A DNA stretch of 64,000 bases from assembly GCA_937923325.1 (NCBI GenBank), contig CAKZUQ010000038.1, forward strand, positions 1 through 64,000, given 5' to 3'. How positions within the stretch are numbered: the stretch's first letter is position 1; every line of letters starts with the position of its first letter. The notes beneath the pieces are model-generated. The model was not told the DNA's origin. It saw nothing but the letters and a program-made list of their open reading frames with translations, and made no database searches. Position numbers and translations under genes: made by a program. Shown here piece by piece: positions 1 to 64,000 of the stretch. This DNA is from an uncultured Bacteriovoracaceae bacterium (GTDB taxonomy: Bacteria > Bdellovibrionota > Bacteriovoracia > Bacteriovoracales > Bacteriovoracaceae).

Positions 1-48
1 TGCGTTCATAGTTAAAGTTAAAAATGCTGTTAAAATTAAAGTTTTCAT
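1..48 (-). CDS. Partial gene, N-terminus of an exported protein
   Basis: Only the first 16 codons lie inside the window; the gene runs off the left edge. The visible residues (MKTLILTAFLTLTMNA) form the hydrophobic start of a signal peptide. A good ribosome binding site (AAAGGAG, complement of 54-60) lies 5-6 bases before the ATG. The function cannot be judged from what is visible. Confidence 0.7.
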   Translation of the reverse strand, partial: MKTLILTAFLTLTMNA

Positions 49-134
49 ATAATCTCCTTTTAGTTCTCTTGTAATTTATAATGCACATGAGATGCCAAAA
101 GTTATATATGCTAAGTTGTTGTTTTTAAGTATTA

Positions 135-159
135 TCAGTGTCAATACTTTATACACTGA
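135..159 (-). terminator. Weak hairpin after the exported Ppx/GppA gene
   Basis: Seven-base arms TCAGTGT and ACACTGA enclose an 11-base loop just beyond the stop of the Ppx/GppA-family gene. No uridine run follows, so this is a weak terminator, or an operator for the next gene, at best. Confidence 0.3.
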
Positions 160-162
160 CAA

Positions 163-1119
163 TTAATTAAGCAATAAGCCATCAGATAGATTTATATTTC
201 CACTAATTACTTTATCAATTTTTAAAGCTTTCATAAATCCAAGAACTAAAGCTAAATTACTAATAGATGTACTAGCGTATTTACTGCCAATCTCTTCATC
301 TGTAAGAACTCTTTGTTTATTAAGGAATTTTTCTAATTGATCCTGTGTATAGTAGTCTTCTCTATCCATGGCCTTCAAAATAGCTTTACTATGCACTCCA
401 CCGATTCCAATAACATCTACATCTTTTTTAGCGTAAAGTTTTTTAAAACCACTTGAAATGTCTTCTAAAGCATATTTTTGAGCATAATTTACAGATTCGA
501 TAACATCACTCTTTGAAAGAGGATTAGGAGAAGACTTTGAAGACTTTTGAACAGTCTTTAAAATGTACTCTCTAAATGGTACAGAGGCTAAATGACCTTT
601 ATATATTAGTTCTTTTGAATTTAACTTATAAACCATTTGCATGCTTCCACCACCAATGTCCCAAACAATATAGTTATTTGAGCTACTTAAAAGTCTTGCT
701 GCTTTATAGCCTAAAAGGGCTTCCTCTTTTTGCGTAATAATTTCAACTTTAATTCCGTGCTTATAAGCTTTTTCTAGAACTTTTTGTGTATTAGAAGAAG
801 TTCTAAAAGCACTTGTAGCAACGGCCCTAGTTTCTGCTACTTTATATTGTATAAGGGTTTCAGCGATTGATTTAAATGTGACATCTGCTTTTTCTATAAT
901 TTCAGAAGAAAATTTATTATCTTTTGATTTTTTAAGATCACTCTTGTACTCAACAGGGTAACCTTTATCTAATATTAATTTTAAGACTTTATTCTCACAT
1001 ATATCAACTTCTGCTATTTTTAATTTTGTTGCGCCAGAACCTATATCCAAACCAGCTCTATTAATCACACAATGAGAAAACGCACTCATGCTAAATATTA
1101 AAATCGCTAAAACTTTCAT
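163..1119 (-). CDS. Exported Ppx/GppA-family phosphatase-fold protein
   Basis: This is a 318-residue member of the exopolyphosphatase/guanosine pentaphosphate phosphatase family (ASKHA fold). Family motifs are present: phosphate loop DIGSG at residues 25-29, ATSAFR near 101-106, the catalytic acidic pair E132-E133 in KEEALLGY, DIGGGS at 154-159, and a late GIGG motif. The active site therefore looks intact. Unusually, the protein begins with a hydrophobic segment (residues 3-14) resembling a signal peptide, whereas typical Ppx/GppA proteins are cytoplasmic. It is also shorter than full-length Ppx, keeping only the two ASKHA subdomains. The start is supported by GGAGAGAAG just before the ATG. 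The gene begins about ten bases after the terminator of the upstream small gene, so its expression may depend on read-through. Polyphosphate or another phosphoanhydride as substrate is inferred. Confidence 0.8.
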   Translation of the reverse strand: MKVLAILIFSMSAFSHCVINRAGLDIGSGATKLKIAEVDICENKVLKLILDKGYPVEYKSDLKKSKDNKFSSEIIEKADVTFKSIAETLIQYKVAETRAVATSAFRTSSNTQKVLEKAYKHGIKVEIITQKEEALLGYKAARLLSSSNNYIVWDIGGGSMQMVYKLNSKELIYKGHLASVPFREYILKTVQKSSKSSPNPLSKSDVIESVNYAQKYALEDISSGFKKLYAKKDVDVIGIGGVHSKAILKAMDREDYYTQDQLEKFLNKQRVLTDEEIGSKYASTSISNLALVLGFMKALKIDKVISGNINLSDGLLLN

Positions 1120-1128
1120 CTTCTCTCC

Positions 1129-1157
1129 AAAAAAAAACCTTCTAATAAATAGAAGGT
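1129..1157 (-). terminator. Intrinsic terminator after the small secreted protein gene
   Basis: On the minus strand, arms ACCTTCT and AGAAGGT enclose a 7-base loop and are followed by eight or nine U residues. It ends the YD-repeat/small-protein transcript. The Shine-Dalgarno sequence of the next gene follows the U-run directly. Confidence 0.85.
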
Positions 1158-1182
1158 CTTATTAAACATCTTTTTTATTTTT

Positions 1183-1368
1183 TTACTTTGTTTCTGCAGC
1201 AGTGCCTTTTGACTCTTGAATCTTAGTTTCATCACTACTCTTATCAACAATCTGTCTATCGTCAGCACAAAGATCTGAACCAGAAGGAGAATCTGTATCA
1301 CCTTCAGCAAAAGCCGCAGTTAAGCTAAATAAAGATAAAATACATACTATTAGTGATAATTTTTTCAT
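1183..1368 (-). CDS. Small secreted acidic protein
   Basis: A 61-residue protein with a clear signal peptide (positive MKK start, hydrophobic 4-19, likely cleavage after AFA at 19-21). About 40 mature residues remain, rich in Asp, Glu, Ser and Lys, with a single cysteine. It lies 12 bases after the YD-repeat gene and is followed at once by a strong terminator, so the two genes probably share a transcript. I recognise no family. A partner or accessory of the YD-repeat protein is a positional guess. Confidence 0.65.
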   Translation of the reverse strand: MKKLSLIVCILSLFSLTAAFAEGDTDSPSGSDLCADDRQIVDKSSDETKIQESKGTAAETK

Positions 1369-1380
1369 AAAAACTTCCTA

Positions 1381-3036
1381 TTACATGTTTAAGTTAACGC
1401 CAGCAGGCTTAACTATAGTTAATAAATTCTGAAATGCTTGAGTTACTTGTAAAGCCATTTTATGTCCAGCTTTAGAGTCTACTCTTTTGATTTCACCATA
1501 GTTGTCATAAACAACATTAATTTTTCCAACCTTTGCCATAGCGATCTCAACAGGCTTACCAGAAGCATTATATTGAAATGACAAAATTCTTCTTTTTTTC
1601 GTTTTTACATTATTATCAACCATTTTAGTAATTTTACCTTTTCTGTCATAAACAAGTAAAACTGCTTGATTCGTTGAGTTTAAAGCTTTTACTAAATTAC
1701 CTTTCTTATCGTAGTTAAATTTAGTCCATCCCTTGTTATTTTTAACTTCAGAGATTTTGTTTACCTTCTTATCATACTTAATATAAACGAAATCACCCTT
1801 TGTTGAAGTTTTTTTCACTAACTGCCCGTTATCATTATAATCGAAAGCAGTTACATGTTTTCCTCTAGCGATTTTAAGTGGCAATCCACAACATTCAGAA
1901 TAAATTGTTTCAGTCTTAATGTTATTAATCTCAGTTAAAATTCTATAAGTATACCTTGCACCATCTGGCTTAGTCTTAATTTCATATTCATACCTATTTG
2001 TTACAGGCTCTCCGCTAAATCCTTTCTTTGATACAGAAGTCCAGTAGTGATCATTTGGTTTTTTAGGATCTGAACCATATTTGTAAGAAATAGCATCTCC
2101 ATTTCTATCTGTAATTTTAGAGATAAAAAATGTTTTTGGCTCATAATCCATTTTCATAGCATCTTCAGCAACACCCTTTTTTCTTGAAGGATTATAAACA
2201 ATTTTTGATAAGTTATGACTTCTATCGTAATTAAACTCATATTCATTACCTGCCAAATCTTTAGAGTAAACTAAATCTTTACCTTTATATTTAAATGTTG
2301 CTTTTTTATCACCAACAGACCATAGCTCTTTTATAAATCCATTTGAATACCAGCTAAAAAAGATTTGTTTTGCTTGAGAGTCTTTAATAGAAAATAATTT
2401 ATTCTTTTTATATTTGAATTCAGTAGTATAACCATTTTTTAGTTTTATTTTTGTAAGATTACCTTTTTTATCAAAATATTCTTTCTTCCCATCATTTGAA
2501 AATCTCAAATAACCAGACTTTGTAACCTTTACTCTTTGAATACCTCTTTGGTTTGAGAATAACTCAGATCCATCAGCAATTTTGGTAGAAATATTAAAAT
2601 TCTTTGCATATGCATGACGAAGGTCTGCATTTTTAACTAATCTTTTCATTAATAATTTTGCAGCATTTTCAGTAAGAGGTGATTTACTTTGGCTCCTCAT
2701 TGCTGAAATTATTTTTTCAGAAGCTGCAACTGGATCAACTTTACTTTTAGGACAGAATCTTGTCTTACCACCAGCTCCATGTTCATGAACAACAACACAC
2801 CCATCAGGACTAGTTGCTAAATTTGTTTCATATAGGTTTCCCCACCCAAAACCAAACCATCCAACACTTGTAGACTTAGAGTTATAAGTTCTAGTCATTT
2901 CTAACTTTTTTCCACCACCTGGAACAACGATATCAGTATAGGAAATATAAAAATTTCCGTTTTTCAGGTTAACACCAGCGTTAACATTCATCACCATAGC
3001 AATAGTTAAAAATATAATTAATTTAATACTCTTCAT
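1381..3036 (-). CDS. Secreted YD-repeat (RHS-like) protein
   Basis: A 551-residue protein. It has a signal peptide (residues 1-20, ending NVNA), then an N-terminal RHS-type domain (about 21-105: NGNFYISYTD, TRTYNSKS, GWFGFGWGNLYE) like the DUF6531 module that opens many RHS proteins. A long series of degenerate YD-type repeats follows to the end (motifs such as YDKKGNL, YDNYGE, YNDNGQL). It lacks a conserved C-terminal core and a variable toxin tip, and is far shorter than polymorphic-toxin RHS proteins. A surface or periplasmic structural role therefore seems likelier than a toxin, but this is inference. It lies directly downstream of the Tad operon with its own sigma-28-like promoter, and precedes the small secreted protein. 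Confidence 0.8.
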   Translation of the reverse strand: MKSIKLIIFLTIAMVMNVNAGVNLKNGNFYISYTDIVVPGGGKKLEMTRTYNSKSTSVGWFGFGWGNLYETNLATSPDGCVVVHEHGAGGKTRFCPKSKVDPVAASEKIISAMRSQSKSPLTENAAKLLMKRLVKNADLRHAYAKNFNISTKIADGSELFSNQRGIQRVKVTKSGYLRFSNDGKKEYFDKKGNLTKIKLKNGYTTEFKYKKNKLFSIKDSQAKQIFFSWYSNGFIKELWSVGDKKATFKYKGKDLVYSKDLAGNEYEFNYDRSHNLSKIVYNPSRKKGVAEDAMKMDYEPKTFFISKITDRNGDAISYKYGSDPKKPNDHYWTSVSKKGFSGEPVTNRYEYEIKTKPDGARYTYRILTEINNIKTETIYSECCGLPLKIARGKHVTAFDYNDNGQLVKKTSTKGDFVYIKYDKKVNKISEVKNNKGWTKFNYDKKGNLVKALNSTNQAVLLVYDRKGKITKMVDNNVKTKKRRILSFQYNASGKPVEIAMAKVGKINVVYDNYGEIKRVDSKAGHKMALQVTQAFQNLLTIVKPAGVNLNM

Positions 3037-3081
3037 CCTATTTTCCTTTTTTTATAAAGAAGATTTACTTAACCATAATGA

Positions 3082-3108
3082 TTATCGGTTAATTTGATTT
3101 AAATCTTA
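3082..3108 (-). promoter_or_regulatory. Sigma-28 (FliA)-like promoter before the YD-repeat gene
   Basis: The minus strand reads TAAGATTT, an 11-base spacer, then ACCGATAA. Against the enterobacterial FliA consensus TAAAGTTT-N11-GCCGATAA this is 6 of 8 and 7 of 8, with exact spacing. Transcription would start near 3075, about 40 bases before the ATG at 3036. The -35 element overlaps the end of the preceding tad gene. Confidence 0.55.
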
Positions 3109-4061
3109 ACTTTAATTATCTTAAAAATTAAAAAAATACCGATTCCATCTAAGACACAAGCGACAATAAACATTATAATTCCAACAGGATGACCAAACAT
3201 TTTACCAAGAAGAGTAGGATCGGATGCAGAAAAAACTCCTAATAATCCAAAAGGCATACACCCGATGATTAGTCCTTGAAACTTTCCTTGAGCAGTCATA
3301 GTTTCAATTTTTTGAAGTAAAGCAACTCGTTCCCTAATAACTTCACAAATGGTGTCAAATACTTCTGCTAAATTACCACCTGTCTCTCGTAAGATATTAA
3401 CAGAAGAAACAAACATTTGATTATCTTCAGTTGGAACTCTTTGAACTAAGTTTTCAAAAGCCTCCTCCAATGGAACTCCAATTTTTGTTTGTTGTAATAT
3501 TGTATTGAACTCTTGATTTATTGGAGCTGGAAGTTCATCTACAACCATACCAATTGACTGTGGTACGGATAGTCCCGCTCTAAGTCCATTTGATAGTAAT
3601 TGAAGGGCATCTGTCATTTGATAGCTATACTTTTGAATTCTGTTTTTCACCATTATATCCACAAGTGTTCTTGGTATTTTCCACCCAACTATACTTAAAA
3701 TTATTCCTAAAAATAATCCTAAGCCAATTTTTCCAAGAAGAGCACAAATACCGATCACGATAATAGAGACTCCTAAGCTTAAGAATACCAAAACGTAGGT
3801 AATTCGATTTGGTTCAACTTCAATGTGTAAAAGTTCAAATTTTGTTAATATATAATCTCGAGTACCAAATGTTTGATCTTCGATCCAAGCAAATAATTTA
3901 ATTGAATTTTTATAGGTATATAAAAAGAAGATGAGTCCAACGGTTAATGCTGTACCTGTTTTGCCAAGAACATCATTTAGGAAGCTAAAGCTTTCTGTCT
4001 TTTGGGCATAAGCACTAACAGAAGTCAGTAACAAATATATTAACATTAAAATCTTAGGCAT
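3099..4061 (-). CDS. tadB: Tad pilus inner-membrane platform protein (TadB/TadC type, GspF domain)
   Basis: Integral membrane platform protein of the type II secretion F family, on which the Tad pilus ATPase acts. The T2SSF domain covers about residues 145-270, with the characteristic sequence around GLRAGLSVPQSI and ETGGNLAEVF. Hydrophobic segments flank it: two near residues 80-130 and two near the C-terminus. The ATG at 4061 is preferred over a longer reading frame because the longer form would run far into the motor gene. From 4061 the overlap is 8 bases and an AGAGG site lies upstream. Typical Tad loci encode TadB and TadC as a pair; only one is seen here. The TadB or TadC assignment is not certain. 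Confidence 0.85.
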   Translation of the reverse strand: MPKILMLIYLLLTSVSAYAQKTESFSFLNDVLGKTGTALTVGLIFFLYTYKNSIKLFAWIEDQTFGTRDYILTKFELLHIEVEPNRITYVLVFLSLGVSIIVIGICALLGKIGLGLFLGIILSIVGWKIPRTLVDIMVKNRIQKYSYQMTDALQLLSNGLRAGLSVPQSIGMVVDELPAPINQEFNTILQQTKIGVPLEEAFENLVQRVPTEDNQMFVSSVNILRETGGNLAEVFDTICEVIRERVALLQKIETMTAQGKFQGLIIGCMPFGLLGVFSASDPTLLGKMFGHPVGIIMFIVACVLDGIGIFLIFKIIKVKI

Positions 4062-6150
4062 TGGTAAACAAACCTCTTGGTACTTTGTAGCCTTTTCGCT
4101 CCAAAGACTCAATGAACTTTGGAATAAATCCAGTGGCCATAAACTTACCAATAATTTTTCCTTGCTTACTCATTCCCTCTTGCTTATATGCAAATATATC
4201 TTGGAGGGTTATAACATCTCCTTGCATCCCACCTATTTCAGTAATATTCATAACTTTTCTTGAACCATCTTCAAGCCTTGATTGTTGAACAACCATATGA
4301 ACAGCAGATGCTATCATCTCTCTAATCGCACGAGGAGAAATTGGGACACCAGAATACTGTACAAGTGTTTCAAGTCTAGACATACAATCTCTTGGAGTGT
4401 TTGAATGGACAGTAGTCATAGAACCATCATGGCCTGTATTCATGGCCTGAAGCATATCTAAAGTTTCACCACCACGACATTCTCCAACAACAATTCTATC
4501 TGGTTTCATCCTAAGAGTTTGTTTTACAAGACATCTAATATCTACGGCCCCATCTCCTTCAAGTGAAGGTGGTTTCGTCTCTAGTCGAACAACATGATCT
4601 TGTGGAAAATCTAGTTCAGCTGAGTCTTCACAAGTAATTATTCTTTCATTAGAAGGTATAAATCCTCCCAACATATTAATTAGTGTTGTTTTACCTGAAC
4701 CTGTACCTCCAGAAACAACTATATTTCTATGAGCTTCAACAGAGATTCTTAAAAAGTCCGCCATAGCTTCCGTCATTGAACCAAAGTTAACTAGATCTTT
4801 ATATGTTAATCTATTTTCTGGAAATTTTCTTATCGTTATAGTTCCACCATCAAGTGCACAAGGCGGAATGATTGCATGTACTCTTGATCCATCAGCAAGT
4901 CTTGCATCAACATATGGAGTCTTCTCATCAATTCTCCTTCCGATAGGAGCAACAATTCTTTCAATGACGTTTAGAACTTGCCTGTCATTAGTAAATGTAA
5001 CTTCAGATTTTTTATTTTTTCCACTTTGTTCATAATAAATTTTATCTGGTCCAACAACCATAATTTCAGAGATAGTCTTATCAGAAAGCATATCCTCTAA
5101 TGGACCTAATCCTAAAGCTTCATCTAAGATTTGCTTCACGATATTATTCATATCTTCACGCGTATTAAGAATACCTTTAGTATCTTCTTTTCCAATTAAT
5201 TCGACTACCAACTTTTTTGTTTTTTCTCTTAAAATTATTTGAGCTTTTGGATCACTATCATCTTGTTTCTTTAAATCCATTTCCTCAACAAGAGATTTGT
5301 GAATTCTAGTTTTTAGATTTGTCCAAGGGTCCTTTCCTGGTCTAGCTGAACTCGAGGTAGTTTTTTTTATTTGAATATTTTCAGGTTTTTTTAATTTCTC
5401 TAAAACTTTTAATATATTCTTTTGCTTTAAAGTTCTAACAACTCCAGTAACTCCTTGAGAGAAAGGAGAACTTTTCGCAATTGCCATTACTGGACTTGAT
5501 GAACTAAGTGCTCTCATACAACTTTGATCATCCTTAGGTATCAATCCAAAAACGGGCTTTCCTATTTGTTTTCCAATTATGTCAGCTGTAACAGGGTGGC
5601 CTTTTTGAAACTGATTTAAAACAATTTGAATCATATCTTTTGGAAAGAGTTGAGTTATTAACTCGGAATATAATCTCTTTGATTGATTAGCTGCTAGAAG
5701 ATCTGGAGTTACAACAATAAAAATTAACGTTGAAAACTCTAAAGCTTTTAAAGCAAGTGGACTAAGCTCAGAGCCACCATCTACAATAGTTAATGGATAC
5801 AGATTTGTCATCGCTTTTAAAGACTTACCAAGACCTTCAACATCAATTTGCTCAGCTGCAATCGGATCATTTGGCATACCAATATAATGAACACCTAATT
5901 TATGTTGCCCAATAAATAAGTTAATTGATCTTGGATCTAAAGCTCCAGAGTACTCTGACAAGTCTTTAATATTTTTCTTAGACTTAATACCTGTTATGAT
6001 ATTTTGATCTCCACAGGCTCTATCATCAAAATCTAACAAAAGAGTCTTTTGCCTATTTTCAGCAGCAAAAGCGAAAGCTAAGTTTGCTGCAACTTGAGAC
6101 TTACCAACTCCGCCCTTTCCACCAATTAATGTTATAATATGTCCGGCCAT
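4054..6150 (-). CDS. Fused CpaE/TadZ-like ATPase and CpaF/TadA motor ATPase
   Basis: A 698-residue protein of two normally separate Tad components. Residues 1-245 form a MinD/CpaE-like ATPase with the deviant Walker A motif GGKGGVGKS at 10-18; the response-regulator-like N-terminus of classical CpaE is absent. After a linker rich in Ser and Lys, residues about 275-690 form a CpaF/TadA secretion ATPase: GPLEDMLSD and SEIMVVGPD in the N-terminal domain, Walker A GGTGSGKTT, an Asp/Glu-box region, Walker B around RIVVGE, and the TVHSN motif. It would place the assembly site at the membrane and power pilin polymerisation from one polypeptide. The start overlaps the cpaC stop (TAATG), so translation is coupled. 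The reading frame is continuous, with no sign of frameshift. Confidence 0.9.
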   Translation of the reverse strand: MAGHIITLIGGKGGVGKSQVAANLAFAFAAENRQKTLLLDFDDRACGDQNIITGIKSKKNIKDLSEYSGALDPRSINLFIGQHKLGVHYIGMPNDPIAAEQIDVEGLGKSLKAMTNLYPLTIVDGGSELSPLALKALEFSTLIFIVVTPDLLAANQSKRLYSELITQLFPKDMIQIVLNQFQKGHPVTADIIGKQIGKPVFGLIPKDDQSCMRALSSSSPVMAIAKSSPFSQGVTGVVRTLKQKNILKVLEKLKKPENIQIKKTTSSSARPGKDPWTNLKTRIHKSLVEEMDLKKQDDSDPKAQIILREKTKKLVVELIGKEDTKGILNTREDMNNIVKQILDEALGLGPLEDMLSDKTISEIMVVGPDKIYYEQSGKNKKSEVTFTNDRQVLNVIERIVAPIGRRIDEKTPYVDARLADGSRVHAIIPPCALDGGTITIRKFPENRLTYKDLVNFGSMTEAMADFLRISVEAHRNIVVSGGTGSGKTTLINMLGGFIPSNERIITCEDSAELDFPQDHVVRLETKPPSLEGDGAVDIRCLVKQTLRMKPDRIVVGECRGGETLDMLQAMNTGHDGSMTTVHSNTPRDCMSRLETLVQYSGVPISPRAIREMIASAVHMVVQQSRLEDGSRKVMNITEIGGMQGDVITLQDIFAYKQEGMSKQGKIIGKFMATGFIPKFIESLERKGYKVPRGLFTNA

Positions 6151-7658
6151 TATCTTTGCCTCTTTCTAAATTTCTTTCTAATTTTTTCAGTACCAGCTGA
6201 AGCTGATTCAATAATTTCAGGAGTTACAAAAACAACAAATTGAGTCTTTGATGTTGAGTAAGATTTACTCCTAAGTAAGTCAAATAAAGGACTTGTATCT
6301 TCACTTGACGCTGCTTCATCCCCTCCGCCAGGTCTGTCTTTATCATAATCTGTACTTGAAGTACTTTGAACAACTCCACCAATTGCAGCAGATTCTTTAG
6401 ACTTAACTGTAACTTCAGTACTTATAGAGTTACTTACACTAGTAGCTGTACCATCAGCAGTGTCAGCACCAGGAAGAGATACAGTTATTTTCAATTGCTT
6501 CAATTCAACATTTTCATTGGCCCCAATAGACGGAGTCGCAGAAAAGTCAAACGTCACATCTGCACTAGCCGCCTGTGTAAAATCACCACTTCCTACCGAT
6601 GTTGGAATACTATTATTCTTTACAATAGATCCAGTTGCACTTTCTTTAACAATAAACATCCCAGATTGAAGAACCCTTGCATAACCGGCTGACTTACCAG
6701 CAGATAGTTTTGGAAACAGATTTGAAATTGTTCCAGCTAGAGTATTGCTCTCACTAGTTCCAATCTCTCCTGAGTCAGTTTGTCCAAATGATAAGTTTCC
6801 ATTAGTACTAATACCTGGAGTCCATGAAAAACCAAATGCCTTTTGATAATTTTTAGTTAGCTCTACAAACTGAGCAGTTACTTTTATTAACTTTGATGGC
6901 GGTGGTGGATCTTTTTGTTCATTTACAGATATAAAATTCCGTATTTGATTTTTTGTTCTACCTGTAAAACCACTCCCACCACTTTGTACGGCCAAACTAC
7001 TTAAACTATCAGGCTTATATTGCTCAGCAACACTAAAAGCAAGTGTTTTTTTAGACTCTCCATTTACAACACCTTCAAGCCAAAAGTCTCCGTTAACAAT
7101 TCGAACTGTAACATCAGGCATATTATTTTTATTAATTTCTTCTTGCATTTTTCTAGCAATATATCTTTGTGCTTGGCTTGAAAGTTCAATTAACTTTAGA
7201 ACGTCAGGATAATTTGCTAAAACAGTATTAATCTTACCAATAACACCAGGAACAACAATCTCTCCTTCCACAACAACCTTTCCACCCTTGATTCCAATTT
7301 CAAGGCCTTCGACGTTACCAATTAATTCTCTTAACTCTCTTACTGTATTTGAAGAACCATCACTGGTCACAGTAACAATAAATATATCCTTTACTTCTCC
7401 AGTTGTGTCTCTAACAGTAACAGATGTCTTACCTTGTTTCACTCCTCTGAAAATGATTTCTTGCTTAGCTGGTGTTAAAAGAAGCTTAATTATGCTTTGA
7501 TTACCTATTTGAATTTTTGTACTATATTTATATTCAAGCCTTTTCATAACATCAATACCAATAGCAACTTCTAAATCAGTTTTTAAAGCCTCTTCAGTAC
7601 TTTGAGAAAAAGAGTAATTTATACTTAAGATGAGTGTTAATAAGAATACTATTTTCAA
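6150..7658 (-). CDS. cpaC: Tad pilus outer-membrane secretin (CpaC/RcpA)
   Basis: A 502-residue secretin forming the outer-membrane gate of the Tad pilus. It has a signal peptide (1-18), then the N-terminal pilus-secretin domain (about 30-100, with GKTSVTVRD). A BON-like domain (about 105-230) follows, including VEGEIVVPG and the repeat-like VNGDFWLEGVVNG. The C-terminal secretin domain (about 255-490) ends with FVVFVTPEII. The order after cpaB and before the motor gene is classic for cpa/tad loci. The C-terminal tail is basic (KKFRKRQR), which is unusual for the end of a secretin and might act beyond the last strand. The start is 10 bases after cpaB. Confidence 0.92.
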   Translation of the reverse strand: MKIVFLLTLILSINYSFSQSTEEALKTDLEVAIGIDVMKRLEYKYSTKIQIGNQSIIKLLLTPAKQEIIFRGVKQGKTSVTVRDTTGEVKDIFIVTVTSDGSSNTVRELRELIGNVEGLEIGIKGGKVVVEGEIVVPGVIGKINTVLANYPDVLKLIELSSQAQRYIARKMQEEINKNNMPDVTVRIVNGDFWLEGVVNGESKKTLAFSVAEQYKPDSLSSLAVQSGGSGFTGRTKNQIRNFISVNEQKDPPPPSKLIKVTAQFVELTKNYQKAFGFSWTPGISTNGNLSFGQTDSGEIGTSESNTLAGTISNLFPKLSAGKSAGYARVLQSGMFIVKESATGSIVKNNSIPTSVGSGDFTQAASADVTFDFSATPSIGANENVELKQLKITVSLPGADTADGTATSVSNSISTEVTVKSKESAAIGGVVQSTSSTDYDKDRPGGGDEAASSEDTSPLFDLLRSKSYSTSKTQFVVFVTPEIIESASAGTEKIRKKFRKRQR

Positions 7659-7668
7659 AAACTAAATC

Positions 7669-8472
7669 CTATTTCTTTTTGTTTTGTATACTAAAATATG
7701 CTTTCGCTTCTTGAGCATCTTCGCCCATGATGTCATATAGTTTTGTACTATTTATCCTCTCAATAGCTTTATCGTCATTATTTCTTAAAGAAACATGAAT
7801 ACCAGCATCTGTTTTAATTAAGAAAATCATTTTTTGAACTTGAAATGGAGTTAATTCTAAAGTGATAGTATTAAATCTTGTATAGTTTGTAAGGTTAAGA
7901 GATTTTACTTTTTTTTCGACTTGCATACCAACCAGAGGAAGTTCTTTTGTAACGTTTAATCCAGTTGCAAGTACATAAACATCTTGCAAAACTGTTTTAA
8001 CTTTCATTTTATCTTTTTTACCATTGGCATAGTCCACTAAAGTTAGAATATCAACTCTATCACCTGGCTTAATTAGCTTACTTACTAATTCTTCATCATT
8101 TAATCTTACAGAAAGAGCTCTTTTCCCGATACTAACTTGCCTTGAAAGACCAGTCCTTGAACCAGGATAGGTAATTCTTGGCTTTGTTATCTGTTCTCCA
8201 CTTTTTATAGGAACACTTGCAATTGTATTGTAAACTAGTTCTTCTTTATTAAACGCTCCTGGCATTTTATATTTAGAAGGAACAGTGACAACATGCACCT
8301 TAGTATCATCTATAAGATCTAATTCTTTAATATCTGTTTTTGCGACAACAACTGGAACCATATCACCATATGCTTCTTTAAACTTTGCTTCTTTACCATC
8401 AATATATGAACTAACCATAAAAACAGCTATTCCAGCAATTATAAGACTTAAGGTAAATGCTCTACTATTCAT
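7669..8472 (-). CDS. cpaB: Tad pilus assembly protein CpaB/RcpC
   Basis: A 267-residue periplasmic protein with one N-terminal membrane anchor (residues 7-24). It contains a SAF/CpaB domain (about 40-105, VVVAKTDIKELDLI and SGEQITKPRI), then the RcpC/CpaB domain (about 105-235, including ALSVRLNDEE and PGDRVDIL). Family members are thought to link secretin and inner-membrane parts of the Tad apparatus. It is followed closely by cpaC. The 71-base gap upstream (8473-8543) contains a tandem ACGATATAA sequence that could include an internal promoter, but no convincing -35 element. Confidence 0.9.
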   Translation of the reverse strand: MNSRAFTLSLIIAGIAVFMVSSYIDGKEAKFKEAYGDMVPVVVAKTDIKELDLIDDTKVHVVTVPSKYKMPGAFNKEELVYNTIASVPIKSGEQITKPRITYPGSRTGLSRQVSIGKRALSVRLNDEELVSKLIKPGDRVDILTLVDYANGKKDKMKVKTVLQDVYVLATGLNVTKELPLVGMQVEKKVKSLNLTNYTRFNTITLELTPFQVQKMIFLIKTDAGIHVSLRNNDDKAIERINSTKLYDIMGEDAQEAKAYFSIQNKKK

Positions 8473-8543
8473 AATATTCCTTTTATATCGTCTTTAATTA
8501 TATCGTAAGTTTCCAAAATCACATAAGGCGGCAAATATTCGTC

Positions 8544-9053
8544 TTACTTTCTTAAAGAACATCCTGCAATTGGATCTTTTGGTACAAGAAGGTTACTTGT
8601 TCCAGCATTTCGATAAGGTAAAATAACAATTCCATTTCCACTATCTAAGTAACTTGCACCACATACACCATATACAGTTCCAACCCTTATAAATTGAGTT
8701 TTTTCATCACTATATGCTTCCTCACACTCATCTCCCTCAATATCACCTATAGGTATCTGAAGCTCAAAACATGGAGCGACAGGAGTTCTTCCTTTATAGT
8801 AGTCGGCCCAACCAATTATAGACATACTAAATGAGCTAAAATTATTTGGTCTTTCAGCACTGGGGAATCGAGAATTATTTTGATTTAAGTAATAAAAATA
8901 TGACCTAGTGCTCTTTTGCTGATTAATTGAAGCATTTAAAGAGTTGCTAATTGTTAAAGTAATAGAATAAAGCATTAATAAGAAAGGTAAAAATGCAATG
9001 AATTCAAATAGTGCCTGACCATCTTCATTTATATATTTTTCAAGTTTCAACAT
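8544..9053 (-). CDS. TadE/TadF-like minor pseudopilin
   Basis: A 169-residue protein with the TadE/F signature. A short charged leader ends in DGQALFEFIAF, followed by one hydrophobic helix (about 17-38). The rest is predicted periplasmic, with several cysteines (near 94, 109, 131 and 165) that could form disulphides. TadE/F proteins are processed by the Tad prepilin peptidase and act as minor pilins. It overlaps the upstream tadE-like gene by 7 bases. I cannot distinguish TadE from TadF here. Confidence 0.8.
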   Translation of the reverse strand: MLKLEKYINEDGQALFEFIAFLPFLLMLYSITLTISNSLNASINQQKSTRSYFYYLNQNNSRFPSAERPNNFSSFSMSIIGWADYYKGRTPVAPCFELQIPIGDIEGDECEEAYSDEKTQFIRVGTVYGVCGASYLDSGNGIVILPYRNAGTSNLLVPKDPIAGCSLRK

Positions 9054-9598
9054 CCATTATCCATAACAGTTACAAGTTGACTTATACTACAGGTTGAGTT
9101 TCCAGTTAGTTGAGTACAGATACTTTGATAGCACTCTGTTCTAAAAGGCTCTTTCCCTAATAAAGCTTCAGAATGAAAAGTTGCACTTGCTCCATTAGCA
9201 ATAACTGACAGAGGAGATAAGATTTGGCTAAAAGTTAGAGTTACTCCTTTAAATAAATTACTTTGCGATGTATCTGACTCAACTTTAAAGCCATTATCAC
9301 TTATTCCAATAGAAGATAAGTTATATTGATCGAATGTTTCTTTTGCTGATTCTCTTGCTGACTGCAAGTTTCCTCCTACACCTTTAAGGCCAGAGTCATG
9401 AACCAGAAACGTTCTTGCTGACATATATGTAACATAGTGGGCGATGTAACCTTTTGTCGTATTTATTGCCAATGCTATAAACAATAATGTTATTCCAAGA
9501 GTGAAGATCATTGTTAGAATAAATTCAATACTTGCTTGCCCTGAGTTATTGCGAAGGATACTCTTCGGCCGCACCGAAAAATCTTGTCTCACTTCCAT
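9047..9598 (-). CDS. TadE-like minor pseudopilin
   Basis: The core sequence NNSGQASIEFILT followed by a hydrophobic helix marks a TadE-family pseudopilin. The remaining roughly 140 residues are predicted periplasmic and contain four cysteines near the C-terminus. The start is uncertain: a longer frame opens at 9649, but that would encode a 40-residue leader inside the upstream gene. I place it at the ATG at 9598; a GTG at 9574 is also possible. All options overlap the upstream pilin-like gene, so translation is probably coupled. Confidence 0.78.
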   Translation of the reverse strand: MEVRQDFSVRPKSILRNNSGQASIEFILTMIFTLGITLLFIALAINTTKGYIAHYVTYMSARTFLVHDSGLKGVGGNLQSARESAKETFDQYNLSSIGISDNGFKVESDTSQSNLFKGVTLTFSQILSPLSVIANGASATFHSEALLGKEPFRTECYQSICTQLTGNSTCSISQLVTVMDNGC

Positions 9599-9863
9599 TT
9601 GTCCCGTTATATGATGGGTGGTTTGAATCTGTATAGTTTGGCGTTTCAAATGCTTTTCTTCCTTGATAAGAATTTGTATATGAGAATTCTATCTCATTTT
9701 TATACGTTGTAGCAAACTGTCCTTGATCTCCAAAAAAATTTTGGAATGCATCACTTTTTAAGACTGCAAATGTCAAAGAAACGACGACAACAAACAAAAG
9801 AAGATACTCAACACTAGATTGACCCTTTTGTACTAATATATAAATGTATCTTTTACTGTCCAT
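9546..9863 (-). CDS. Flp pilin-like protein with extended C-terminus
   Basis: About 105 residues. The leader ends in KGQSSVEYLLLF, matching the Flp/TadE processing site G-(x4)-E-Y, followed by a hydrophobic helix to about residue 37. Unlike the ~60-residue major Flp pilin it has a hydrophilic C-terminal extension of about 65 residues rich in Asn, Thr, Tyr and Ser. The ATG at 9863 lies inside the end of the peptidase gene (31-base overlap); an ATG further upstream is possible. It is probably a minor pilin or tip component. Confidence 0.75.
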   Translation of the reverse strand: MDSKRYIYILVQKGQSSVEYLLLFVVVVSLTFAVLKSDAFQNFFGDQGQFATTYKNEIEFSYTNSYQGRKAFETPNYTDSNHPSYNGTNGSETRFFGAAEEYPSQ

Positions 9864-10339
9864 CCTATCCATATCCATGCAAGTAATATTACAGGAGCAA
9901 AAGCGAATTTAGATCCAAAGCAAGACCTTACACCATTAGCATCTCCTGTTTTTAATGATAATTTAAGCTTATCGAAATTCTTTACAACATTTGTCATAAG
10001 AGTAAAAAGACCGACTAATACAGTACTGATTAATAAGTATTCAAATGTCTGTTCTTGAATATATAATGGAACTATTAAAAAAAAAGTAAAAAGAAACTTA
10101 GAATCTCCTCCTCCCATAATTCGAAGAAGAAACAATACAAAGCCAACAAGTAAAAATACTCCACTATAGATAAAGGTATCTAACTTAAAGAAATAGTAAG
10201 TTGGACTTACATAAATAAGAATTAAGAAAATAATTAGATTTAAAATAGACCAGGCATTAACAATTTTATTTGTCCTTACATCAGCGATTGCTACAAATAT
10301 AAGTTCAATAAGGATGAATAAGTAAATCGGTAAAGGCAT
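9833..10339 (-). CDS. cpaA: Tad prepilin peptidase (TadV/CpaA type)
   Basis: A 168-residue polytopic membrane aspartic protease of the A24 family without the N-terminal methylase half, as usual for TadV/CpaA. The catalytic aspartates are visible in IADVRTNKI (residue 20) and in the GxGD-type motif MGGGDSK (about residue 94). It would process the three Flp-like pilins and the TadE-like proteins encoded around it. It is translationally coupled to the upstream pilin-like gene (TAATG). The distant pilD (55029-55808) is a separate full-length enzyme for type IV pilins. Confidence 0.9.
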   Translation of the reverse strand: MPLPIYLFILIELIFVAIADVRTNKIVNAWSILNLIIFLILIYVSPTYYFFKLDTFIYSGVFLLVGFVLFLLRIMGGGDSKFLFTFFLIVPLYIQEQTFEYLLISTVLVGLFTLMTNVVKNFDKLKLSLKTGDANGVRSCFGSKFAFAPVILLAWIWIGWTVKDTFIY

Positions 10340-10560
10340 TAGTTTTCCCTGCCATTTTCATATCCAGCAAAAAAACAATTATTAGAACATACACCTGTCA
10401 TAAGATGTATTGTTAGAATATGCCCTAAGCTTCCCATTGAACTTTGAAAGAAGCCTCTAAAGCCCGTAATAATTTTGAATGAAACTATAACAGCAAATCC
10501 GAGTATTAATAAATACTCTATCATTGCTTGTCCAGCAGATTTATACTTTGAACTATGCAT
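10339..10560 (-). CDS. Flp-like pilin, second copy
   Basis: A 73-residue protein with the Flp processing and assembly motif SAGQAMIEYLLIL at about residues 8-20 and a hydrophobic helix after it. The C-terminus carries a CxxxC pair (VCSNNC) that the first pilin lacks. It lies 61 bases after the first pilin gene, separated by a small hairpin, and overlaps the peptidase gene by one base. Confidence 0.85.
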   Translation of the reverse strand: MHSSKYKSAGQAMIEYLLILGFAVIVSFKIITGFRGFFQSSMGSLGHILTIHLMTGVCSNNCFFAGYENGREN

Positions 10561-10598
10561 ATACTAAGTGTACATTACATAACATCAAGTAAATATAA

Positions 10599-10613
10599 AG
10601 GAATATTATTCCT
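10599..10613 (-). terminator. Small hairpin between the first two Flp pilin genes
   Basis: On the minus strand AGGAAT-aat-ATTCCT forms a 6-bp stem followed by TTTATATTT. It is too weak and A+T-rich for a strong terminator. It may be an attenuator or mRNA-stabilising end that favours the first pilin. Confidence 0.4.
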
Positions 10614-10621
10614 AATTAAAA

Positions 10622-10807
10622 CTATTCGAAGCTATTTAATGCGCCATTTGCTTTTCCAAAAACACTACTGACCATATTATCCAGCTCTTCTCTAAGTTTT
10701 CCACCGAATTTAATAACAATCAAAGCAACCATTGCAACTAACAAGATATACTCAGTAGATGTTTGACCGCTTTCATCTTTTAAAAATTCTACGACTTTGC
10801 CCTTCAT
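10622..10807 (-). CDS. flp: Major Flp-type pilin of the Tad locus
   Basis: A 61-residue pilin precursor. A 14-residue basic/acidic leader ends at ESG, then QTSTEYILLVAMVALIVI gives the G-(x4)-EY motif and the hydrophobic assembly helix, followed by a short amphipathic tail. Size, motif and its place first in the operon identify it as the probable main subunit. An AAGGAG site precedes the ATG. A sigma-28-type promoter lies about 32-58 bases upstream. Confidence 0.92.
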   Translation of the reverse strand: MKGKVVEFLKDESGQTSTEYILLVAMVALIVIKFGGKLREELDNMVSSVFGKANGALNSFE

Positions 10808-10838
10808 AAATTCTCCTTATACTTGGACTACTTATTTC

Positions 10839-10865
10839 TTATCGGGCCTCTTCCAAGAAACTTAA
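10839..10865 (-). promoter_or_regulatory. Sigma-28 (FliA) promoter of the Tad pilus operon
   Basis: The minus strand reads TTAAGTTT, an 11-base spacer, then CCCGATAA. Each element matches 7 of 8 positions of the FliA consensus TAAAGTTT-N11-GCCGATAA, with ideal spacing. The predicted start near 10832 gives a leader of about 25 bases carrying AAGGAG. Another promoter candidate lies just upstream. Confidence 0.75.
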
Positions 10866-10878
10866 GTCCTTTTTTATA

Positions 10879-10887
10879 ATTATATCA
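10879..10887 (-). promoter_or_regulatory. Extended -10 promoter upstream of the Tad pilin
   Basis: The minus strand carries TGATATAAT, an extended -10 element (TGn plus perfect TATAAT) for the housekeeping sigma factor. No good -35 hexamer is seen. It could supply basal transcription of the Tad operon alongside the FliA-type promoter. Confidence 0.45.
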
Positions 10888-10999
10888 AAAAACTCAATTA
10901 TTTTTCATACAATAGTAATAAATGTTTAATTGAACTCCAAGTAACCGTAATTATATAACAAGTAGGCAATATATATATATGCGAATAGCAACAAAAGTT

Positions 11000-11008
11000 T
11001 GCTATAAT
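11000..11008 (+). promoter_or_regulatory. Extended -10 promoter of 6S RNA
   Basis: TGCTATAAT is an extended -10 element (TGn plus perfect TATAAT). It ends seven bases before the first G of the 6S closing stem at 11015, the expected transcription start. Confidence 0.75.
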
Positions 11009-11014
11009 AGACTT

Positions 11015-11195
11015 GGGTCTAGAGAAACATGAGTTTCGCCCTACAATGATTTTTTTCGGGAGCTGTCCCTGATCGTGGTGAGCAAGCTGAAAAACCTCTT
11101 TGAATAAGGAAGTTTAATCAGAAGCCTAAAGCGATTACTTATAGTGCCCACCTTGTTATGAGGGGCGCGAAACTACAGATTATCTCTAGACCCCC
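11015..11195 (+). ncRNA. ssrS: 6S RNA
   Basis: About 180 nt with the 6S architecture. The terminal closing stem pairs 11015-11025 (GGGTCTAGAGA) with 11183-11193, a perfect 11 bp. A second helix pairs 11032-11038 (AGTTTCG) with 11168-11174, and CCCT at 11039-11042 can pair with AGGG at 11161-11164 across a small bulge. A large open region and a GGTGAGCAAGCTG segment follow, similar to the conserved GGTGAGCATGCT stretch of enterobacterial 6S. 6S RNA mimics open promoter DNA and sequesters sigma-70 RNA polymerase in stationary phase. The strong promoter fixes the 5' end. The usual neighbour of ssrS in gammaproteobacteria (ygfA) is absent. Identification is from structure and motif by eye; a covariance-model search would be decisive. 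Confidence 0.88.
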
Positions 11196-11215
11196 TTTCT
11201 AAGTCATTCCTTGAC

Positions 11216-11776
11216 ATGTCATATAAAACCCTTGATCATTTTTATATGGAACAAAATATAGAGCATACAAATTTTTCTAGTACTTGGATTGAAAACCTGG
11301 CCCTTGATGAAATAAACATGGAAGAGTCAGGGATTATTAATTTTAATGAACACCTGAATCCAAATAAGTTATTGGAAGAATCTTCTATTGAATTCATGGA
11401 AAGATTAAAAGAAATTTTTGAAATTGCGCTCACAAAGTTTAATCAGTTTAGAGCAAGCTCTGATTCTTCGAAGATAATTAAGATTTTTAAAATATCAAAT
11501 ACAGTAAATGACTTTATGCTCTATAGAAACTCACTTAAATTAGTTGTAGCTCGAAGAAGTCATGACGTTATTTCATTGGGCTTTCTTTCTAATTCAGGTG
11601 GACTATTCTCAGCTAGAATGAATTTTGAAGAATCCTCTAAAAGTAAGATTCATGAAATAAAAGCTCACGTAGGTGCTTTTAACGAGATTACTTGGCGCTT
11701 CCAAGGTGAAGAAATTAAATTAGAGGCCTTGGTAAAACACTATTTAACAGAGTTTATTAAGCACTCATCTAAATAA
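11216..11776 (+). CDS. Protein of unknown function next to 6S RNA
   Basis: A 186-residue protein with no signal peptide or membrane helix. It is acidic in the first half, with a likely helical segment around 55-75 and a beta-rich second half (KLVVARRSHDVISLGFLS, then GGLFSARMNF). I recognise no family. The ATG lies only about 20 bases after the 6S 3' end and there is no obvious separate promoter, so it may be expressed by read-through from 6S. Its 3' end overlaps the convergent SDR gene by 8 bases. Confidence 0.7.
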   Translation: MSYKTLDHFYMEQNIEHTNFSSTWIENLALDEINMEESGIINFNEHLNPNKLLEESSIEFMERLKEIFEIALTKFNQFRASSDSSKIIKIFKISNTVNDFMLYRNSLKLVVARRSHDVISLGFLSNSGGLFSARMNFEESSKSKIHEIKAHVGAFNEITWRFQGEEIKLEALVKHYLTEFIKHSSK

Positions 11777-12725
11777 GTTTTAGCCTGCTATTAGTTTTTT
11801 CTTTATGAGAATTAAATGATTCTCTATAGTCTACAATGCTTTCTTTTATTGATTTTGGCTTAAACGATATATCTTTTTTTGCTTTATTCACACTTAATGA
11901 GAAGCATAGTTTATTATCTCTAAGTTTAAGATTTGGTATATTGTTATTGATTGGAAATACTTTTGAATGCTTAATGAGATTTACATTTTTTAGATTGAAA
12001 ACATCAATAACCTCTTTAGCAAATTCATACTCTGTCATTAAATCTGATGAATTCAAATTAAGTTTTTGATTTGTAATATTATTTTCAATACAAGATTTAA
12101 TGATTTTAGAAAGTTCTGCCACATTTATAAATCCATATAGAACGTTATCACTTAATTCTAAAGCTTCTTGTTTGATACTTTTACTAATTATCAATTCTAT
12201 TAAATTTGAATTTTTTTGATTAGATTCTTTCCCAAATACTTTTGGAACCCTCAATATCACATAATTAAGATAAGACTTCTCTATATAAAACTCTGCCGAA
12301 GCAACAGAGCCGCCATAAGCATTATTTGATATAGGAGTATTTTCTTCTAGATGTTCTTTATCTCCTCCAGAGTAAATTAAAGCAGATGAAAAATAAAAGA
12401 ACTTAGCATTAAATGCATCTAAAGCATTTAAAACATTAAATACGCCATTTGCATTTAATGAGTCCGACCTTTGTAAGTTTTCATGACAAATTTCTAAAGA
12501 CTTTTCTCCGACACAATAAATAACGATGTCTGGCCGAGTTAAATTTACAATACCACTTACTAGTGCACTATTAGCAATATCACATTTAATTGTAAAAATA
12601 CCTCTATAGCGTATTTCGGATTCGAAATAAGTTCCAACAACTCTAAATTCATCCTTTAATGATTCAGCTAAATTTGAACCTATAAAAGACGAGATACCAA
12701 ATATGAGAACAGTTTTTTTATTCAT
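11769..12725 (-). CDS. NAD(P)-dependent epimerase/reductase of the extended SDR family (RmlD-like)
   Basis: A 318-residue Rossmann-fold protein. The nucleotide-binding GISSFIGS motif is at residues 10-17, an acidic residue follows strand 2, CDIANSA occurs near 49-55, and FYFSSALIYSG holds the SDR serine. The usual YxxxK catalytic pair is not intact: the region reads AYGGSVASAEFY, so the tyrosine is present but the lysine four residues on is not. It may be non-catalytic, or the active-site motif may be shifted. Extended SDRs commonly modify nucleotide sugars. Its place beside the flagellin genes could suggest a surface-sugar role, but that is only context. Confidence 0.75.
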   Translation of the reverse strand: MNKKTVLIFGISSFIGSNLAESLKDEFRVVGTYFESEIRYRGIFTIKCDIANSALVSGIVNLTRPDIVIYCVGEKSLEICHENLQRSDSLNANGVFNVLNALDAFNAKFFYFSSALIYSGGDKEHLEENTPISNNAYGGSVASAEFYIEKSYLNYVILRVPKVFGKESNQKNSNLIELIISKSIKQEALELSDNVLYGFINVAELSKIIKSCIENNITNQKLNLNSSDLMTEYEFAKEVIDVFNLKNVNLIKHSKVFPINNNIPNLKLRDNKLCFSLSVNKAKKDISFKPKSIKESIVDYRESFNSHKEKTNSRLKLI

Positions 12726-12763
12726 CTACAGATAGGATAACATTTTTTTGAAAATATAGAATA

Positions 12764-12794
12764 TAAAAAGGCTTCCTCTATTCAGAGGAAGCCT
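12764..12794 (-). terminator. Intrinsic terminator after the first flagellin gene
   Basis: On the minus strand, 11-bp arms AGGCTTCCTCT and AGAGGAAGCCT flank a 4-base loop and are followed by TTTTTATAT. It ends the flagellin transcript. Confidence 0.9.
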
Positions 12795-12806
12795 TGTAAG
12801 TTGTGA

Positions 12807-13640
12807 CTAACTTAAAAGTTTCAGTGCAAAGTTAGGCGCTTGATTCGCCTGTGCTAATACGCTAGTTCCAGCTTGATTCAAGATCTGGTTCTTGGCCATA
12901 TCAGCGGTTTCTGAAGCTACATCAACATCTCTAATTCGGCTATTGGCCTGACTAAAGTTCTCTTCAGTAACCCCAAGTGTTTGGATAACTGATGTGAGCC
13001 TGTTTTGTAATGCTCCAAGTTCAGCTCTACTTCCATTGATTTGCACGAGGGCATCATCAAGTTTTGATAGAGATAGTTGTGCGGACTCTTTAGAAGATAC
13101 TGCTTCACCAGATAAGCCAAGGCTATCGAGTGTTGATGAAATTTTTGAAGCATCGTACTTAATTCTATCGTTAAAAGCATCATTGTGGATTCCCACTTGA
13201 ACTTCAACAATTCCACCTGTTCCATCAAGAAGTTTCCTTCCATTAAAATCAGATGACTGTGCGATTCTTTGCATTTCATCTTTAAGCTGCTGGAATTCCA
13301 AATCGGTAAATCCACGCTCTGTATCTCCGACAGTGTCTGACGCTGCTTGGATAGCAAGTTCTCTAAGTCTGATAACGATATTGGAGACTTCTGAGAGTCC
13401 ACCTTCTGCTGTTTGTATAAGCGAGATACCATCATCTGCATTCCTTCTTGCTTGTCTTAAGCCTCGGATTTGAGCTTTTAGCTTTTCACTAATTGCCAAT
13501 CCTGCTGCGTCATCAGCTGATCGAGTTATTCTCTCACCGCTAGATAACTTTCTAAAGTTACTATTTAATCTATTATTTGTTTTACCAAGCATTCTTTGAG
13601 CAGCAATACTTGATACATTTGTATTTATTCTTAATCCCAT
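12807..13640 (-). CDS. Flagellin, downstream copy
   Basis: A 277-residue flagellin made almost only of the conserved D0/D1 ends: MGLRINTNVSSIAAQRMLGK at the start, and NSRIRDVDVASETADMAKNQ with AGTSVLAQANQAPNFALKLL at the end. There is hardly any variable D2/D3 region, as is common for short flagellins. It is about as long as, and clearly related to, the 281-residue flagellin upstream. It has its own Shine-Dalgarno (GGAG) and, unusually, is preceded one base after the stop by a 7-codon leader ORF with an even stronger Shine-Dalgarno. A strong terminator follows. I see no sigma-28 promoter in the 209-base gap, so it may rely partly on read-through from the upstream flagellin. Confidence 0.95.
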   Translation of the reverse strand: MGLRINTNVSSIAAQRMLGKTNNRLNSNFRKLSSGERITRSADDAAGLAISEKLKAQIRGLRQARRNADDGISLIQTAEGGLSEVSNIVIRLRELAIQAASDTVGDTERGFTDLEFQQLKDEMQRIAQSSDFNGRKLLDGTGGIVEVQVGIHNDAFNDRIKYDASKISSTLDSLGLSGEAVSSKESAQLSLSKLDDALVQINGSRAELGALQNRLTSVIQTLGVTEENFSQANSRIRDVDVASETADMAKNQILNQAGTSVLAQANQAPNFALKLLS

Positions 13641-13641
13641 A

Positions 13642-13665
13642 TTAATCTCCGTTTTCGTAATTCAT
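13642..13665 (-). CDS. Seven-codon leader ORF (MNYENGD) of the downstream flagellin
   Basis: A tiny ORF starts 6 bases after an ideal ribosome binding site (AGGAGG, complement of 13671-13677). It encodes MNYENGD, and its TAA stop lies one base before the flagellin ATG. The flagellin's own GGAG site is inside this ORF. The arrangement would couple flagellin initiation to ribosomes terminating on the leader. It is predicted from sequence only. Confidence 0.5.
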   Translation of the reverse strand: MNYENGD

Positions 13666-13687
13666 TTATAACCTCCTGGTAAAATTC

Positions 13688-13754
13688 GGACATACTGTCC
13701 TTTTTGTTAATAATTCAAAGTTAAAACATTTTATTTTGCACTTTGCTTTAACTT
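13688..13754 (-). repeat. Inverted repeats in the upstream region of the downstream flagellin
   Basis: Two inverted repeats are visible: GGACA-tac-TGTCC at 13688-13700, and 8-base arms AAGTTAAA (13718-13725) and TTTAACTT (13747-13754) around a 21-base centre. They lie where a promoter and 5' leader should be and could be an operator and an mRNA hairpin. No standard promoter is recognisable. Confidence 0.4.
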
Positions 13755-13849
13755 CGCACGGATTCATCTTAGAGCGTCACACTCACATTTGTTGTTTAAT
13801 TAAAATCAACTTGCAGGAAGATTTTTACTTTTTACAGGTCAGCTAGTTA

Positions 13850-14695
13850 TTAACTCGCTGCCTGTTGAATTAATGTCAATGCACTTGTTGTCGATTGGTT
13901 CGCTTGAGCTAACACTGACGTTCCCGCTTGCATTAAAATATTATTTTTTGTTAATTCGGCAGTTGCTGATGCGATATCAGTATCTCTAACTCTTGAGTTA
14001 GCTGCACTTAGATTTTCAACACTAATTTGTAGGTTGTTAATTGTTGACTGAAGTCTGTTTTGAAGAGCACCAAAGTCAGCTCTAATACCAGATACAGAAA
14101 CTATAGCTGAATCGATAGAAGAAAGAGAATTTTGTGCAGAAATCTTATCAGATACACTAGCAAGATTTAGACCTAAAGCTGCAACATTAACATCTGCGCT
14201 TGAAGCATCAAAGGTTAATCTATCACTTAAAGGATCATTTCTTGTTCCGATTTGAATATCAAAAACAGCTCCCGTTCCGTTTAAAAGAGGTACTCTGTTA
14301 AATTCCGTTGAATTAGATATTCTATCCATTTCAGCAGTTAGTTGCTCGAATTCAACATTAAGAAACTTTCTTTCTGTTGCTCCGATTGTATCAGAAGCCG
14401 CTTGTACAGCAAGCTCTCTAAGCCTAATTAATATATTTGATGTTTCAGATAAACCACCTTCAGCGATTTGAACTAAAGAGATACCGTCTTGAGCATTTCT
14501 TTCAGCTTGACCTAAACCTCTAATTTGAGCTTTTAAGTTCTCAGAGATTGCTAAACCAGCAGCGTCATCCCCTGCTCTGTTAATTCTTTGTCCTGAAGAT
14601 AATTGTTCTAATGTCTTCTGTTGTGCGACCCTAGTTGATGACAAATTTCTTTGTGCATTCAACGAAGATACATTCGTGTTGATTCTTAATCCCAT
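13850..14695 (-). CDS. Flagellin, upstream copy with sigma-28 promoter
   Basis: A 281-residue flagellin with complete N-terminal (MGLRINTNVSSLNAQRNLSS) and C-terminal (NSRVRDTDIASATAELTKNN, then AGTSVLAQANQ) D0/D1 regions and almost no variable middle. It is transcribed first of the pair from a near-consensus sigma-28 promoter. The ATG has a strong site (AAGGAGG, 6-base spacing). A hairpin displaying AGGA in its loop stands upstream, resembling a CsrA-controlled flagellin leader. No clear terminator separates it from the second flagellin. Multiple flagellins in one filament are usual in Bdellovibrio relatives. Confidence 0.96.
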   Translation of the reverse strand: MGLRINTNVSSLNAQRNLSSTRVAQQKTLEQLSSGQRINRAGDDAAGLAISENLKAQIRGLGQAERNAQDGISLVQIAEGGLSETSNILIRLRELAVQAASDTIGATERKFLNVEFEQLTAEMDRISNSTEFNRVPLLNGTGAVFDIQIGTRNDPLSDRLTFDASSADVNVAALGLNLASVSDKISAQNSLSSIDSAIVSVSGIRADFGALQNRLQSTINNLQISVENLSAANSRVRDTDIASATAELTKNNILMQAGTSVLAQANQSTTSALTLIQQAAS

Positions 14696-14720
14696 TTTCT
14701 TCCTCCTTGAAGTGGGTTCA

Positions 14721-14737
14721 ATATCATTCCTTGATAT
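14721..14737 (-). promoter_or_regulatory. CsrA-like hairpin in the flagellin 5' leader
   Basis: The minus-strand leader contains ATATCA-AGGAA-TGATAT: a 6-bp stem with GGA exposed in the loop, close to the CsrA consensus RUACARGGAUGU. A second GGA lies in the Shine-Dalgarno about 15 bases on. This two-site layout is the known one for CsrA repression of flagellin (hag) in Bacillus. Confidence 0.45.
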
Positions 14738-14767
14738 CGAAGTAGTGTTTTACAACTACCAATTGCT

Positions 14768-14794
14768 TTATCGACCAAAGAATTTGAAACTTTA
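14768..14794 (-). promoter_or_regulatory. Sigma-28 (FliA) promoter of the upstream flagellin
   Basis: The minus strand reads TAAAGTTT, an 11-base spacer, then GTCGATAA. That is 8 of 8 and 7 of 8 against TAAAGTTT-N11-GCCGATAA. Transcription should start near 14760, giving a leader of about 65 bases. Confidence 0.9.
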
Positions 14795-14831
14795 GGAAAT
14801 CGACCAAACTTTTTACATTTTTTTATTTTTT

Positions 14832-14848
14832 TGTAGAAATGCTCTACA
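14832..14848. repeat. Inverted repeat between divergent flagellin and acetyltransferase promoters
   Basis: Arms TGTAGA and TCTACA flank AATGC, centred between two divergently oriented FliA-like promoters. It could be an operator; no regulator is known. Confidence 0.3.
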
Positions 14849-14867
14849 TCCCTTTAAAAACAGTGAC

Positions 14868-14894
14868 TTAAATGTAGGCAATATTTGCCGAGAC
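14868..14894 (+). promoter_or_regulatory. Weak sigma-28-like promoter before the acetyltransferase gene
   Basis: TTAAATGT, an 11-base spacer, then GCCGAGAC (about 5 and 6 of 8 matches to the FliA consensus) stands 28 bases before the ATG at 14923. A small palindrome, GGCAA-TAT-TTGCC (14877-14889), overlaps it. The match is suggestive only. Confidence 0.35.
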
Positions 14895-14922
14895 TAAAAT
14901 AATAATTTAAGATTTAAAAATA

Positions 14923-15915
14923 ATGATGAAAACACTTAAAGAACTACCCAGTAAAAGAGCAGAAACTATAAAGTTAATTGAAGAGTCTTTTGATTACTCT
15001 AACAATAATAGTTTTGAAATTGATTTCTATCCTTTAATGAGAGATGAAAATTCAGATAACAGCTATATTTTATTAAAAGATAATGAAGTTATAGGACATA
15101 TAGGGATTTTAAACAAATTCATTAAGATTGAAGATGAAATCTTTAACATTCCAATGCTAGGCGGGATTGTAATAAAAGAAGAATACAGAGGAAAAGGGTA
15201 TTTTAAACCATTTTTTAACGAAGTACTCTCAAATATAAACACTTCACCCTTTTCTTTGCTATGGTCAGATAAAATAGATCTATATAAGTCATTTGGATTT
15301 TACCCTTGTATAGAGCAGTATGAATACACTGGCAACGTCGACTCCGACAACCCTAATTTTATTAAAATGAAACTTGAAGAGTTATCAAGTAAAGAAATTA
15401 CCCAATTAAAGTCGATTTATGATAATTCTAAAGAAATTAGATATCAAAGATCCTTAAATGATTGGGATGTCTTAAAAAAAATTTCATCCAGCGATATCTA
15501 CATAAAGAAAGAACATAATAATATAACTAATTATTTTTTCATGAATAAAGGTGAAGACTTAAGTGATATTATTTATGAATATGGTGATATTAAAGATATT
15601 GAAGAAATATCAACTTATGGGATTTTGTGGACTCCTTGGAATTTAGAAGTGGATGATGAAGATTTTAAAAATATTTTATATGCTGCTTTATTAAAAATAA
15701 ATAATTTTGAAAGTTTTCAACAATTTATATTGCTTTATACTAAAGAGGCTATAAAGCTTAATAAGCTAGATAGTGAAATTGTGTCATTTTTGTTTGAAGG
15801 TAATAAAATGATTTTAAGTTATGAAGAATTTCTTCAAGGCATTTTTGGACCAAATAAATTTCAAGAGCTAAATGATAGTAAAAAAATCCTTATTAGCGGT
15901 CTCGATAGTATTTAA
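14923..15915 (+). CDS. GNAT-family N-acetyltransferase
   Basis: A 330-residue protein with an N-terminal GNAT fold: NEVIGHIGIL, then GGIVIKEEYRGKGYFKPFF, where the R/Q-x-x-G-x-G/A acetyl-CoA motif reads RGKGYF at about residues 90-95. LYKSFGFYPC is typical of motif B. The C-terminal half has no recognised domain. Many two-part GNATs act on proteins or small molecules, and the substrate here is unknown. It is divergent from the flagellin gene and has a weak sigma-28-like promoter, so flagellin or glycan modification is possible but unproven. Two adjacent ATG codons (14923 and 14926) could both start; no strong ribosome site is seen. Confidence 0.8.
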   Translation: MMKTLKELPSKRAETIKLIEESFDYSNNNSFEIDFYPLMRDENSDNSYILLKDNEVIGHIGILNKFIKIEDEIFNIPMLGGIVIKEEYRGKGYFKPFFNEVLSNINTSPFSLLWSDKIDLYKSFGFYPCIEQYEYTGNVDSDNPNFIKMKLEELSSKEITQLKSIYDNSKEIRYQRSLNDWDVLKKISSSDIYIKKEHNNITNYFFMNKGEDLSDIIYEYGDIKDIEEISTYGILWTPWNLEVDDEDFKNILYAALLKINNFESFQQFILLYTKEAIKLNKLDSEIVSFLFEGNKMILSYEEFLQGIFGPNKFQELNDSKKILISGLDSI

Positions 15916-15925
15916 ATAAAATAGA

Positions 15926-17638
15926 TTACTTAGAACGAGTCAAGAAGGATGCTCTAATAAAGATTAAGGCTGAAAAAGCCCATAATATCCATGTTATAAC
16001 AGGAATGTTTGTCAAATTAATAGAGTTACCTTTAGTAATAAAATAAATTCCGGAAATAAAGAATGTTGAACTAAAAAAAGTTAAAGCTAAAAATAACAAA
16101 GCTCTTCCTAAGAAGTTAATTTGATCATTAACTCCAACTACCTCAATATCAAGTCTATACTTCTTTTTAGCAAATTCTTTAAGAAGCCATCTCAAATGCC
16201 TTGGTATTATTCTAAGAGAACTGAGTGTGTCTCTTCCAATCCACATCGCTTCCTCTGTTAGAGCTTCTTTTGATACAATCCCAGATACAATATCTTTCAT
16301 TTCACTATCAATAATTTCAAAAATATTTAAATCAACACCTAATGACTTACCAACACCATCTAGTGTCATCAAAGATCTAAAAATAATAAACCATTGCCTA
16401 GGTAAATACATTTGATGTTTAGATAACGTTGTAACAATAGAGTTTATAAAAGCTGTTACATCCATATCTTGAACACTTAGTCCAACAAATGGTGCAAGTG
16501 ATGATTGAATATCTCTAACTAACTCTTCATGATCTGGAATTTGATCATAATCTGCCACATCTAAAAATTCATACACTAAATTCTCGTAATTATTTGAAAC
16601 AAGAGCAAAAAGAATAGCTACTAAACTTTCCCTATTTTTCTTACTTAACGTCCCCATTAGTCCAAAGTCTATTATTCCTACTTGTCCATTCTTAAGTAAA
16701 AAAAAGTTTCCACCATGAAGATCTGCATGAAAAAAACCATCAACTAACAAAGTATGAATAAATTTTTTAACGCTTGTGTTGAGTTTTCCTCTTAAACTAT
16801 CGTCTTTACCGAGTATTCCAATTTTATTAAATGGTCTTCCATCTAAATAAGTGCTTATAAGTAAATTCTCTGAGCTATATTCTTCAAATACGTCAGGCAA
16901 TAAGAATAATTTATCCTCATCTATTTTCTCTAAATTTGATTTTAATTTCTTAGAATTTTGAGCTTCAATTAAGAAGTTTAACTCTAAATTAATGCTTTCA
17001 AAAAAGTCATCAATTGCTCTTGAGATACCAAGATATTTAAATTCTTCTGAAACAAGTTCAAGCTTTTGAGCTAAAAAAGAAATAATTTCAAAGTCATTGA
17101 TAATAGTCTTTTTTATATCTGGTCTCCTAAGCTTAACAACGACATCCTGACCAGTTTTTAGCTTTGCTCTGTATACAATCCCAATTGATGCCATTCCAAT
17201 TGGATTCTCATTAAATTCAGAAAATATATCTTCAATTTTTTTTCCTAAACTTTTCTCAATTTCAGATCTAGCAAGATCAAAATCAATTCCTCCAGCTTCA
17301 CTCTGAAGTAACTTTAATTCAGATATCAAGTGGGGATCCAAGATATCTTCTCTTGAAGAGATTAACTGCCCAAGTTTTATAAAGCTTGGTCCAAGTTCTT
17401 CAAAAGACTTTCTTAAACGAAAACCAATAATTTCCCAAAAATCTTTTCCACGGCTTTCATTATATGCTTTTTCATACCTAACTTTTGGAATGACAAAGCC
17501 AGGTAAAACTCTATGAATCTTAGTTTTGGACATGATTTCATCAAATCCATTTCTCCAAAAAACAGAAATTATTTCCTTGGCCCTTGCGACATTTTTAATT
17601 GTCTTTGAAAGCTCAATACCTTTTTTTACTAAATCCAT
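15926..17638 (-). CDS. ubiB: UbiB/ABC1 (AarF)-family atypical kinase
   Basis: A 570-residue member of the ABC1/ADCK family, required in relatives for ubiquinone or other isoprenoid-lipid metabolism. Signature KxGQ is present (FIKLGQLISSR, about residues 95-105). The family's Ala-rich nucleotide loop reads GMASIGIVYRAK. The invariant lysine is in VVVKLRRP, the catalytic loop is HADLHGGNFF (usually HADPHPGN), and the metal motif is IIDFGLMG. Two transmembrane segments at about 510-535 and 545-563 anchor the C-terminus, as in bacterial UbiB. Its 3' end is 10 bases from the convergent acetyltransferase. A weak terminator-like hairpin lies in its leader. Confidence 0.88.
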   Translation of the reverse strand: MDLVKKGIELSKTIKNVARAKEIISVFWRNGFDEIMSKTKIHRVLPGFVIPKVRYEKAYNESRGKDFWEIIGFRLRKSFEELGPSFIKLGQLISSREDILDPHLISELKLLQSEAGGIDFDLARSEIEKSLGKKIEDIFSEFNENPIGMASIGIVYRAKLKTGQDVVVKLRRPDIKKTIINDFEIISFLAQKLELVSEEFKYLGISRAIDDFFESINLELNFLIEAQNSKKLKSNLEKIDEDKLFLLPDVFEEYSSENLLISTYLDGRPFNKIGILGKDDSLRGKLNTSVKKFIHTLLVDGFFHADLHGGNFFLLKNGQVGIIDFGLMGTLSKKNRESLVAILFALVSNNYENLVYEFLDVADYDQIPDHEELVRDIQSSLAPFVGLSVQDMDVTAFINSIVTTLSKHQMYLPRQWFIIFRSLMTLDGVGKSLGVDLNIFEIIDSEMKDIVSGIVSKEALTEEAMWIGRDTLSSLRIIPRHLRWLLKEFAKKKYRLDIEVVGVNDQINFLGRALLFLALTFFSSTFFISGIYFITKGNSINLTNIPVITWILWAFSALIFIRASFLTRSK

Positions 17639-17651
17639 TCACCTATTCTAT

Positions 17652-17677
17652 TGAAAAAAGGAACATTTATCTTCCTT
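17652..17677 (-). terminator. Terminator-like hairpin in the ubiB leader
   Basis: On the minus strand AAGGAA and TTCCTT flank an 8-base loop and are followed by TTTTTTC, 14 bases before the ubiB ATG. The stem is short, so any attenuation would be modest. Confidence 0.3.
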
Positions 17678-17729
17678 ACGTAGATTTTTCCCTATGACGT
17701 ATTAATTCCATTACCGTACAATATCGACT

Positions 17730-18224
17730 ATGAAATTTATTATATTATTTCTATTAATTACAAGTTCACTCAGCTATTCAGCTGAAATATGTTCTCGTAT
17801 TGCTAAAATCAACTTTCAAGAGGTTCTTGTAGACGCTGGGGATGGAAGAAAAGCAGAAGGGTTAAGATTTTATTTAGAAAAGGACCCTATAGCAAAAAAC
17901 CTTCTAAATGAGTATCAAAAAATAAATAGACCTTCAATTTGGAGTGTTGCAACATCCACATTAGGTTCAGTTATGATTTTAACGGGTATATTTCAGACAG
18001 GGGAAAGTAACGCATCTAACAAAAACAATCTAATATTTGCTGGTGCAGCAATTATTGGAATTAACTATTTAATTAATAAAACTATTTCTCAAAGCAGTGA
18101 AAAAATACTAAATAAAGCTGTAGAACAATATAATAAAAGAAATCTGCCAAAAATTTATTTTAACCCATACATTGATAATTCAAATAACTTAGGTGGGTCA
18201 GCGGGTTTAATACAGAGATTTTAA
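17730..18224 (+). CDS. Exported/membrane protein of unknown function
   Basis: A 164-residue protein with a signal peptide (1-17, SLSYSA), a short soluble region, and two hydrophobic segments at about 71-89 and 99-115. The tail is hydrophilic with a Gly/Asn-rich end. I recognise no family. The stop is one base from the next ATG, so it is the first gene of a likely operon with the cysteine-rich protein, greA and recG. Confidence 0.65.
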   Translation: MKFIILFLLITSSLSYSAEICSRIAKINFQEVLVDAGDGRKAEGLRFYLEKDPIAKNLLNEYQKINRPSIWSVATSTLGSVMILTGIFQTGESNASNKNNLIFAGAAIIGINYLINKTISQSSEKILNKAVEQYNKRNLPKIYFNPYIDNSNNLGGSAGLIQRF

Positions 18225-18225
18225 A

Positions 18226-18510
18226 ATGAGCAATTGTTATAAATGTAATACGACGATAACTTTAAGTACCCATCAAAAGATTACCAGATCTGATGAGTGT
18301 CCCAACTGTTATACAGATCTAAGATGCTGCAAAATGTGCTCTTTTCATGATACAAATTCATATAATGAGTGTAGAGAACCAAGTGCTGATAGAATTACTG
18401 AAAAAGAGAAGAAAAATTTTTGTGACTACTTTGACTTTACAACTAATAAAAGCAACAAAGAAGATGAGAAAACGGACCTTTTGGCCAAAGCATCATCGCT
18501 ATTTAAATAA
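18226..18510 (+). CDS. Small cysteine-rich, probably metal-binding protein
   Basis: 94 residues with ten cysteines, most in the first 60 residues: CYKC (4-7), CPNC (25-28), then CCKMC and later single Cys in NECRE and FCDYF. The pattern fits one or two zinc-ribbon-like knuckles followed by a charged helix. No catalytic domain is apparent. It sits directly before greA and recG, so a transcription- or DNA-related role is possible by position. It is probably a conserved family without a known function. Confidence 0.7.
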   Translation: MSNCYKCNTTITLSTHQKITRSDECPNCYTDLRCCKMCSFHDTNSYNECREPSADRITEKEKKNFCDYFDFTTNKSNKEDEKTDLLAKASSLFK

Positions 18511-18521
18511 GGAATATATAT

Positions 18522-18995
18522 ATGTCTAAATCACCAATGACTAAAGCTGGATTTGAAGCAATAAGCTTAGAACTAGAAAGTCTTTTAAAAAATGATAGAG
18601 AAAAAGTAAAAATAGAGATTGCAGAAGCAAGAGAGCATGGAGACTTAAAAGAAAATGCTGAGTATCATGCAGCAAAAGAAAAACAATCTCACATTGAAGG
18701 AAGGATTGGCGAACTTCAAGCTAAAGTTGCAACTGCAGAAGTTATTGACCCTACTGTCATAGAAAAAGAGACCATTGTATTTAGTGCAACGGTAAAACTA
18801 TACAGCGAAGAAAAAGATCAATCTTACACGTATCAAATTGTTGGACAGGATGAAGCGATGACAAGTGATACAAAGATCTCTTTCTCCTCTCCTTTAGGTA
18901 AAGCTCTTTTAGGTAAAGAAGAGGGTGACGAAATTGTTGTTAAAGCTCCAAAAGGAGATGTTATCTACGAAGTAGAAAGTGTCGAATATAAGTAA
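18522..18995 (+). CDS. greA: Transcription elongation factor GreA
   Basis: A 157-residue GreA that rescues backtracked RNA polymerase by stimulating transcript cleavage. The N-terminal coiled coil (about 1-75) carries the tip motif HGDLKENAEYHAAK with the conserved acidic residues. The C-terminal FKBP-like domain includes SSPLGKALLGKEEGD and ends in YEVESVEYK. Full length for the family. The 3' end overlaps recG by 17 bases. Confidence 0.96.
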   Translation: MSKSPMTKAGFEAISLELESLLKNDREKVKIEIAEAREHGDLKENAEYHAAKEKQSHIEGRIGELQAKVATAEVIDPTVIEKETIVFSATVKLYSEEKDQSYTYQIVGQDEAMTSDTKISFSSPLGKALLGKEEGDEIVVKAPKGDVIYEVESVEYK

Positions 18996-21048
18996 AAAAC
19001 TAACATGGGAAAGCTCAATACTCGAGCTTTCCAAGACAAAAAGAATCCCAAAAAATCTTCAATCCCTATACGATTCAGGTATTAAAACCTTAAGAGAACT
19101 TGTATGGGTTATACCTTTGAAAGTTCAAAAAACACCTGTACTATCAGATTTTTCGACAATAACCGTAGATGAGCTATTCTTAGGCAAAGGAAAAGTGATT
19201 AATACAAAAATCACTCCTAGTTTTAAGGTACACTCCAAAAGAAAAATAAAATTATTCAATATTCAGGTAGTTGTTAAAGATACTCTTAGTGAAAACTACC
19301 TTACACTAAAATGGTTTAACGCATATCCAAACACTATCAAAGAGTTAAATGACAAAGAGGAACTTCTTTTTTTAGCAACTATTTCAGATTACAAGGGTAC
19401 TTTCCAAGCTATAAACCCTAAAATTGATCCACAACCTTTAAAAGAACAAAATATTGTTAATTACCCAACTATTAACTCTGTATCTAGTAGGTTCATAAAA
19501 TCGTTTATAATGACTATCCCACAAAGTCTTTGGAATCATCATATATATATAGAATACTCAGAAGTTTTAAATTACCTAAACTTAAATAATATATGTGAAA
19601 ACTTCAGAATCATTCATGGTCTCACAGCTTATAATCCTAGTGATTATAAAAAAGCAAAAAGTAGACTTATTTATTTAGAATTCTTCTTAGAACAATTAAA
19701 AGTTATTGCAAGAAAAAGAAAAAATCAAACACTTAAATCCGTAAAAATAGAATTACCAGAAGCTCATACATCTTCTTTTTTACAAAGGTTTCCATATGAA
19801 CTAACTGAAGATCAAAAAAAGTCTATCAAAGATATTGTTTGCGATTTAAACTCAGGAACTCCAATGATGAGAATTATCCAAGGAGATGTTGGTTGTGGAA
19901 AGACAACTGTTGCTATTGTAGGTGCTTTTATTGCAACTGAAAGTGGCCATCAAGTAGCAGTAATGTGTCCAACAGAGTCTCTCGCAAATCAATTATTTAA
20001 AGACTTTAGTGTTTTTTTTAAATCAACAATATGTCTTCTTACAAGTTCTTCTCAAAATAAAAGTGAAATTAAGAATAACTTAAAAAATGATTCAACTAAA
20101 ATTGCCATCGGAACTCACGCTCTACTTCAAGACAGTGTAGAGTTTAAAAACTTAAAACTTATAATTATCGACGAACAACATAAATTTGGTGTTGAACAAC
20201 GTCAAAAGTTGATTCAAAAAGGGGAAAATCCTCATACATTAATAATGAGTGCAACACCAATACCTAGAACCTTACAACTCTCAAAGTATGGAGATCTTGA
20301 TATTTCTACAATAAAAACAATGCCTAAGAACAAAAAAGAGATTAAAACTAGAATTGTAGAGCCTAAAAATTTTGAAAAGTTTTTAAGTTTTATAAAAACA
20401 AGAATATCACTTGGAGAACAAATATACATTGTGACTGCTGCAATTGAAGAATCTCAAATTGATATCAATGACCTGAATAACATATATTTAAATTTCAAAA
20501 CATATTTTCCATCAGAAAAGATTGGTACAATACATGGTAAGCAAACTCCAGAAGACAAAGATAATGCTCTTCAAAAGTTTAAAAATAAAGAGCTTCAAAT
20601 TTTAATTGCGACTTCTGTTATTGAAGTTGGTATTAATAATCCAAATGCGACAGTGATTGGTATTTTTAATCCTGAAAGATTTGGTCTTAGTTCTCTTCAT
20701 CAATTAAGAGGAAGAGTTGCAAGAGGGGCCAAAAGTGGTTTCTGTTTCTTAGTAACAGATAAATCAATCAGCTCTGAGAGCATAGAACGTCTAAAGATTA
20801 TGGAGGACACTAATAATGGCTTTCAAATAGCTCAAGCAGACCTTTTAAATAGAGGGCAAGGCAACTTATTTGGTAAAGAGCAGTCTGGAAAAAGTACGAC
20901 TAGAAATCTTGCAAACGTAATTGAGCACTTTGATATCTTTGAAAAGGTTTCAATAAATTTACATCGAGTGATGCGTGATCATCCTGAGTTAATTGATAAG
21001 TTAATCCCTAGTTTAGTTAACGAGAATATTATCTCATCTACAATTTAA
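18979..21048 (+). CDS. recG: ATP-dependent DNA helicase RecG
   Basis: A 689-residue RecG that reverses stalled forks and processes Holliday junctions. The N-terminal wedge/OB domain covers about 60-160. Helicase motifs: Walker A GDVGCGKT near 295, DEQHKFGVEQR (DExH box), SATPIPRTL (motif III), IATSVIEVGINNPNA, and QLRGRVARG (motif VI). A C-terminal TRG-type region follows. Translation starts at a GTG inside greA, 17 bases before the greA stop, implying coupling; no ATG lies nearby in frame. Confidence 0.95.
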   Translation: MSNISKKLTWESSILELSKTKRIPKNLQSLYDSGIKTLRELVWVIPLKVQKTPVLSDFSTITVDELFLGKGKVINTKITPSFKVHSKRKIKLFNIQVVVKDTLSENYLTLKWFNAYPNTIKELNDKEELLFLATISDYKGTFQAINPKIDPQPLKEQNIVNYPTINSVSSRFIKSFIMTIPQSLWNHHIYIEYSEVLNYLNLNNICENFRIIHGLTAYNPSDYKKAKSRLIYLEFFLEQLKVIARKRKNQTLKSVKIELPEAHTSSFLQRFPYELTEDQKKSIKDIVCDLNSGTPMMRIIQGDVGCGKTTVAIVGAFIATESGHQVAVMCPTESLANQLFKDFSVFFKSTICLLTSSSQNKSEIKNNLKNDSTKIAIGTHALLQDSVEFKNLKLIIIDEQHKFGVEQRQKLIQKGENPHTLIMSATPIPRTLQLSKYGDLDISTIKTMPKNKKEIKTRIVEPKNFEKFLSFIKTRISLGEQIYIVTAAIEESQIDINDLNNIYLNFKTYFPSEKIGTIHGKQTPEDKDNALQKFKNKELQILIATSVIEVGINNPNATVIGIFNPERFGLSSLHQLRGRVARGAKSGFCFLVTDKSISSESIERLKIMEDTNNGFQIAQADLLNRGQGNLFGKEQSGKSTTRNLANVIEHFDIFEKVSINLHRVMRDHPELIDKLIPSLVNENIISSTI

Positions 21049-21055
21049 GGTATTA

Positions 21056-21469
21056 TTGAGCTATACTCATTTTATGATAAAGCTTAAAATTATTAAATCA
21101 CAAGATTATAACCAAATTGGTGATTTCATATTTGGCAAGAATAGAGTTCTCTTTTCTAGTTCAAGCAAAGCAGATGTCTTATCTCCAGTAGATTTTGCCA
21201 TTGAAATTATCGATGATAGTATATTTTTACTCAATCCAAGCAATAAGGTACTTATTGATAATAAATTTTCAGGAGAATTATCGAAAATAAATATGAATAA
21301 AACTATTGGCATCGATGATTTTCAAATTCAAATAATCAACTTTAATTTCACATATAAGCTAACAACGAGAGAACTTCTCAACAAAAATACTGAATATATT
21401 ATAAAGAATAAACCTGATCTTCTAAAGAAGATCACAGATATAAGAAATGAAATCATCGATGCTCAGTAA
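21056..21469 (+). CDS. Small protein with a possible degenerate FHA-like fold
   Basis: About 137 residues. The central part (about 20-100) has the strand pattern of an FHA domain: IGDFIFGKNRVLFS, SSSSKADVLSP, an IEIIDDSIFLLNPSNKVLIDNK stretch broken into short strands, and IGIDDFQIQI. The phosphothreonine-binding residues (GR, SxxH) are not all present. A TTG at 21056 has AAGG five bases upstream; an ATG at 21074 lacks a good site. It overlaps the hydrolase gene by 23 bases. The fold call is a guess from pattern. Confidence 0.5.
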   Translation: MSYTHFMIKLKIIKSQDYNQIGDFIFGKNRVLFSSSSKADVLSPVDFAIEIIDDSIFLLNPSNKVLIDNKFSGELSKINMNKTIGIDDFQIQIINFNFTYKLTTRELLNKNTEYIIKNKPDLLKKITDIRNEIIDAQ

Positions 21470-22346
21470 TTTTTTAAAAGATAATATTTTAACTAAATCT
21501 AATAAAAAAGTTTCTTACTACAAAAACTTTAATAGCTTTGATGCCACCAAAGAAACTATTATTTTTAACTATGGTCTCGTTTGTAGCCATGAACACTTTA
21601 AACATCAAATAGAGTTTTTTTCTAAAACACACAATATCCTTGCCCATAACTATAGAGGTCACTTTAATAGTGAATCTGAAGTTGATTTTAAGGATGTTAA
21701 CTTTGAAAATATCTGTAGTGATATAAGGCAAATCTACTCAAAAGAAAATCTCACTCAAGCTCATCACATTGGCCATAGTATGGGTGTAAATGTTTCTCTA
21801 GAATTTTCTAAAAATTATCCTCACCTAGTTAAGAGTCTTACGCTCATCGCAGGAACAGCACAACCAGTTTTTGGCACAATGTTTAATTCAAATATTGTAG
21901 AACATCTTAATCCTATTCTAAAAATTATTTTCAACAAATATCCTAATGCTGTTAACAATTTTTGGAAACATACAAAACACAACCCTTTAATAAAAAGAAT
22001 CATTCATCAGGGTGGCTTTAACATCGATACAGTCAGCCAGGAATTCATTAATATTTATCTTGAAAAAATTAATGAGCTTGGACCTCACCTCTTTTTGAGA
22101 CTTTTAGAAGAAATGAATAGTCATGAAGCCCTTAGTTTTATATCTCAAATAAAACATAAAACTCTGATAATTGGAGGTGATAATGATAAAGTTATACCAA
22201 ATTACAATCAACGAATCCTACATGAAAAAATTCAGTATAGTGAGCTATTTATACTAAGAAATGGGAGCCATGTTCCTCAAATTGATTTCCCTGACTATAT
22301 AAATGAAAGAATATCTTTATTTTTTAAATCTCTAGCAAAGGCTTGA
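21447..22346 (+). CDS. Alpha/beta-fold hydrolase
   Basis: A 299-residue protein of the alpha/beta hydrolase superfamily. The nucleophile elbow GHSMGV lies near residues 113-118, an acidic residue occurs in GGDNDKV near 250, and the catalytic histidine in NGSHVPQ near 275. An HNYRGH stretch resembles the oxyanion/loop region of lipase- and haloperoxidase-like members. No signal peptide. It overlaps the upstream small gene by 23 bases and the convergent RelA/SpoT-like gene by 23 bases. The substrate is unknown. Confidence 0.85.
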   Translation: MKSSMLSNFLKDNILTKSNKKVSYYKNFNSFDATKETIIFNYGLVCSHEHFKHQIEFFSKTHNILAHNYRGHFNSESEVDFKDVNFENICSDIRQIYSKENLTQAHHIGHSMGVNVSLEFSKNYPHLVKSLTLIAGTAQPVFGTMFNSNIVEHLNPILKIIFNKYPNAVNNFWKHTKHNPLIKRIIHQGGFNIDTVSQEFINIYLEKINELGPHLFLRLLEEMNSHEALSFISQIKHKTLIIGGDNDKVIPNYNQRILHEKIQYSELFILRNGSHVPQIDFPDYINERISLFFKSLAKA

Positions 22347-23469
22347 AAAGTCTATTCATAGCAGACATAAGTTGAGAGTTCTTATACTCCTTGTGAGAAG
22401 CTTCTCCCTCTGTATTAATATTGTGACTTTCTAAATCAGTAATCTGAACCTCAAAAGGGTAAAAGAATCTGATACTTTGAGCGATATCTTTTGTCTGTAA
22501 ATTTAAAATTGCATCAGCTAACTGCCCATCTTCTTTTGAAGCTGTTTGTCTAATGTTATTTAACTCTTTTAAAAAAGGATTTTGATATTTTATTAACTGC
22601 CTTGAAGTAAAATGTACAGCTCTGTATTCCTTTGATGTATGAGCATTATCTGTTTCATCAGTAATTTTAGATGTATATATTTCATCAGATAAAATAGATT
22701 CTTTAGAAGTAAACATTTCCAAATTAAAAATAGTGTTAACTGTTCGACTAGGCTTAAGATTATTTGTAATGATTACGTAGTTTTCTCTTAAAAAATTTAT
22801 AACCTTTAAAATATCTTGTTTTGACTCAGTAATAAATCTAACTCCAATTCTATCGAACAATTCTTCGGCTACATTTTCTTTCTTATGAAGAAGTTTAATA
22901 ATTGTACTTTCTCTTGTCTTATTCGATTTCGTTTCAAAGTTATGTAAGTAAATTTTTTCATCATCAGAATCTGAAGATAGATATAATTTATCGTTTTCAT
23001 CTCTTTGTAAATATTTATAAAATCTATCAAATATCTGTGTTTGAATTGTTGTAAAGTAATGATACCTCAAGTCTTTATCTGTATGAAGAATTGTATGCAT
23101 CACCTTAAGTATAATAGACCCCCAAAGAGTATCTTCTTTGGTGACTTCATCAGTATAATTATTTGAAGATATTAAACCTAAATCTGCGACATCTATAATT
23201 GTATAAAATATATTTGGTATAACAAAATCAAGACCATCAGGATTTCCACTTTTTAAAAAGTACCGCTTAATAAATTGCATTGCCTCCTGAAATATACCAA
23301 AAAGCTCAGCGCTTTCAATAGGATCTGTTAAATCGAAGCCATAACTCTTAAAAAACTTACAACTATCTTCTTTATTTTCAAATGGACCTATAAAAGAACT
23401 AGAATCTAATGAAGATTCTCCAGAGAGAATTAATTTCAAAGAGTTTATATCTGACATATTAAATGGCAC
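22324..23469 (-). CDS. RelA/SpoT-type nucleotide (alarmone) synthetase-domain protein
   Basis: About 380 residues. The second half carries the marks of a RelA/SpoT synthetase domain (residue numbers count from a GTG at 23478): TRESTIIKLLHKK (187-200), the counterpart of the R-x-K...K ATP-binding helix; LFDRIGVRFI (207-216); SKEYRAVHF (282-290), matching the GYRSIH motif with Glu for Gly; and FEVQIT (342-347) followed by GEASHKEYK (358-366), matching the EIQI...A-x-x-H...K block. There is no HD hydrolase, TGS or ACT domain. The N-terminal 180 residues are unlike known regulators. It could make (p)ppGpp or a related alarmone. I placed the start at the GTG 23469 because AGGTG stands 6-7 bases ahead; 23478 (GTG) and 23457 (ATG) are alternatives. 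Confidence 0.75.
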   Translation of the reverse strand: MPFNMSDINSLKLILSGESSLDSSSFIGPFENKEDSCKFFKSYGFDLTDPIESAELFGIFQEAMQFIKRYFLKSGNPDGLDFVIPNIFYTIIDVADLGLISSNNYTDEVTKEDTLWGSIILKVMHTILHTDKDLRYHYFTTIQTQIFDRFYKYLQRDENDKLYLSSDSDDEKIYLHNFETKSNKTRESTIIKLLHKKENVAEELFDRIGVRFITESKQDILKVINFLRENYVIITNNLKPSRTVNTIFNLEMFTSKESILSDEIYTSKITDETDNAHTSKEYRAVHFTSRQLIKYQNPFLKELNNIRQTASKEDGQLADAILNLQTKDIAQSIRFFYPFEVQITDLESHNINTEGEASHKEYKNSQLMSAMNRLFKPLLEI

Positions 23470-23525
23470 TGATTTCACCTAGTTTTTAGTTTTCATATTA
23501 TCGTTGCAAAGTTAACCTATTCCTT

Positions 23526-23999
23526 ATGAAATCGCAAAAATATATGAAGATCTTCCTTTCTTACTTTGGAGTGGGTTATGCAAAATATGCTCCAGGAACT
23601 ATGGGAAGTATAGCTACCCTACCTTTAATGTTTGGCCTCGCAAAACTCAAGCTTGGTTTAGCTATTTATATTTCTTTATTGATCGTTCTAACTATTGTCT
23701 CATGTTTTTTTGCTGATATTATTCAGAAAAAGGAAAATTTACATGATCCTCAATGGATTGTAATGGATGAAGTAATAGGAATGCTTGTCGCTTGGCTAGC
23801 CTTCTATCCGAGTTTTAATATTTATATTGCTTTTAGTGTTCTAATAGTTTTTCGATTTTTTGATATAATTAAATTTTGGCCTGCAAGTTATTTTGATAAG
23901 AAAGTAACACATGGCTCAGGAACGATATTAGATGATGTGCTAAGTGCCATTTACGCAATAATTGTACTTCTTGTCTTACAAAAGTTTATAACATTCTAA
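23526..23999 (+). CDS. pgpA: Phosphatidylglycerophosphatase A
   Basis: A 157-residue membrane enzyme that dephosphorylates phosphatidylglycerol phosphate in the inner membrane. Family motifs: YAPGTMGSIATLP at about 19-31, QWIVMDEVIGMLVA (metal-binding acidic pair D-E), RFFDIIKFWPASYFDK, and HGSGTILDDVLSA near 137-149. Four hydrophobic segments are expected. It is divergent from the RelA/SpoT-like gene. Confidence 0.92.
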   Translation: MKSQKYMKIFLSYFGVGYAKYAPGTMGSIATLPLMFGLAKLKLGLAIYISLLIVLTIVSCFFADIIQKKENLHDPQWIVMDEVIGMLVAWLAFYPSFNIYIAFSVLIVFRFFDIIKFWPASYFDKKVTHGSGTILDDVLSAIYAIIVLLVLQKFITF

Positions 24000-24112
24000 T
24001 CAAAACCCAAGAATTTTAGTCAGTTACAAAATCCGTAGTTTTTCCGTATTTTGCTTGGCTATTATATAAAATGGTGCTAGATTGAATTTATTCAAATGAT
24101 AAGGAGAGAAAG

Positions 24113-25225
24113 ATGGCCGTAAACACAATGAGTGACAATAACAAAAAGAAAGCATTAGATTTAGCTCTAGCTACAATCGAAAAACAATATGGTAAAGGCG
24201 CTATCATGAAACTTGATAGTGATAGTAAAACTGAAAAGATGCCAGTTATTTCTACTGGAGCTTTAGGGATTGATTTAGCTTTAGGTGTTGGTGGGATTCC
24301 TCAAGGAAGAATAGTTGAGATTTATGGACCTGAGTCTTCAGGAAAAACAACACTTACTCTTCATATTGCAGCCGAATGTCAAAAAGCTGGTGGAACAGTA
24401 GCATTTATTGACGCTGAACATGCTCTTGATACAACGTACGCATCAAATTTAGGCGTTGATATTCCAAATACATTAATTTCTCAACCTGATAACGGAGAAC
24501 AAGGTTTAGAGATAGCAGATATGCTTGTTAGGTCTGGAGCTGTAAATTTATTAATTGTTGATTCAGTTGCTGCACTTACACCGAGAGCTGAAATTGAAGG
24601 AGACATGGGAGATTCACACATGGGTCTACAAGCAAGATTAATGTCTCAAGCACTAAGAAAGCTAACAGGTTCAATCTCTAGATCTAACTGTACAGTTATT
24701 TTTATTAACCAATTAAGAATGAAAATTGGTGTAATGTTTGGAAACCCAGAAACAACTACTGGTGGTAATGCTCTTAAATTTTATTCTTCAGTTAGAATGG
24801 ATATTAGAAGAATCGGTGCAATCAAAGATTCAGACAGTGTAATTGGAAACAGAACAAGAATCAAAGTTGTTAAAAACAAAGTTGCTCCTCCATTTAAAGA
24901 GATCGAGTTCGATATAATGTATGGAAGTGGAATTTCAAAAGAAGGTGACCTTTTAGATCTAGCCGTTAAAGAAAAAATAGTAGATAAAGCAGGTGCTTGG
25001 TACTCATACAACAATGCAAAAATGGGACAAGGTAGAGAAAACTCAAAAGGTTTCTTAACAGAAAACCCAGATATTATGGAAGAAATCAGACAAAAAGTTC
25101 TTGTTAAGAATGGTCTAGCTGAAGGAGCTCCTGAAATAAACGAAGAGACAATAAACCCAGAGACGGGAGAAATTGTTGAAGAGAAAAAAGCAAAAAAGAC
25201 TAAAAAAGCTAAAACAATACAATAA
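24113..25225 (+). CDS. recA: Recombinase RecA
   Basis: A 370-residue RecA. The core is complete: Walker [10 protein letters not shown] near 69-77, Walker [12 protein letters not shown]1 loop around [13 protein letters not shown]2 region [16 protein letters not shown], and the catalytic EHAL/QLRMKIG elements. The C-terminal tail is long and Lys/Glu-rich ([12 protein letters not shown]), more basic than the acidic tail of E. coli RecA. AAGGAGAGAAAG stands just before the ATG. An intrinsic terminator follows, with recX starting immediately beyond it. The 113-base upstream region has A+T-rich -10-like sequences but no certain LexA box. Confidence 0.97.
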
Positions 25226-25236
25226 AATTTAATATG

Positions 25237-25262
25237 GCCCTTTAGAAATAAAGGGCTTTTTT
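25237..25262 (+). terminator. Intrinsic terminator between recA and recX
   Basis: Arms GCCCTTT and AAAGGGC enclose six bases and are followed by TTTTTTC. It limits recX expression to read-through, as in E. coli. The recX ATG comes four bases later, and the AAAGGG of the stem is its only Shine-Dalgarno-like sequence. Confidence 0.88.
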
Positions 25263-25265
25263 CTT

Positions 25266-25742
25266 ATGGATTCAAAAATATACAACTACTGTTTAAACCT
25301 CTTATCTAAAAGGGACTATAGTATTCAAAAGATAACAGAAAAGTTACAATCTAAACTTTCTGATGAAGTAGAAGTCCAAGCAATACTAGATAGGTTAATT
25401 AAAGAAAATTTCTTGAATCATGGACGATATTTAGAACAAAGAATTGAGACTTTATCTAAAAAAGGTTTCTCTCTAGAATATATTCAACAAAAACTTCACG
25501 CAGAGGAAATCTTTAAAACAAAAGAAGATATCACTGAAATCCAAGTTAGTTTGAATCTAGATACAAAAAGTATTATTAAAGAAATACTAGATAAAAAATT
25601 ATCTGAATATATCAATAAAAAGTCTACCCTCACAGTTATACAACTTCGATCTAAGGCACTAATGTTCCTTTCAACTAAAGGTTATGACTACTACGAAAGT
25701 GAAGACTTACTCCCAACAGAGTTAACAGAAGATTTCAATTAG
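25266..25742 (+). CDS. recX: RecA regulator RecX
   Basis: A 158-residue RecX-family protein built of repeated three-helix units: YCLNLLSKRDYSIQKITEKL, then AILDRLIKENFLNHGRYLEQRI, and a later QLRSKALMFLSTKGYDYY unit. RecX binds RecA filaments and blocks their extension. Identification rests on the repeat pattern and its place directly after recA. The start lies four bases beyond the recA terminator. Confidence 0.85.
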   Translation: MDSKIYNYCLNLLSKRDYSIQKITEKLQSKLSDEVEVQAILDRLIKENFLNHGRYLEQRIETLSKKGFSLEYIQQKLHAEEIFKTKEDITEIQVSLNLDTKSIIKEILDKKLSEYINKKSTLTVIQLRSKALMFLSTKGYDYYESEDLLPTELTEDFN

Positions 25743-25851
25743 CATTTGCGTTAAAACTTATTTAAATTTACGATTTTCTAGATATCAAGTTATTAAATTT
25801 ATTCATTTTATGCTAAAAATAACTATTTAGATTTTTAAATACAGGAAGCAA

Positions 25852-28461
25852 ATGAAAGCAAATGAATTAAGAGAGAGTTTTAGTAATTTTTTTAAAAGTA
25901 ATGATCATGTTAAAATAGAGTCATCATCTTTGGTACCTCATGATGATCCAACTTTACTCTTTGCTAATGCTGGTATGAATCAATTCAAGGCATACTTTAC
26001 AGGTGAAGATAATCCAAAAAACAAGAGAGCAACTACAATTCAAAAATGTGTAAGGGCGGGTGGAAAACATAATGACTTAGAAAATGTTGGATTCACAGCA
26101 AGGCACCATACTTTCTTTGAAATGATGGGGAATTTTTCATTTGGTGACTACTTTAAAAAAGAGGCCATTTCATTTGCTTGGTCATTTTTAACTAAAGAAC
26201 TCAAAATACCAAAAGATAAATTATACGTAACTGTTCATAAATCAGATCGAGAAGCTGCTAAAATTTGGCATGAACAAGAAAATGTTCCAAAAGAAAGAAT
26301 TTTTTTTCTAGGAGATAAAGATAATTTTTGGGAGATGGGAGATGTTGGACCTTGTGGACCTTGTTCTGAGATTTTCTTTGATCATGGAGAGGAATATTCT
26401 GATGGTGCCGATACTACTGAATGCATCCTAGCAGACGAAGGAAGATATGTAGAGATTTGGAACTTAGTTTTTATGCAATATGAAAAGTATATTGAAGACA
26501 ATGAAGTTAAAAGAAGATCTCTACCAACGCCTTCTGTAGATACAGGAGCTGGACTTGAGAGAGTTGCAGCTGTTATGCAAGGAAAATACTGGAATTATGA
26601 TACAGATGTATTCTCTCCAATTTTATCACTTCTAGAAAAGTTATCTGGTAAAAAATATTCTGACGAAAAATATACATCTAACTTTAGAGTCATTGCAGAT
26701 CACATAAGATCATCTGTAATGCTAATTACTGATGGTGTTATACCAAGTAACGAAGGTAGAGGTTACGTGTTAAGAAGAATTATTCGAAGAGGTATTAGAA
26801 ACCTTGAAGAACTAGGTCTTAGTGAAGTTTCTTTTTATAAGATTATTCCCGCTGTCTTTGAATCTCTTGGTAAAGAGTACTCTCAAAATATGGCCAATGC
26901 TTCTCTCGCAGAAAAGTTTCTAAAACTGGAAGAAGAAAAATTTCGTCAAACTCTTAGAACTGGTCTTGAGCTAATTAAAAAAGAAATCAGCCTACTAGAG
27001 AATGATACACTTAGTGGAAAAACAGCTTTTAAACTTTATGATACTTATGGATTTCCACTAGATCTAACTCAATCTATTTTAGAAGAAAAAGGTTTAAAGC
27101 TAGATGTTAAATCATTTAATGATCACATGTTAAAGCAAAAAGAGAGCTCTAAGAAAAAAAGTAACTTCGCTGCATCTGAAGATAGCTTAAAAGAGTTTTA
27201 CAAGATAAAAGAAGAATTCGGTGAAACAGTTTTTAAAGGGTACCATGAGCTATCTGTTAACTCGAACCTGATAACATCAGTAAAACTAGATGATAAAAAA
27301 ACCGCTCTATTTTTTAAAGAAACTTCGTTCTACTCAGAGTCCGGAGGACAAGCAGGCGATAAAGGAAAAATCTTTGATGCTAACTCAAACTGTGTTGGAA
27401 AAGTAATTGATACTCAGTTCATTGTGGAAGGACTTAGTGCTCATATTTGTATTAACTTAGGAGAGCTTCATAATGGCTCTAGCTATACTCTAGAAGTAAA
27501 TAGGTTAAACAGAATACTCACTCAGAGGCATCACTCTGCAACTCACCTACTTCAAGCAGCATTAATAAAAACATTTGGTTCACATATCAAACAAGCTGGA
27601 TCAAGCGTTTCTTCAAATCGTTTAAGGTTTGACTTCACACACCCTGAAAGTATTAGTACTGAAAAGCTACAGGAAGTTGAAGATCTGGTGAATAAACAAA
27701 TTCTTTTAGATTTAAATGTTGTAGCTAAATCTATGTCTAAAGAAGAAGCAACACAAAAAGGAGCAATGGCATTATTTGGTGAAAAGTACGGAGACGAAGT
27801 TAGAGTTCTGACAATGGGAGACTTCTCTGTTGAACTTTGCGGAGGAACTCATGTTAAAAGTACTGGAGAAATTGGTTTATTTAAAATAGTATCTGAGAGC
27901 TCTCTATCTAGTGGAATAAGAAGAATCGAAGCTCTTACTTCAAAAACTGCTAATGATTATTTAATATCTAGATCAAATCTATTTTCTAAAATTGAAAGAG
28001 AGTTCTCTGTAAAAGAAGAAAAGGTTCTCACAAAGTTAAACAGTTTAATTTCTGATCTTAAAGAATCAAACAAAAAAATTAAATCTTTAGAAGATAAGAT
28101 CCAATCATCTCAGAGTAAAGACTTATTTAAGGACCCTTTAAACATAAATGGAAAGTTACTATTTAACACTTATATTGAAGAGGCCAATCCGAAAGATTTC
28201 AGATCTCTATCTGATAAATTTTTAGAACAACACCCCAATGACACTGTTTTTATATATACAAAAAATGGAAAACAGCTTTCCTACCTTCTAAGAACATCTT
28301 CTAAAAACAAGGATATTCATTGTTCTAATATTATTAAAGAAAACCAAGCTACAGTTAATGGTAGAGGTGGAGGAAAACCAGATATGGCACAAGGCTCTGG
28401 TGAAGCTGATAATATTGAACAATTTATAAAAGGTATAACATCAACAATTGAGAAATTATGA
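25852..28461 (+). CDS. alaS: Alanyl-tRNA synthetase
   Basis: A full-length 869-residue AlaS. The class II catalytic core includes FANAGMNQFKAYF and RHHTFFEMMGNFSFGDYF. The editing domain contains the zinc motif HHSATHLL (HxxxH) and CGGTHV. The C-terminal oligomerisation/C-Ala part holds a GRGGGKPDMAQGSG motif. AGGAAGC lies 5-6 bases ahead of the ATG. The 109-base gap upstream shows no clear terminator. The last four bases overlap the next gene (ATGA). Confidence 0.97.
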   Translation: MKANELRESFSNFFKSNDHVKIESSSLVPHDDPTLLFANAGMNQFKAYFTGEDNPKNKRATTIQKCVRAGGKHNDLENVGFTARHHTFFEMMGNFSFGDYFKKEAISFAWSFLTKELKIPKDKLYVTVHKSDREAAKIWHEQENVPKERIFFLGDKDNFWEMGDVGPCGPCSEIFFDHGEEYSDGADTTECILADEGRYVEIWNLVFMQYEKYIEDNEVKRRSLPTPSVDTGAGLERVAAVMQGKYWNYDTDVFSPILSLLEKLSGKKYSDEKYTSNFRVIADHIRSSVMLITDGVIPSNEGRGYVLRRIIRRGIRNLEELGLSEVSFYKIIPAVFESLGKEYSQNMANASLAEKFLKLEEEKFRQTLRTGLELIKKEISLLENDTLSGKTAFKLYDTYGFPLDLTQSILEEKGLKLDVKSFNDHMLKQKESSKKKSNFAASEDSLKEFYKIKEEFGETVFKGYHELSVNSNLITSVKLDDKKTALFFKETSFYSESGGQAGDKGKIFDANSNCVGKVIDTQFIVEGLSAHICINLGELHNGSSYTLEVNRLNRILTQRHHSATHLLQAALIKTFGSHIKQAGSSVSSNRLRFDFTHPESISTEKLQEVEDLVNKQILLDLNVVAKSMSKEEATQKGAMALFGEKYGDEVRVLTMGDFSVELCGGTHVKSTGEIGLFKIVSESSLSSGIRRIEALTSKTANDYLISRSNLFSKIEREFSVKEEKVLTKLNSLISDLKESNKKIKSLEDKIQSSQSKDLFKDPLNINGKLLFNTYIEEANPKDFRSLSDKFLEQHPNDTVFIYTKNGKQLSYLLRTSSKNKDIHCSNIIKENQATVNGRGGGKPDMAQGSGEADNIEQFIKGITSTIEKL

Positions 28462-30170
28462 TTTTAAAATACTTATTAATTATTACAGTATTGCTTTCTT
28501 GCACTAAAGAAAAACAAACTTCTAAGAAGTCGCTAAGTTTAGCAATTTCTTCAGATGTAAGTAGCCTTGATACAGCAGTAGCTTACGACACTATTTCTTC
28601 CCAAGTTGTTGCACAAATCAATGAACCTCTTTACCAATATCATTATTTAAATAGGCCATATCAACTTGTGCCTCTTTTGGCAGAGTCGATGCCAGAGATT
28701 ACAAATAATGGACTAACTTATACTATAAAAATAAAAAAAGGGATTAAATATCATAAGACAAAGCACCTGGATCCAAAACGAACAGTAATTGCTGAAGACT
28801 TTATTAATCAAATAAAGAGGCTTGCATATCAACCAACAAAAAGTAATGGTTGGTGGCTTTTCGATGATAAGATTGTTGGATTAAATAAATTTAGAAAATC
28901 TGCAACAAAAGACTTTAAAAATTTCTTCACTTTAAAAGTCGAAGGTCTAAAAGCTATTAACTCTCATACTATAAAGATTGAACTCACTCGCCCATATCCA
29001 CAACTTATTTATGCATTGGCCATGGCATTTACATCGCCAACACCTAAAGAGATTATTTTAGCACATAAGAATAATCTCAATCGTGGAATCATTGGAACAG
29101 GTCCTTTTGAGCTTGTAAGTTGGGATAACAATTTAAAAATAAAGCTTAAAAAGTTTACAGACTATCATGATCAACGGTACCCAAGTTCTGGAGATCAATT
29201 CTCTCACAAAAATAATCTTTTGAAAGACTCTCAACAGAAATTACCATTTTTAGATAGTATTGAATTTAATGTCATAAAAGAGGCTCAATCAAGATGGCTT
29301 AACTTCAAAAGTAAAAAAATAGATATCATTGTTTTAACTAGAGAACACTTCCCCTTAGCTTTAAATGCACAGGGGCATTTAAACGAAGACATCAAAAAAG
29401 ATAATATAAAACTGCAGATCGCATCAACCCTTACTTATTGGTGGCTCTCTTTCAATATGAAAGAAAAGATAATAGGTACAAACTTAAAATTAAGACAAGC
29501 AATTGCCCATGCAGTTGATATCAAATCTTATATTGATATTTTTACTAATAATATTGCTTTGCAAGCGAACTCTATTTATCCTCCAGGTATTACTGGATAT
29601 AATCCAAGTAAAGAACTCCCTTACAAATATGACTTAAAAAAAGCAAAGAATCTTCTAGCAGCATCTGGCTATCCAAACGGTAATGGACTTCCAGTTATTA
29701 ACTATGATGTAAGAGGAAATAGTACAGTTGCCAGACAAATGGGAGAATTTATAAAAAAAGAGCTCTCTAAAATTGGAGTAAAAGTTAACGTTGTAATGAA
29801 TCCTTTTAGTCAATTTTTAAGAAAAGCTAGAAACGGAGAACTACAATTTTGGCAAGGTGGTTGGGCCCTGGACTATCCAAGTCCAGAAAACATTGTTCAG
29901 TTACTATACTCTAAAAATATGGCACCAGGACCAAATGCATCAAACTACCATAACAAAGATTTAGACCTCATTTATAGCGAATTATCGAAGACTTCCGATA
30001 GAGAGAAGATTCTTAAACTTACCAAAAATGCTGAGACCATTGTTAACAAAGACCTTCCATGGATTATGCAATACTACTCTAGGAACTATATACTACATCA
30101 TTCAAAAGTAGAAAATTTCAGACAATCCGACCTCATATCTAACTCTTTAAAGTATATAAATATCAAGTAG
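28458..30170 (+). CDS. Peptide/solute-binding lipoprotein (SBP family 5, OppA-like)
   Basis: A 570-residue extracytoplasmic solute-binding protein. The lipobox LLSC at residues 12-15 means it is lipid-anchored. The SBP_bac_5 fold is shown by ISSDVSSLDTAVAYDT, INEPLYQY, YTIKIKKGIKYHK, GTGPFELVSWD and LRQAIAHAVD. No ABC permease or ATPase lies nearby, so it is an orphan component. It overlaps alaS by four bases (coupled) and is followed by a 12-bp hairpin. Confidence 0.9.
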   Translation: MILKYLLIITVLLSCTKEKQTSKKSLSLAISSDVSSLDTAVAYDTISSQVVAQINEPLYQYHYLNRPYQLVPLLAESMPEITNNGLTYTIKIKKGIKYHKTKHLDPKRTVIAEDFINQIKRLAYQPTKSNGWWLFDDKIVGLNKFRKSATKDFKNFFTLKVEGLKAINSHTIKIELTRPYPQLIYALAMAFTSPTPKEIILAHKNNLNRGIIGTGPFELVSWDNNLKIKLKKFTDYHDQRYPSSGDQFSHKNNLLKDSQQKLPFLDSIEFNVIKEAQSRWLNFKSKKIDIIVLTREHFPLALNAQGHLNEDIKKDNIKLQIASTLTYWWLSFNMKEKIIGTNLKLRQAIAHAVDIKSYIDIFTNNIALQANSIYPPGITGYNPSKELPYKYDLKKAKNLLAASGYPNGNGLPVINYDVRGNSTVARQMGEFIKKELSKIGVKVNVVMNPFSQFLRKARNGELQFWQGGWALDYPSPENIVQLLYSKNMAPGPNASNYHNKDLDLIYSELSKTSDREKILKLTKNAETIVNKDLPWIMQYYSRNYILHHSKVENFRQSDLISNSLKYINIK

Positions 30171-30194
30171 AATAGGCATGAAATGCCTATTCTA
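30168..30194 (+). terminator. Long hairpin after the peptide-binding lipoprotein gene
   Basis: Perfect 12-base arms (TAGAATAGGCAT and its complement) flank a GAA loop; the stop codon TAG is the first triplet of the stem. Only a short T-rich stretch follows, so termination or 3'-end protection are both possible. Confidence 0.65.
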
Positions 30195-30268
30195 AGCTTT
30201 CTAATAAGTCTTTTGGACATTATAGTCGATATAGAGTCTGAGTGTTAAACAAACTCAAGGACTTTAAG

Positions 30269-30664
30269 ATGAAAAAAACCTGCATACTTGCTCTTATGAG
30301 CTTCATCATTCTTAGTATATCTCATGCTAGAGACCACGTGATCTACAGTATTTCTCAAGAAATACCAATGGGTTATGAAAATGAAATACTTAAGAAGAAC
30401 TTCTATTTAAATATAGGTCAAAATCAAGGCGTGAAACCTGGAACAACTTTAGATGTTTTTAGAGTAATTTCGAATGTAAATCCTTACAATGACAAAAGAA
30501 GAGTAAACCATAAAGTAAAAATAGGTCAGTTAAGCGTACTTCACTCTGATGATGAAGCCGCTATTGGAAGTCTGAAATCATTAAACAATGGTAAAACAGC
30601 ACCACTTTTTGAAGTTAATGGTTTCATGATCGGAGACCATGTAACCGTTAGCGTAAATGAATAA
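30269..30664 (+). CDS. Exported protein with FlgT C-terminal-like domain
   Basis: 131 residues starting at an ATG preceded by AAGGA (7-base spacing); an earlier GTG at 30242 has no such site. A signal peptide covers residues 1-20 (ILSISHA). The mature part, with FYLNIGQNQGVKPGTTLDVFRV, VKIGQLSVLHSDDEAAIGSL and FMIGDHVTV, resembles the C-terminal domain of flagellar assembly protein FlgT and similar beta-rich periplasmic proteins. The FlgT-domain link is from pattern. It is convergent with, and overlaps by 17 bases, a small gene on the other strand. Confidence 0.65.
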   Translation: MKKTCILALMSFIILSISHARDHVIYSISQEIPMGYENEILKKNFYLNIGQNQGVKPGTTLDVFRVISNVNPYNDKRRVNHKVKIGQLSVLHSDDEAAIGSLKSLNNGKTAPLFEVNGFMIGDHVTVSVNE

Positions 30665-30878
30665 TTTCTTTAAAGACATTACACTCTGCAAAAAGACTAT
30701 CTTTTTTTAACGTTATATCAAAAATCTGGGCTATATATTCCTTTCCGATTTCAAAGCTTAGGTCTGGTATATACACAAATTTCACATGAGTTCCCTTATA
30801 TGAACCTTTTAACTTAAACTTTGAATATTTCCTAGTTTTAGATAGGCATGTAGACATAATATATAGTTGCTCATTCAT
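30648..30878 (-). CDS. Small protein, possibly OB-fold, of unknown function
   Basis: A 76-residue reading frame opposite the end of the FlgT-like gene. It has a plausible protein composition and an alternating strand pattern (KFKLKGSYKGTHVKFVYIPD, then GKEYIAQIFDITLKKDSLFA) like a small beta-barrel. No recognisable Shine-Dalgarno stands before the ATG, so the call is tentative. Confidence 0.45.
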   Translation of the reverse strand: MNEQLYIMSTCLSKTRKYSKFKLKGSYKGTHVKFVYIPDLSFEIGKEYIAQIFDITLKKDSLFAECNVFKEIIHLR

Positions 30879-30970
30879 AATCTTTTTTTTGCAAATTAAA
30901 AAAAAAGCTAATTAATGTAAGTATCGAAAAATAGGAAAAAATACGCAAAGCAACAATAAAACTCGCAAAA

Positions 30971-30999
30971 TTGACAAAAACATATAAAATAACTATAAA
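30971..30999 (+). promoter_or_regulatory. Sigma-70 promoter of rpoZ
   Basis: TTGACA (30971-30976), a 17-base spacer and TATAAA (30994-30999) form a near-perfect housekeeping promoter. The expected start is near 31006, about 28 bases before the rpoZ ATG. Confidence 0.88.
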
Positions 31000-31033
31000 C
31001 AAAGACTTAAACAATTTAAAAAAGGTAAATATA

Positions 31034-31246
31034 ATGGCTCGTGTAACAATTGAAGACTGTTTAGAAAAAGTTGAAAATAGATATGAATTAGTTCACTTAA
31101 CGGCAAAGAGAGTTAAACAACTAAGAGATGGTGATACATCAACTGTTAAAAGTAAAAACAAAGAAGTTGTAACTGCTCTTAGAGAGATTGCGGCTGGAAC
31201 AGTTGTTCATGCTGAGATTCAAGAATACGACTCTGACGAATTCTAA
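31034..31246 (+). CDS. rpoZ: RNA polymerase omega subunit
   Basis: A 70-residue omega subunit with the typical start [20 protein letters not shown] and the conserved RVKQLRDG and [13 protein letters not shown] segments. Omega helps assemble RNA polymerase and in relatives forms part of a ppGpp site. AAAGG stands ahead of the ATG. A longer TTG-initiated frame from 30971 is excluded because it would begin inside the promoter. Confidence 0.95.
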
Positions 31247-31262
31247 AAAATAAAATTTATAT

Positions 31263-31293
31263 AAAAAAAGCTCCGATTTGTCGGAGCTTTTTT
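31263..31293. terminator. Bidirectional terminator between rpoZ and lon
   Basis: Arms AGCTCCGA and TCGGAGCT around TTTG, flanked by an A-run on the left and a T-run on the right. It works in both directions and serves the convergent rpoZ and lon transcripts. Confidence 0.93.
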
Positions 31294-31299
31294 TTTAGT

Positions 31300-33738
31300 T
31301 TATTTTCCAAATGCAACTTTTAAAACTTCACTAAAATGCTCAACAGGATAAAACTTTAGACCCTTCTTATGCTTTTCAGGTACATCCTTAAGGTCTTTTT
31401 CATTGTCTTTTGGTAGAAGTATTGTTTTTATTCCTGCTCTTTTGGCTGCTAAAACTTTTTCTTTAACACCACCTACAGGTAATACTTTTCCAGTAAGACT
31501 TAACTCTCCAGTCATCGCAATGTTACCTTTAACTTTTTTATTTTTAGATAAGCTATATAAAGCTAAGGCCATTGTTATACCTGCACTTGGACCATCTTTT
31601 GGAGTTGCCCCTGCAGGTAAATGTAAATGAACTTGATGGTTTTCTAAAAAGTCTAAGCTTTTTTCTGCATCTTTTAGTTTTGTGCCTTTCTTTGTTTGTT
31701 GTTGTTGTTCCAGTTCTTCTTCTAAAAGCTTCTTAGTATAACTATAAGCAATATTAGCAGATTCACTCATCACATCACCAAGTTGCCCTGTTAATTTAAA
31801 ACCTTTTCCTTTTAGAGGTAATGTCTCGATAAACAGAATCTCACCACCAAATGATGTCCAAGCTAAACCAGTAACAACTCCAGGAGATAATGGCTTTTGG
31901 GCCTTCTCACTATCAAATCTCTTAGGTCCTAACACAGCTTCTAAATTTTTTGGTTCAGGCGCATATTTTTTAAATTTCTTTTTCTTAGTAACTTTCTCTA
32001 AAGCTGTATGTCTACAAAGCTTAGAGATAAACTGCTCCATTACTCTTACTCCAGGTTCTCTAGAATAATCTTGTACAATTGATTTTAATGTCGCTGCAGA
32101 GAATGAAATATCTTTTGTTGTAAGTCCATGCTTTTTAGCTTGCTTAGGGACAACCCACTTTCTGGCAATATTAACCTTTTCTTCCATAGTGTATCCACTT
32201 AAATCTATTAGTTCCATACGATCTAATAAAGCTTCAGGAATTTCTCCAACGTAGTTTGCGGTTGCAATGAAAAGAACTTTTGATAAATCAAATGGTACAT
32301 CTAGGTAATTATCGATAAATGTTTTATTTTGTTCAGGATCAAGGACTTCCAGTAAAGCTGAGCCTGGATCTCCTTGGTATGATCTTCCCAATTTATCAAT
32401 TTCATCTAACATGATTACAGGATTGTTAGTTTCTACTCTTTTTAATGCTTGAATTAGTTTACCAGGCATTGCTCCAACATAAGTTTTTCTATGTCCTTTA
32501 ATTTCTGCTTCATCTCTCATTCCACCTAAGCTAAACCTATAAAACTTTCTGTTTAGTGCTTTGGCAATACTGTGGCCAAGAGATGTTTTCCCTACACCAG
32601 GAGGTCCAGCAAGGCACAGAATAGTTCCATCATACTCAGGCTTTAATTGTCTAACGGCCAAATATTCTAGAATTCTATTCTTCGCTTTCTCTAGACCATA
32701 ATGATCTTTCTCTAAAATTTTTCTAGCTTCTTCTATTTCAACATTATCATTTGAAGACTCATTCCAAGGAAGTGTTGTCATCCAATTAAGGAATGTTCTT
32801 GCAATATTATATTCAGGAGAAGACTCTGAAATATTCTCTAAACGATCAACTTCTTCAAGAGCAGCTTTTTTTGCATCTTCAGGCATGTTTATTTTTTCAA
32901 TCTGCTCTCTAAATTTTTTTACATCTTTGGACTTTTCATCCTCATCCATACCAAGTTCATTTCTAATTACTTTTAATTGCTCTCGTAAAAAGTATTCTCT
33001 TTGATATTTGTTTACTTTATCGTTAACTTCTTCTGTAATTTTCTTCTGGATATCAGCAACATCTTTTTCTCTTTTTAAATAAACTAACAATTTTGCAAAT
33101 CTCTTTTTAACAACAAGTGTCTCTAAAAAATCTTGAGCTTCGGGAACATCCAAAGAAAGTGCAAAGGCAACTAAGTCTGCTAAAGAACCAGGAGAAGGAG
33201 AATTAAGCATTGCTAATTTCATCTCTTCGTTGAAGTATGGGTTTATTTCACTTAACTTTTTAACCTGATTTATCACAGATCTTGTATAAGCGTCTAACTC
33301 TTCGTCTGTTTCATGAAGGTCATCAAAATGTTCAGTATCAACGACAATTAATGGAGATTCTGCAAGAACAGATGTAACTCTATATCTTTTCACCCCGTGA
33401 ACTAATAAGTTTACAGATCCATCTGGCAATTTTAATTTTTTTACAACTTTACAGAGAACTCCAACTTTATAAATATCCCCAGAGGTTAACTCTCTGAAAT
33501 CTTCGTCATTTTCATCATCACTCTCTTCTTCACCTTCTTTAAATTTTACGAGGTTTAAAGCAACGTAGCCTGATTTAGCCACACTCTCATCAAGCTCAGG
33601 CGTATATTTGTCTTCCGTTAATATGATAGGTGCTATCATTCCTGGGAATATTGGACTATTCACTATTGGAATTACAACTACTTCATCTGGAAGGGTTAAC
33701 TCTTTTTCTTCACTTTCAAAATCTAAATTACTAGTCAT
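31300..33738 (-). CDS. lon: ATP-dependent Lon protease
   Basis: A full-length 812-residue LonA protease degrading misfolded and regulatory proteins in the cytoplasm. The N-terminal substrate domain (about 15-210) carries an acidic insert (EEESDDENDED). The AAA+ module has Walker A GPPGVGKT near residues 379-386 and Walker B VIMLDEIDK. The Ser-Lys protease domain has PKDGPSAGI with the catalytic serine, and the catalytic lysine in GGVKEKVLAAKRAG. It follows the AMIN-like gene by 8 bases and probably shares its promoter. A bidirectional terminator ends it. Confidence 0.97.
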   Translation of the reverse strand: MTSNLDFESEEKELTLPDEVVVIPIVNSPIFPGMIAPIILTEDKYTPELDESVAKSGYVALNLVKFKEGEEESDDENDEDFRELTSGDIYKVGVLCKVVKKLKLPDGSVNLLVHGVKRYRVTSVLAESPLIVVDTEHFDDLHETDEELDAYTRSVINQVKKLSEINPYFNEEMKLAMLNSPSPGSLADLVAFALSLDVPEAQDFLETLVVKKRFAKLLVYLKREKDVADIQKKITEEVNDKVNKYQREYFLREQLKVIRNELGMDEDEKSKDVKKFREQIEKINMPEDAKKAALEEVDRLENISESSPEYNIARTFLNWMTTLPWNESSNDNVEIEEARKILEKDHYGLEKAKNRILEYLAVRQLKPEYDGTILCLAGPPGVGKTSLGHSIAKALNRKFYRFSLGGMRDEAEIKGHRKTYVGAMPGKLIQALKRVETNNPVIMLDEIDKLGRSYQGDPGSALLEVLDPEQNKTFIDNYLDVPFDLSKVLFIATANYVGEIPEALLDRMELIDLSGYTMEEKVNIARKWVVPKQAKKHGLTTKDISFSAATLKSIVQDYSREPGVRVMEQFISKLCRHTALEKVTKKKKFKKYAPEPKNLEAVLGPKRFDSEKAQKPLSPGVVTGLAWTSFGGEILFIETLPLKGKGFKLTGQLGDVMSESANIAYSYTKKLLEEELEQQQQTKKGTKLKDAEKSLDFLENHQVHLHLPAGATPKDGPSAGITMALALYSLSKNKKVKGNIAMTGELSLTGKVLPVGGVKEKVLAAKRAGIKTILLPKDNEKDLKDVPEKHKKGLKFYPVEHFSEVLKVAFGK

Positions 33739-33746
33739 ATATTCCT

Positions 33747-34220
33747 TTATTTTTTAATATCGATTACAATTCTACCTGGGTTTTCCAAGTAAAAGATATC
33801 ATAACTAACTTTCTGCGATACGTTTAATTCTATTGAGAGGAGATCTTTATCTATATTAAAGAAGTCTACACTATCAATATACTTTACATTTTTAATGGTA
33901 TTTATTTTTTTTGATAAACTTGTATTAAAAAGATCTAAGTATAACTTACTTTTATCCTTAGAAATGTGTCCATAAACTTTAGGAGGTTCAATTTCTGAAA
34001 AATCAAGAACTAATCTTTCAAAACCTCGAGCTTCTACATAGGAGTTTCTAATACTTATTAATTGTGCTGTACTTCTTCTTTTCTCAGAATGAAAAATTCC
34101 TTGATCAAAATAAATGGCCCTTTTATCAGAAGTAATTTTCCAAATCCTTTGCTTTGATAAATTTTGAGAGAATGCACATAGAGTTGTCACAAGAGTTAAT
34201 AATCCTAATATCTTTTTCAT
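33747..34220 (-). CDS. Exported AMIN-domain-like protein
   Basis: 157 residues with a signal peptide (1-18, CAFS). The rest resembles a single AMIN domain, the beta-rich periplasmic domain of PilQ and AmiC: ARGFERLVLDFSE, GHISKDKSKLYLDLFN and a terminal ENPGRIVIDIKK. AMIN domains target cell-wall or envelope sites. It lies just upstream of lon, an odd pairing. Its own sigma-70-like promoter is visible. Confidence 0.7.
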   Translation of the reverse strand: MKKILGLLTLVTTLCAFSQNLSKQRIWKITSDKRAIYFDQGIFHSEKRRSTAQLISIRNSYVEARGFERLVLDFSEIEPPKVYGHISKDKSKLYLDLFNTSLSKKINTIKNVKYIDSVDFFNIDKDLLSIELNVSQKVSYDIFYLENPGRIVIDIKK

Positions 34221-34249
34221 ACTTATCCTTAAGTGTTGATAACAAATTA

Positions 34250-34278
34250 ATTTTATATAAAAAGATTGATTTCTTCAA
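34250..34278 (-). promoter_or_regulatory. Sigma-70-like promoter of the AMIN-like gene and lon
   Basis: The minus strand reads TTGAAG, a 17-base spacer, then TAAAAT, about 30 bases before the ATG of the AMIN-like gene. No heat-shock sigma-32 consensus is evident. Confidence 0.6.
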
Positions 34279-34289
34279 AGGATAAGTGC

Positions 34290-34901
34290 TCAAAACTTTG
34301 TTTTTCTAAGAATAAAAGGGATTAATGTTAACAAAGCAAAAAAGCTTAATATCCACCCTTCAGACAACTTACTTACCTCGACCTCTGTACCAAGATCTAC
34401 AGATGCAATTCTACGCGAATTTTGTTTTACAAGTTTAACTTGATCTCTTTCAAATTTAGTTATACTTCGAGTCGTTATCGTAAGGTCTAAGTTTTTCCTA
34501 ATATAATCTAATGTATTATTTAGACCAATTTGACCAACCATTGGTTTATCTGAATTATAATCCCTAATTATAAAATCATACTCTCCCATAGTCTTAATTT
34601 CATAAACTTGCCTTTCAGGGCTTGTAACTACAAACTGATCACTGTCTTTAACTTCATTTAGAGAAAATAAATATTTTTTAAACTTTATAAGTTCTTTTTG
34701 TGACTTCAATTTAATGAAATTTGTTTTTTTATGAGTCTTTGAAGCCCATTTATCTAGCTTGATCAGATATGTATCTTCATCTTTACTAACAACTTCGCCT
34801 AATACGATTAGCTTAGCATCTTTCAAATCTTTATTTATTGCTACAAGCTCAGCACTAAACATCGAGAAAGAAAAAACTAATAAAAACAAACACTTAAACA
34901 T
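34290..34901 (-). CDS. Single-pass envelope protein of unknown function under a sigma-28-type promoter
   Basis: 203 residues with a signal peptide (1-17) and a predicted periplasmic domain. A C-terminal membrane helix (about 182-197) is followed by a short basic end (RKTKF), giving a type I topology resembling tail-sorted surface proteins. The periplasmic part has many charged residues and a beta-rich pattern (YLIKLDKWASK, FVVTSPERQVYEIK, YDFIIRDYNS). No family is recognised. An almost perfect FliA promoter 25-51 bases upstream suggests it is expressed with the flagellar genes. Confidence 0.75.
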   Translation of the reverse strand: MFKCLFLLVFSFSMFSAELVAINKDLKDAKLIVLGEVVSKDEDTYLIKLDKWASKTHKKTNFIKLKSQKELIKFKKYLFSLNEVKDSDQFVVTSPERQVYEIKTMGEYDFIIRDYNSDKPMVGQIGLNNTLDYIRKNLDLTITTRSITKFERDQVKLVKQNSRRIASVDLGTEVEVSKLSEGWILSFFALLTLIPFILRKTKF

Positions 34902-34925
34902 ACAACCCCTTCTATTTCAAAGGGC

Positions 34926-34952
34926 TTATCGGTAGCCGACCAAAACACTTTA
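34926..34952 (-). promoter_or_regulatory. Sigma-28 (FliA) promoter of the orphan envelope gene
   Basis: The minus strand reads TAAAGTGT, an 11-base spacer, then ACCGATAA: 7 of 8 at each element with ideal spacing. The start would fall near 34918, about 17 bases before the ATG, with GAAGGGG as Shine-Dalgarno. Confidence 0.8.
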
Positions 34953-34965
34953 GTATTATTTTTGA

Positions 34966-37545
34966 CTAAAAATCAATAGAATATGAACTAGCGGCTTTTA
35001 ATAAATTAGATTGATCAATTACGACAACAGTATTTATGATTGATAGCTTTTGTAAAAATAATGCTAATTTGTACTGCTCTATATCTGAAAGTCCAAATGA
35101 GATATTTTCAAAGACTATTAAGTTATTTTCAATTTTTGAAGTTAACTTCGATAACAAATAGATTCGCTGCTTTTCTCCGCCAGATAAACTTTGAATTGTT
35201 CTATCAAGAGAAAGATAGTCTAAATTCAAAAGTTTCATAAATTCCCAGATTTTCTTAAACTTAGGAGTTAAATTAATATCCTCAATTATTTCATTTAAAG
35301 GAGAACTGATACATTGGTAATAACTTCTCTTACCGTCACTTAAGTTAGCATATAGAGGTTTAATCTTCATACCATTACAATCTTCACAAGTTAAAACAAC
35401 ATCTTCTAAAAACTGCATTTCGACAATATTTACACCTCTTCCTTGACAAGCAGGACACTGCCCTAGAACAGAATTGGATGACATATGTCCATCCTTGAGT
35501 CCCATAGAGTTTGCGACCTTTGTTTTTAAGAAATGCTTTCTTAGCATTCCAACTAAACCAGTTAGACTTCCAATAGTTGAACGGCTTGAATATCTATTTA
35601 AATTTGAATCAATAACAATAACATCTTCAAAATTTTCTGGAATATCAATACTTTTAAATGTACCTGCAATTACTTTAGATTCATATTTATTAATTCTTTT
35701 TAACGCTTCTACACACAGAGTATTTACAATACTAGATGTTTTACCACTCCCAGATGAACCTGTAACACAAGTGAATTCATTATAAGGAATTTTGAAAGAT
35801 TTGAAATTTTTACTGTACAAATTCGGTGCAACTACGCTTACCCACTTTCTTTTATTTTTTGTTATTTTTTGTGGTTCCAATATGAATTTTTTATTTTCTT
35901 GGAGCTTTTTCTTGCCTGTAAATACAACCTCTCCACCAAACTTTCCAGCTCCAGGACCCATCTCTACAACATAATCACTCTTATTTATTAAATACTTATT
36001 ATGCTCAATTAAAATCACTGTATTTTTTTGATCAATTAATTTTTTAAATCCTTTAAAAAGCATCTCACACTCTTTAGTATCTAATCCCAAACTTGGCTCA
36101 TCAAAAATGAATAGGCCACCAGTTCCCTCATAAGATAAGTACTTCAATAAAAGTAATCTTTGATACTCTCCAGAAGATAAACTTTTTGCTTTTCTATTAA
36201 TTTCAAGATGCCCTAATCCAATTGACTCAGCTAATTTTAAAGACGTTAAAATCTTATCTAGCATCTGTTTATAAAGTTTGTCTGGTATTGTAGGAATTGA
36301 CTGCAACTTCTTTAGTAAATTTGAAATAGAGTCTTTCCAAATCTCTTTATAAAAAAGATCTGTGCTCTCTCCTACTGTAAAATTATGTGCTAATTCGTTT
36401 ATTCTAGAACCTTCACATTTTTGACAGGTTATTTCTTTTTGGATTCCCCTAATATAAATTCTTACGGGTGCTTTATATTTCTTTCTTTCTAGGTATTTAA
36501 AAAAACTATTCAGTCCAACCCAGCTACCATCTCCTTCATGAAGAGCATTAAAAAAATTCGAGTCCATATCTCTTACTTTCTTACTTAATGAGATCTTGTT
36601 TCTTTTTACATACTTCAAGAAGTGCTCTTTATGACTAGAAAACCGATTAGACTCTATCATCTTGATCGCACCATTAGAGATACTTTCCTCCATATTAATG
36701 TATTTCTCTCTATCGTAAATTAGCTTATTACCGAAGCCATTACATTCAGAACAAGCTCCAAGTGCATTGTATGGAGAGAAATAATATGGTGTTAATTTAA
36801 TGCCTTCACTATATTCACACTTAGGACACTTTAACTTTTTCGAGTACTCCAATTTTAGCTTAGCTAAGTTTGACTTCTTTATAAGTGTTAATTGAATTGG
36901 TTTATTTAAATAATTTTTTAACTTTTCTTCAAGCTTACCTAGACTTTTCCACTTAAATCGAAATATCTCCCACATTTCGTGTGCCTCATCAAAATCTTCA
37001 ATCTTCTTTGAACGAACAGACTTTATAGATCTACTAGGGAACGGTAGATTTCTAAAATACTCAATAAAATCATCTTTTGTTATAAACAGGTGAAAAACTT
37101 CATTTTCATCGACTTCACTATCCTTAAATAGATTTAAAAGATAAGCATCAAAATTAGACTTCTCTAACTCAATATTGTGCCTAGGACAAAAGTGCTTGGA
37201 ATAAGTTGAATAAAGTGTCTGCAATTCACTTGTTATGTGCATGATATCAGCAGCATTAGACCTTGTTCCGCTCACAGGATTAATTTGTGGAAGTCCAAAA
37301 ACAGGGAGTACCGGCTCTATTTGGTCAATATCAACAGGCGACGGCCTATCAGAAAAGAACTTTAAATATGTTGGAAATGAGTTTAAAAACCTTCTTTTAG
37401 ACTCATTAAAAAGTGTATGGAAAGCTAGAGAGGTTTTCCCAGACCCAGAAGGACCAATAAAAGAAGTTATTTTATTAATGGGAATGTCTAGAGTTACATC
37501 TTTTAGATTGTTAACTCTAGCACCTTTCATACTAATGCTTTTCAT
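34966..37545 (-). CDS. UvrA-like ABC ATPase with degenerate second nucleotide site
   Basis: 859 residues, shorter than canonical UvrA (about 940). The tandem ABC layout is kept. NBD1 is complete: Walker A GPSGSGKT 31-38, zinc Cys 240/243 and 265/268, signature LSSGEYQR 456-463, Walker B FIFDEP 479-484, H-loop EH 514-515. NBD2 keeps Walker A (GSSGSGKT 596-603), zinc knuckle Cys 697/700 and 720/723, and signature LSGGEKQR 787-794. However, the Walker B region reads LIVFEN (809-814) without the usual DE, and the H-loop position reads DQS (844-846) without His. The region after Walker A1 (50-110) also diverges from UvrA. It is therefore a paralogue, not the main excision-repair subunit. Roles such as a DNA-damage accessory or ribosome/drug-protection function are open. 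The start lies just past the rpsI terminator. Confidence 0.85.
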   Translation of the reverse strand: MKSISMKGARVNNLKDVTLDIPINKITSFIGPSGSGKTSLAFHTLFNESKRRFLNSFPTYLKFFSDRPSPVDIDQIEPVLPVFGLPQINPVSGTRSNAADIMHITSELQTLYSTYSKHFCPRHNIELEKSNFDAYLLNLFKDSEVDENEVFHLFITKDDFIEYFRNLPFPSRSIKSVRSKKIEDFDEAHEMWEIFRFKWKSLGKLEEKLKNYLNKPIQLTLIKKSNLAKLKLEYSKKLKCPKCEYSEGIKLTPYYFSPYNALGACSECNGFGNKLIYDREKYINMEESISNGAIKMIESNRFSSHKEHFLKYVKRNKISLSKKVRDMDSNFFNALHEGDGSWVGLNSFFKYLERKKYKAPVRIYIRGIQKEITCQKCEGSRINELAHNFTVGESTDLFYKEIWKDSISNLLKKLQSIPTIPDKLYKQMLDKILTSLKLAESIGLGHLEINRKAKSLSSGEYQRLLLLKYLSYEGTGGLFIFDEPSLGLDTKECEMLFKGFKKLIDQKNTVILIEHNKYLINKSDYVVEMGPGAGKFGGEVVFTGKKKLQENKKFILEPQKITKNKRKWVSVVAPNLYSKNFKSFKIPYNEFTCVTGSSGSGKTSSIVNTLCVEALKRINKYESKVIAGTFKSIDIPENFEDVIVIDSNLNRYSSRSTIGSLTGLVGMLRKHFLKTKVANSMGLKDGHMSSNSVLGQCPACQGRGVNIVEMQFLEDVVLTCEDCNGMKIKPLYANLSDGKRSYYQCISSPLNEIIEDINLTPKFKKIWEFMKLLNLDYLSLDRTIQSLSGGEKQRIYLLSKLTSKIENNLIVFENISFGLSDIEQYKLALFLQKLSIINTVVVIDQSNLLKAASSYSIDF

Positions 37546-37559
37546 TTGATCTCAGTATA

Positions 37560-37585
37560 CAAAAAAGCCCACAATAATTGTGGGC
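37560..37585 (-). terminator. Intrinsic terminator after rpsI
   Basis: On the minus strand, 8-base arms GCCCACAA and TTGTGGGC around TAA are followed by six U. It ends the rplM-rpsI transcript and lies directly ahead of the UvrA-like gene. Confidence 0.9.
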
Positions 37586-37614
37586 CGTATAGATTAATTC
37601 TAATTGAATAGATA

Positions 37615-38022
37615 TTAACGTTTCGAGAATTGGAACGATTTTCTTGCACCTGCAAGTCCGTACTTCTTTCTCTCAACTTTTCTTGCATCTCTAGTTAAGA
37701 ATCCAGCTTTTTTAAGCTCTCCTCTATCACTTGGATTTAATGCAATTAAAGCTCTTGAAATAGCAAGTCTTATTGCTCCAGCTTGACCTGTAATTCCACC
37801 ACCTTTAACGTTGATGTTTAGATCATATGAACCACCATTTTCTAATAATTTAAATGGTTGCTCAACTACGTATCTAGAAGTTGCTTTAGGAAAGTAATCT
37901 ACAAACTCTCTTTTGTTTATAGTAATTTTTCCAGATCCTTTAGAAACATAAACTCTTGCAATAGAAGTCTTTCTTCTACCAACAGAGTGCGTGTCGTAAG
38001 TTTTACCCTTAGCTGCTGCCAT
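37615..38022 (-). CDS. rpsI: 30S ribosomal protein S9
   Basis: A 135-residue S9 with the conserved SVGRRKTSIARV at the start, GGGITGQAGAIRLAISRAL in the middle, and the basic end KKYGLAGARKSFQFSKR whose terminal Lys/Arg reach the P-site tRNA. It is transcribed with rplM (18 bases apart), the universal order. Confidence 0.98.
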   Translation of the reverse strand: MAAAKGKTYDTHSVGRRKTSIARVYVSKGSGKITINKREFVDYFPKATSRYVVEQPFKLLENGGSYDLNINVKGGGITGQAGAIRLAISRALIALNPSDRGELKKAGFLTRDARKVERKKYGLAGARKSFQFSKR

Positions 38023-38040
38023 GATTATATCCTTTTATAC

Positions 38041-38481
38041 TTATTTAATTGTAAATTCTACTGGAGATTGAGCTTCATGAGTATGCTCTTCACCAATAAA
38101 AACTTTAAGTTTAGTTAATTGTTTTCTACCTAAACTTGTTTTAGGTAACATCCCTTTTACAGCATCCATAACAATTAGTTCAGGGTGAACTTCAAGTTGT
38201 TTTTTAGCTGTTCTTGTTTTTAATCCACCGATATGACCTGTGTGCCAGTGATATTTTTTATCAGTCCACTTTTTACCAGTAAATTTAACTTTTTCAGCAT
38301 TTTTGATAACAACGAAGTCACCACACTCTTGGTTTGGTGTAAAGGTTGGCTTATGCTTTCCTCTCAATAAGTTTGCTACTTCAGATGCAAGTCTTCCAAC
38401 TACAACATCTTTCGCGTCAATAACCCACCAATTTCTTTCAATATCCTCTTTTTTTAAAGAGAAAGTCTTTTGCGTATACAT
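38041..38481 (-). CDS. rplM: 50S ribosomal protein L13
   Basis: A 146-residue L13, one of the early-assembling 50S proteins: WWVIDAKDVVVGRLASEVA, GDFVVIKNAEKVKFTGKKW and MLPKTSLGRKQLTKLKVF are diagnostic. AAGGA precedes the ATG. It leads the rplM-rpsI operon from a strong promoter at 38515-38544. Confidence 0.98.
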   Translation of the reverse strand: MYTQKTFSLKKEDIERNWWVIDAKDVVVGRLASEVANLLRGKHKPTFTPNQECGDFVVIKNAEKVKFTGKKWTDKKYHWHTGHIGGLKTRTAKKQLEVHPELIVMDAVKGMLPKTSLGRKQLTKLKVFIGEEHTHEAQSPVEFTIK

Positions 38482-38514
38482 AGTAATTCCTTAAAATATA
38501 AAATTATTTTCGCC

Positions 38515-38544
38515 TTTATAACGGCCCACAATAACTTATGTCAA
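38515..38544 (-). promoter_or_regulatory. Sigma-70 promoter of rplM-rpsI
   Basis: The minus strand reads TTGACA, an 18-base spacer, then TATAAA. The start near 38508 gives a leader of about 27 bases. Confidence 0.85.
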
Positions 38545-38619
38545 TACTTCTTTAGTCTTACAGACACCACTCTGTAAAATGAACCATAAGTTCGGGAAGC
38601 TCAACTTTCTCTTACGGGA

Positions 38620-41397
38620 TTAGAAAAAGCCAATAGACACATGAAGCCGTCCAGGGGACTCTAACTTACCATTAGAGTCTTTTTTTCTCAAGGTTTTTAT
38701 TCCATAATCGAAGTCTAAAGTACCAACAGGAGTTAAATATTTAAAAGTAATGCCATAAGAGGATCTTAATTTATTGGATTTAAATTCGTCGACAAAAACA
38801 CGCCCAGCGTCAAAAAATACTCCAGCAATTAGATTATCACTTATAAAAAATCTTGGCTCAAGTTTTAAATTTACCATAAATACCTTATCTGTTATTACTT
38901 TTTGTGAAATATCGACTCCATCAACAAGCGTATTAATTTCAGCATCGTCATAACCTCTAACCAAGTCCATACCAGAGAGTCTGAATACTTTCACATTCGG
39001 AATGTAACCCGTAGCATTACCAGCATTATCAAATCTATTTTTTGCCAAGTTTTCTTGTAAGCCACCTGCAAGTGAAATTGCAAATGTACCATTTTTAAAA
39101 GGAGCATAAAAAAAGTTTCTTAAAACAAATTTATAATAATCAACTTTGAGGTCATCACTATTTTGAGATTTTAAAGAAGGAGAGGCACGCTCAAAGCTTA
39201 AATTAAAATATGCACCTTTTGTTGGGTTGATTCTGTTATTTCTAAAATCTAAAGTTACAGATGGCGTTATAGAACCAATTTCATACTTCCCTTCCTCTAA
39301 TTCATCTACCGAATTAAATTGAGATACACTCTCTAGCTGCTGTGTAAATGATGCTCTAAACCACTTAGTAAAAGCAGTTGAAAAGGTGTAATTGATTTTT
39401 TGAATATCAGCATCAGTGGAAAAAAAACGATTTCTCAAAGCAGAAACAGAAGTAAAAAAGTTTAATTTTGTATTAAATATTTTATTTTCATTAAAACTCA
39501 ATTCTGTTTCGTACTCTATAAGATTTTCTTCTTCATCTCTTCTGGACTCACTTATAGAATTAAGATCAAATCTATTATTAACTTGGACTTTCAAGCTCGC
39601 AACTCTGTTCATTCCACCAAGATTTGTGTAAGAAACTGTTCCTAAGAACTTTGGACCTAAGTCACTTCTTATACCTGGAGCGAGTTCAACTATACCAAAT
39701 TCCGTTTCTTTTAACTGTACTATCAAATCAACGATACCTTTAGATACACGTATTGGTACGATATTTACATTTGAAAAAATACCAAGGGCCAATAGATTAC
39801 TTTGATACTCTCTAACTTTTCTTCTTGTTACAAGTTCACCCTGTTTAATATTTAAATGCTTTTTCAATAGTTTATCTTTAGTTTTATTATTTCCAAAGTA
39901 TTTAATACTTCTAAAGTGAATCTTTTCACCGAAGGTAATTTCAGCATTTATAGTGACATTTGAATTATCTTTAGAATAACTTACAAAGCTTGAAGAATTT
40001 AAGTTTTCAATTTTAAAATAATAGTAGCCTAAGTTAGATGTCTCTTTTAATAGCTCCTCAATAATTCTTTCGAACTCTAATGGATTAAAGTAAGACCCTT
40101 CTAAATTTTGAAGCTTAGTAAGCGATTGAATACGTTCATTACCAAACTCTGGTATATTTACTTTAGATACTAAAGATCTTTGCCCTTCGACAATCTTAAA
40201 TATAACTTTTCCGGACTCAGAATCTAAAAGTTTCAAAGATGGTTCTCTCAGTTGGACTGATGTAAATCCTTGTTCAACGTATTTTCTTTTAAGTAAATTC
40301 AAAAAAGAACTGTAATATGTAGTATCAGAAAAATTATTTTTTACTTTCTCAGACCCATTTTTTAAAAAAAACTCCCTTAAATCCTCTTCTGAAAAGAAAC
40401 TATTACCTCTAAATGAAATATCTACAATTTGTGTTCGATTTAACTCTTTAAACTTTACTACAGTTTGAACTAAGTTTTCGGCATCCACAAGATCAATAGT
40501 ATCTACCTCAAAATTAGCGTCATAAAAACCTTCATTTCTTAATTTATTTGATACAATTTCTTTAACAGAACTATCTGATAATATACGTTTATATACTCGA
40601 GTAGTATTTTTAAGCTCTTTTAAAATTTGTTGGGAAGTTTTTACCGATACACCATATATTCTAAATGCTTGCCTTTGAGTGTTTTTAACTTGAATTGTCG
40701 CAAAGACCTTCTTTTCCTGAATCTTTACTTTTAAATCAATATCTACAAAATAGTATCCAGCATCAAAAAGTATTTGTTTTAAGTCTTCAGTAGCAGCACT
40801 AAACTCAATCCTTCTATATGGCCGATTAATATATCCAGAGAAAAAAGTAGAGACTTTCTTTTTTAAAGATTTTTCAGGCGTAGTGACTTGAATTTCGACA
40901 ACCTTGGCCAAACCTGACGATTCAATTGAATACTCTAACCTCAAGCCATCTCTACTTAATTTTTTCTTTTCTTCAATACGGATATCTACATAACCCAGAT
41001 TAAAAAAATAATCCTTAAGATAATCTATATTTTTTTTAGCGATATCAGCAGAGAAGAAATCTCCTTCTGTTGCAGGAAGAATTATACCTTCATCATAAGT
41101 TTTATCATTTAACGTTATAGTAATTTGACTAACCAGTGGATTACTTTCGATCACAAAAAATACCTCATTATTTTTTAATTTATATGAAGCAGCCTCAATT
41201 CCATTTTGCCTTGCAATAATTCGCAATAAGTTATCAAGGTAAGATTTAGTGTATCTACTACCTTCTAACTTTTTTAAGATTTCAGGACCTAAACAAGTAG
41301 CTTTATCACTACATTTAATATGTACTTTTTCAATCATAAATTCAGCAATAGCTGAAGATGAAAAAAGACTAATAAGAATAATAATTAAACGACTCAT
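38620..41397 (-). CDS. Omp85-family outer-membrane protein with seven POTRA domains (BamA/TamA-like)
   Basis: 925 residues with a signal peptide (1-18, AIAE). About 550 residues of repeated POTRA units follow, which I divide into seven at roughly 20-90, 91-165, 166-245, 246-325, 326-410, 411-495 and 496-570. Recurring features are F/Y-x-D-A/V motifs such as DAGYYFVDIDLKV and NEGFYDANFEVD. The C-terminal 16-strand barrel contains LVRGYDD, the Omp85 VRGF/Y motif of loop 6, and ends GRLHVSIGFF with the terminal aromatic. BamA has five POTRAs and TamA three. The 4-base overlap with a TamB-like gene upstream suggests a TamA-like partner. However, it could also be the cell's BamA, since POTRA number alone does not decide. 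Confidence 0.88.
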   Translation of the reverse strand: MSRLIIILISLFSSSAIAEFMIEKVHIKCSDKATCLGPEILKKLEGSRYTKSYLDNLLRIIARQNGIEAASYKLKNNEVFFVIESNPLVSQITITLNDKTYDEGIILPATEGDFFSADIAKKNIDYLKDYFFNLGYVDIRIEEKKKLSRDGLRLEYSIESSGLAKVVEIQVTTPEKSLKKKVSTFFSGYINRPYRRIEFSAATEDLKQILFDAGYYFVDIDLKVKIQEKKVFATIQVKNTQRQAFRIYGVSVKTSQQILKELKNTTRVYKRILSDSSVKEIVSNKLRNEGFYDANFEVDTIDLVDAENLVQTVVKFKELNRTQIVDISFRGNSFFSEEDLREFFLKNGSEKVKNNFSDTTYYSSFLNLLKRKYVEQGFTSVQLREPSLKLLDSESGKVIFKIVEGQRSLVSKVNIPEFGNERIQSLTKLQNLEGSYFNPLEFERIIEELLKETSNLGYYYFKIENLNSSSFVSYSKDNSNVTINAEITFGEKIHFRSIKYFGNNKTKDKLLKKHLNIKQGELVTRRKVREYQSNLLALGIFSNVNIVPIRVSKGIVDLIVQLKETEFGIVELAPGIRSDLGPKFLGTVSYTNLGGMNRVASLKVQVNNRFDLNSISESRRDEEENLIEYETELSFNENKIFNTKLNFFTSVSALRNRFFSTDADIQKINYTFSTAFTKWFRASFTQQLESVSQFNSVDELEEGKYEIGSITPSVTLDFRNNRINPTKGAYFNLSFERASPSLKSQNSDDLKVDYYKFVLRNFFYAPFKNGTFAISLAGGLQENLAKNRFDNAGNATGYIPNVKVFRLSGMDLVRGYDDAEINTLVDGVDISQKVITDKVFMVNLKLEPRFFISDNLIAGVFFDAGRVFVDEFKSNKLRSSYGITFKYLTPVGTLDFDYGIKTLRKKDSNGKLESPGRLHVSIGFF

Positions 41398-44300
41398 TTA
41401 AATGTCCACTTCCATCTCACATCGACACCCAAAGAAGAATCATCTCCTTGAGTACTTGTTTCTGTATTTGTTCTGTTCTCATAAACTCCCTCTAAAGATA
41501 CCTTGTCAGAAATCTTGTAGTTTAAGTTCATACGCTGTCTTTGCTGAGAAGAACTTCCAACAGTACTAGAAACTGCTAAATCTACATCTGAATTAATTTC
41601 CTTCTTCAGTTCAATTTTAGTTGCTGATGTAACACTTTGATTACTTGTTCCTGTCGCACTCTTTTGAGACAAATAATTTTCATTCAAACTTGAAATTTCT
41701 GTTCCTAAATTTAATTGAATTCCTAATTCTTTCTTAAGCGTTTCATTTATTTTAAAGCTCTCAAATAGCAATGATCCAATCCCAGCTTGTGTCATCAAGT
41801 TTTTCTGTTCTTCTGAAAGTGACGACGAAGTATTTTCAGTATAGCCAAAAGCTATTAATGACAAAATATCATTTTCTTCTAAGGATGGCTCTGTTCTTAA
41901 ATTCAAATCAAAATTATCAACAGCACCTGTAACTTTTGCAGTCAAGCTATAATCCTCAATTACAGAACTAGCCTCGATATCTAGTTCAGGGTTAGAAATA
42001 GCATTATTTTCTAAAAATGAAATATTTGATTTCAAGATATTATATTCGTTTCCCTTAAAGAATATTTTATTTATTCCAGGAGAGAGATAAAAAGATCCTC
42101 TTGCTTTGGGATTGATCTCGCTTCCAAAAATATTTATTTCACCTAAATAACTCAAATCAGACATGCTATTTTTAACGGAAGCAGGATTTATGAGTTTTAT
42201 ATTGATATCTAGATCTAGTAAATTTTGGCTTTTGTCTATATAAGAATGAGGAAGATATTTAATTTCTTCTTTTAAAATATTCTTATCTGATATCAAGTCA
42301 GTAAACTCATTTACGAGATTAAACCTTTCAATATAAAAATCTGAATTAATTCTGTAGGGAAAGCTATCTCCCTTGATTTGACCCTGGCTTGAAAATATTA
42401 CGTTTGATTTCTCAAAAAGATTAATCCCAGCATTAGTAAATTCAAATTCAAAATCTAATTTAGGAATAAGTTGCTCTATATTAATATCACCAACAAGACT
42501 AAACATACCTGCACCAATTTTTGATCTAAAGCTTTCGATTGAAATTTTTTTATTATCAGCATCAATTTTAAATCCTATATTTTCAAATCTTATTGGATAT
42601 CCAGATGTACTCAATGATAGGTCATCAGCACTTAACTTTAGTTTTTGATTTGAGAGATCTTTCAGATTTGATATCTTATACTTACCATATATAGGTCCAG
42701 TCGCTTTAGATATAACTTTGTTAAAAACTTCAAATATAGATGCATCGACTTTGAAGTCAGTATCAAGATTAAAGGTTTTATAGAAAGCTCCAGTTGCTTT
42801 ACTTATAAAATAGAAATTTTGCCCTCGAATGTAAAAAGACCATTTTTTTATAATATCATTTAAAATTTTAATTTCTTCAAAATCCGGTCTTTCATACTTT
42901 AAATTTATCAAATCCTTATGTAATTCAAATCTTTTCACATTTAGCTTAGCATTTTGAAATTTAAATTTTTTTATTTTGTAATTGGCCTCTCCCTCAGAGT
43001 ATAACAAACCTTTTATATTTGTATTTTCCAGATCTACAAGCCTATTGGTTCCAATAACTTCATTAATATCATCTATTGTTGTCTTAAAGTTCAAATACGA
43101 CTCTTTACTATCATCTAAGTAATTTTTAGAGTTTAAGTTTATTTTACCTCCAAGTAGATTTAATTGAATTCCTATTATCTTTTCATTTAAAGTTAATTCA
43201 ATATGAGAGTCCCCAATACTTTTATCAGGAATTATCGAATCTACAATATCTAAGCTTGTAGAAAATGAAGTTAATTCATTTTTATAAACTCCCATTAATT
43301 CACCTGATAATTTACCATTTATTCCCAAAGGAAGCTTACCAACCATAGTAAGTTCCTCTATAGCAATTAGAGATGGATAAAATGAGAAATTAGAAGTTTC
43401 ACTCTTCATTGAATAAGAAAACTCTCCCTTTACACTACCTTTTGCTTTCTTAGCATAGATATTACTTATCAAGATATTTTGATCCTTAATTAATAAATTT
43501 GCTTCAATTGAATCAACACTCTCATCTATAATCAAATTATTCTTACCTTTAATTTTTCCTTTTAGTATAATTAGCTTTGGATCTGCTTTTCCTGAAATCT
43601 TATATTCTGCACTCCAATTTCCCTCAACTGTATTTCCCGAAAGATAATCCTCTAGATCTAGTGACTCCAAAAATTCTTCATAGATTATATTGCTATGTTT
43701 CACTTGACCTGATATCTCCATATTTTCAAGATTAATTTCAATATATCCATTAGACTTAGTTCTTCCTGCACTGGCTTCGATATCAGAGATAACTATTTTT
43801 CTTTTATTAAAATCTAAATTAAGTTCTGCCTTTACATTTTTCTGTGAATACTCTTCCAGCTTAAAGTTCTTAAAACTCCCTTTTATGTTCATATAAGATA
43901 TTTCTTTATCCATAAAAACATCAATATCAACAAGTCCAGTCCCTTGATAATTCAAACCTGTTATTTTACCAATTTCTTTCAAGTTGATTTTTGCATTTCG
44001 AGTTTTAAACTTCAATCCTTTTCCAAAATCTACAACTCCCTCTACTTCTAATTTAGAGTCATCATTATATATCTTCATGTTCATTTTAAACTGATTTTTA
44101 TAAACACTAAAAATTGCTTGATCAGTAAAGAGTTTTGGTACATTTAGTATCTTTGAGTCATCGACTATTAAAGATAAATTTTGAAGTTCAGACTTTTGAT
44201 TTATTTTAAAGTGATAATCATTTTTATTTAATATAAACTCTATATCCCCAGTAATTTCTCCATCTAAAACTGATAAGTTTTCTTTCATGATCTTTAAAGC

Positions 44301-45392
44301 ATTTCCAAGCTTTAGTTTTGATACAGATACTTCTATTGGCTCATTAACAAATGTCATATTTTTTAAATTTAAAAACTGAAAAGACTTATTTAGTTTTAAA
44401 CGTTCATCATTATTTTCTAAAGAGAAGTCACTTACCCTAATCTCATTGTTATTTATAATAACGTTCGCTTCAATCGTCTTTGCATTCACAAAAGGAGTTT
44501 TTGCATTTATCAATTTAATTGTGGATTTATTTTTAAAATTACCTAAACTCCCTTGCAGCTGACCAATAATAGTCAAGTCACCATTTTTAATTAATTCAAC
44601 TTTAAGTTCTTTTAAAAATTCATTAAAATAGTTTATTTTTCCAATTGCCTCATAATCTATATTTACTTGAGCATTTTTTCTATTTTTATAATTTATGATG
44701 TTTCCACTTAAATTTAACATTTTTTCTTTTGTTGATATACTCATACTCTCAAGACTCAAAACTTCATCATCAATTATAAGTTTTGTCTTTAATCTCTCAA
44801 ATTTAAAATCATATATTTTAGGATTTATATCTTCTATATCTAAATTCATGGCTAGACCATTTCCAGATGGAGAAATAATAATTTCATTGGCCTTTAGGTC
44901 ATATTCATTTAATTTTAATTTTACGTTTTTAGCAGATACATTATCTACTTTAATAGGAACTTGTTCTTTAAGTTGAACTAAAATCTCTTTAATCGAAATC
45001 TCATTTAATTTCACACTATCTTTTTTCTTTTTCTTCTTTTTGACATATCCTAATTCGATACTTGAATCTTCGATATATATATCTTCTAAAGTAAGTTCTC
45101 TTTGCATCGATTGGATTAAATCAAATCTAATTCCTGCCTTCTTAGCATAAATTTTAACTTCACTTTCTGCGTCTCTTTTAAATTCTAGTTCCAGAAGTTC
45201 TAGTCCAGGTGGATAAAGCTTAATATCTAGACTCTTAAATTTAATATCTGCTTCTAATTGTTCTGATATTTTTTCAGTTAAAAAAGCTGAAACTCTTCCT
45301 CCAATAAAATCGGATTGAATCCCATACCACAAAGCAACAGAACTAAGAACGACAGATACGATAAATAATACTAGTATGTTATTAACTTTCAT
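41394..45392 (-). CDS. tamB: TamB-like translocation and assembly module protein (DUF490)
   Basis: A protein of about 1332 residues anchored by one N-terminal helix (about 5-25) and otherwise made of long beta-rich segments, as in AsmA/TamB bridge proteins that span the periplasm and move lipids or help barrel insertion. The C-terminal DUF490 region is evident: LRTEPSLEENDILSLIAFGY near 1145-1165, then glycine- and Ser-rich strands to the end. I place the start at ATG 45392, which has GAGAG seven bases ahead; a longer frame from 45428 would extend far into the upstream gene. Overlaps of 11 bases upstream and 4 bases downstream imply coupled translation with the repeat protein and the Omp85. 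Confidence 0.9.
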   Translation of the reverse strand: MKVNNILVLFIVSVVLSSVALWYGIQSDFIGGRVSAFLTEKISEQLEADIKFKSLDIKLYPPGLELLELEFKRDAESEVKIYAKKAGIRFDLIQSMQRELTLEDIYIEDSSIELGYVKKKKKKKDSVKLNEISIKEILVQLKEQVPIKVDNVSAKNVKLKLNEYDLKANEIIISPSGNGLAMNLDIEDINPKIYDFKFERLKTKLIIDDEVLSLESMSISTKEKMLNLSGNIINYKNRKNAQVNIDYEAIGKINYFNEFLKELKVELIKNGDLTIIGQLQGSLGNFKNKSTIKLINAKTPFVNAKTIEANVIINNNEIRVSDFSLENNDERLKLNKSFQFLNLKNMTFVNEPIEVSVSKLKLGNALKIMKENLSVLDGEITGDIEFILNKNDYHFKINQKSELQNLSLIVDDSKILNVPKLFTDQAIFSVYKNQFKMNMKIYNDDSKLEVEGVVDFGKGLKFKTRNAKINLKEIGKITGLNYQGTGLVDIDVFMDKEISYMNIKGSFKNFKLEEYSQKNVKAELNLDFNKRKIVISDIEASAGRTKSNGYIEINLENMEISGQVKHSNIIYEEFLESLDLEDYLSGNTVEGNWSAEYKISGKADPKLIILKGKIKGKNNLIIDESVDSIEANLLIKDQNILISNIYAKKAKGSVKGEFSYSMKSETSNFSFYPSLIAIEELTMVGKLPLGINGKLSGELMGVYKNELTSFSTSLDIVDSIIPDKSIGDSHIELTLNEKIIGIQLNLLGGKINLNSKNYLDDSKESYLNFKTTIDDINEVIGTNRLVDLENTNIKGLLYSEGEANYKIKKFKFQNAKLNVKRFELHKDLINLKYERPDFEEIKILNDIIKKWSFYIRGQNFYFISKATGAFYKTFNLDTDFKVDASIFEVFNKVISKATGPIYGKYKISNLKDLSNQKLKLSADDLSLSTSGYPIRFENIGFKIDADNKKISIESFRSKIGAGMFSLVGDINIEQLIPKLDFEFEFTNAGINLFEKSNVIFSSQGQIKGDSFPYRINSDFYIERFNLVNEFTDLISDKNILKEEIKYLPHSYIDKSQNLLDLDINIKLINPASVKNSMSDLSYLGEINIFGSEINPKARGSFYLSPGINKIFFKGNEYNILKSNISFLENNAISNPELDIEASSVIEDYSLTAKVTGAVDNFDLNLRTEPSLEENDILSLIAFGYTENTSSSLSEEQKNLMTQAGIGSLLFESFKINETLKKELGIQLNLGTEISSLNENYLSQKSATGTSNQSVTSATKIELKKEINSDVDLAVSSTVGSSSQQRQRMNLNYKISDKVSLEGVYENRTNTETSTQGDDSSLGVDVRWKWTFK

Positions 45393-46545
45393 CAAGCAAC
45401 TCTCTAGTTCTTCTAAAACGACTATCATCTAATGCAATAGACTTTAGTTCTTTTTTGGCACTATCTTTTAACCCCATAGATCTATAGGCCAAAGCCTTTA
45501 AATATCTAAATGCAATCGACTCATTAGAAATATTTAAATTAATTTCATCTATTACGTGCGAATACTTACCCATATTTAGTAAAGCTTCACACTTCAAATA
45601 TACAAGACCAGGATTTACTTCAAATTTCTCAATATATTTGACTACTAATTCATACATTTCCATATTTAAAAAACTGACTACTAAATCACGATTAATACTT
45701 TTAAAATAGGGATCATCTTTCCTTAATCGTTCGATTAGAAATATTTCTTCATCACTTTTAACATATGCAATTTTTTGGACTTCTTCTTTTTCATTCTTTA
45801 TGCAGTTCAATTCCAAACTACTCTCGGATACTTCTTCCTGTTTTTTTGTAATAGTAATTTTTAACTTGTTCTCACTCTTTTTAAATTCAAATTTTTTATC
45901 ATAGAACAGTATTAAAGACTTTACCTTTTCATCATTTGTTAAGATCGATTGGCCAATCTTATTGTACAATTCTAATCTTTCACAAATTTCTTCACAAGCG
46001 AATTTAATTTTCTTAAATGTTTTTCTTAAAAGATATTGATTGTTGCTTCGATCAATTAATTCTTTAATATAATTTTCCAGCTCATCATACTGACATGTCT
46101 CAAGGAGATACTCTGTCTTAGATATTACAACTTCATCTTCATCTAAAATTTCTTTTAAAGAATTAAAGTAGAGATCACATAAATTCCATAATTTATTCTC
46201 TTTTATAAACTTGAAGATATCATTTTTATATGTACTAAATTTTTGTATTTCACCCAACTGATAATATGACTTTGCAATATAAAGATTTATAAATACTTTA
46301 TTGCTCTTAACATTTTCAAAGATAGAAATGATTTCATTATATTTTTTGGAAAGAAATAAAAAGTCTAAAGAATCTTTAATATCTGAATTATAATTATGAT
46401 TCTCCAAGGCGGAAAAATCACTTAAAATATATCTAAAGTTTTCATCATTAATTTTATTTAGATCAAGAACTCCACTTTTTATGAAGTTCTTAATTTTTAG
46501 AAAATTTTGATTACGAATTAATATATTATATTCTTCTATATTCAA
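45382..46545 (-). CDS. Helical-repeat (TPR-like) cytoplasmic protein
   Basis: A 387-residue protein without signal peptide. Alpha-helical hairpins recur (IAKSYYQLGEIQKF, LKCEALLNMGKYSHVIDEI, YLKALAYRSMGLKDSAKKEL), typical of degenerate TPR units at both ends with a Lys/Glu-rich middle. It sits between accC and tamB in the same run. A cytoplasmic partner of the TamB/Omp85 pair, or an unrelated protein, are both possible. Confidence 0.75.
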   Translation of the reverse strand: MNIEEYNILIRNQNFLKIKNFIKSGVLDLNKINDENFRYILSDFSALENHNYNSDIKDSLDFLFLSKKYNEIISIFENVKSNKVFINLYIAKSYYQLGEIQKFSTYKNDIFKFIKENKLWNLCDLYFNSLKEILDEDEVVISKTEYLLETCQYDELENYIKELIDRSNNQYLLRKTFKKIKFACEEICERLELYNKIGQSILTNDEKVKSLILFYDKKFEFKKSENKLKITITKKQEEVSESSLELNCIKNEKEEVQKIAYVKSDEEIFLIERLRKDDPYFKSINRDLVVSFLNMEMYELVVKYIEKFEVNPGLVYLKCEALLNMGKYSHVIDEINLNISNESIAFRYLKALAYRSMGLKDSAKKELKSIALDDSRFRRTRELLDES

Positions 46546-46573
46546 GCTATTCCTCAGTGGATATTAGCTTTAA

Positions 46574-47920
46574 TTATAGCAAGTTTTCCGAAAGAAAGTT
46601 GGTGTTATACTTATTTGCCTTAAAGGATTCGTTGTTTAGAATTTTTTTATGCTGAGAAATATTTGTTGTTATTCCTCCAACAACAGTTTCTTCTAACGCT
46701 CTAAGTGTCCGAGTAATACACTCAGATCTTGTATCGGCTTTTACAATAACCTTTGATATCATTGAATCATAGTATGGAACAACTTTAAACCCAGTATAGA
46801 TAAAATCATCAACTCTAACACCAATTCCGCCAGGTCTATGATAATGAGTTATTAACCCAGGTGACGGCATTCCAGTTTCAGGATTTTCAGCATTTATACG
46901 ACATTCAATTACATGCCCTTTAAACTGAATATCTTTTTGAGTGAATCTTAATTCTTCTCCCTGAGCAGATCTAATTTGCTCAGCTATTAAATCAACTCCA
47001 CAACGTTCTTCAGTGACAGGGTGTTCAACCTGAATTCTTGTATTCATTTCCATGAAATAGAACTTTTCATCTTTCTGATCATATAGAAACTCTACAGTTC
47101 CAACTGAATCATACTTAACGTATTCACTAAGTCTTACAGCAGCAGAACATATTTCTTCTCTTACTTTCTCTGTGATTACAGGAGAAGGTGATTCTTCAAT
47201 AATTTTTTGAAACCTTCTTTGTATCGTACAATCTCTCTCTCCAAGGTGAATAACACGACCATGTTTATCTGCTAAAATTTGAACTTCAATATGTCTAGGA
47301 TCTTCAATATACTTTTCGATAAATAGTGTATCATCACCAAAAGCTAATTGAGATTCCTGCTTAAGCAACATTATTGATTCTAAAATATTTTCATTAGACT
47401 CAATTTTTTTCATTCCTCTACCACCACCACCGGATGATGCTTTTATCAGAACAGGAAATCCCATTTTTTCAACTGATTCCAATATTTTACTATCAGACAT
47501 TTTATTTATATATATAGGTTCAAGCGTGGGAACATTTGCTTCTTTAGCAATTTTTTTAGATTCAATTTTATCGCCCATGCTTCTTAGACATTCAACGTTT
47601 GGTCCAATAAAGTCTATGGCCCACTTAGAGCACATCTTTGAGAATTCATCATTTTCAGATAAAAATCCATAACCAGGATGAATTGCATCAGCTCCCGTTA
47701 TTTCAGCCGCAGATAATATAGAAGCAAAGTTCAAGTAACTCATTGCTGATTTCGCTGGCCCAATACACACAGACTCATCAGCAAGTTTTACATGAAGAGA
47801 ATCTTCATCTGCTGTTGAGTGAACTGCAACTGTTTGAATACCGAGTTCCTTACAGCTTCTAAGAACTCGTATTGCTATTTCACCTCTATTTGCAATTAGA
47901 ATTTTTTTATATTTTTTCAT
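46574..47920 (-). CDS. accC: Biotin carboxylase subunit of acetyl-CoA carboxylase
   Basis: A full-length 448-residue AccC, which carboxylates biotin on AccB with ATP and bicarbonate for fatty-acid synthesis. Diagnostic segments: KILIANRGEIAIRVLRSCKE at the start, GGGGRGMK in the glycine-rich ATP loop, ERDCTIQRRFQKIIEESPSP, and MEMNTRIQVEHPVTE. It overlaps accB by one base (TAATG). Confidence 0.97.
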   Translation of the reverse strand: MKKYKKILIANRGEIAIRVLRSCKELGIQTVAVHSTADEDSLHVKLADESVCIGPAKSAMSYLNFASILSAAEITGADAIHPGYGFLSENDEFSKMCSKWAIDFIGPNVECLRSMGDKIESKKIAKEANVPTLEPIYINKMSDSKILESVEKMGFPVLIKASSGGGGRGMKKIESNENILESIMLLKQESQLAFGDDTLFIEKYIEDPRHIEVQILADKHGRVIHLGERDCTIQRRFQKIIEESPSPVITEKVREEICSAAVRLSEYVKYDSVGTVEFLYDQKDEKFYFMEMNTRIQVEHPVTEERCGVDLIAEQIRSAQGEELRFTQKDIQFKGHVIECRINAENPETGMPSPGLITHYHRPGGIGVRVDDFIYTGFKVVPYYDSMISKVIVKADTRSECITRTLRALEETVVGGITTNISQHKKILNNESFKANKYNTNFLSENLL

Positions 47921-48345
47921 TATTTTATTTTGAAAAGAGTTTGGCCAAATTCAACAAGGCTTTCATTTTCCACACAAATCTCTACGATTTCACCACTAAT
48001 GTCTGACTCTATTTCATTCATAATCTTCATAGCTTCTAACACACAAAGAACACTTCCTTTAGATACTTTATCACCAAGCTTTACAAAAGGTGGCTCTCCA
48101 GGTGATGACTGTCCATAAAAAGTTCCAACGAAAGGTGACTTTATTTCGTGATAATTTGAGCTACCTTTAGATTCTACAGTATTAAGTGATTGAGTATTAC
48201 TTATTACTGGCTGAGAGTAACTTATTGGAGTAGACGCGCCACCAAATGTTACTTCATATTTTGAATCTTTATTCTCATATTTTAAAGAGCTAACGCCCTC
48301 ATCCTTTGCTAACTGTATAAATTCTTTTAAATCTTTTATGCTCAT
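47920..48345 (-). CDS. accB: Biotin carboxyl carrier protein
   Basis: A 141-residue AccB. The N-terminal helix region is followed by a Ser/Thr/Pro-rich linker and a lipoyl/biotinyl domain with the biotinylation site in EAMKIMNEIESD (Lys near residue 107). It overlaps efp by four bases and accC by one, forming a tight efp-accB-accC block. Confidence 0.96.
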   Translation of the reverse strand: MSIKDLKEFIQLAKDEGVSSLKYENKDSKYEVTFGGASTPISYSQPVISNTQSLNTVESKGSSNYHEIKSPFVGTFYGQSSPGEPPFVKLGDKVSKGSVLCVLEAMKIMNEIESDISGEIVEICVENESLVEFGQTLFKIK

Positions 48346-48914
48346 GACTTTGCTCTCTCTACGTATTCACCTGTTCTAGTATCTATCTTTAATAGTTCAC
48401 CTTCATTTATAAATAACGGAACATTAACTTGAAGTCCAGTATCCATAATTGCTTTTTTAGTTCCACCACCACCAGCAGTATCACCTTTTAATCCAGGATC
48501 AGTTTCTACAACTTTAAGATTTACAAAATTTGGTAGTTCAATTGATATCGGATTTCCATTAAAATAAAGTATCTCAACATGGATAGCTTCTTGTAAATAA
48601 TTTTTAGCATCTCCAACCTGCTCATGTCTTAAATGAACAGATTCAAATGTCTTAGTATCCATAAAGTTGTATCCATCCATATCTGAATAAGTGTACTCCA
48701 TAGATCTATCTTCCATATCTGGCTTATCAACTGAATCAACACCAGACTTAAAGGTTCTTTCTAAAACTTGTCCTGTTTCAAGGTTTTTAATTCTCGCCTT
48801 AACAAAAGCAGAACCTTTACCAGGATTAGTGTGAGCATAACTTACAATTACAAAAGGCTTTCCTTCTATAGAGATCTTTAGTCCATTTCTAAAATCAGTA
48901 GTTTGATATTTCAC
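48342..48914 (-). CDS. efp: Translation elongation factor P
   Basis: A 190-residue EF-P that relieves ribosomes stalled at polyproline. The KOW-like first domain ends in HTNPGKGSAFVKAR, where the tip Lys (residue 34 region) is the usual site of beta-lysylation; no modification gene is in this window. Two OB domains follow, with DTGLQVNVPLFINEGE and DTRTGEYVERAKS at the end. A very common neighbour of accB/accC and aroQ. Confidence 0.97.
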   Translation of the reverse strand: MKYQTTDFRNGLKISIEGKPFVIVSYAHTNPGKGSAFVKARIKNLETGQVLERTFKSGVDSVDKPDMEDRSMEYTYSDMDGYNFMDTKTFESVHLRHEQVGDAKNYLQEAIHVEILYFNGNPISIELPNFVNLKVVETDPGLKGDTAGGGGTKKAIMDTGLQVNVPLFINEGELLKIDTRTGEYVERAKS

Positions 48915-48916
48915 TT

Positions 48917-49345
48917 TTATCTTCCTTTTATTATGTATTTTAGTGCAAAACTATACCCTTCTTTTCCTAGCCCTGCAATAATTGCAGTTGCAGCTTTTGA
49001 AGTTATTAATTTTTGCCTAAATTCTTCTCTTTTATGAATATTTGTTAAGTGTACTTCAACAATAGGAATCTTCAAAAGTGTTAACGCGTCAAGTATCGCT
49101 ACAGAGGTATGGGTATATGCTGCAGGGTTCAAAATTAATCCATCGTAATCTTTTCTAGCACTTTGAATGCGATCTACAATTTCACCTTCTATATTAGATT
49201 GGTAAAAGTCTAATTTGACTTGATTATCTTCGTATTCAGCTCTTAGTTCATTTTCAATGGATTCAAGAGTTTCAAAACCGTATATTTCAGGTTCTCTCTC
49301 TCCTAATAAATTTAAATTTGGTCCATTAATTATAAGTATTTTCAT
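48917..49345 (-). CDS. aroQ: Type II 3-dehydroquinate dehydratase
   Basis: A 142-residue shikimate-pathway enzyme that dehydrates 3-dehydroquinate. Active-site motifs: NGPNLNLLGEREPEIYG (Arg and catalytic Tyr), NPAAYTHTSVAILDA (Asn, His), and EVHLTNIHKREEFR (catalytic His). I start at ATG 49345 rather than a GTG four codons upstream because MKILIINGPNLNLLG is the family start. It overlaps the TPR gene by 20 bases. Confidence 0.96.
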   Translation of the reverse strand: MKILIINGPNLNLLGEREPEIYGFETLESIENELRAEYEDNQVKLDFYQSNIEGEIVDRIQSARKDYDGLILNPAAYTHTSVAILDALTLLKIPIVEVHLTNIHKREEFRQKLITSKAATAIIAGLGKEGYSFALKYIIKGR

Positions 49346-50417
49346 GCTGAATTTCACTGGCCTTTTCTTTAATAAGTTTTAAAAAGTGCTCATATGATTT
49401 CTTTAAGTCTAGCTTACTAGTGTCTACCTTATCTATCATTTCATCAAGTGACTTCTCTTCTTTTAACTGTTTTTCAAAACTAGCCAATTTTTCTTGAGCC
49501 TTCAAGTCATCAGGAGCTTCACTCAATGCTTCTTTTAATAATTCAATTGCTTTATCTAAATGCCCTTGAGAGTGATATAAGTCAATAAGCGTATGTGAAA
49601 TAATTTTTGGTTCAATATCTATTTTTTCTACTAAGTTGTCCTCTTCAGGAAGTATAACCTCTTCAGATTTATTATCATAATCCTCATAGAAAAATTCACT
49701 TGATAAGTCGTGCTCTTGTATTTGGATATTTTCAAAATCAATTTTATCACTAATACTATCTGAAATTTCTTCTTCATTAAGTTCTTGTTCGTCTGAATTT
49801 GGAGTCGACATACTCCATTCTTCTTGTTCTTCTTCAGATAACTCTATATTTGTAGGTACTACCGATGATTCTTGAACCATCTCTATTAAATTATTCTTTT
49901 CTTGAATTATACTCTTTTTGTTAAAATCAACTTGAACCCAATCATCTTCATCATCGAACATATCCTCGGCTTTAACGACTTCATTTTCAATAATTACAGA
50001 GTAATTTAATTTACTCTCCAATGTTTGAACTTTCTCAATAATGTCTTCATCTTTTGGATTTATAAGAAGCATCATCTTGTATGTATCTAAAGCTTCATCA
50101 TACTTACTAAGTTCTAAACATACCTTTCCAAATAATTTTTGAAGAGCAATATTTTCAAGATTTAAAGCTACAAAGCCTCTAACTGTAGAATAAGCTAATT
50201 CATAGTGCCCCTCATCATAATATATGTTTCCTAAAACAATATAGGCCAAAACATATGTTGGATGAATTTTTATACCATCTCTTAATATTTTAGTTGCTTC
50301 AGGCAACATTCCCAGCTTCCTATAAGTCTCTGCCAAAGGAGCAAAGACTTTAGACCTAGGATTCTTTTCGTATAAGTATTTATACTTTGTTAATAGAGAA
50401 GACTTCTTTTTATTCAT
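49326..50417 (-). CDS. TPR protein downstream of pilQ
   Basis: A protein of about 363 residues. Four or so TPR units near the N-terminus (FAPLAETYRKLGMLPEATKI, AYIVLGNIYYDEGHYELAYS, KLFGKVCLELSKYDEALDTY) lead into a long acidic central segment rich in Asp and Glu. A final TPR (LIDLYHSQGHLDKAIELLKE) and a basic coil follow. No signal peptide, so it is cytoplasmic. The ATG at 50417 just precedes the pilQ stop; a TTG at 50426 is an alternative. It could belong to pilus function by position. Confidence 0.8.
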   Translation of the reverse strand: MNKKKSSLLTKYKYLYEKNPRSKVFAPLAETYRKLGMLPEATKILRDGIKIHPTYVLAYIVLGNIYYDEGHYELAYSTVRGFVALNLENIALQKLFGKVCLELSKYDEALDTYKMMLLINPKDEDIIEKVQTLESKLNYSVIIENEVVKAEDMFDDEDDWVQVDFNKKSIIQEKNNLIEMVQESSVVPTNIELSEEEQEEWSMSTPNSDEQELNEEEISDSISDKIDFENIQIQEHDLSSEFFYEDYDNKSEEVILPEEDNLVEKIDIEPKIISHTLIDLYHSQGHLDKAIELLKEALSEAPDDLKAQEKLASFEKQLKEEKSLDEMIDKVDTSKLDLKKSYEHFLKLIKEKASEIQHENTYN

Positions 50418-50418
50418 A

Positions 50419-52212
50419 TTATTCAATTACACCTGTATCACTTCTATTTACTAATCCAGCTTCTTTTTGATTTATTATTCTTGGAGTTAAAAAGATTATA
50501 AGTTCAGATCTTGTTTTAGTAGGGTTATATGCACTTTTAAATAACCATCCGATAAGAGGAAGATCTTTTAAAAATGGTATACCCGATTCTATTCTCCTAT
50601 CTTCTGTTTTATAAAGTCCACCGATTACTACAGTTGATCCATTATCAACAAGTACTTTTGTTTTAATTTGATTTGTTGTTGTTGGTGGTCTTGTATTTTG
50701 TGTATCGGCAGTAAGAAACCCTCCCTTTGTAATGTCAACTGTCATTGCGATTGCTCCTTCATTTGTAACTTTTGGAGTAACTGATAAAGAAATATTTGCA
50801 GTGGCTTCTTCAAAATTTGTAGTAGATGCACCAGATGCATCAGTAACTGTTACAGGATAAGGAACCGTCTCTGTATTTGTAATTTGAGCTTGTTGATTAT
50901 TTTCAGTAATAATTTTTGGAGACGTAACTACTCTACCTTTATTTTCTGATTCCATTAGCTCTAATTCAAAGTTTAGATTTAAAAGTCGTTTAAAGACACT
51001 TATGCTTGCTCCTAATAAAGTTGGGTCTGATACACTCGGAGCAGAACTTATTGAAAATGTTCCAGCATTTGCCTGTAAATTTCCCGTTGCTGTGACAGGG
51101 TCATAACTGGCCCTAACACCACCTGTATTAAGTCCAGCTTTAAATTCATATCCTTCATCAGCTTCTATAACTTTTGCCTCAATTAATACTTGAGGCTCTT
51201 GAGTATCGAGTGTTTTAATAATACTTTTAATTCTCTCAATTACATCGACTGTATCAGTTACAATGAGTTGACTAGTTCTAGCATCACTTTGAACTCGTCC
51301 TCTATTATTTGTTAAATATGTTTGCACAATAGGAGTTAGCGTACTAACATCAGCATAGCTTATAGGAAAAATCCTCGTTACGAGAGGTTCTTGAATTTGG
51401 CTTGCTGTCTGGTTTTCAATCTCTATAAGCTTTTTAGCTCTTGCCTGAGCTTCTGTTTGGACTGTTAAAATGTTTGAATGTTTTGTAGCGCTTAGACTAC
51501 CTAAACTTAATATTGTGTCTAAAGCTTCATCCCATGGAATATTTGTTAAGTTCAATGTTAGAGGTTTTAATTTATTTACCTCTTCATCTATTATTATATT
51601 AAATCCTGAAATACCTGCAATAATTTTTAAAAGCTCGGTATAGGACATATCATTAACGTTTATTGATATTTTTTTTCCTATATATTTTTTAATACCAGAC
51701 TGAGTTAAGTTTTCTAAAATATCTTGTATTTTAAATGACTTTGGTACATTTATTACTTCATCAGTTATATTATTTTTTTCACTAACTTTTGCCTTAGAAA
51801 GTTTTTGTTTCGAAAAAACTCCGAATCTATTTTCGATACTTAGAATTATACGCTTTCCTTTATTTTCTAGTATTGATCTAACATTATCCCTTAGTTGAAT
51901 TGCGAATCTTAAATCACCTTTAGTTCCTGGTTTTGGATAAGGAGATATTAACACAGTACTTCCTTTAAATTCGGAGGTATCAATAGGCCTTAGATATCTT
52001 TGAATTGAACTAGTATTCTTTAAATCTAAAATAATTTGCTTATCTTCTTTTAACGGAATTTTCTCTACAAAAGTACCTTCATCTAAATCTATAATTAGCT
52101 TACTTACTTCACCTTCTTGAATAAAATTTACCGACTTTACATTTGAAGTCTGAGCATAGACGAAGCTAATAAATGATAGAATAATTAAAATCCATTTAAA
52201 CATAGATTGCAC
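50419..52212 (-). CDS. pilQ: Type IV pilus secretin PilQ
   Basis: A 597-residue outer-membrane secretin through which the pilus passes. It has a signal peptide (1-20). One AMIN domain (about 25-130), which anchors the secretin to peptidoglycan, is seen where Myxococcus PilQ has several. A STN/N0 domain follows (about 185-255, INVNDMSYTELLKIIAGISG), then N1 and the C-terminal secretin domain (about 310-585, including VPYPVTVTD and SELIIFLTPRII). The next gene overlaps its end. Confidence 0.95.
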   Translation of the reverse strand: MQSMFKWILIILSFISFVYAQTSNVKSVNFIQEGEVSKLIIDLDEGTFVEKIPLKEDKQIILDLKNTSSIQRYLRPIDTSEFKGSTVLISPYPKPGTKGDLRFAIQLRDNVRSILENKGKRIILSIENRFGVFSKQKLSKAKVSEKNNITDEVINVPKSFKIQDILENLTQSGIKKYIGKKISINVNDMSYTELLKIIAGISGFNIIIDEEVNKLKPLTLNLTNIPWDEALDTILSLGSLSATKHSNILTVQTEAQARAKKLIEIENQTASQIQEPLVTRIFPISYADVSTLTPIVQTYLTNNRGRVQSDARTSQLIVTDTVDVIERIKSIIKTLDTQEPQVLIEAKVIEADEGYEFKAGLNTGGVRASYDPVTATGNLQANAGTFSISSAPSVSDPTLLGASISVFKRLLNLNFELELMESENKGRVVTSPKIITENNQQAQITNTETVPYPVTVTDASGASTTNFEEATANISLSVTPKVTNEGAIAMTVDITKGGFLTADTQNTRPPTTTNQIKTKVLVDNGSTVVIGGLYKTEDRRIESGIPFLKDLPLIGWLFKSAYNPTKTRSELIIFLTPRIINQKEAGLVNRSDTGVIE

Positions 52213-52217
52213 CTTTA

Positions 52218-52679
52218 TTAATTTGAAATAGGAAGAATAGTTTCTAAATACTCTTCTTCTCCATATATATTTATTGTTTTTTCAACTAGAATTATTCCAC
52301 CAGCTAAAATTGCTTTAAGCTCAGCATTATTTTCACCAATATTCATTCCCTCTTTAAGGGCAACAACTCTTTCAATACCTTTTATTTTTGCAAAAGCTCT
52401 TCTCTCTTTACCTATAATCACTCCAGTAATTACAATATCTTCAACCTTTGCATTATCAATTGAAGGAGTATCATCAAAAACAGTACTTGATTTTTGACTA
52501 GCAAGTTTAGATTTCTTATTTCTTTTCATTCTTGGTGCAACAAAAGGATCTCGTAAATCAAATGGCTTCTCGATACTTGTTTTACCTTTAAAGAGATCCC
52601 TTTTATCTGCGTATGTAAGACTTAAAAATAATAGATTTATCACTAGAGTAAAACTAGCGAACTTTAAATTTTTGTTCAA
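52218..52679 (-). CDS. pilP: Type IV pilus lipoprotein-like PilP
   Basis: A 153-residue exported protein, short hydrophobic start (about 8-23) and then a PilP-type region with FDLRDPFVAPRMKRN, VEDIVITGVIIGKERRAFAKI and KEGMNIGENNAELKAI. PilP normally links PilN/PilO to PilQ. There is no classical lipobox at the start, unlike many PilP proteins. The start codon is a TTG inside the end of pilO (26-base overlap). Confidence 0.85.
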   Translation of the reverse strand: MNKNLKFASFTLVINLLFLSLTYADKRDLFKGKTSIEKPFDLRDPFVAPRMKRNKKSKLASQKSSTVFDDTPSIDNAKVEDIVITGVIIGKERRAFAKIKGIERVVALKEGMNIGENNAELKAILAGGIILVEKTINIYGEEEYLETILPISN

Positions 52680-53268
52680 TTTCTTTTACCCCACTTTTTT
52701 CTTTATATCCTGAGTTGTATCTATAAGATTCTATTTCAGTATCTAGATACAATACTTTAAAACGTCCTCTTGCATCGCTTTGCATTTCTTTTAATTCTAA
52801 TTTGTGAATATTCAATATTCTCTCTTCTTTTTGAACACTTTCAAAAAGAATCATCGATTGTAAGAATGTTCCTTCACTTTTTAAACTATACTTCTTTGTA
52901 AAATAGAAACCATTATTCTCTTCATTTAAAGGTGTAATTCTAATATTTTGGAATTTTAAATTATTTGCAACTTCGGTAAGCTTCGTCGCGACCTGAGCAT
53001 CATTGACATCAGATGGTAATTGTTTTTGTACTTTTTCAATTTGCTTTACAACTTCAACAACTCTAGTTTTTGATTGTGACAAATTTTTCTTAAACGTCTC
53101 AATTTGTTTTAATTTTCTAGTCTGTTTTATTTTTTTAGCTTCTAGAGATTGAATACTGTTATTTGAATTCTCAATTTTTTGAGATTTCTCCTCATATAAT
53201 TCAAATAGATTCATTGCTGCCATAACAAAAAATATCAAATGAAAATTTGCTAAAATTTTATTTTTCAT
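52654..53268 (-). CDS. pilO: Type IV pilus alignment protein PilO
   Basis: A 204-residue bitopic protein: N-terminal membrane segment (about 8-22), coiled coil (about 25-85, rich in Gln, Lys and Glu) and periplasmic ferredoxin-like domain. It pairs with PilN in the alignment complex. Overlaps pilN by four bases (ATGA). Confidence 0.88.
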   Translation of the reverse strand: MKNKILANFHLIFFVMAAMNLFELYEEKSQKIENSNNSIQSLEAKKIKQTRKLKQIETFKKNLSQSKTRVVEVVKQIEKVQKQLPSDVNDAQVATKLTEVANNLKFQNIRITPLNEENNGFYFTKKYSLKSEGTFLQSMILFESVQKEERILNIHKLELKEMQSDARGRFKVLYLDTEIESYRYNSGYKEKSGVKEIEQKFKVR

Positions 53269-53855
53269 TCGAACCTCGTTATATTTGCTCTTATCTCAAA
53301 AATTTCAACTTTTTTACCATCATATTCAGATTTCGCGTTCTCTGGAACTTTGTAATCTAAGTTATTTAAAAAAATGGAATTTTTTAAAGCCTCTAAAAAT
53401 ATACCTATATCCTTCCAATTTTGAGCATGTCCTCTTAAAATTAGTTTTCGACCTTCAATTTTTAAACCTGTTAGCCAAACATTATTTGGAATACTTTTGG
53501 CCAAGTATTGAAGAATCTTAAAAGGGTTTTGTCTTTTATTAATGATTACTTTAACCGCTTTAAGTCTTTCACTTAGCTTTGTTTCTTGAGACTTTAAGGC
53601 TTCAACTTGTTTTCTAATATTATCTAGTTCCTTAACTTTTCCTGTTGTCTTTCTAACTTCTTTTCTAATCTGTACTTCTTTTTTATTTAAAGTTTCAAAT
53701 TTACTTTCATAGAATTTTTCTACAACCATTTCTGGTATATAGAGTACTAGGATAGCAACTAATATCATTTTTACATTTAAGTAACTTAAATCAAATCCAC
53801 CAATATTTAACTTATCACCATCCCTTCGGCCTGAAGATAAATCTATTTCTATCAT
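53265..53855 (-). CDS. pilN: Type IV pilus alignment protein PilN
   Basis: A 196-residue bitopic protein. The cytoplasmic N-terminus MIEIDLSSGRR differs from the usual INLLP motif. A membrane helix follows (about 30-48), then a coiled coil (about 50-100) and a periplasmic domain with VWLTGLKIEGRKLILRGHA typical of PilN. It is translationally coupled to pilM (TAATG). Confidence 0.9.
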   Translation of the reverse strand: MIEIDLSSGRRDGDKLNIGGFDLSYLNVKMILVAILVLYIPEMVVEKFYESKFETLNKKEVQIRKEVRKTTGKVKELDNIRKQVEALKSQETKLSERLKAVKVIINKRQNPFKILQYLAKSIPNNVWLTGLKIEGRKLILRGHAQNWKDIGIFLEALKNSIFLNNLDYKVPENAKSEYDGKKVEIFEIRANITRFE

Positions 53856-54946
53856 TATATCTTCCTCATCCCAAGCCCCATTGCCACAACGCCAGTAGCT
53901 GCGATCTTAGATAATTGAGAATCATTAAATCGTTTATTATCAAATATCATATTTTCAAATGGATCTAAGTAACTAATTTTCATTTTCAATACTTCATTTA
54001 AACTTTCAGCAAGACCTGGTAACATTGAGCTTCCTCCAGTAATAAAGCAATAACTAACTTGTTCACTAGACCCAGCAGCAATATAAAAGTTTAAGATCTT
54101 CCTTACTTCTTGCATTATTTTTTCTAATTGAATATCAATTATGCCGAGTATTTCTTCTGGAAGATTTCCATTTGCATCTCCCATCAACTTCAAGTCTTCA
54201 GCTTCAAAATAATTCAGTCCCATTTGTCGTTGAATTTCTTCAGTGACTAAAACGCCGCCAAATGGTATTTCCCTTACAAGAACTGGTCCACCGTCTTTAT
54301 AAACAATAATAGTTGTTTTTTGAGCACCGAAATCTATTATTATTGTACCCTCTTCAGAGTACTCTTTGATATCCTCAGCATATGCCACTTCAAATAAGTT
54401 AGTTATTGCTAAAGCATTCATATCGACAATTTTTGGAATTAAGCCAGACTCCTTGGTAAGTTCGGCGTAGTTATGAGGAATATCTGATCTTGTTGCTGCA
54501 ACAATCACATCTTTCACATCTTGCTCTTTAATATCTCTTATCACAAAAAAATCTATTTCTGACTCATCGACACCAAATGGGATATATTGTTCAGCTTCCC
54601 ATAATACATTATCCTCAACTTCCTCACTAGATCCATTAGCAACCTGTAGTCTTTTGACTATTGTGTTTGGACCATCAATACCGACACAAACAATTTTTTT
54701 CTTAGAATCGAGCTTTTCAAAGCATTCTTTTAAAGCCTCAACAACTTCTTCAGGTTTTTGTATTTCATCTTCGATAATAGCAGCTTCAGATAAATCAATT
54801 GATTCATAAGCTTCTAATTTATATGTTTTTTTATATGGAGAAATTTTGGCCAATTTAACAGCACTTAAACCTATATCGACTCCGATAAGATTTCCCTTAT
54901 CAAAACCAGCTAGTAAATCAGAAATCTTTTCTTTTATGCCTGACAA
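53855..54946 (-). CDS. pilM: Type IV pilus assembly ATPase-like PilM
   Basis: A 363-residue actin-like protein of the ASKHA fold that binds the PilN tail in the cytoplasm. Motifs: IGVDIGLSAVKLAKI (phosphate 1), IIIDFGAQKTTIIVY (phosphate 2) and CFITGGSSMLPGLAE (adenosine). The start is a TTG with AAGGA eight bases ahead; a nearby ATG is out of frame. It leads a 13-gene run. Confidence 0.95.
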   Translation of the reverse strand: MSGIKEKISDLLAGFDKGNLIGVDIGLSAVKLAKISPYKKTYKLEAYESIDLSEAAIIEDEIQKPEEVVEALKECFEKLDSKKKIVCVGIDGPNTIVKRLQVANGSSEEVEDNVLWEAEQYIPFGVDESEIDFFVIRDIKEQDVKDVIVAATRSDIPHNYAELTKESGLIPKIVDMNALAITNLFEVAYAEDIKEYSEEGTIIIDFGAQKTTIIVYKDGGPVLVREIPFGGVLVTEEIQRQMGLNYFEAEDLKLMGDANGNLPEEILGIIDIQLEKIMQEVRKILNFYIAAGSSEQVSYCFITGGSSMLPGLAESLNEVLKMKISYLDPFENMIFDNKRFNDSQLSKIAATGVVAMGLGMRKI

Positions 54947-54978
54947 TTTTCATTCCTTCGAAAATTAAATAATAATAC

Positions 54979-55008
54979 ATTATACATAAAGTTTTTTCGT
55001 AATATCAA
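54979..55008 (-). promoter_or_regulatory. Sigma-70 promoter of the pilM operon
   Basis: The minus strand reads TTGATA, an 18-base spacer, then TATAAT. The start would be near 54972, about 26 bases before the pilM TTG start. Confidence 0.78.
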
Positions 55009-55028
55009 GGTTTTAGTGCAAAATGTTA

Positions 55029-55808
55029 TTAAATTAAGAACGGATTTATGATTTTAAATATTTTAGGAAAATATATTTGCACTGCAGCGGCTACAATTAT
55101 GTAAGGACCAAAGGCCATAGGTTTATTTTTATTCATCTTTTTACTAAGTATAAGAATTAATCCTATAACTGAACCCAATGCGCAACTAAAAAACATATTT
55201 TGAACAACACCTATAGGCCCAAGTAGTAACCCTAAAACTCCAAAAAGCTTTATATCTCCTCCTCCAAGGCCAATCACTCCTCGAATTTTATAAAAAAGAT
55301 ATGTAACAATATATGGAAGTCCAAAACCAATAACTCCTCCAAATGCCCAGTAATTTATACTGTTGTTTAAAAGTACATAAGGAATTACTGTTACTAATAA
55401 ATACAGATTAATCTTGTCAGGTAATATCTGATGTTCAATATCTATCAGAAAGTGACATACAAAGACACAGGCAACACTAAAGAAGAAAGTATATTCTATG
55501 ATTGTATTTAACTCAATTACTTCTGGTATTAATAAATATGAGAATATTCCCATCATCAATTCAACAAGTGGATATCTTAATGGAATTTTAAATCCACAAT
55601 TTGAGCATTTTCCTCTTAAAAAAAGATAACTTATAACTGGAATATTTTGATACCACTTAATTAAGTTTGAACACTTAGGGCACTTTGATCTTGGTTTTAC
55701 TATACTCATATCTAGAGGTACTCTATGAATGACAACATTCATAAAGCTTCCAACTAAAAGTCCAAAAATTATAAATATAAGCTCTATACTAAAAGGTGCA
55801 TTAATCAA
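55029..55808 (-). CDS. pilD: Type IV prepilin peptidase/N-methylase PilD
   Basis: A 259-residue polytopic enzyme that cleaves and methylates type IV prepilins. The N-terminal methylase part contains a four-cysteine zinc site (CPKC and CSNC around 43-46 and 68-71). The two catalytic aspartates are in LIDIEHQILPD and in GGGDIK. Start is TTG with AGGA six bases ahead. It overlaps the ABC permease gene by eight bases, so the pilD transcript begins with the ABC transporter. Confidence 0.95.
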   Translation of the reverse strand: MINAPFSIELIFIIFGLLVGSFMNVVIHRVPLDMSIVKPRSKCPKCSNLIKWYQNIPVISYLFLRGKCSNCGFKIPLRYPLVELMMGIFSYLLIPEVIELNTIIEYTFFFSVACVFVCHFLIDIEHQILPDKINLYLLVTVIPYVLLNNSINYWAFGGVIGFGLPYIVTYLFYKIRGVIGLGGGDIKLFGVLGLLLGPIGVVQNMFFSCALGSVIGLILILSKKMNKNKPMAFGPYIIVAAAVQIYFPKIFKIINPFLI

Positions 55809-56580
55809 GGTTTTTCCTGTTGAAAATAAATATTGATAAAAATGTTAAAAACATTATATATATGATCGCATATACTAAATTCCCAACAATATATAAGTCT
55901 GATACTTTTTGATTATATAATACTAAATCTTTAAGGTTTAATTTATAAAAACCAGGTAAGATAAAGTGGTAAAAATCTAGAAGTTTTCCCAATGAAGGTG
56001 TGAGCTTTACAAGTGTTGTCGTCTTTGCTGCAGCAATAGCATGTCCAATTATATAAATTGTTAAAGATAAAATAACTGTCATAACTTTATTTGTGATTAA
56101 AGATAATACTCCAACCATAGATAGCATCATTAGTGCTTCCATTAGTATATATAGAACCGAAATAATTATTAAAGAGTCTAATGCTCCTCCAGTATAGACA
56201 AATACACTAAGAGTTAGCGTTGCTAATATTAATATATTTAAAGCAACGACCATTGCTAAACCTAAATACTTACCAATGATAAAACTATATCTTTTTACTG
56301 GTCTTGAAAGAATCATATATATCGTTCTAGATTCTAATTCGTTAGAAATTAAACTAATTCCCATAAAAAGAGCTATTCCAATTGCACTTAAAGAAAGTGT
56401 TCCAAGTCCAAAATCTAATGCAATCCTAGATGGTGTTCCATATGTAAACTTAAAGGCTACCGCTGTAATTAGGATCAAGAACATCCCTAAAAAGAGAACA
56501 TTAAATAAAATCTTACTCTGAATAACTTCTTTTATAGTGAACCTAGTAATTGTTAAAATCTTTTTTATTTCATTCATCAT
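55801..56580 (-). CDS. ABC-2 type permease, PilI-like
   Basis: A 259-residue protein with six hydrophobic segments of the ABC-2 family (for example IALFMGISLISNELE followed by YMILSRPVKRY). With its ATPase partner it lies exactly where Myxococcus pil clusters have pilH and pilI, just before pilD. Those genes are reported there to be needed for pilus formation. It overlaps the ATPase gene by one base. Confidence 0.85.
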   Translation of the reverse strand: MMNEIKKILTITRFTIKEVIQSKILFNVLFLGMFLILITAVAFKFTYGTPSRIALDFGLGTLSLSAIGIALFMGISLISNELESRTIYMILSRPVKRYSFIIGKYLGLAMVVALNILILATLTLSVFVYTGGALDSLIIISVLYILMEALMMLSMVGVLSLITNKVMTVILSLTIYIIGHAIAAAKTTTLVKLTPSLGKLLDFYHFILPGFYKLNLKDLVLYNQKVSDLYIVGNLVYAIIYIMFLTFLSIFIFNRKNLD

Positions 56581-57434
56581 TATACCTTGTAAAAGATTTC
56601 TTCTAAAGTTAATCGTTTGTTATTGACACTTATTATTTCAAAGTTACTTTCTATTATTTTTTTAATCTCATCGTTTTTATCACTAGATTTAACTTCAATA
56701 CTTTTAATTTCTGAGTCTTTAAAGTATTTAATTTCAGAGACTGAGCTATTACTTTTATCTAATATTTCTTGAACCTCTCCCTCATAAACAAGCTTTCCAT
56801 CTTTAATAAATATGACCCTGTCACATACTTCTTCAACATCAGAAACAATATGAGAACTAAAGAAAACTGTTTTACCTAACTCTTTAACTTCTATGATTAT
56901 GTCTTTGAGTTCTTTTCTTCCGATCGGGTCGAGTCCAGATAAAGGCTCATCTAAAATTATAATTTTTGGATCATGTAAAAGTGTAACTAAAAAACCAATT
57001 CTTTGAAGCATTCCTTTAGAGTATGTTCTAATTTTTCTTTCTAAAGCAAAATCAATTTTAAACTTTGGTGCCCAATAGGCTATTTTTTCTTTAATTACTT
57101 CTGATGATAAATTTTGAAGCCCTCCCATATAATGGCAAAACTCCTCACCTGTTAAGTGTGGATAAAAGTATGCTCTTTCAGGAAGAAATCCGATATTTTT
57201 AAAAATCTCAGCATTTCCATTTCCTAAAGTCTTATCAAATATAACTTCACCACTCGTTAATCTTACAAAATCCATAAGTATCTTTAATGATGTTGTCTTA
57301 CCTGCTCCATTTGCTCCTAAGAATCCTGTTACCTTTCCCTCTTGTACAGAGAAGCTTAGATCATCTAGAGCTTGAAAAGGTTTAGTAAAAAGCTCGGATT
57401 TAAATATTTTTGTTACATTTTTAAAAGTTATCAT
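56580..57434 (-). CDS. ABC transporter ATP-binding protein, PilH-like
   Basis: A protein of about 284 residues with Walker A GANGAGKTTS, Q-loop, signature YSKGMLQRIG (usual form LSGGQ), Walker B IIILDEPLSGLD and H-loop SSHI. It pairs with the permease. A longer frame runs to 57470 but its extra residues (MPKYIMLFKLLNM) are not typical; ATG 57434 gives MITFKNVTKIF, the family start. It is divergent from the TPR gene. Only a few dozen bases separate the two starts. Confidence 0.88.
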   Translation of the reverse strand: MITFKNVTKIFKSELFTKPFQALDDLSFSVQEGKVTGFLGANGAGKTTSLKILMDFVRLTSGEVIFDKTLGNGNAEIFKNIGFLPERAYFYPHLTGEEFCHYMGGLQNLSSEVIKEKIAYWAPKFKIDFALERKIRTYSKGMLQRIGFLVTLLHDPKIIILDEPLSGLDPIGRKELKDIIIEVKELGKTVFFSSHIVSDVEEVCDRVIFIKDGKLVYEGEVQEILDKSNSSVSEIKYFKDSEIKSIEVKSSDKNDEIKKIIESNFEIISVNNKRLTLEEIFYKV

Positions 57435-57473
57435 ATTTAATAATTTAAAGAGCATGATATACTTTGGCAACTT

Positions 57474-58274
57474 ATGAAAAATATTAAAAACTCTATAATT
57501 TTATTTTTATCAATCACTTTATTAATTTGTGCTGGATATTTAAATGAAGCCTTAATAAAACCAGAACTGAATATTGAGAAGCAAGATAGTGCAGTTAATA
57601 TCAATTCGGATTTTTTAAAATTTTTTAATGCTGGTTATTCTAGATTAATATCTGATGTATTATGGATAACAACTCTTTTAGAATCTGATCACGAACATTA
57701 TAAGAAGAGAGATTTAAATTCATGGATGTATTTAAGATTTAAATCTATCATTACTCTTGATCCACTCTTCCTTCAAGCTTATCAATTTGGTGGTAAATAT
57801 CTTTCAATCATTAAAGATGATTTAAATGGAGCGAAAGAAATTCTCGATAAAGGATTAACAAATTTTCCAAATAATTATGAGTTACTTATCTCTTCTGCTT
57901 TTCTATATAGTTTTGAGTTAAATAATAATATTAAGGGCTCTAAGCTTTTTGAAAGAGCTTCTACTTTTCCCCAAGCTCCAATTTATTTAAAAACCTTATC
58001 CCTTAAACTTAAATTTCAAGAAAGTAATAATTTAGATCTTGCCTTTGAACTTTTAAAAAAGACATTTGAAAACGAAGAGAATGAGATATTCAAAGCTAAA
58101 ATAAAAAAAGACTTATATGCCATAAGGGCTGAAATTGATCTAAAGTGTCTTAACAGTTCTAAAAACAAAACAAAATGTAATACACTTGATTATAATAATA
58201 ACGCTTACCTTTTTTATAATCAGACATTTCATGCGCCAGAAGAGTTCAAACCTTATCGCCTAAGGAAGAGGTGA
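57474..58274 (+). CDS. TPR membrane protein, possible PilG counterpart
   Basis: 266 residues with one N-terminal membrane helix (about 7-25) and then TPR-like helical pairs (YSRLISDVLWITTLLE, FLQAYQFGGKYLSIIKDDL, YELLISSAFLYSFELNN). Its position between the pilins and the ABC genes matches pilG of Myxococcus, whose product of similar size is linked to pilus export, but here it is on the opposite strand. The PilG link is by position, size and membrane anchor only. It is convergent with the second pilin. Confidence 0.7.
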   Translation: MKNIKNSIILFLSITLLICAGYLNEALIKPELNIEKQDSAVNINSDFLKFFNAGYSRLISDVLWITTLLESDHEHYKKRDLNSWMYLRFKSIITLDPLFLQAYQFGGKYLSIIKDDLNGAKEILDKGLTNFPNNYELLISSAFLYSFELNNNIKGSKLFERASTFPQAPIYLKTLSLKLKFQESNNLDLAFELLKKTFENEENEIFKAKIKKDLYAIRAEIDLKCLNSSKNKTKCNTLDYNNNAYLFYNQTFHAPEEFKPYRLRKR

Positions 58275-58280
58275 TAAGAA

Positions 58281-58931
58281 TCAATATCCAGGTCTTATCT
58301 CTGATATTCCTTTATTTTCATTGATAGTCCATAAAGATGATTCTTCACTACCTTGAAAATTTGAGGAAATAATTCCGCTTGCGCTAATTACAAATCCCTT
58401 CGAAGATTCATCAGATTGAGTATTCAAGAAGCTTCCTCCACTTCCGTCCTCACTTGCAGAAACATCCAATTCTAAAAGAACTGAAGCCCCACCAGCAGCA
58501 GCTTTAGCTATAAATACTTGAGAGTTAACATTAATATCGCCATTATTAGGGCAGTCTATCTCTACTAAGTTCTTATTTACTCCATCATTATAAATAGCTA
58601 TATCAATAGTATTTACAGCACCAAAACCAATCGTATAATATCGACTTGATTCACTTTCATCAGGAACAAATCCCATATAGTCTAAACATTTATGATAAAA
58701 ATCAAATTCCTGAAAAAAAATACTTTCAGCTTTAAAACTTGCAGCCAATAGAATTTTGGCTTCTGAAGATCTTGACTTCGCTTGATACTTTCTAAAATTT
58801 GGAATAGCTACAGCTGACAACACACCAACGATTGAAACAACAACCATCAATTCAACAAGAGTGAATCCTGACTTATTAAAAGAAAAGAGCGAAGCTATAT
58901 AGCTTCGCTCTCTCTTTACTTTTTTAATCAT
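58281..58931 (-). CDS. Second type IV pilin, with terminator-embedded leader
   Basis: A 216-residue type IVa pilin. A leader of 22 residues (rather long) ends NKSG before the methylated Phe of [20 protein letters not shown], with Glu5 present. It shares SEAK and DYMGF/Y segments and a Cys before DYMG with the first pilin. The leader codons are formed by a strong terminator hairpin. The Shine-Dalgarno is weak. No alternative start codon lies between the hairpin and the conserved motif, so ATG 58931 is probably real. Confidence 0.85.
   Translation of the reverse strand: MIKKVKRERSYIASLFSFNKSGFTLVELMVVVSIVGVLSAVAIPNFRKYQAKSRSSEAKILLAASFKAESIFFQEFDFYHKCLDYMGFVPDESESSRYYTIGFGAVNTIDIAIYNDGVNKNLVEIDCPNNGDINVNSQVFIAKAAAGGASVLLELDVSASEDGSGGSFLNTQSDESSKGFVISASGIISSNFQGSEESSLWTINENKGISEIRPGY
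58878..58910 (-). terminator. Terminator inside the leader codons of the second pilin
   Basis: On the minus strand, 10-base arms GAGCGAAGCT and AGCTTCGCTC around ATAT are followed by UUUUCUUUU. The stem is perfect. It lies within codons 8-17 of the second pilin, so transcripts ending here would give only the first pilin. Confidence 0.82.
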
Positions 58932-58937
58932 CTTAAT

Positions 58938-59588
58938 TTAATACCCAGTTCTTACATTAGATAGTCTTTTATCTGAGTTCATCCCCCAAACAGATGCTTC
59001 AGTGTCTGCATCAAAATCACCAGAAATAATTCCAGCAGCTAGAATATTAAAAACTTGAGTTTCTCCAGTTGCCTGTGTCCCCATACAAGAAACCTGTAAG
59101 GTTCCAATTGTACTTTCAGTACAATTCGTTGCACCAGATCCAAAGGCAGCACTTATAGCTGCCAAATCATCAATTGCAGCAGCTCCAACACCTTTTGCAG
59201 CTGAAAAGATACTTGTTCCATCAGTACCACCATACGTAGCAGAACAAAGAGTACCATTCATCCCAGAAGAAACAGCAGAAGTATGTGCTCCACCGTCAAT
59301 TGCAGAAGCTGTATTTACTCCTATAGCAAAGTATCTCTGTGCTCTCTCTGCAATTGGATTATATCCCATATAATCAAAACAATTAGAATACATTCCATAA
59401 TCGCCATAAAAAGCTTGTTGGGCTGTGTAAGCAGATGCTAGTTGTACCTTAGCCTCTGAAGTTTTAGCTTTTGCTTGGTATTTCTTAAAATTAGGAATTG
59501 CAACTGCAGATAGAATACCAATAATTGCAACAACTACCATTAACTCAACAAGGGTAAAACCTTGTTCATTCTTTAGATTCATTTTCAT
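58938..59588 (-). CDS. pilA: Major type IV pilin PilA
   Basis: A 216-residue type IVa pilin: 9-residue leader ending QG, then [20 protein letters not shown] and the rest of the N-terminal helix. The globular part is rich in Ala, Gly and Ser with cysteines that can form the usual disulphide. AAAGGAG precedes the start. Directly downstream of pilC. Probably the main filament subunit, given its strong ribosome site and the terminator after it. Confidence 0.95.
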
Positions 59589-59695
59589 GTTTTTCTCCTT
59601 TGTTATTGATATTAAGAATCAACAACTAAACACTCTATCAATTTAAAACAATGCCTATAAGAAGTATTATATGCATTGAGACTATTATATATTAC

Positions 59696-59722
59696 TTATC
59701 GGAATATTCTCTTCAAAAACTA
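59696..59722 (-). promoter_or_regulatory. Possible FliA-like promoter upstream of pilA
   Basis: The minus strand reads TAGTTTTT, an 11-base spacer, then TCCGATAA. The -10 fits at 7 of 8 but the -35 only at 5 of 8. Two TATAAT sequences (around 59667 and 59686) compete as ordinary -10 elements. The 198-base gap otherwise holds nothing recognisable, including no sigma-54 site. Confidence 0.3.
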
Positions 59723-59786
59723 ATAAAAACTCTTCAAAATTCACTCAACTTTATATGAAGTTAAAATACTTAATAATTTCGATACC

Positions 59787-61004
59787 TTAGCCAGCCGCCA
59801 TAAATATTGGAAGATACATAGCAATAAGAACAGTTCCAATAATCCCACCTAAAACGACAAGAATTAGTGGCTCTATTAAGGTAGTCATAAAGCCAACTTG
59901 CTCAGAAGTTTCTTCTTCAAATACATCCGATACTTTTATGAGCATGCTATCTAAATTACCTGTAGACTCTCCAACCTTTACCATTTGGTTTACTAGATCT
60001 GGAAAGTATTTAATTCTCGCTAAAGGTTCAGTGATAGACTTTCCTCGAACGACTGCTTCTTTAACCATTAATAGATCTCTTTGCATAATTGTATTGTCTA
60101 AAGTATCAATACAAATATCTAAGGCCTCTATAATTGAGACACCCGCAGTTAACATAGTTGCGAGCGTTCTTGTGAAGGAAGTTAAGTTTCCTTTGATGAC
60201 AACTCCCCCTATAACAGGAAGATTCATCATAAATCTATCATATGCTTTTTTTCCTGATGGGGTCTTAATATAATTGATTAAAAGAAAGGCTGTTACTCCA
60301 AATATTGGTAGTGCAAGTAAAGTGTATTCACTTAAAAAATCAGAAATATCAATAATCATTTGAGTTATAAAAGGAACCTCTTGACCATTTTCATTTAACA
60401 TTCCTACAAATTGAGGAACAATAAATACCATTAATCCCCAGGTTATACCTAGCCCCAATGTCATTACAAGGCCAGGGTATGTCATTGCCTTCTTTATTTG
60501 TTTTTTGATTTTTTCTTGTTTATCCATAAATTCAGCAAGCTTATTTAAAATTGTATCTAAAATACCTGCTGCTTCACCGGCCTTAATTAATGAACAATAT
60601 AGTTTTGAGAAACCTTTTTGATTTGATAAAGCTTCGAATAGAGATTTACCACTTCCAATATCTTCAACAATTCCTTTTATTGTCTTTTTTAGAGAAGGGT
60701 TCTTTTCTTGTTTTCCCAAGATTTCTAAACTTTCTAAAATTGGAACACCAGCATTTATTAGAGTTGCAAGTTGTCTTGTAAATTTATTAAGTTCCTTTGT
60801 TCCAAATGGACTCGCAAGTCCCATATCAACCATCCATACACCTAAATCAACATCGAAGGGATTGGGTGCGATGATTTTCTTTGCTTTTATTCCTTGCCTT
60901 CTAAGTAGTCTTTTAACATGCTGAATATTTTTAGCTTCAATTTCCCCTTCAGCCTTTCGGCCATCAGTTCTAACTCCAGTATATTTAAAGACTTTATTGC
61001 TCAT
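59787..61004 (-). CDS. pilC: Type IV pilus platform protein PilC
   Basis: A 405-residue inner-membrane platform with two T2SSF domains (about 70-190 and 270-395): KFTRQLATLINAGVPILESL and SFTRTLATMLTAGVSIIEAL. Three membrane segments, around 170-190, 220-240 and 375-400, fit the family. Coupled to pilT (TAATG). Confidence 0.96.
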   Translation of the reverse strand: MSNKVFKYTGVRTDGRKAEGEIEAKNIQHVKRLLRRQGIKAKKIIAPNPFDVDLGVWMVDMGLASPFGTKELNKFTRQLATLINAGVPILESLEILGKQEKNPSLKKTIKGIVEDIGSGKSLFEALSNQKGFSKLYCSLIKAGEAAGILDTILNKLAEFMDKQEKIKKQIKKAMTYPGLVMTLGLGITWGLMVFIVPQFVGMLNENGQEVPFITQMIIDISDFLSEYTLLALPIFGVTAFLLINYIKTPSGKKAYDRFMMNLPVIGGVVIKGNLTSFTRTLATMLTAGVSIIEALDICIDTLDNTIMQRDLLMVKEAVVRGKSITEPLARIKYFPDLVNQMVKVGESTGNLDSMLIKVSDVFEEETSEQVGFMTTLIEPLILVVLGGIIGTVLIAMYLPIFMAAG

Positions 61005-62116
61005 TACTCAGCTATCCCTAAAAGTTTTCTCATTTCTTCTGGATTATTCGAGTAACTCATTGCTGTTTCAGCTGTAATGAGTCCAGCATCTAAAGACCTT
61101 TTAATATTTTGATTCATGGTACTCATATGCGTTTTTTCTTGATTTACTTGCATCTGCGAATAAATCTGATGAAGCTTATCTTCTCTAATTAAGTTTCTAA
61201 TTGCAGGGGTCATAACTAGAATTTCTTGACATAAAACACGACCTCCGCCAATTTTAGGTAATAGTTGTTGAGCAACAATCCCTTGTAATACAAAAGAAAG
61301 TAATGTTCTAATTTGATCTTGTTGATCAGCAGAGAATACGTTTATAACCCTTGAAATCGTTTGAATTGTAGAGTTTGTATGTAGAGTTCCAAAAACTAAG
61401 TGACCTGTTTCAGCAATCTCTAAAGATGCTTCAATTGTTTCAACATCTCTTAGCTCTCCTACGAGAACTATATCTGGATCTTGTCTAAGTAAACTTCTAA
61501 TTCCTTTTCCAAAATCTAAAGTATCAGTCCCAACTTCCCTTTGATTAACTATGCATCCTTTATGAGGATGTACAAATTCTATTGGATCTTCTAGTGTTAT
61601 AATGTGACCGTTTTTTTCAATATTTAATCGGTCTATAATTGAAGCAAGTGTTGTAGACTTACCAGAACCAGTGGGTCCAGTTACAAGAATTAGACCATTT
61701 GATTTATCAGTCATATCCATCAATATTTTTGGAAGTCCAAGAGCATCAAAATCAGGTATCTGAGTAGGAATTTGTCTAAAAACAGCAGAAACGTTTCCTT
61801 TTGAATAAAAACAATTTGCCCTAAATCTAGCAAGTCCTTTTACACCAAATGAGAAATCTAGTTCTAAGTTTTTTTCAAGTTCTGATCTTTGTGATTCAGA
61901 CAGTATTTGGTAAACAAGTCTTTTAGAATCTTCTTTTGTTAAGTTTCCAATCTTAACCCTAACAACACTTCCGGAAACTCTCATTGCTGGAGCACTTCCT
62001 ACACTAAGGTGTAAATCACTGGCGCCATTTTCAACCATAACTTTAAAGAGTTGTTGAATTTGAACATTACCAACACCTTCATTCGTTTTTGTTCTAGTTA
62101 CCGTTTGATCACTCAT
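61004..62116 (-). CDS. pilT: Pilus retraction ATPase PilT
   Basis: A 370-residue hexameric ATPase. Walker A GPTGSGKST near 142-150, Asp box, Walker B LVGELRD, His box GHLVFGTLHT and the PilT-specific AIRNLIRE motif near 290-297. It retracts type IV pili to drive twitching or prey contact. Thirteen bases downstream of pilB. Confidence 0.96.
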   Translation of the reverse strand: MSDQTVTRTKTNEGVGNVQIQQLFKVMVENGASDLHLSVGSAPAMRVSGSVVRVKIGNLTKEDSKRLVYQILSESQRSELEKNLELDFSFGVKGLARFRANCFYSKGNVSAVFRQIPTQIPDFDALGLPKILMDMTDKSNGLILVTGPTGSGKSTTLASIIDRLNIEKNGHIITLEDPIEFVHPHKGCIVNQREVGTDTLDFGKGIRSLLRQDPDIVLVGELRDVETIEASLEIAETGHLVFGTLHTNSTIQTISRVINVFSADQQDQIRTLLSFVLQGIVAQQLLPKIGGGRVLCQEILVMTPAIRNLIREDKLHQIYSQMQVNQEKTHMSTMNQNIKRSLDAGLITAETAMSYSNNPEEMRKLLGIAE

Positions 62117-62128
62117 AATTCATATTCC

Positions 62129-63802
62129 TCATATATTGTCAGCAGCTGAATTCGCTAAAGCTTCTTCTATTGTAGATAAACCTTGTGCAACTTTTGTTAA
62201 CGCACACATTCTCAATGTTTTCATTCCATCTTTTATTGCAGCAGCTTTTACGTCATCAACTGAAGCATTTTGTAATATCATCTCTCTTACTTTAGGACTT
62301 ATGTCTAAAACCTCATAAATTGCTACACGTCCTTTATAACCACTTCCATTACAAACCTCACAGCCCTTACCTCTATACACTTTAATTCTTTGAGCACTCG
62401 ATGGTGCAAATCCACAAGCGACTAACTGATCGGCATCTATACTCTCGTCTACGACACGACAGTTTGTACAAATTTTTCTAAGTAACCTTTGGGCAACGAC
62501 TACTTTTAAAGCTGCAACGACAAGGAAACCTTCTATACCCATATTTAGAAGCCTTGTTATGGCCGATGGAGCATCGTTTGTGTGAAGTGTTGATAAAACC
62601 ATATGTCCAGTTAATGCTGCTTCTACTGCGATTTCACCAACTTCATAATCCCTAATCTCCCCAACCATTATAATATCTGGATCTTGTCTTAAAAATGCTT
62701 TTAGTGCTGAGGCAAATGTTAATCCAACTTCTTTTCTAACATTGACTTGGTTAATACCTTCTAAATTGAACTCACATGGGTCCTCAGCTGTAGAAATATT
62801 AGTATTTACAGTATTAAGTTCAGCAAGTGCAGAATATAAAGTTGTCGTTTTACCAGAACCAGTTGGACCAGTTACAAGAACCATTCCATAGGGTTGATGA
62901 ATACCAGTTTGAAATACCTTTAGCTGTTTTTCTTCAAAACCTAATTTTGTCATATCTAACTGTAAGTTAGATTGATCTAAGAGTCGTAAAACAACTTTTT
63001 CTCCAAAGAGAGTTGGTAAACTAGAAACTCTGTAATCGATTGGCTTTCCACCAATTTGCAATTTAATTCTACCATCTTGTGGTTTACGTTTTTCAGAAAT
63101 ATCAAGTTGTGCCATAATTTTGAGTCTAGATATTACTGGTAGCATCATTGATTTAGGAGGTGAGGATACTTCAACGAGAGATCCATCTAACCTAAATCTT
63201 ACACGAAATTTCTTTTCATATGGTTCTATATGGATATCAGATACATTCTTAACAAAGGCTTCAGATAAGATCGTATTTACAAATGTTACAACGTCTTGAC
63301 CGATATCTTCAACTTTTATTTCTTCTTCAGTTTCTACATTTCCTTTAATCTCGACAACAGTATTTACTAAGTCTTCAATTGAAGCTTCTGCCATATCATA
63401 AAGCTTCTTCCATGAAGAAAGATTTGTTAAGATAAACTCTACTGGCCTTCTTAATTGTTGACCAATTTCTGATTGAATATTTTTTATACTCGGATCAAAT
63501 GTAGCAACTGTAACTTTTGAAGGTGTAATCTGGATAGGAATTGATCTAAATTTTCGAATTTGCTTTTTCTTTAGAATCTGTATTGTTTCTTTTGCGACCT
63601 TAGCTTTTTTCAGATCTATGAAAGTCATTTTAAATTTTTCAGCTATTGCTTTTGCAAATTTATCTTCATCAAAATGTGGAAAGTCTAAGAGTTCAAATTC
63701 TGAAACTTCAGTTTCATCTTTATTCATAGAAAGACGCCGTAACTCTTTAAGTGTTACCATCCCTGTATTTGTTAAAATTTCAGCAAACTCTTTTCTAATC
63801 AA
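62129..63802 (-). CDS. pilB: Pilus extension ATPase PilB
   Basis: A 557-residue ATPase that powers pilus extension. The N-terminal N1 domain (about 45-150) is followed by the core with Walker A GPTGSGKTT near 315, Asp box, Walker B IMVGEIRD, and the four-cysteine zinc site (CTNC, CEVC around 450 and 480). The start is TTG with GGAG six bases ahead; the first in-frame ATG is 15 codons later and would lose conserved sequence. Confidence 0.95.
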   Translation of the reverse strand: MIRKEFAEILTNTGMVTLKELRRLSMNKDETEVSEFELLDFPHFDEDKFAKAIAEKFKMTFIDLKKAKVAKETIQILKKKQIRKFRSIPIQITPSKVTVATFDPSIKNIQSEIGQQLRRPVEFILTNLSSWKKLYDMAEASIEDLVNTVVEIKGNVETEEEIKVEDIGQDVVTFVNTILSEAFVKNVSDIHIEPYEKKFRVRFRLDGSLVEVSSPPKSMMLPVISRLKIMAQLDISEKRKPQDGRIKLQIGGKPIDYRVSSLPTLFGEKVVLRLLDQSNLQLDMTKLGFEEKQLKVFQTGIHQPYGMVLVTGPTGSGKTTTLYSALAELNTVNTNISTAEDPCEFNLEGINQVNVRKEVGLTFASALKAFLRQDPDIIMVGEIRDYEVGEIAVEAALTGHMVLSTLHTNDAPSAITRLLNMGIEGFLVVAALKVVVAQRLLRKICTNCRVVDESIDADQLVACGFAPSSAQRIKVYRGKGCEVCNGSGYKGRVAIYEVLDISPKVREMILQNASVDDVKAAAIKDGMKTLRMCALTKVAQGLSTIEEALANSAADNI

Positions 63803-63841
63803 TTTGTACTCCAGCTTATAGTTTAGCGGAATTTCAATTAT

Positions 63842-64000
63842 TTAGAAGGGCTCAGAAATTTCCCAGTAGATACATGAATAGTGAGCTTGAAGTAACAGAA
63901 GTTCTTTTCCGTCTTGATATCTTGTTCCTATTTTATCAAGTATTCTTCTTTCATATACTTGATCATAGTTTAAATCCCACACAGCTCCTACTCTATTTGG
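63842..64000 (-). CDS. Partial gene, C-terminal end of an unknown protein
   Basis: The last 52 codons and stop of a gene that extends beyond the right edge; reading starts in frame at 64000. Segments such as GAVWDLNYDQVYERR and LLLQAHYSCIYWEISEPF show a normal, well-composed protein rich in aromatic residues. It ends 39 bases before pilB and is probably upstream in the same transcript. I do not recognise the family. Confidence 0.7.
   Translation of the reverse strand, partial: PNRVGAVWDLNYDQVYERRILDKIGTRYQDGKELLLLQAHYSCIYWEISEPF

Follow-up and report, generated by a model that had tools for sequence, protein, structure and literature searches.

The first Tad pilin gene, flp, of an uncultured Bacteriovoracaceae bacterium is preceded by a FliA (sigma28)-type site that is kept upstream of flp across the order. 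Our reading, to which we assign a probability of nearly nine in ten, is that this site is a working FliA promoter that would switch on the flagellins and the Tad operon (flp through the ATPase and membrane genes) together; the pilus would then be made in free-swimming cells. Order-wide conservation, along with reporter experiments on Bdellovibrio promoters (PMC5430801), gives good support to a FliA input to the operon, as predicted here. We infer that the site is used and that the pilus is timed with the swimming attack phase, and the coupling of Tad and FliA may have a predatory role in the source organism.

The window (the whole stretch of DNA that was analysed, 64,000 nucleotides long) carries the gene set of a Tad/Flp operon, with Flp pilin, TadV, RcpC, RcpA, TadZ, TadA and TadB/C in one cluster on the minus strand, including a single T2SSF gene and one ORF that contains both the TadZ-like and the TadA domain (Table 1). 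This single-ORF arrangement aligns over almost the full length with relatives in most of the genomes listed. The flp product matched Flp_Fap weakly in Pfam (28.1 bits, below the cut-off of 32.2), and the second pilin-like gene matched no Pfam family. A relative of the TadZ-TadA ORF at E<=1e-120 was found in 120 of the 129 genomes of the order. Among the matches listed, the nearest named relatives by this protein are MAGs assigned to Bacteriovoracaceae (L001 and L002), Oligoflexia (L003) and Proteobacteria (L030), at 75-81% in the best segment; the protein of genome G028 stands at 91%. The neighbourhood is also shared within the order, with same-strand flagellin matches 5' of flp in 66/76 full-length in-order loci and the divergent gene at most 2.5 kb from flp in 69/76; neither lies nearby at any of the five outside-order loci checked. 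A 6S RNA gene lies between the divergent gene and flp and reads away from flp. It was also matched in 10 of 12 scanned relatives, and its position is equal in the two that were compared (L081 and L087).

Table 1. Genes and promoter-like elements discussed in the text, with positions in the window.
Feature	Position	Strand	Remarks
RHS-repeat/DUF6531 gene	1381..3036	-	551 aa; cluster end
Second FliA-type site, TTAAGATT-N12-ACCGATAA	3082..3109	-	3 mismatches; begins 73 bp before RHS gene
T2SSF protein, TadB/TadC-type	3099..4151	-	
TadZ-TadA ORF	4054..6150	-	N-terminus MinD/ParA-type (TadZ-like), C-terminus TadA-type ATPase
RcpA-type secretin	6150..7658	-	
RcpC/CpaB	7669..8472	-	
Prepilin peptidase, TadV-like, Peptidase_A24	9833..10339	-	
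Second pilin-like gene	10339..10560	-	73 aa, GQAMIEY motif
flp, first Tad pilin gene	10622..10807	-	61 aa, GQTSTEY pilin motif
Putative FliA (sigma28)-type promoter of Tad operon, TTAAGTTT-N11-CCCGATAA	10839..10865	-	Pattern scan; kept in relatives
Extended -10 TGATATAAT, sigma70-type, in tandem with FliA site	10879..10887	-	TG before hexamer
6S RNA gene	11013-11196	+	Rfam RF00013, 60.3 bits
Divergent gene near flp	11216-11776		
Flagellin 2	12807..13640	-	Upstream of flp, same strand
Flagellin 1	13850..14695	-	Upstream of flp, same strand
FliA-type promoter of flagellin 1, TAAAGTTT-N11-GTCGATAA	14768..14794	-	One mismatch

Read on the minus strand, the flp site is TTAAGTTT-CTTGGAAGAGG-CCCGATAA and begins 58 bp 5' of the flp ATG; the predicted transcription start is about 25 bases before the ATG, near 10831-10833. 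The original prediction had described a FliA-type site at the proper distance from flp, resembling the flagellin promoter in the same window, and both points hold: the site agrees with the E. coli FliA consensus in 7/8 and 7/8 positions (2 mismatches in 16, spacer 11), and the site before flagellin 1 has the same N11 spacer. No comparable site was seen before flagellin 2, where the best candidate in the window has 7 mismatches.

Judged on the window sequence alone, the flp site would be only a suggestive FliA promoter. With up to three mismatches, the consensus has 4 matches in the window where 1.26 would be expected, a number that is reached in 5 of 100 shuffles, so that the excess is marginal. 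We also trained a sigma28 matrix on sites of relatives that included none from flp (43 flagellin and 29 RHS sites); it ranks the flp site 7th in the window, and three sites inside ORFs outscore it. On account of the marginal excess and the matrix rank, we dropped the notion that the sequence of the window proves the site, and the same two results are what favors a chance likeness in AT-rich DNA.

That the site exceeds chance is settled by its conservation in relatives, the comparison that had been proposed as a check. We fetched loci from 114 of the 120 genomes of the order that have the TadZ-TadA gene (the remaining ones, G058, G089, G101, G102, G106 and G113, are mostly without upstream sequence) and 6 from outside the order, which with the window gave 121 oriented stretches. 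Eighteen were left out, 8 because the contig ends before flp and 10 in which flp was not found or was inverted (L166, L178, L182-L186 and L196-L198, inspected separately), and the 103 loci scored comprise the window, 99 in-order and 3 outside-order loci. A site with at most 3 mismatches was found upstream of flp in 62/99 in-order loci, and a site placed at -90 to -45 with at most 5 mismatches in 90/99. Within 250 bp of flp, 64/103 loci have a site with at most 3 mismatches, as compared to 9/2060 shuffles. Grouped by the similarity of their upstream DNA, the 103 loci amount to 64-82 clusters; when upstream regions with at least 75% similarity over at least 100 bases were merged, the first member had at most 3 mismatches in 48/80 clusters, and merging at three lengths gave 35/64, 48/80 and 49/82. 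With the flp-free matrix, 70/102 flp upstream regions of relatives score at least as high as the window site, and the rest of those loci contain 66 matches in 2.40 million strand-bases, flagellin sites included. Across 94 aligned flp sites the TNAAG and CGA bases carry about 1.8-2 bits each, and most positions of the upstream DNA 0.02-0.3 bits, a few of them reaching 0.7. This contrast is partly circular, since resemblance to the consensus was how the sites were chosen; a fair test is provided by the shuffles and the control genes. Placement in most in-order loci, rarity in shuffles and the weak conservation of the flanking DNA leave a chance likeness with practically no credence.

The conservation has its limits among individual loci. 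Of the loci inspected, four with flp (L162, L167, L172 and L179) show no site with up to 6 mismatches in the preceding 130 bases, and weaker sites were seen at L168 and L193 (6 mismatches only) and at L088 and L178 (5 mismatches). In L182-L186 the first-type pilin was not found, and the remaining pilins have no preceding site with up to 4 mismatches. At L166, flp (about 5074-5256) is inverted relative to the rest of the Tad cluster, and a FliA-type site with 3 mismatches precedes it by about 84 bp on the strand of flp itself. In loci from outside the order, the site before the first pilin has 2 mismatches in L200, 3 in L198, 5 in L195, L197 and L199, and 6 in L196.

The same scan, applied to neighbouring genes, retrieved sites with at most 3 mismatches before flp in 63/102 loci versus 18/74 for flagellin 1; the pilin site is therefore closer to the consensus more often than the flagellin site. 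No such site was found before flagellin 2 (0/75), RmlD (0/84), the divergent gene (0/93) or six other Tad genes (0 of 99-103 each), and the second pilin and RcpC each gave two (2/99 and 2/103), so that nine of the eleven genes other than flp and flagellin 1 never have one. The antisense strand upstream of flp has a site of this quality in 1/103 loci.

An extended -10 at 10879-10887 had been named as a possible start element competing with the FliA site, and TGATATAAT, with TG before the hexamer, is indeed present there. A sigma70 scan of the 700-base stretch around it yielded 6 sites versus 3.2 (sd 1.9) in shuffles. Among relatives, 69/94 loci have a sense TATAAT no more than 75 bp to the 5' side of the FliA site, as compared to a mean of 9.4 and a maximum of 19 in 200 letter shuffles, which preserve composition only; the antisense hexamer ATTATA appears in that region in 6/94 loci. 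TGNTATAAT is found in the same region in 31/94 loci (letter-shuffle mean 0.7, maximum 5). These counts favor the alternative that the Tad operon is transcribed mainly from the sigma70-type element, with the FliA site in a minor role. We consider this rather unlikely, since conservation extends to the FliA site, which keeps a tighter distance to the gene, and two conserved promoters argue that both are used; moreover, the Bdellovibrio locus L200 has the FliA site but no TATAAT in the 70 bp upstream that were examined. With a TATAAT preceding the FliA site in so many loci, control of the operon is probably dual, with the conserved sigma70-type promoter adding a second, FliA-independent input. 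The proposal that FliA drives the Tad operon is supported for the input, but FliA is probably not its sole driver.

Relatives of the source organism encode the corresponding sigma factor: a FliA-family protein scores over the curated cut-off in 117/125 genomes of the order, which is the count to use, as the looser level of E<=1e-30 (122/125) also matches 9/14 control genomes, 3 of them over the cut-off. Besides the main FliA match of about 270 bits, many genomes of the order (that of G003) have another among the matches listed, either at about 212-236 bits, over the cut-off, or at about 175-185 bits, below it.

The spacers of the pilin and flagellin sites differ. Scanning for spacers 10-13 with at most 4 mismatches, and ignoring kinship in the counts, we found flp sites with spacer 12 in 64 loci, 11 in 20 and 13 in 1 (of 103), and flagellin 1 sites with spacer 11 in 40, 12 in 4 and 13 in 1 (of 77). 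The 40 loci with both sites divide, as (flp, flagellin 1) spacers, into 28 with (12,11), 8 with (11,11), 2 with (12,12) and one each with (11,12) and (12,13). The window is an exception to the prevailing pair, having spacer 11 at both genes. A second sigma28-like factor, distinct from the flagellar FliA, could read the flp site and would account for the 12 versus 11 spacers, and many genomes of the order do have at least two FliA-family matches at E<=1e-30. Against it, of 13 paired genomes with a single match at this level, 9 still combine flp spacer 12 with flagellin spacer 11, which suggests that a single factor is able to read both (a second one that is more distant would escape this count); the equal spacers of the window, and a published Bdellovibrio FliA consensus that is itself of the 12 type (PMC3627812), point the same way. 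In light of the sigma-factor and spacer counts a second reader of the flp site is not needed, and we hold it to be distinctly improbable.

The coupling itself was taken at the outset to be unusual, and here the literature says otherwise: it has been in print since 2017. Using reporters in E. coli, Avidan et al. (PMC5430801) found the flp1 promoters of B. bacteriovorus and B. exovorus to be responsive to the FliA of these species, and from promoter analysis they suggest that FliA also controls the Tad flp genes of other predators; in addition, FliA has been presented as the key regulator for the majority of Bdellovibrio attack-phase genes (PMC3627812). Our search for literature on Bacteriovorax, FliA and flp together retrieved Avidan et al. 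only. The window operon is like the TAD operon of Bdellovibrio (flp1-flp2, bd0109-bd0119; PMC5430801) in the kind of operon, in the promoter before the first pilin gene, in sigma type and in sharing that sigma type with flagellins. It differs in having flagellin genes nearby, an upstream TATAAT and an RHS gene with a FliA site of its own, and in its prepilin peptidase, which according to that source is missing in Bdellovibrio and present in Bacteriovorax and Halobacteriovorax. Compared with the Bdellovibrio attack-phase consensus TTAAG-N16-CCGATA, found in 92/140 mapped promoters (Karunker et al. 2013, PMC3627812), the flp site of the window, known from its sequence, has TTAAG and CCGATA exactly and a spacing of N15 in place of N16. 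Next to the available text of these papers, the tandem TATAAT, the RHS FliA site and the spacer difference between Tad and flagellin promoters seem to be new refinements. With experiments in two Bdellovibrio species and conservation across the predators on the Bacteriovorax side, the place of the Tad pilus in the flagellar sigma regulon is probably old.

The second FliA-type site would feed the RHS gene at the cluster end. Of 40 loci sampled, each from a different one of the 120 genomes that carry the gene, 29 have a site with at most 3 mismatches before it, with spacer 12 in 27 of these 29, and the opposite strand gave 5 mismatches at best. None of seven outside-order or unplaced loci (L004-L008, L010 and L011) has such a site at up to 4 mismatches, with gene starts that were extrapolated and may be off. 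By position and domain only (the place and domain of bd0109 being taken from PMC3818213 and PMC4267844), the RHS gene is the counterpart of Bdellovibrio Bd0109, which belongs to the host-interaction locus; Bd0108-Bd0109 are described as attack-phase genes that are not FliA-regulated (Avidan et al. 2017, PMC5430801). A FliA promoter before the RHS gene would then be a difference between lineages, and comparing the Tad operon and the RHS gene between predator groups would show directly how each group wires its contact with prey. Since bd0109 is reported to be co-transcribed with bd0110 in Bdellovibrio, the Tad promoter may still reach bd0109 there.

In ten genomes, a strict FliA pattern gave 63 matches versus 12 for the reversed pattern, and 28 of the 30 matches made into loci are followed by an ORF no more than 200 bp away, in four cases flp and in three the RHS gene. 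Ten of the downstream proteins were compared with Pfam, yielding three sigma54 activators, one T2SSE ATPase, one DksA-type protein, one matrixin protease and four without a family. Because of these positions and families, the FliA network probably extends past flagella, as it does in Bdellovibrio. A tentative idea, to which we give limited credence, is that two classes of FliA promoters in the Bacteriovorax order (spacer 11 for flagellins, spacer 12 for the Tad pilin and the RHS gene) could time or scale contact-pilus and host-interaction genes apart from the filament, and that the tandem sigma70-type promoter could maintain the pilus while FliA is inactive. One further FliA-type site with 2 mismatches (34926-34952, minus strand) precedes ORF 34290-34901 in the window; this ORF has no Pfam family, and its protein is not significantly similar (E 0.64) to the protein encoded at L224, one of the loci taken from relatives around strict FliA sites. 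The proteins encoded at L224 and at L206, another of these loci, are alike.
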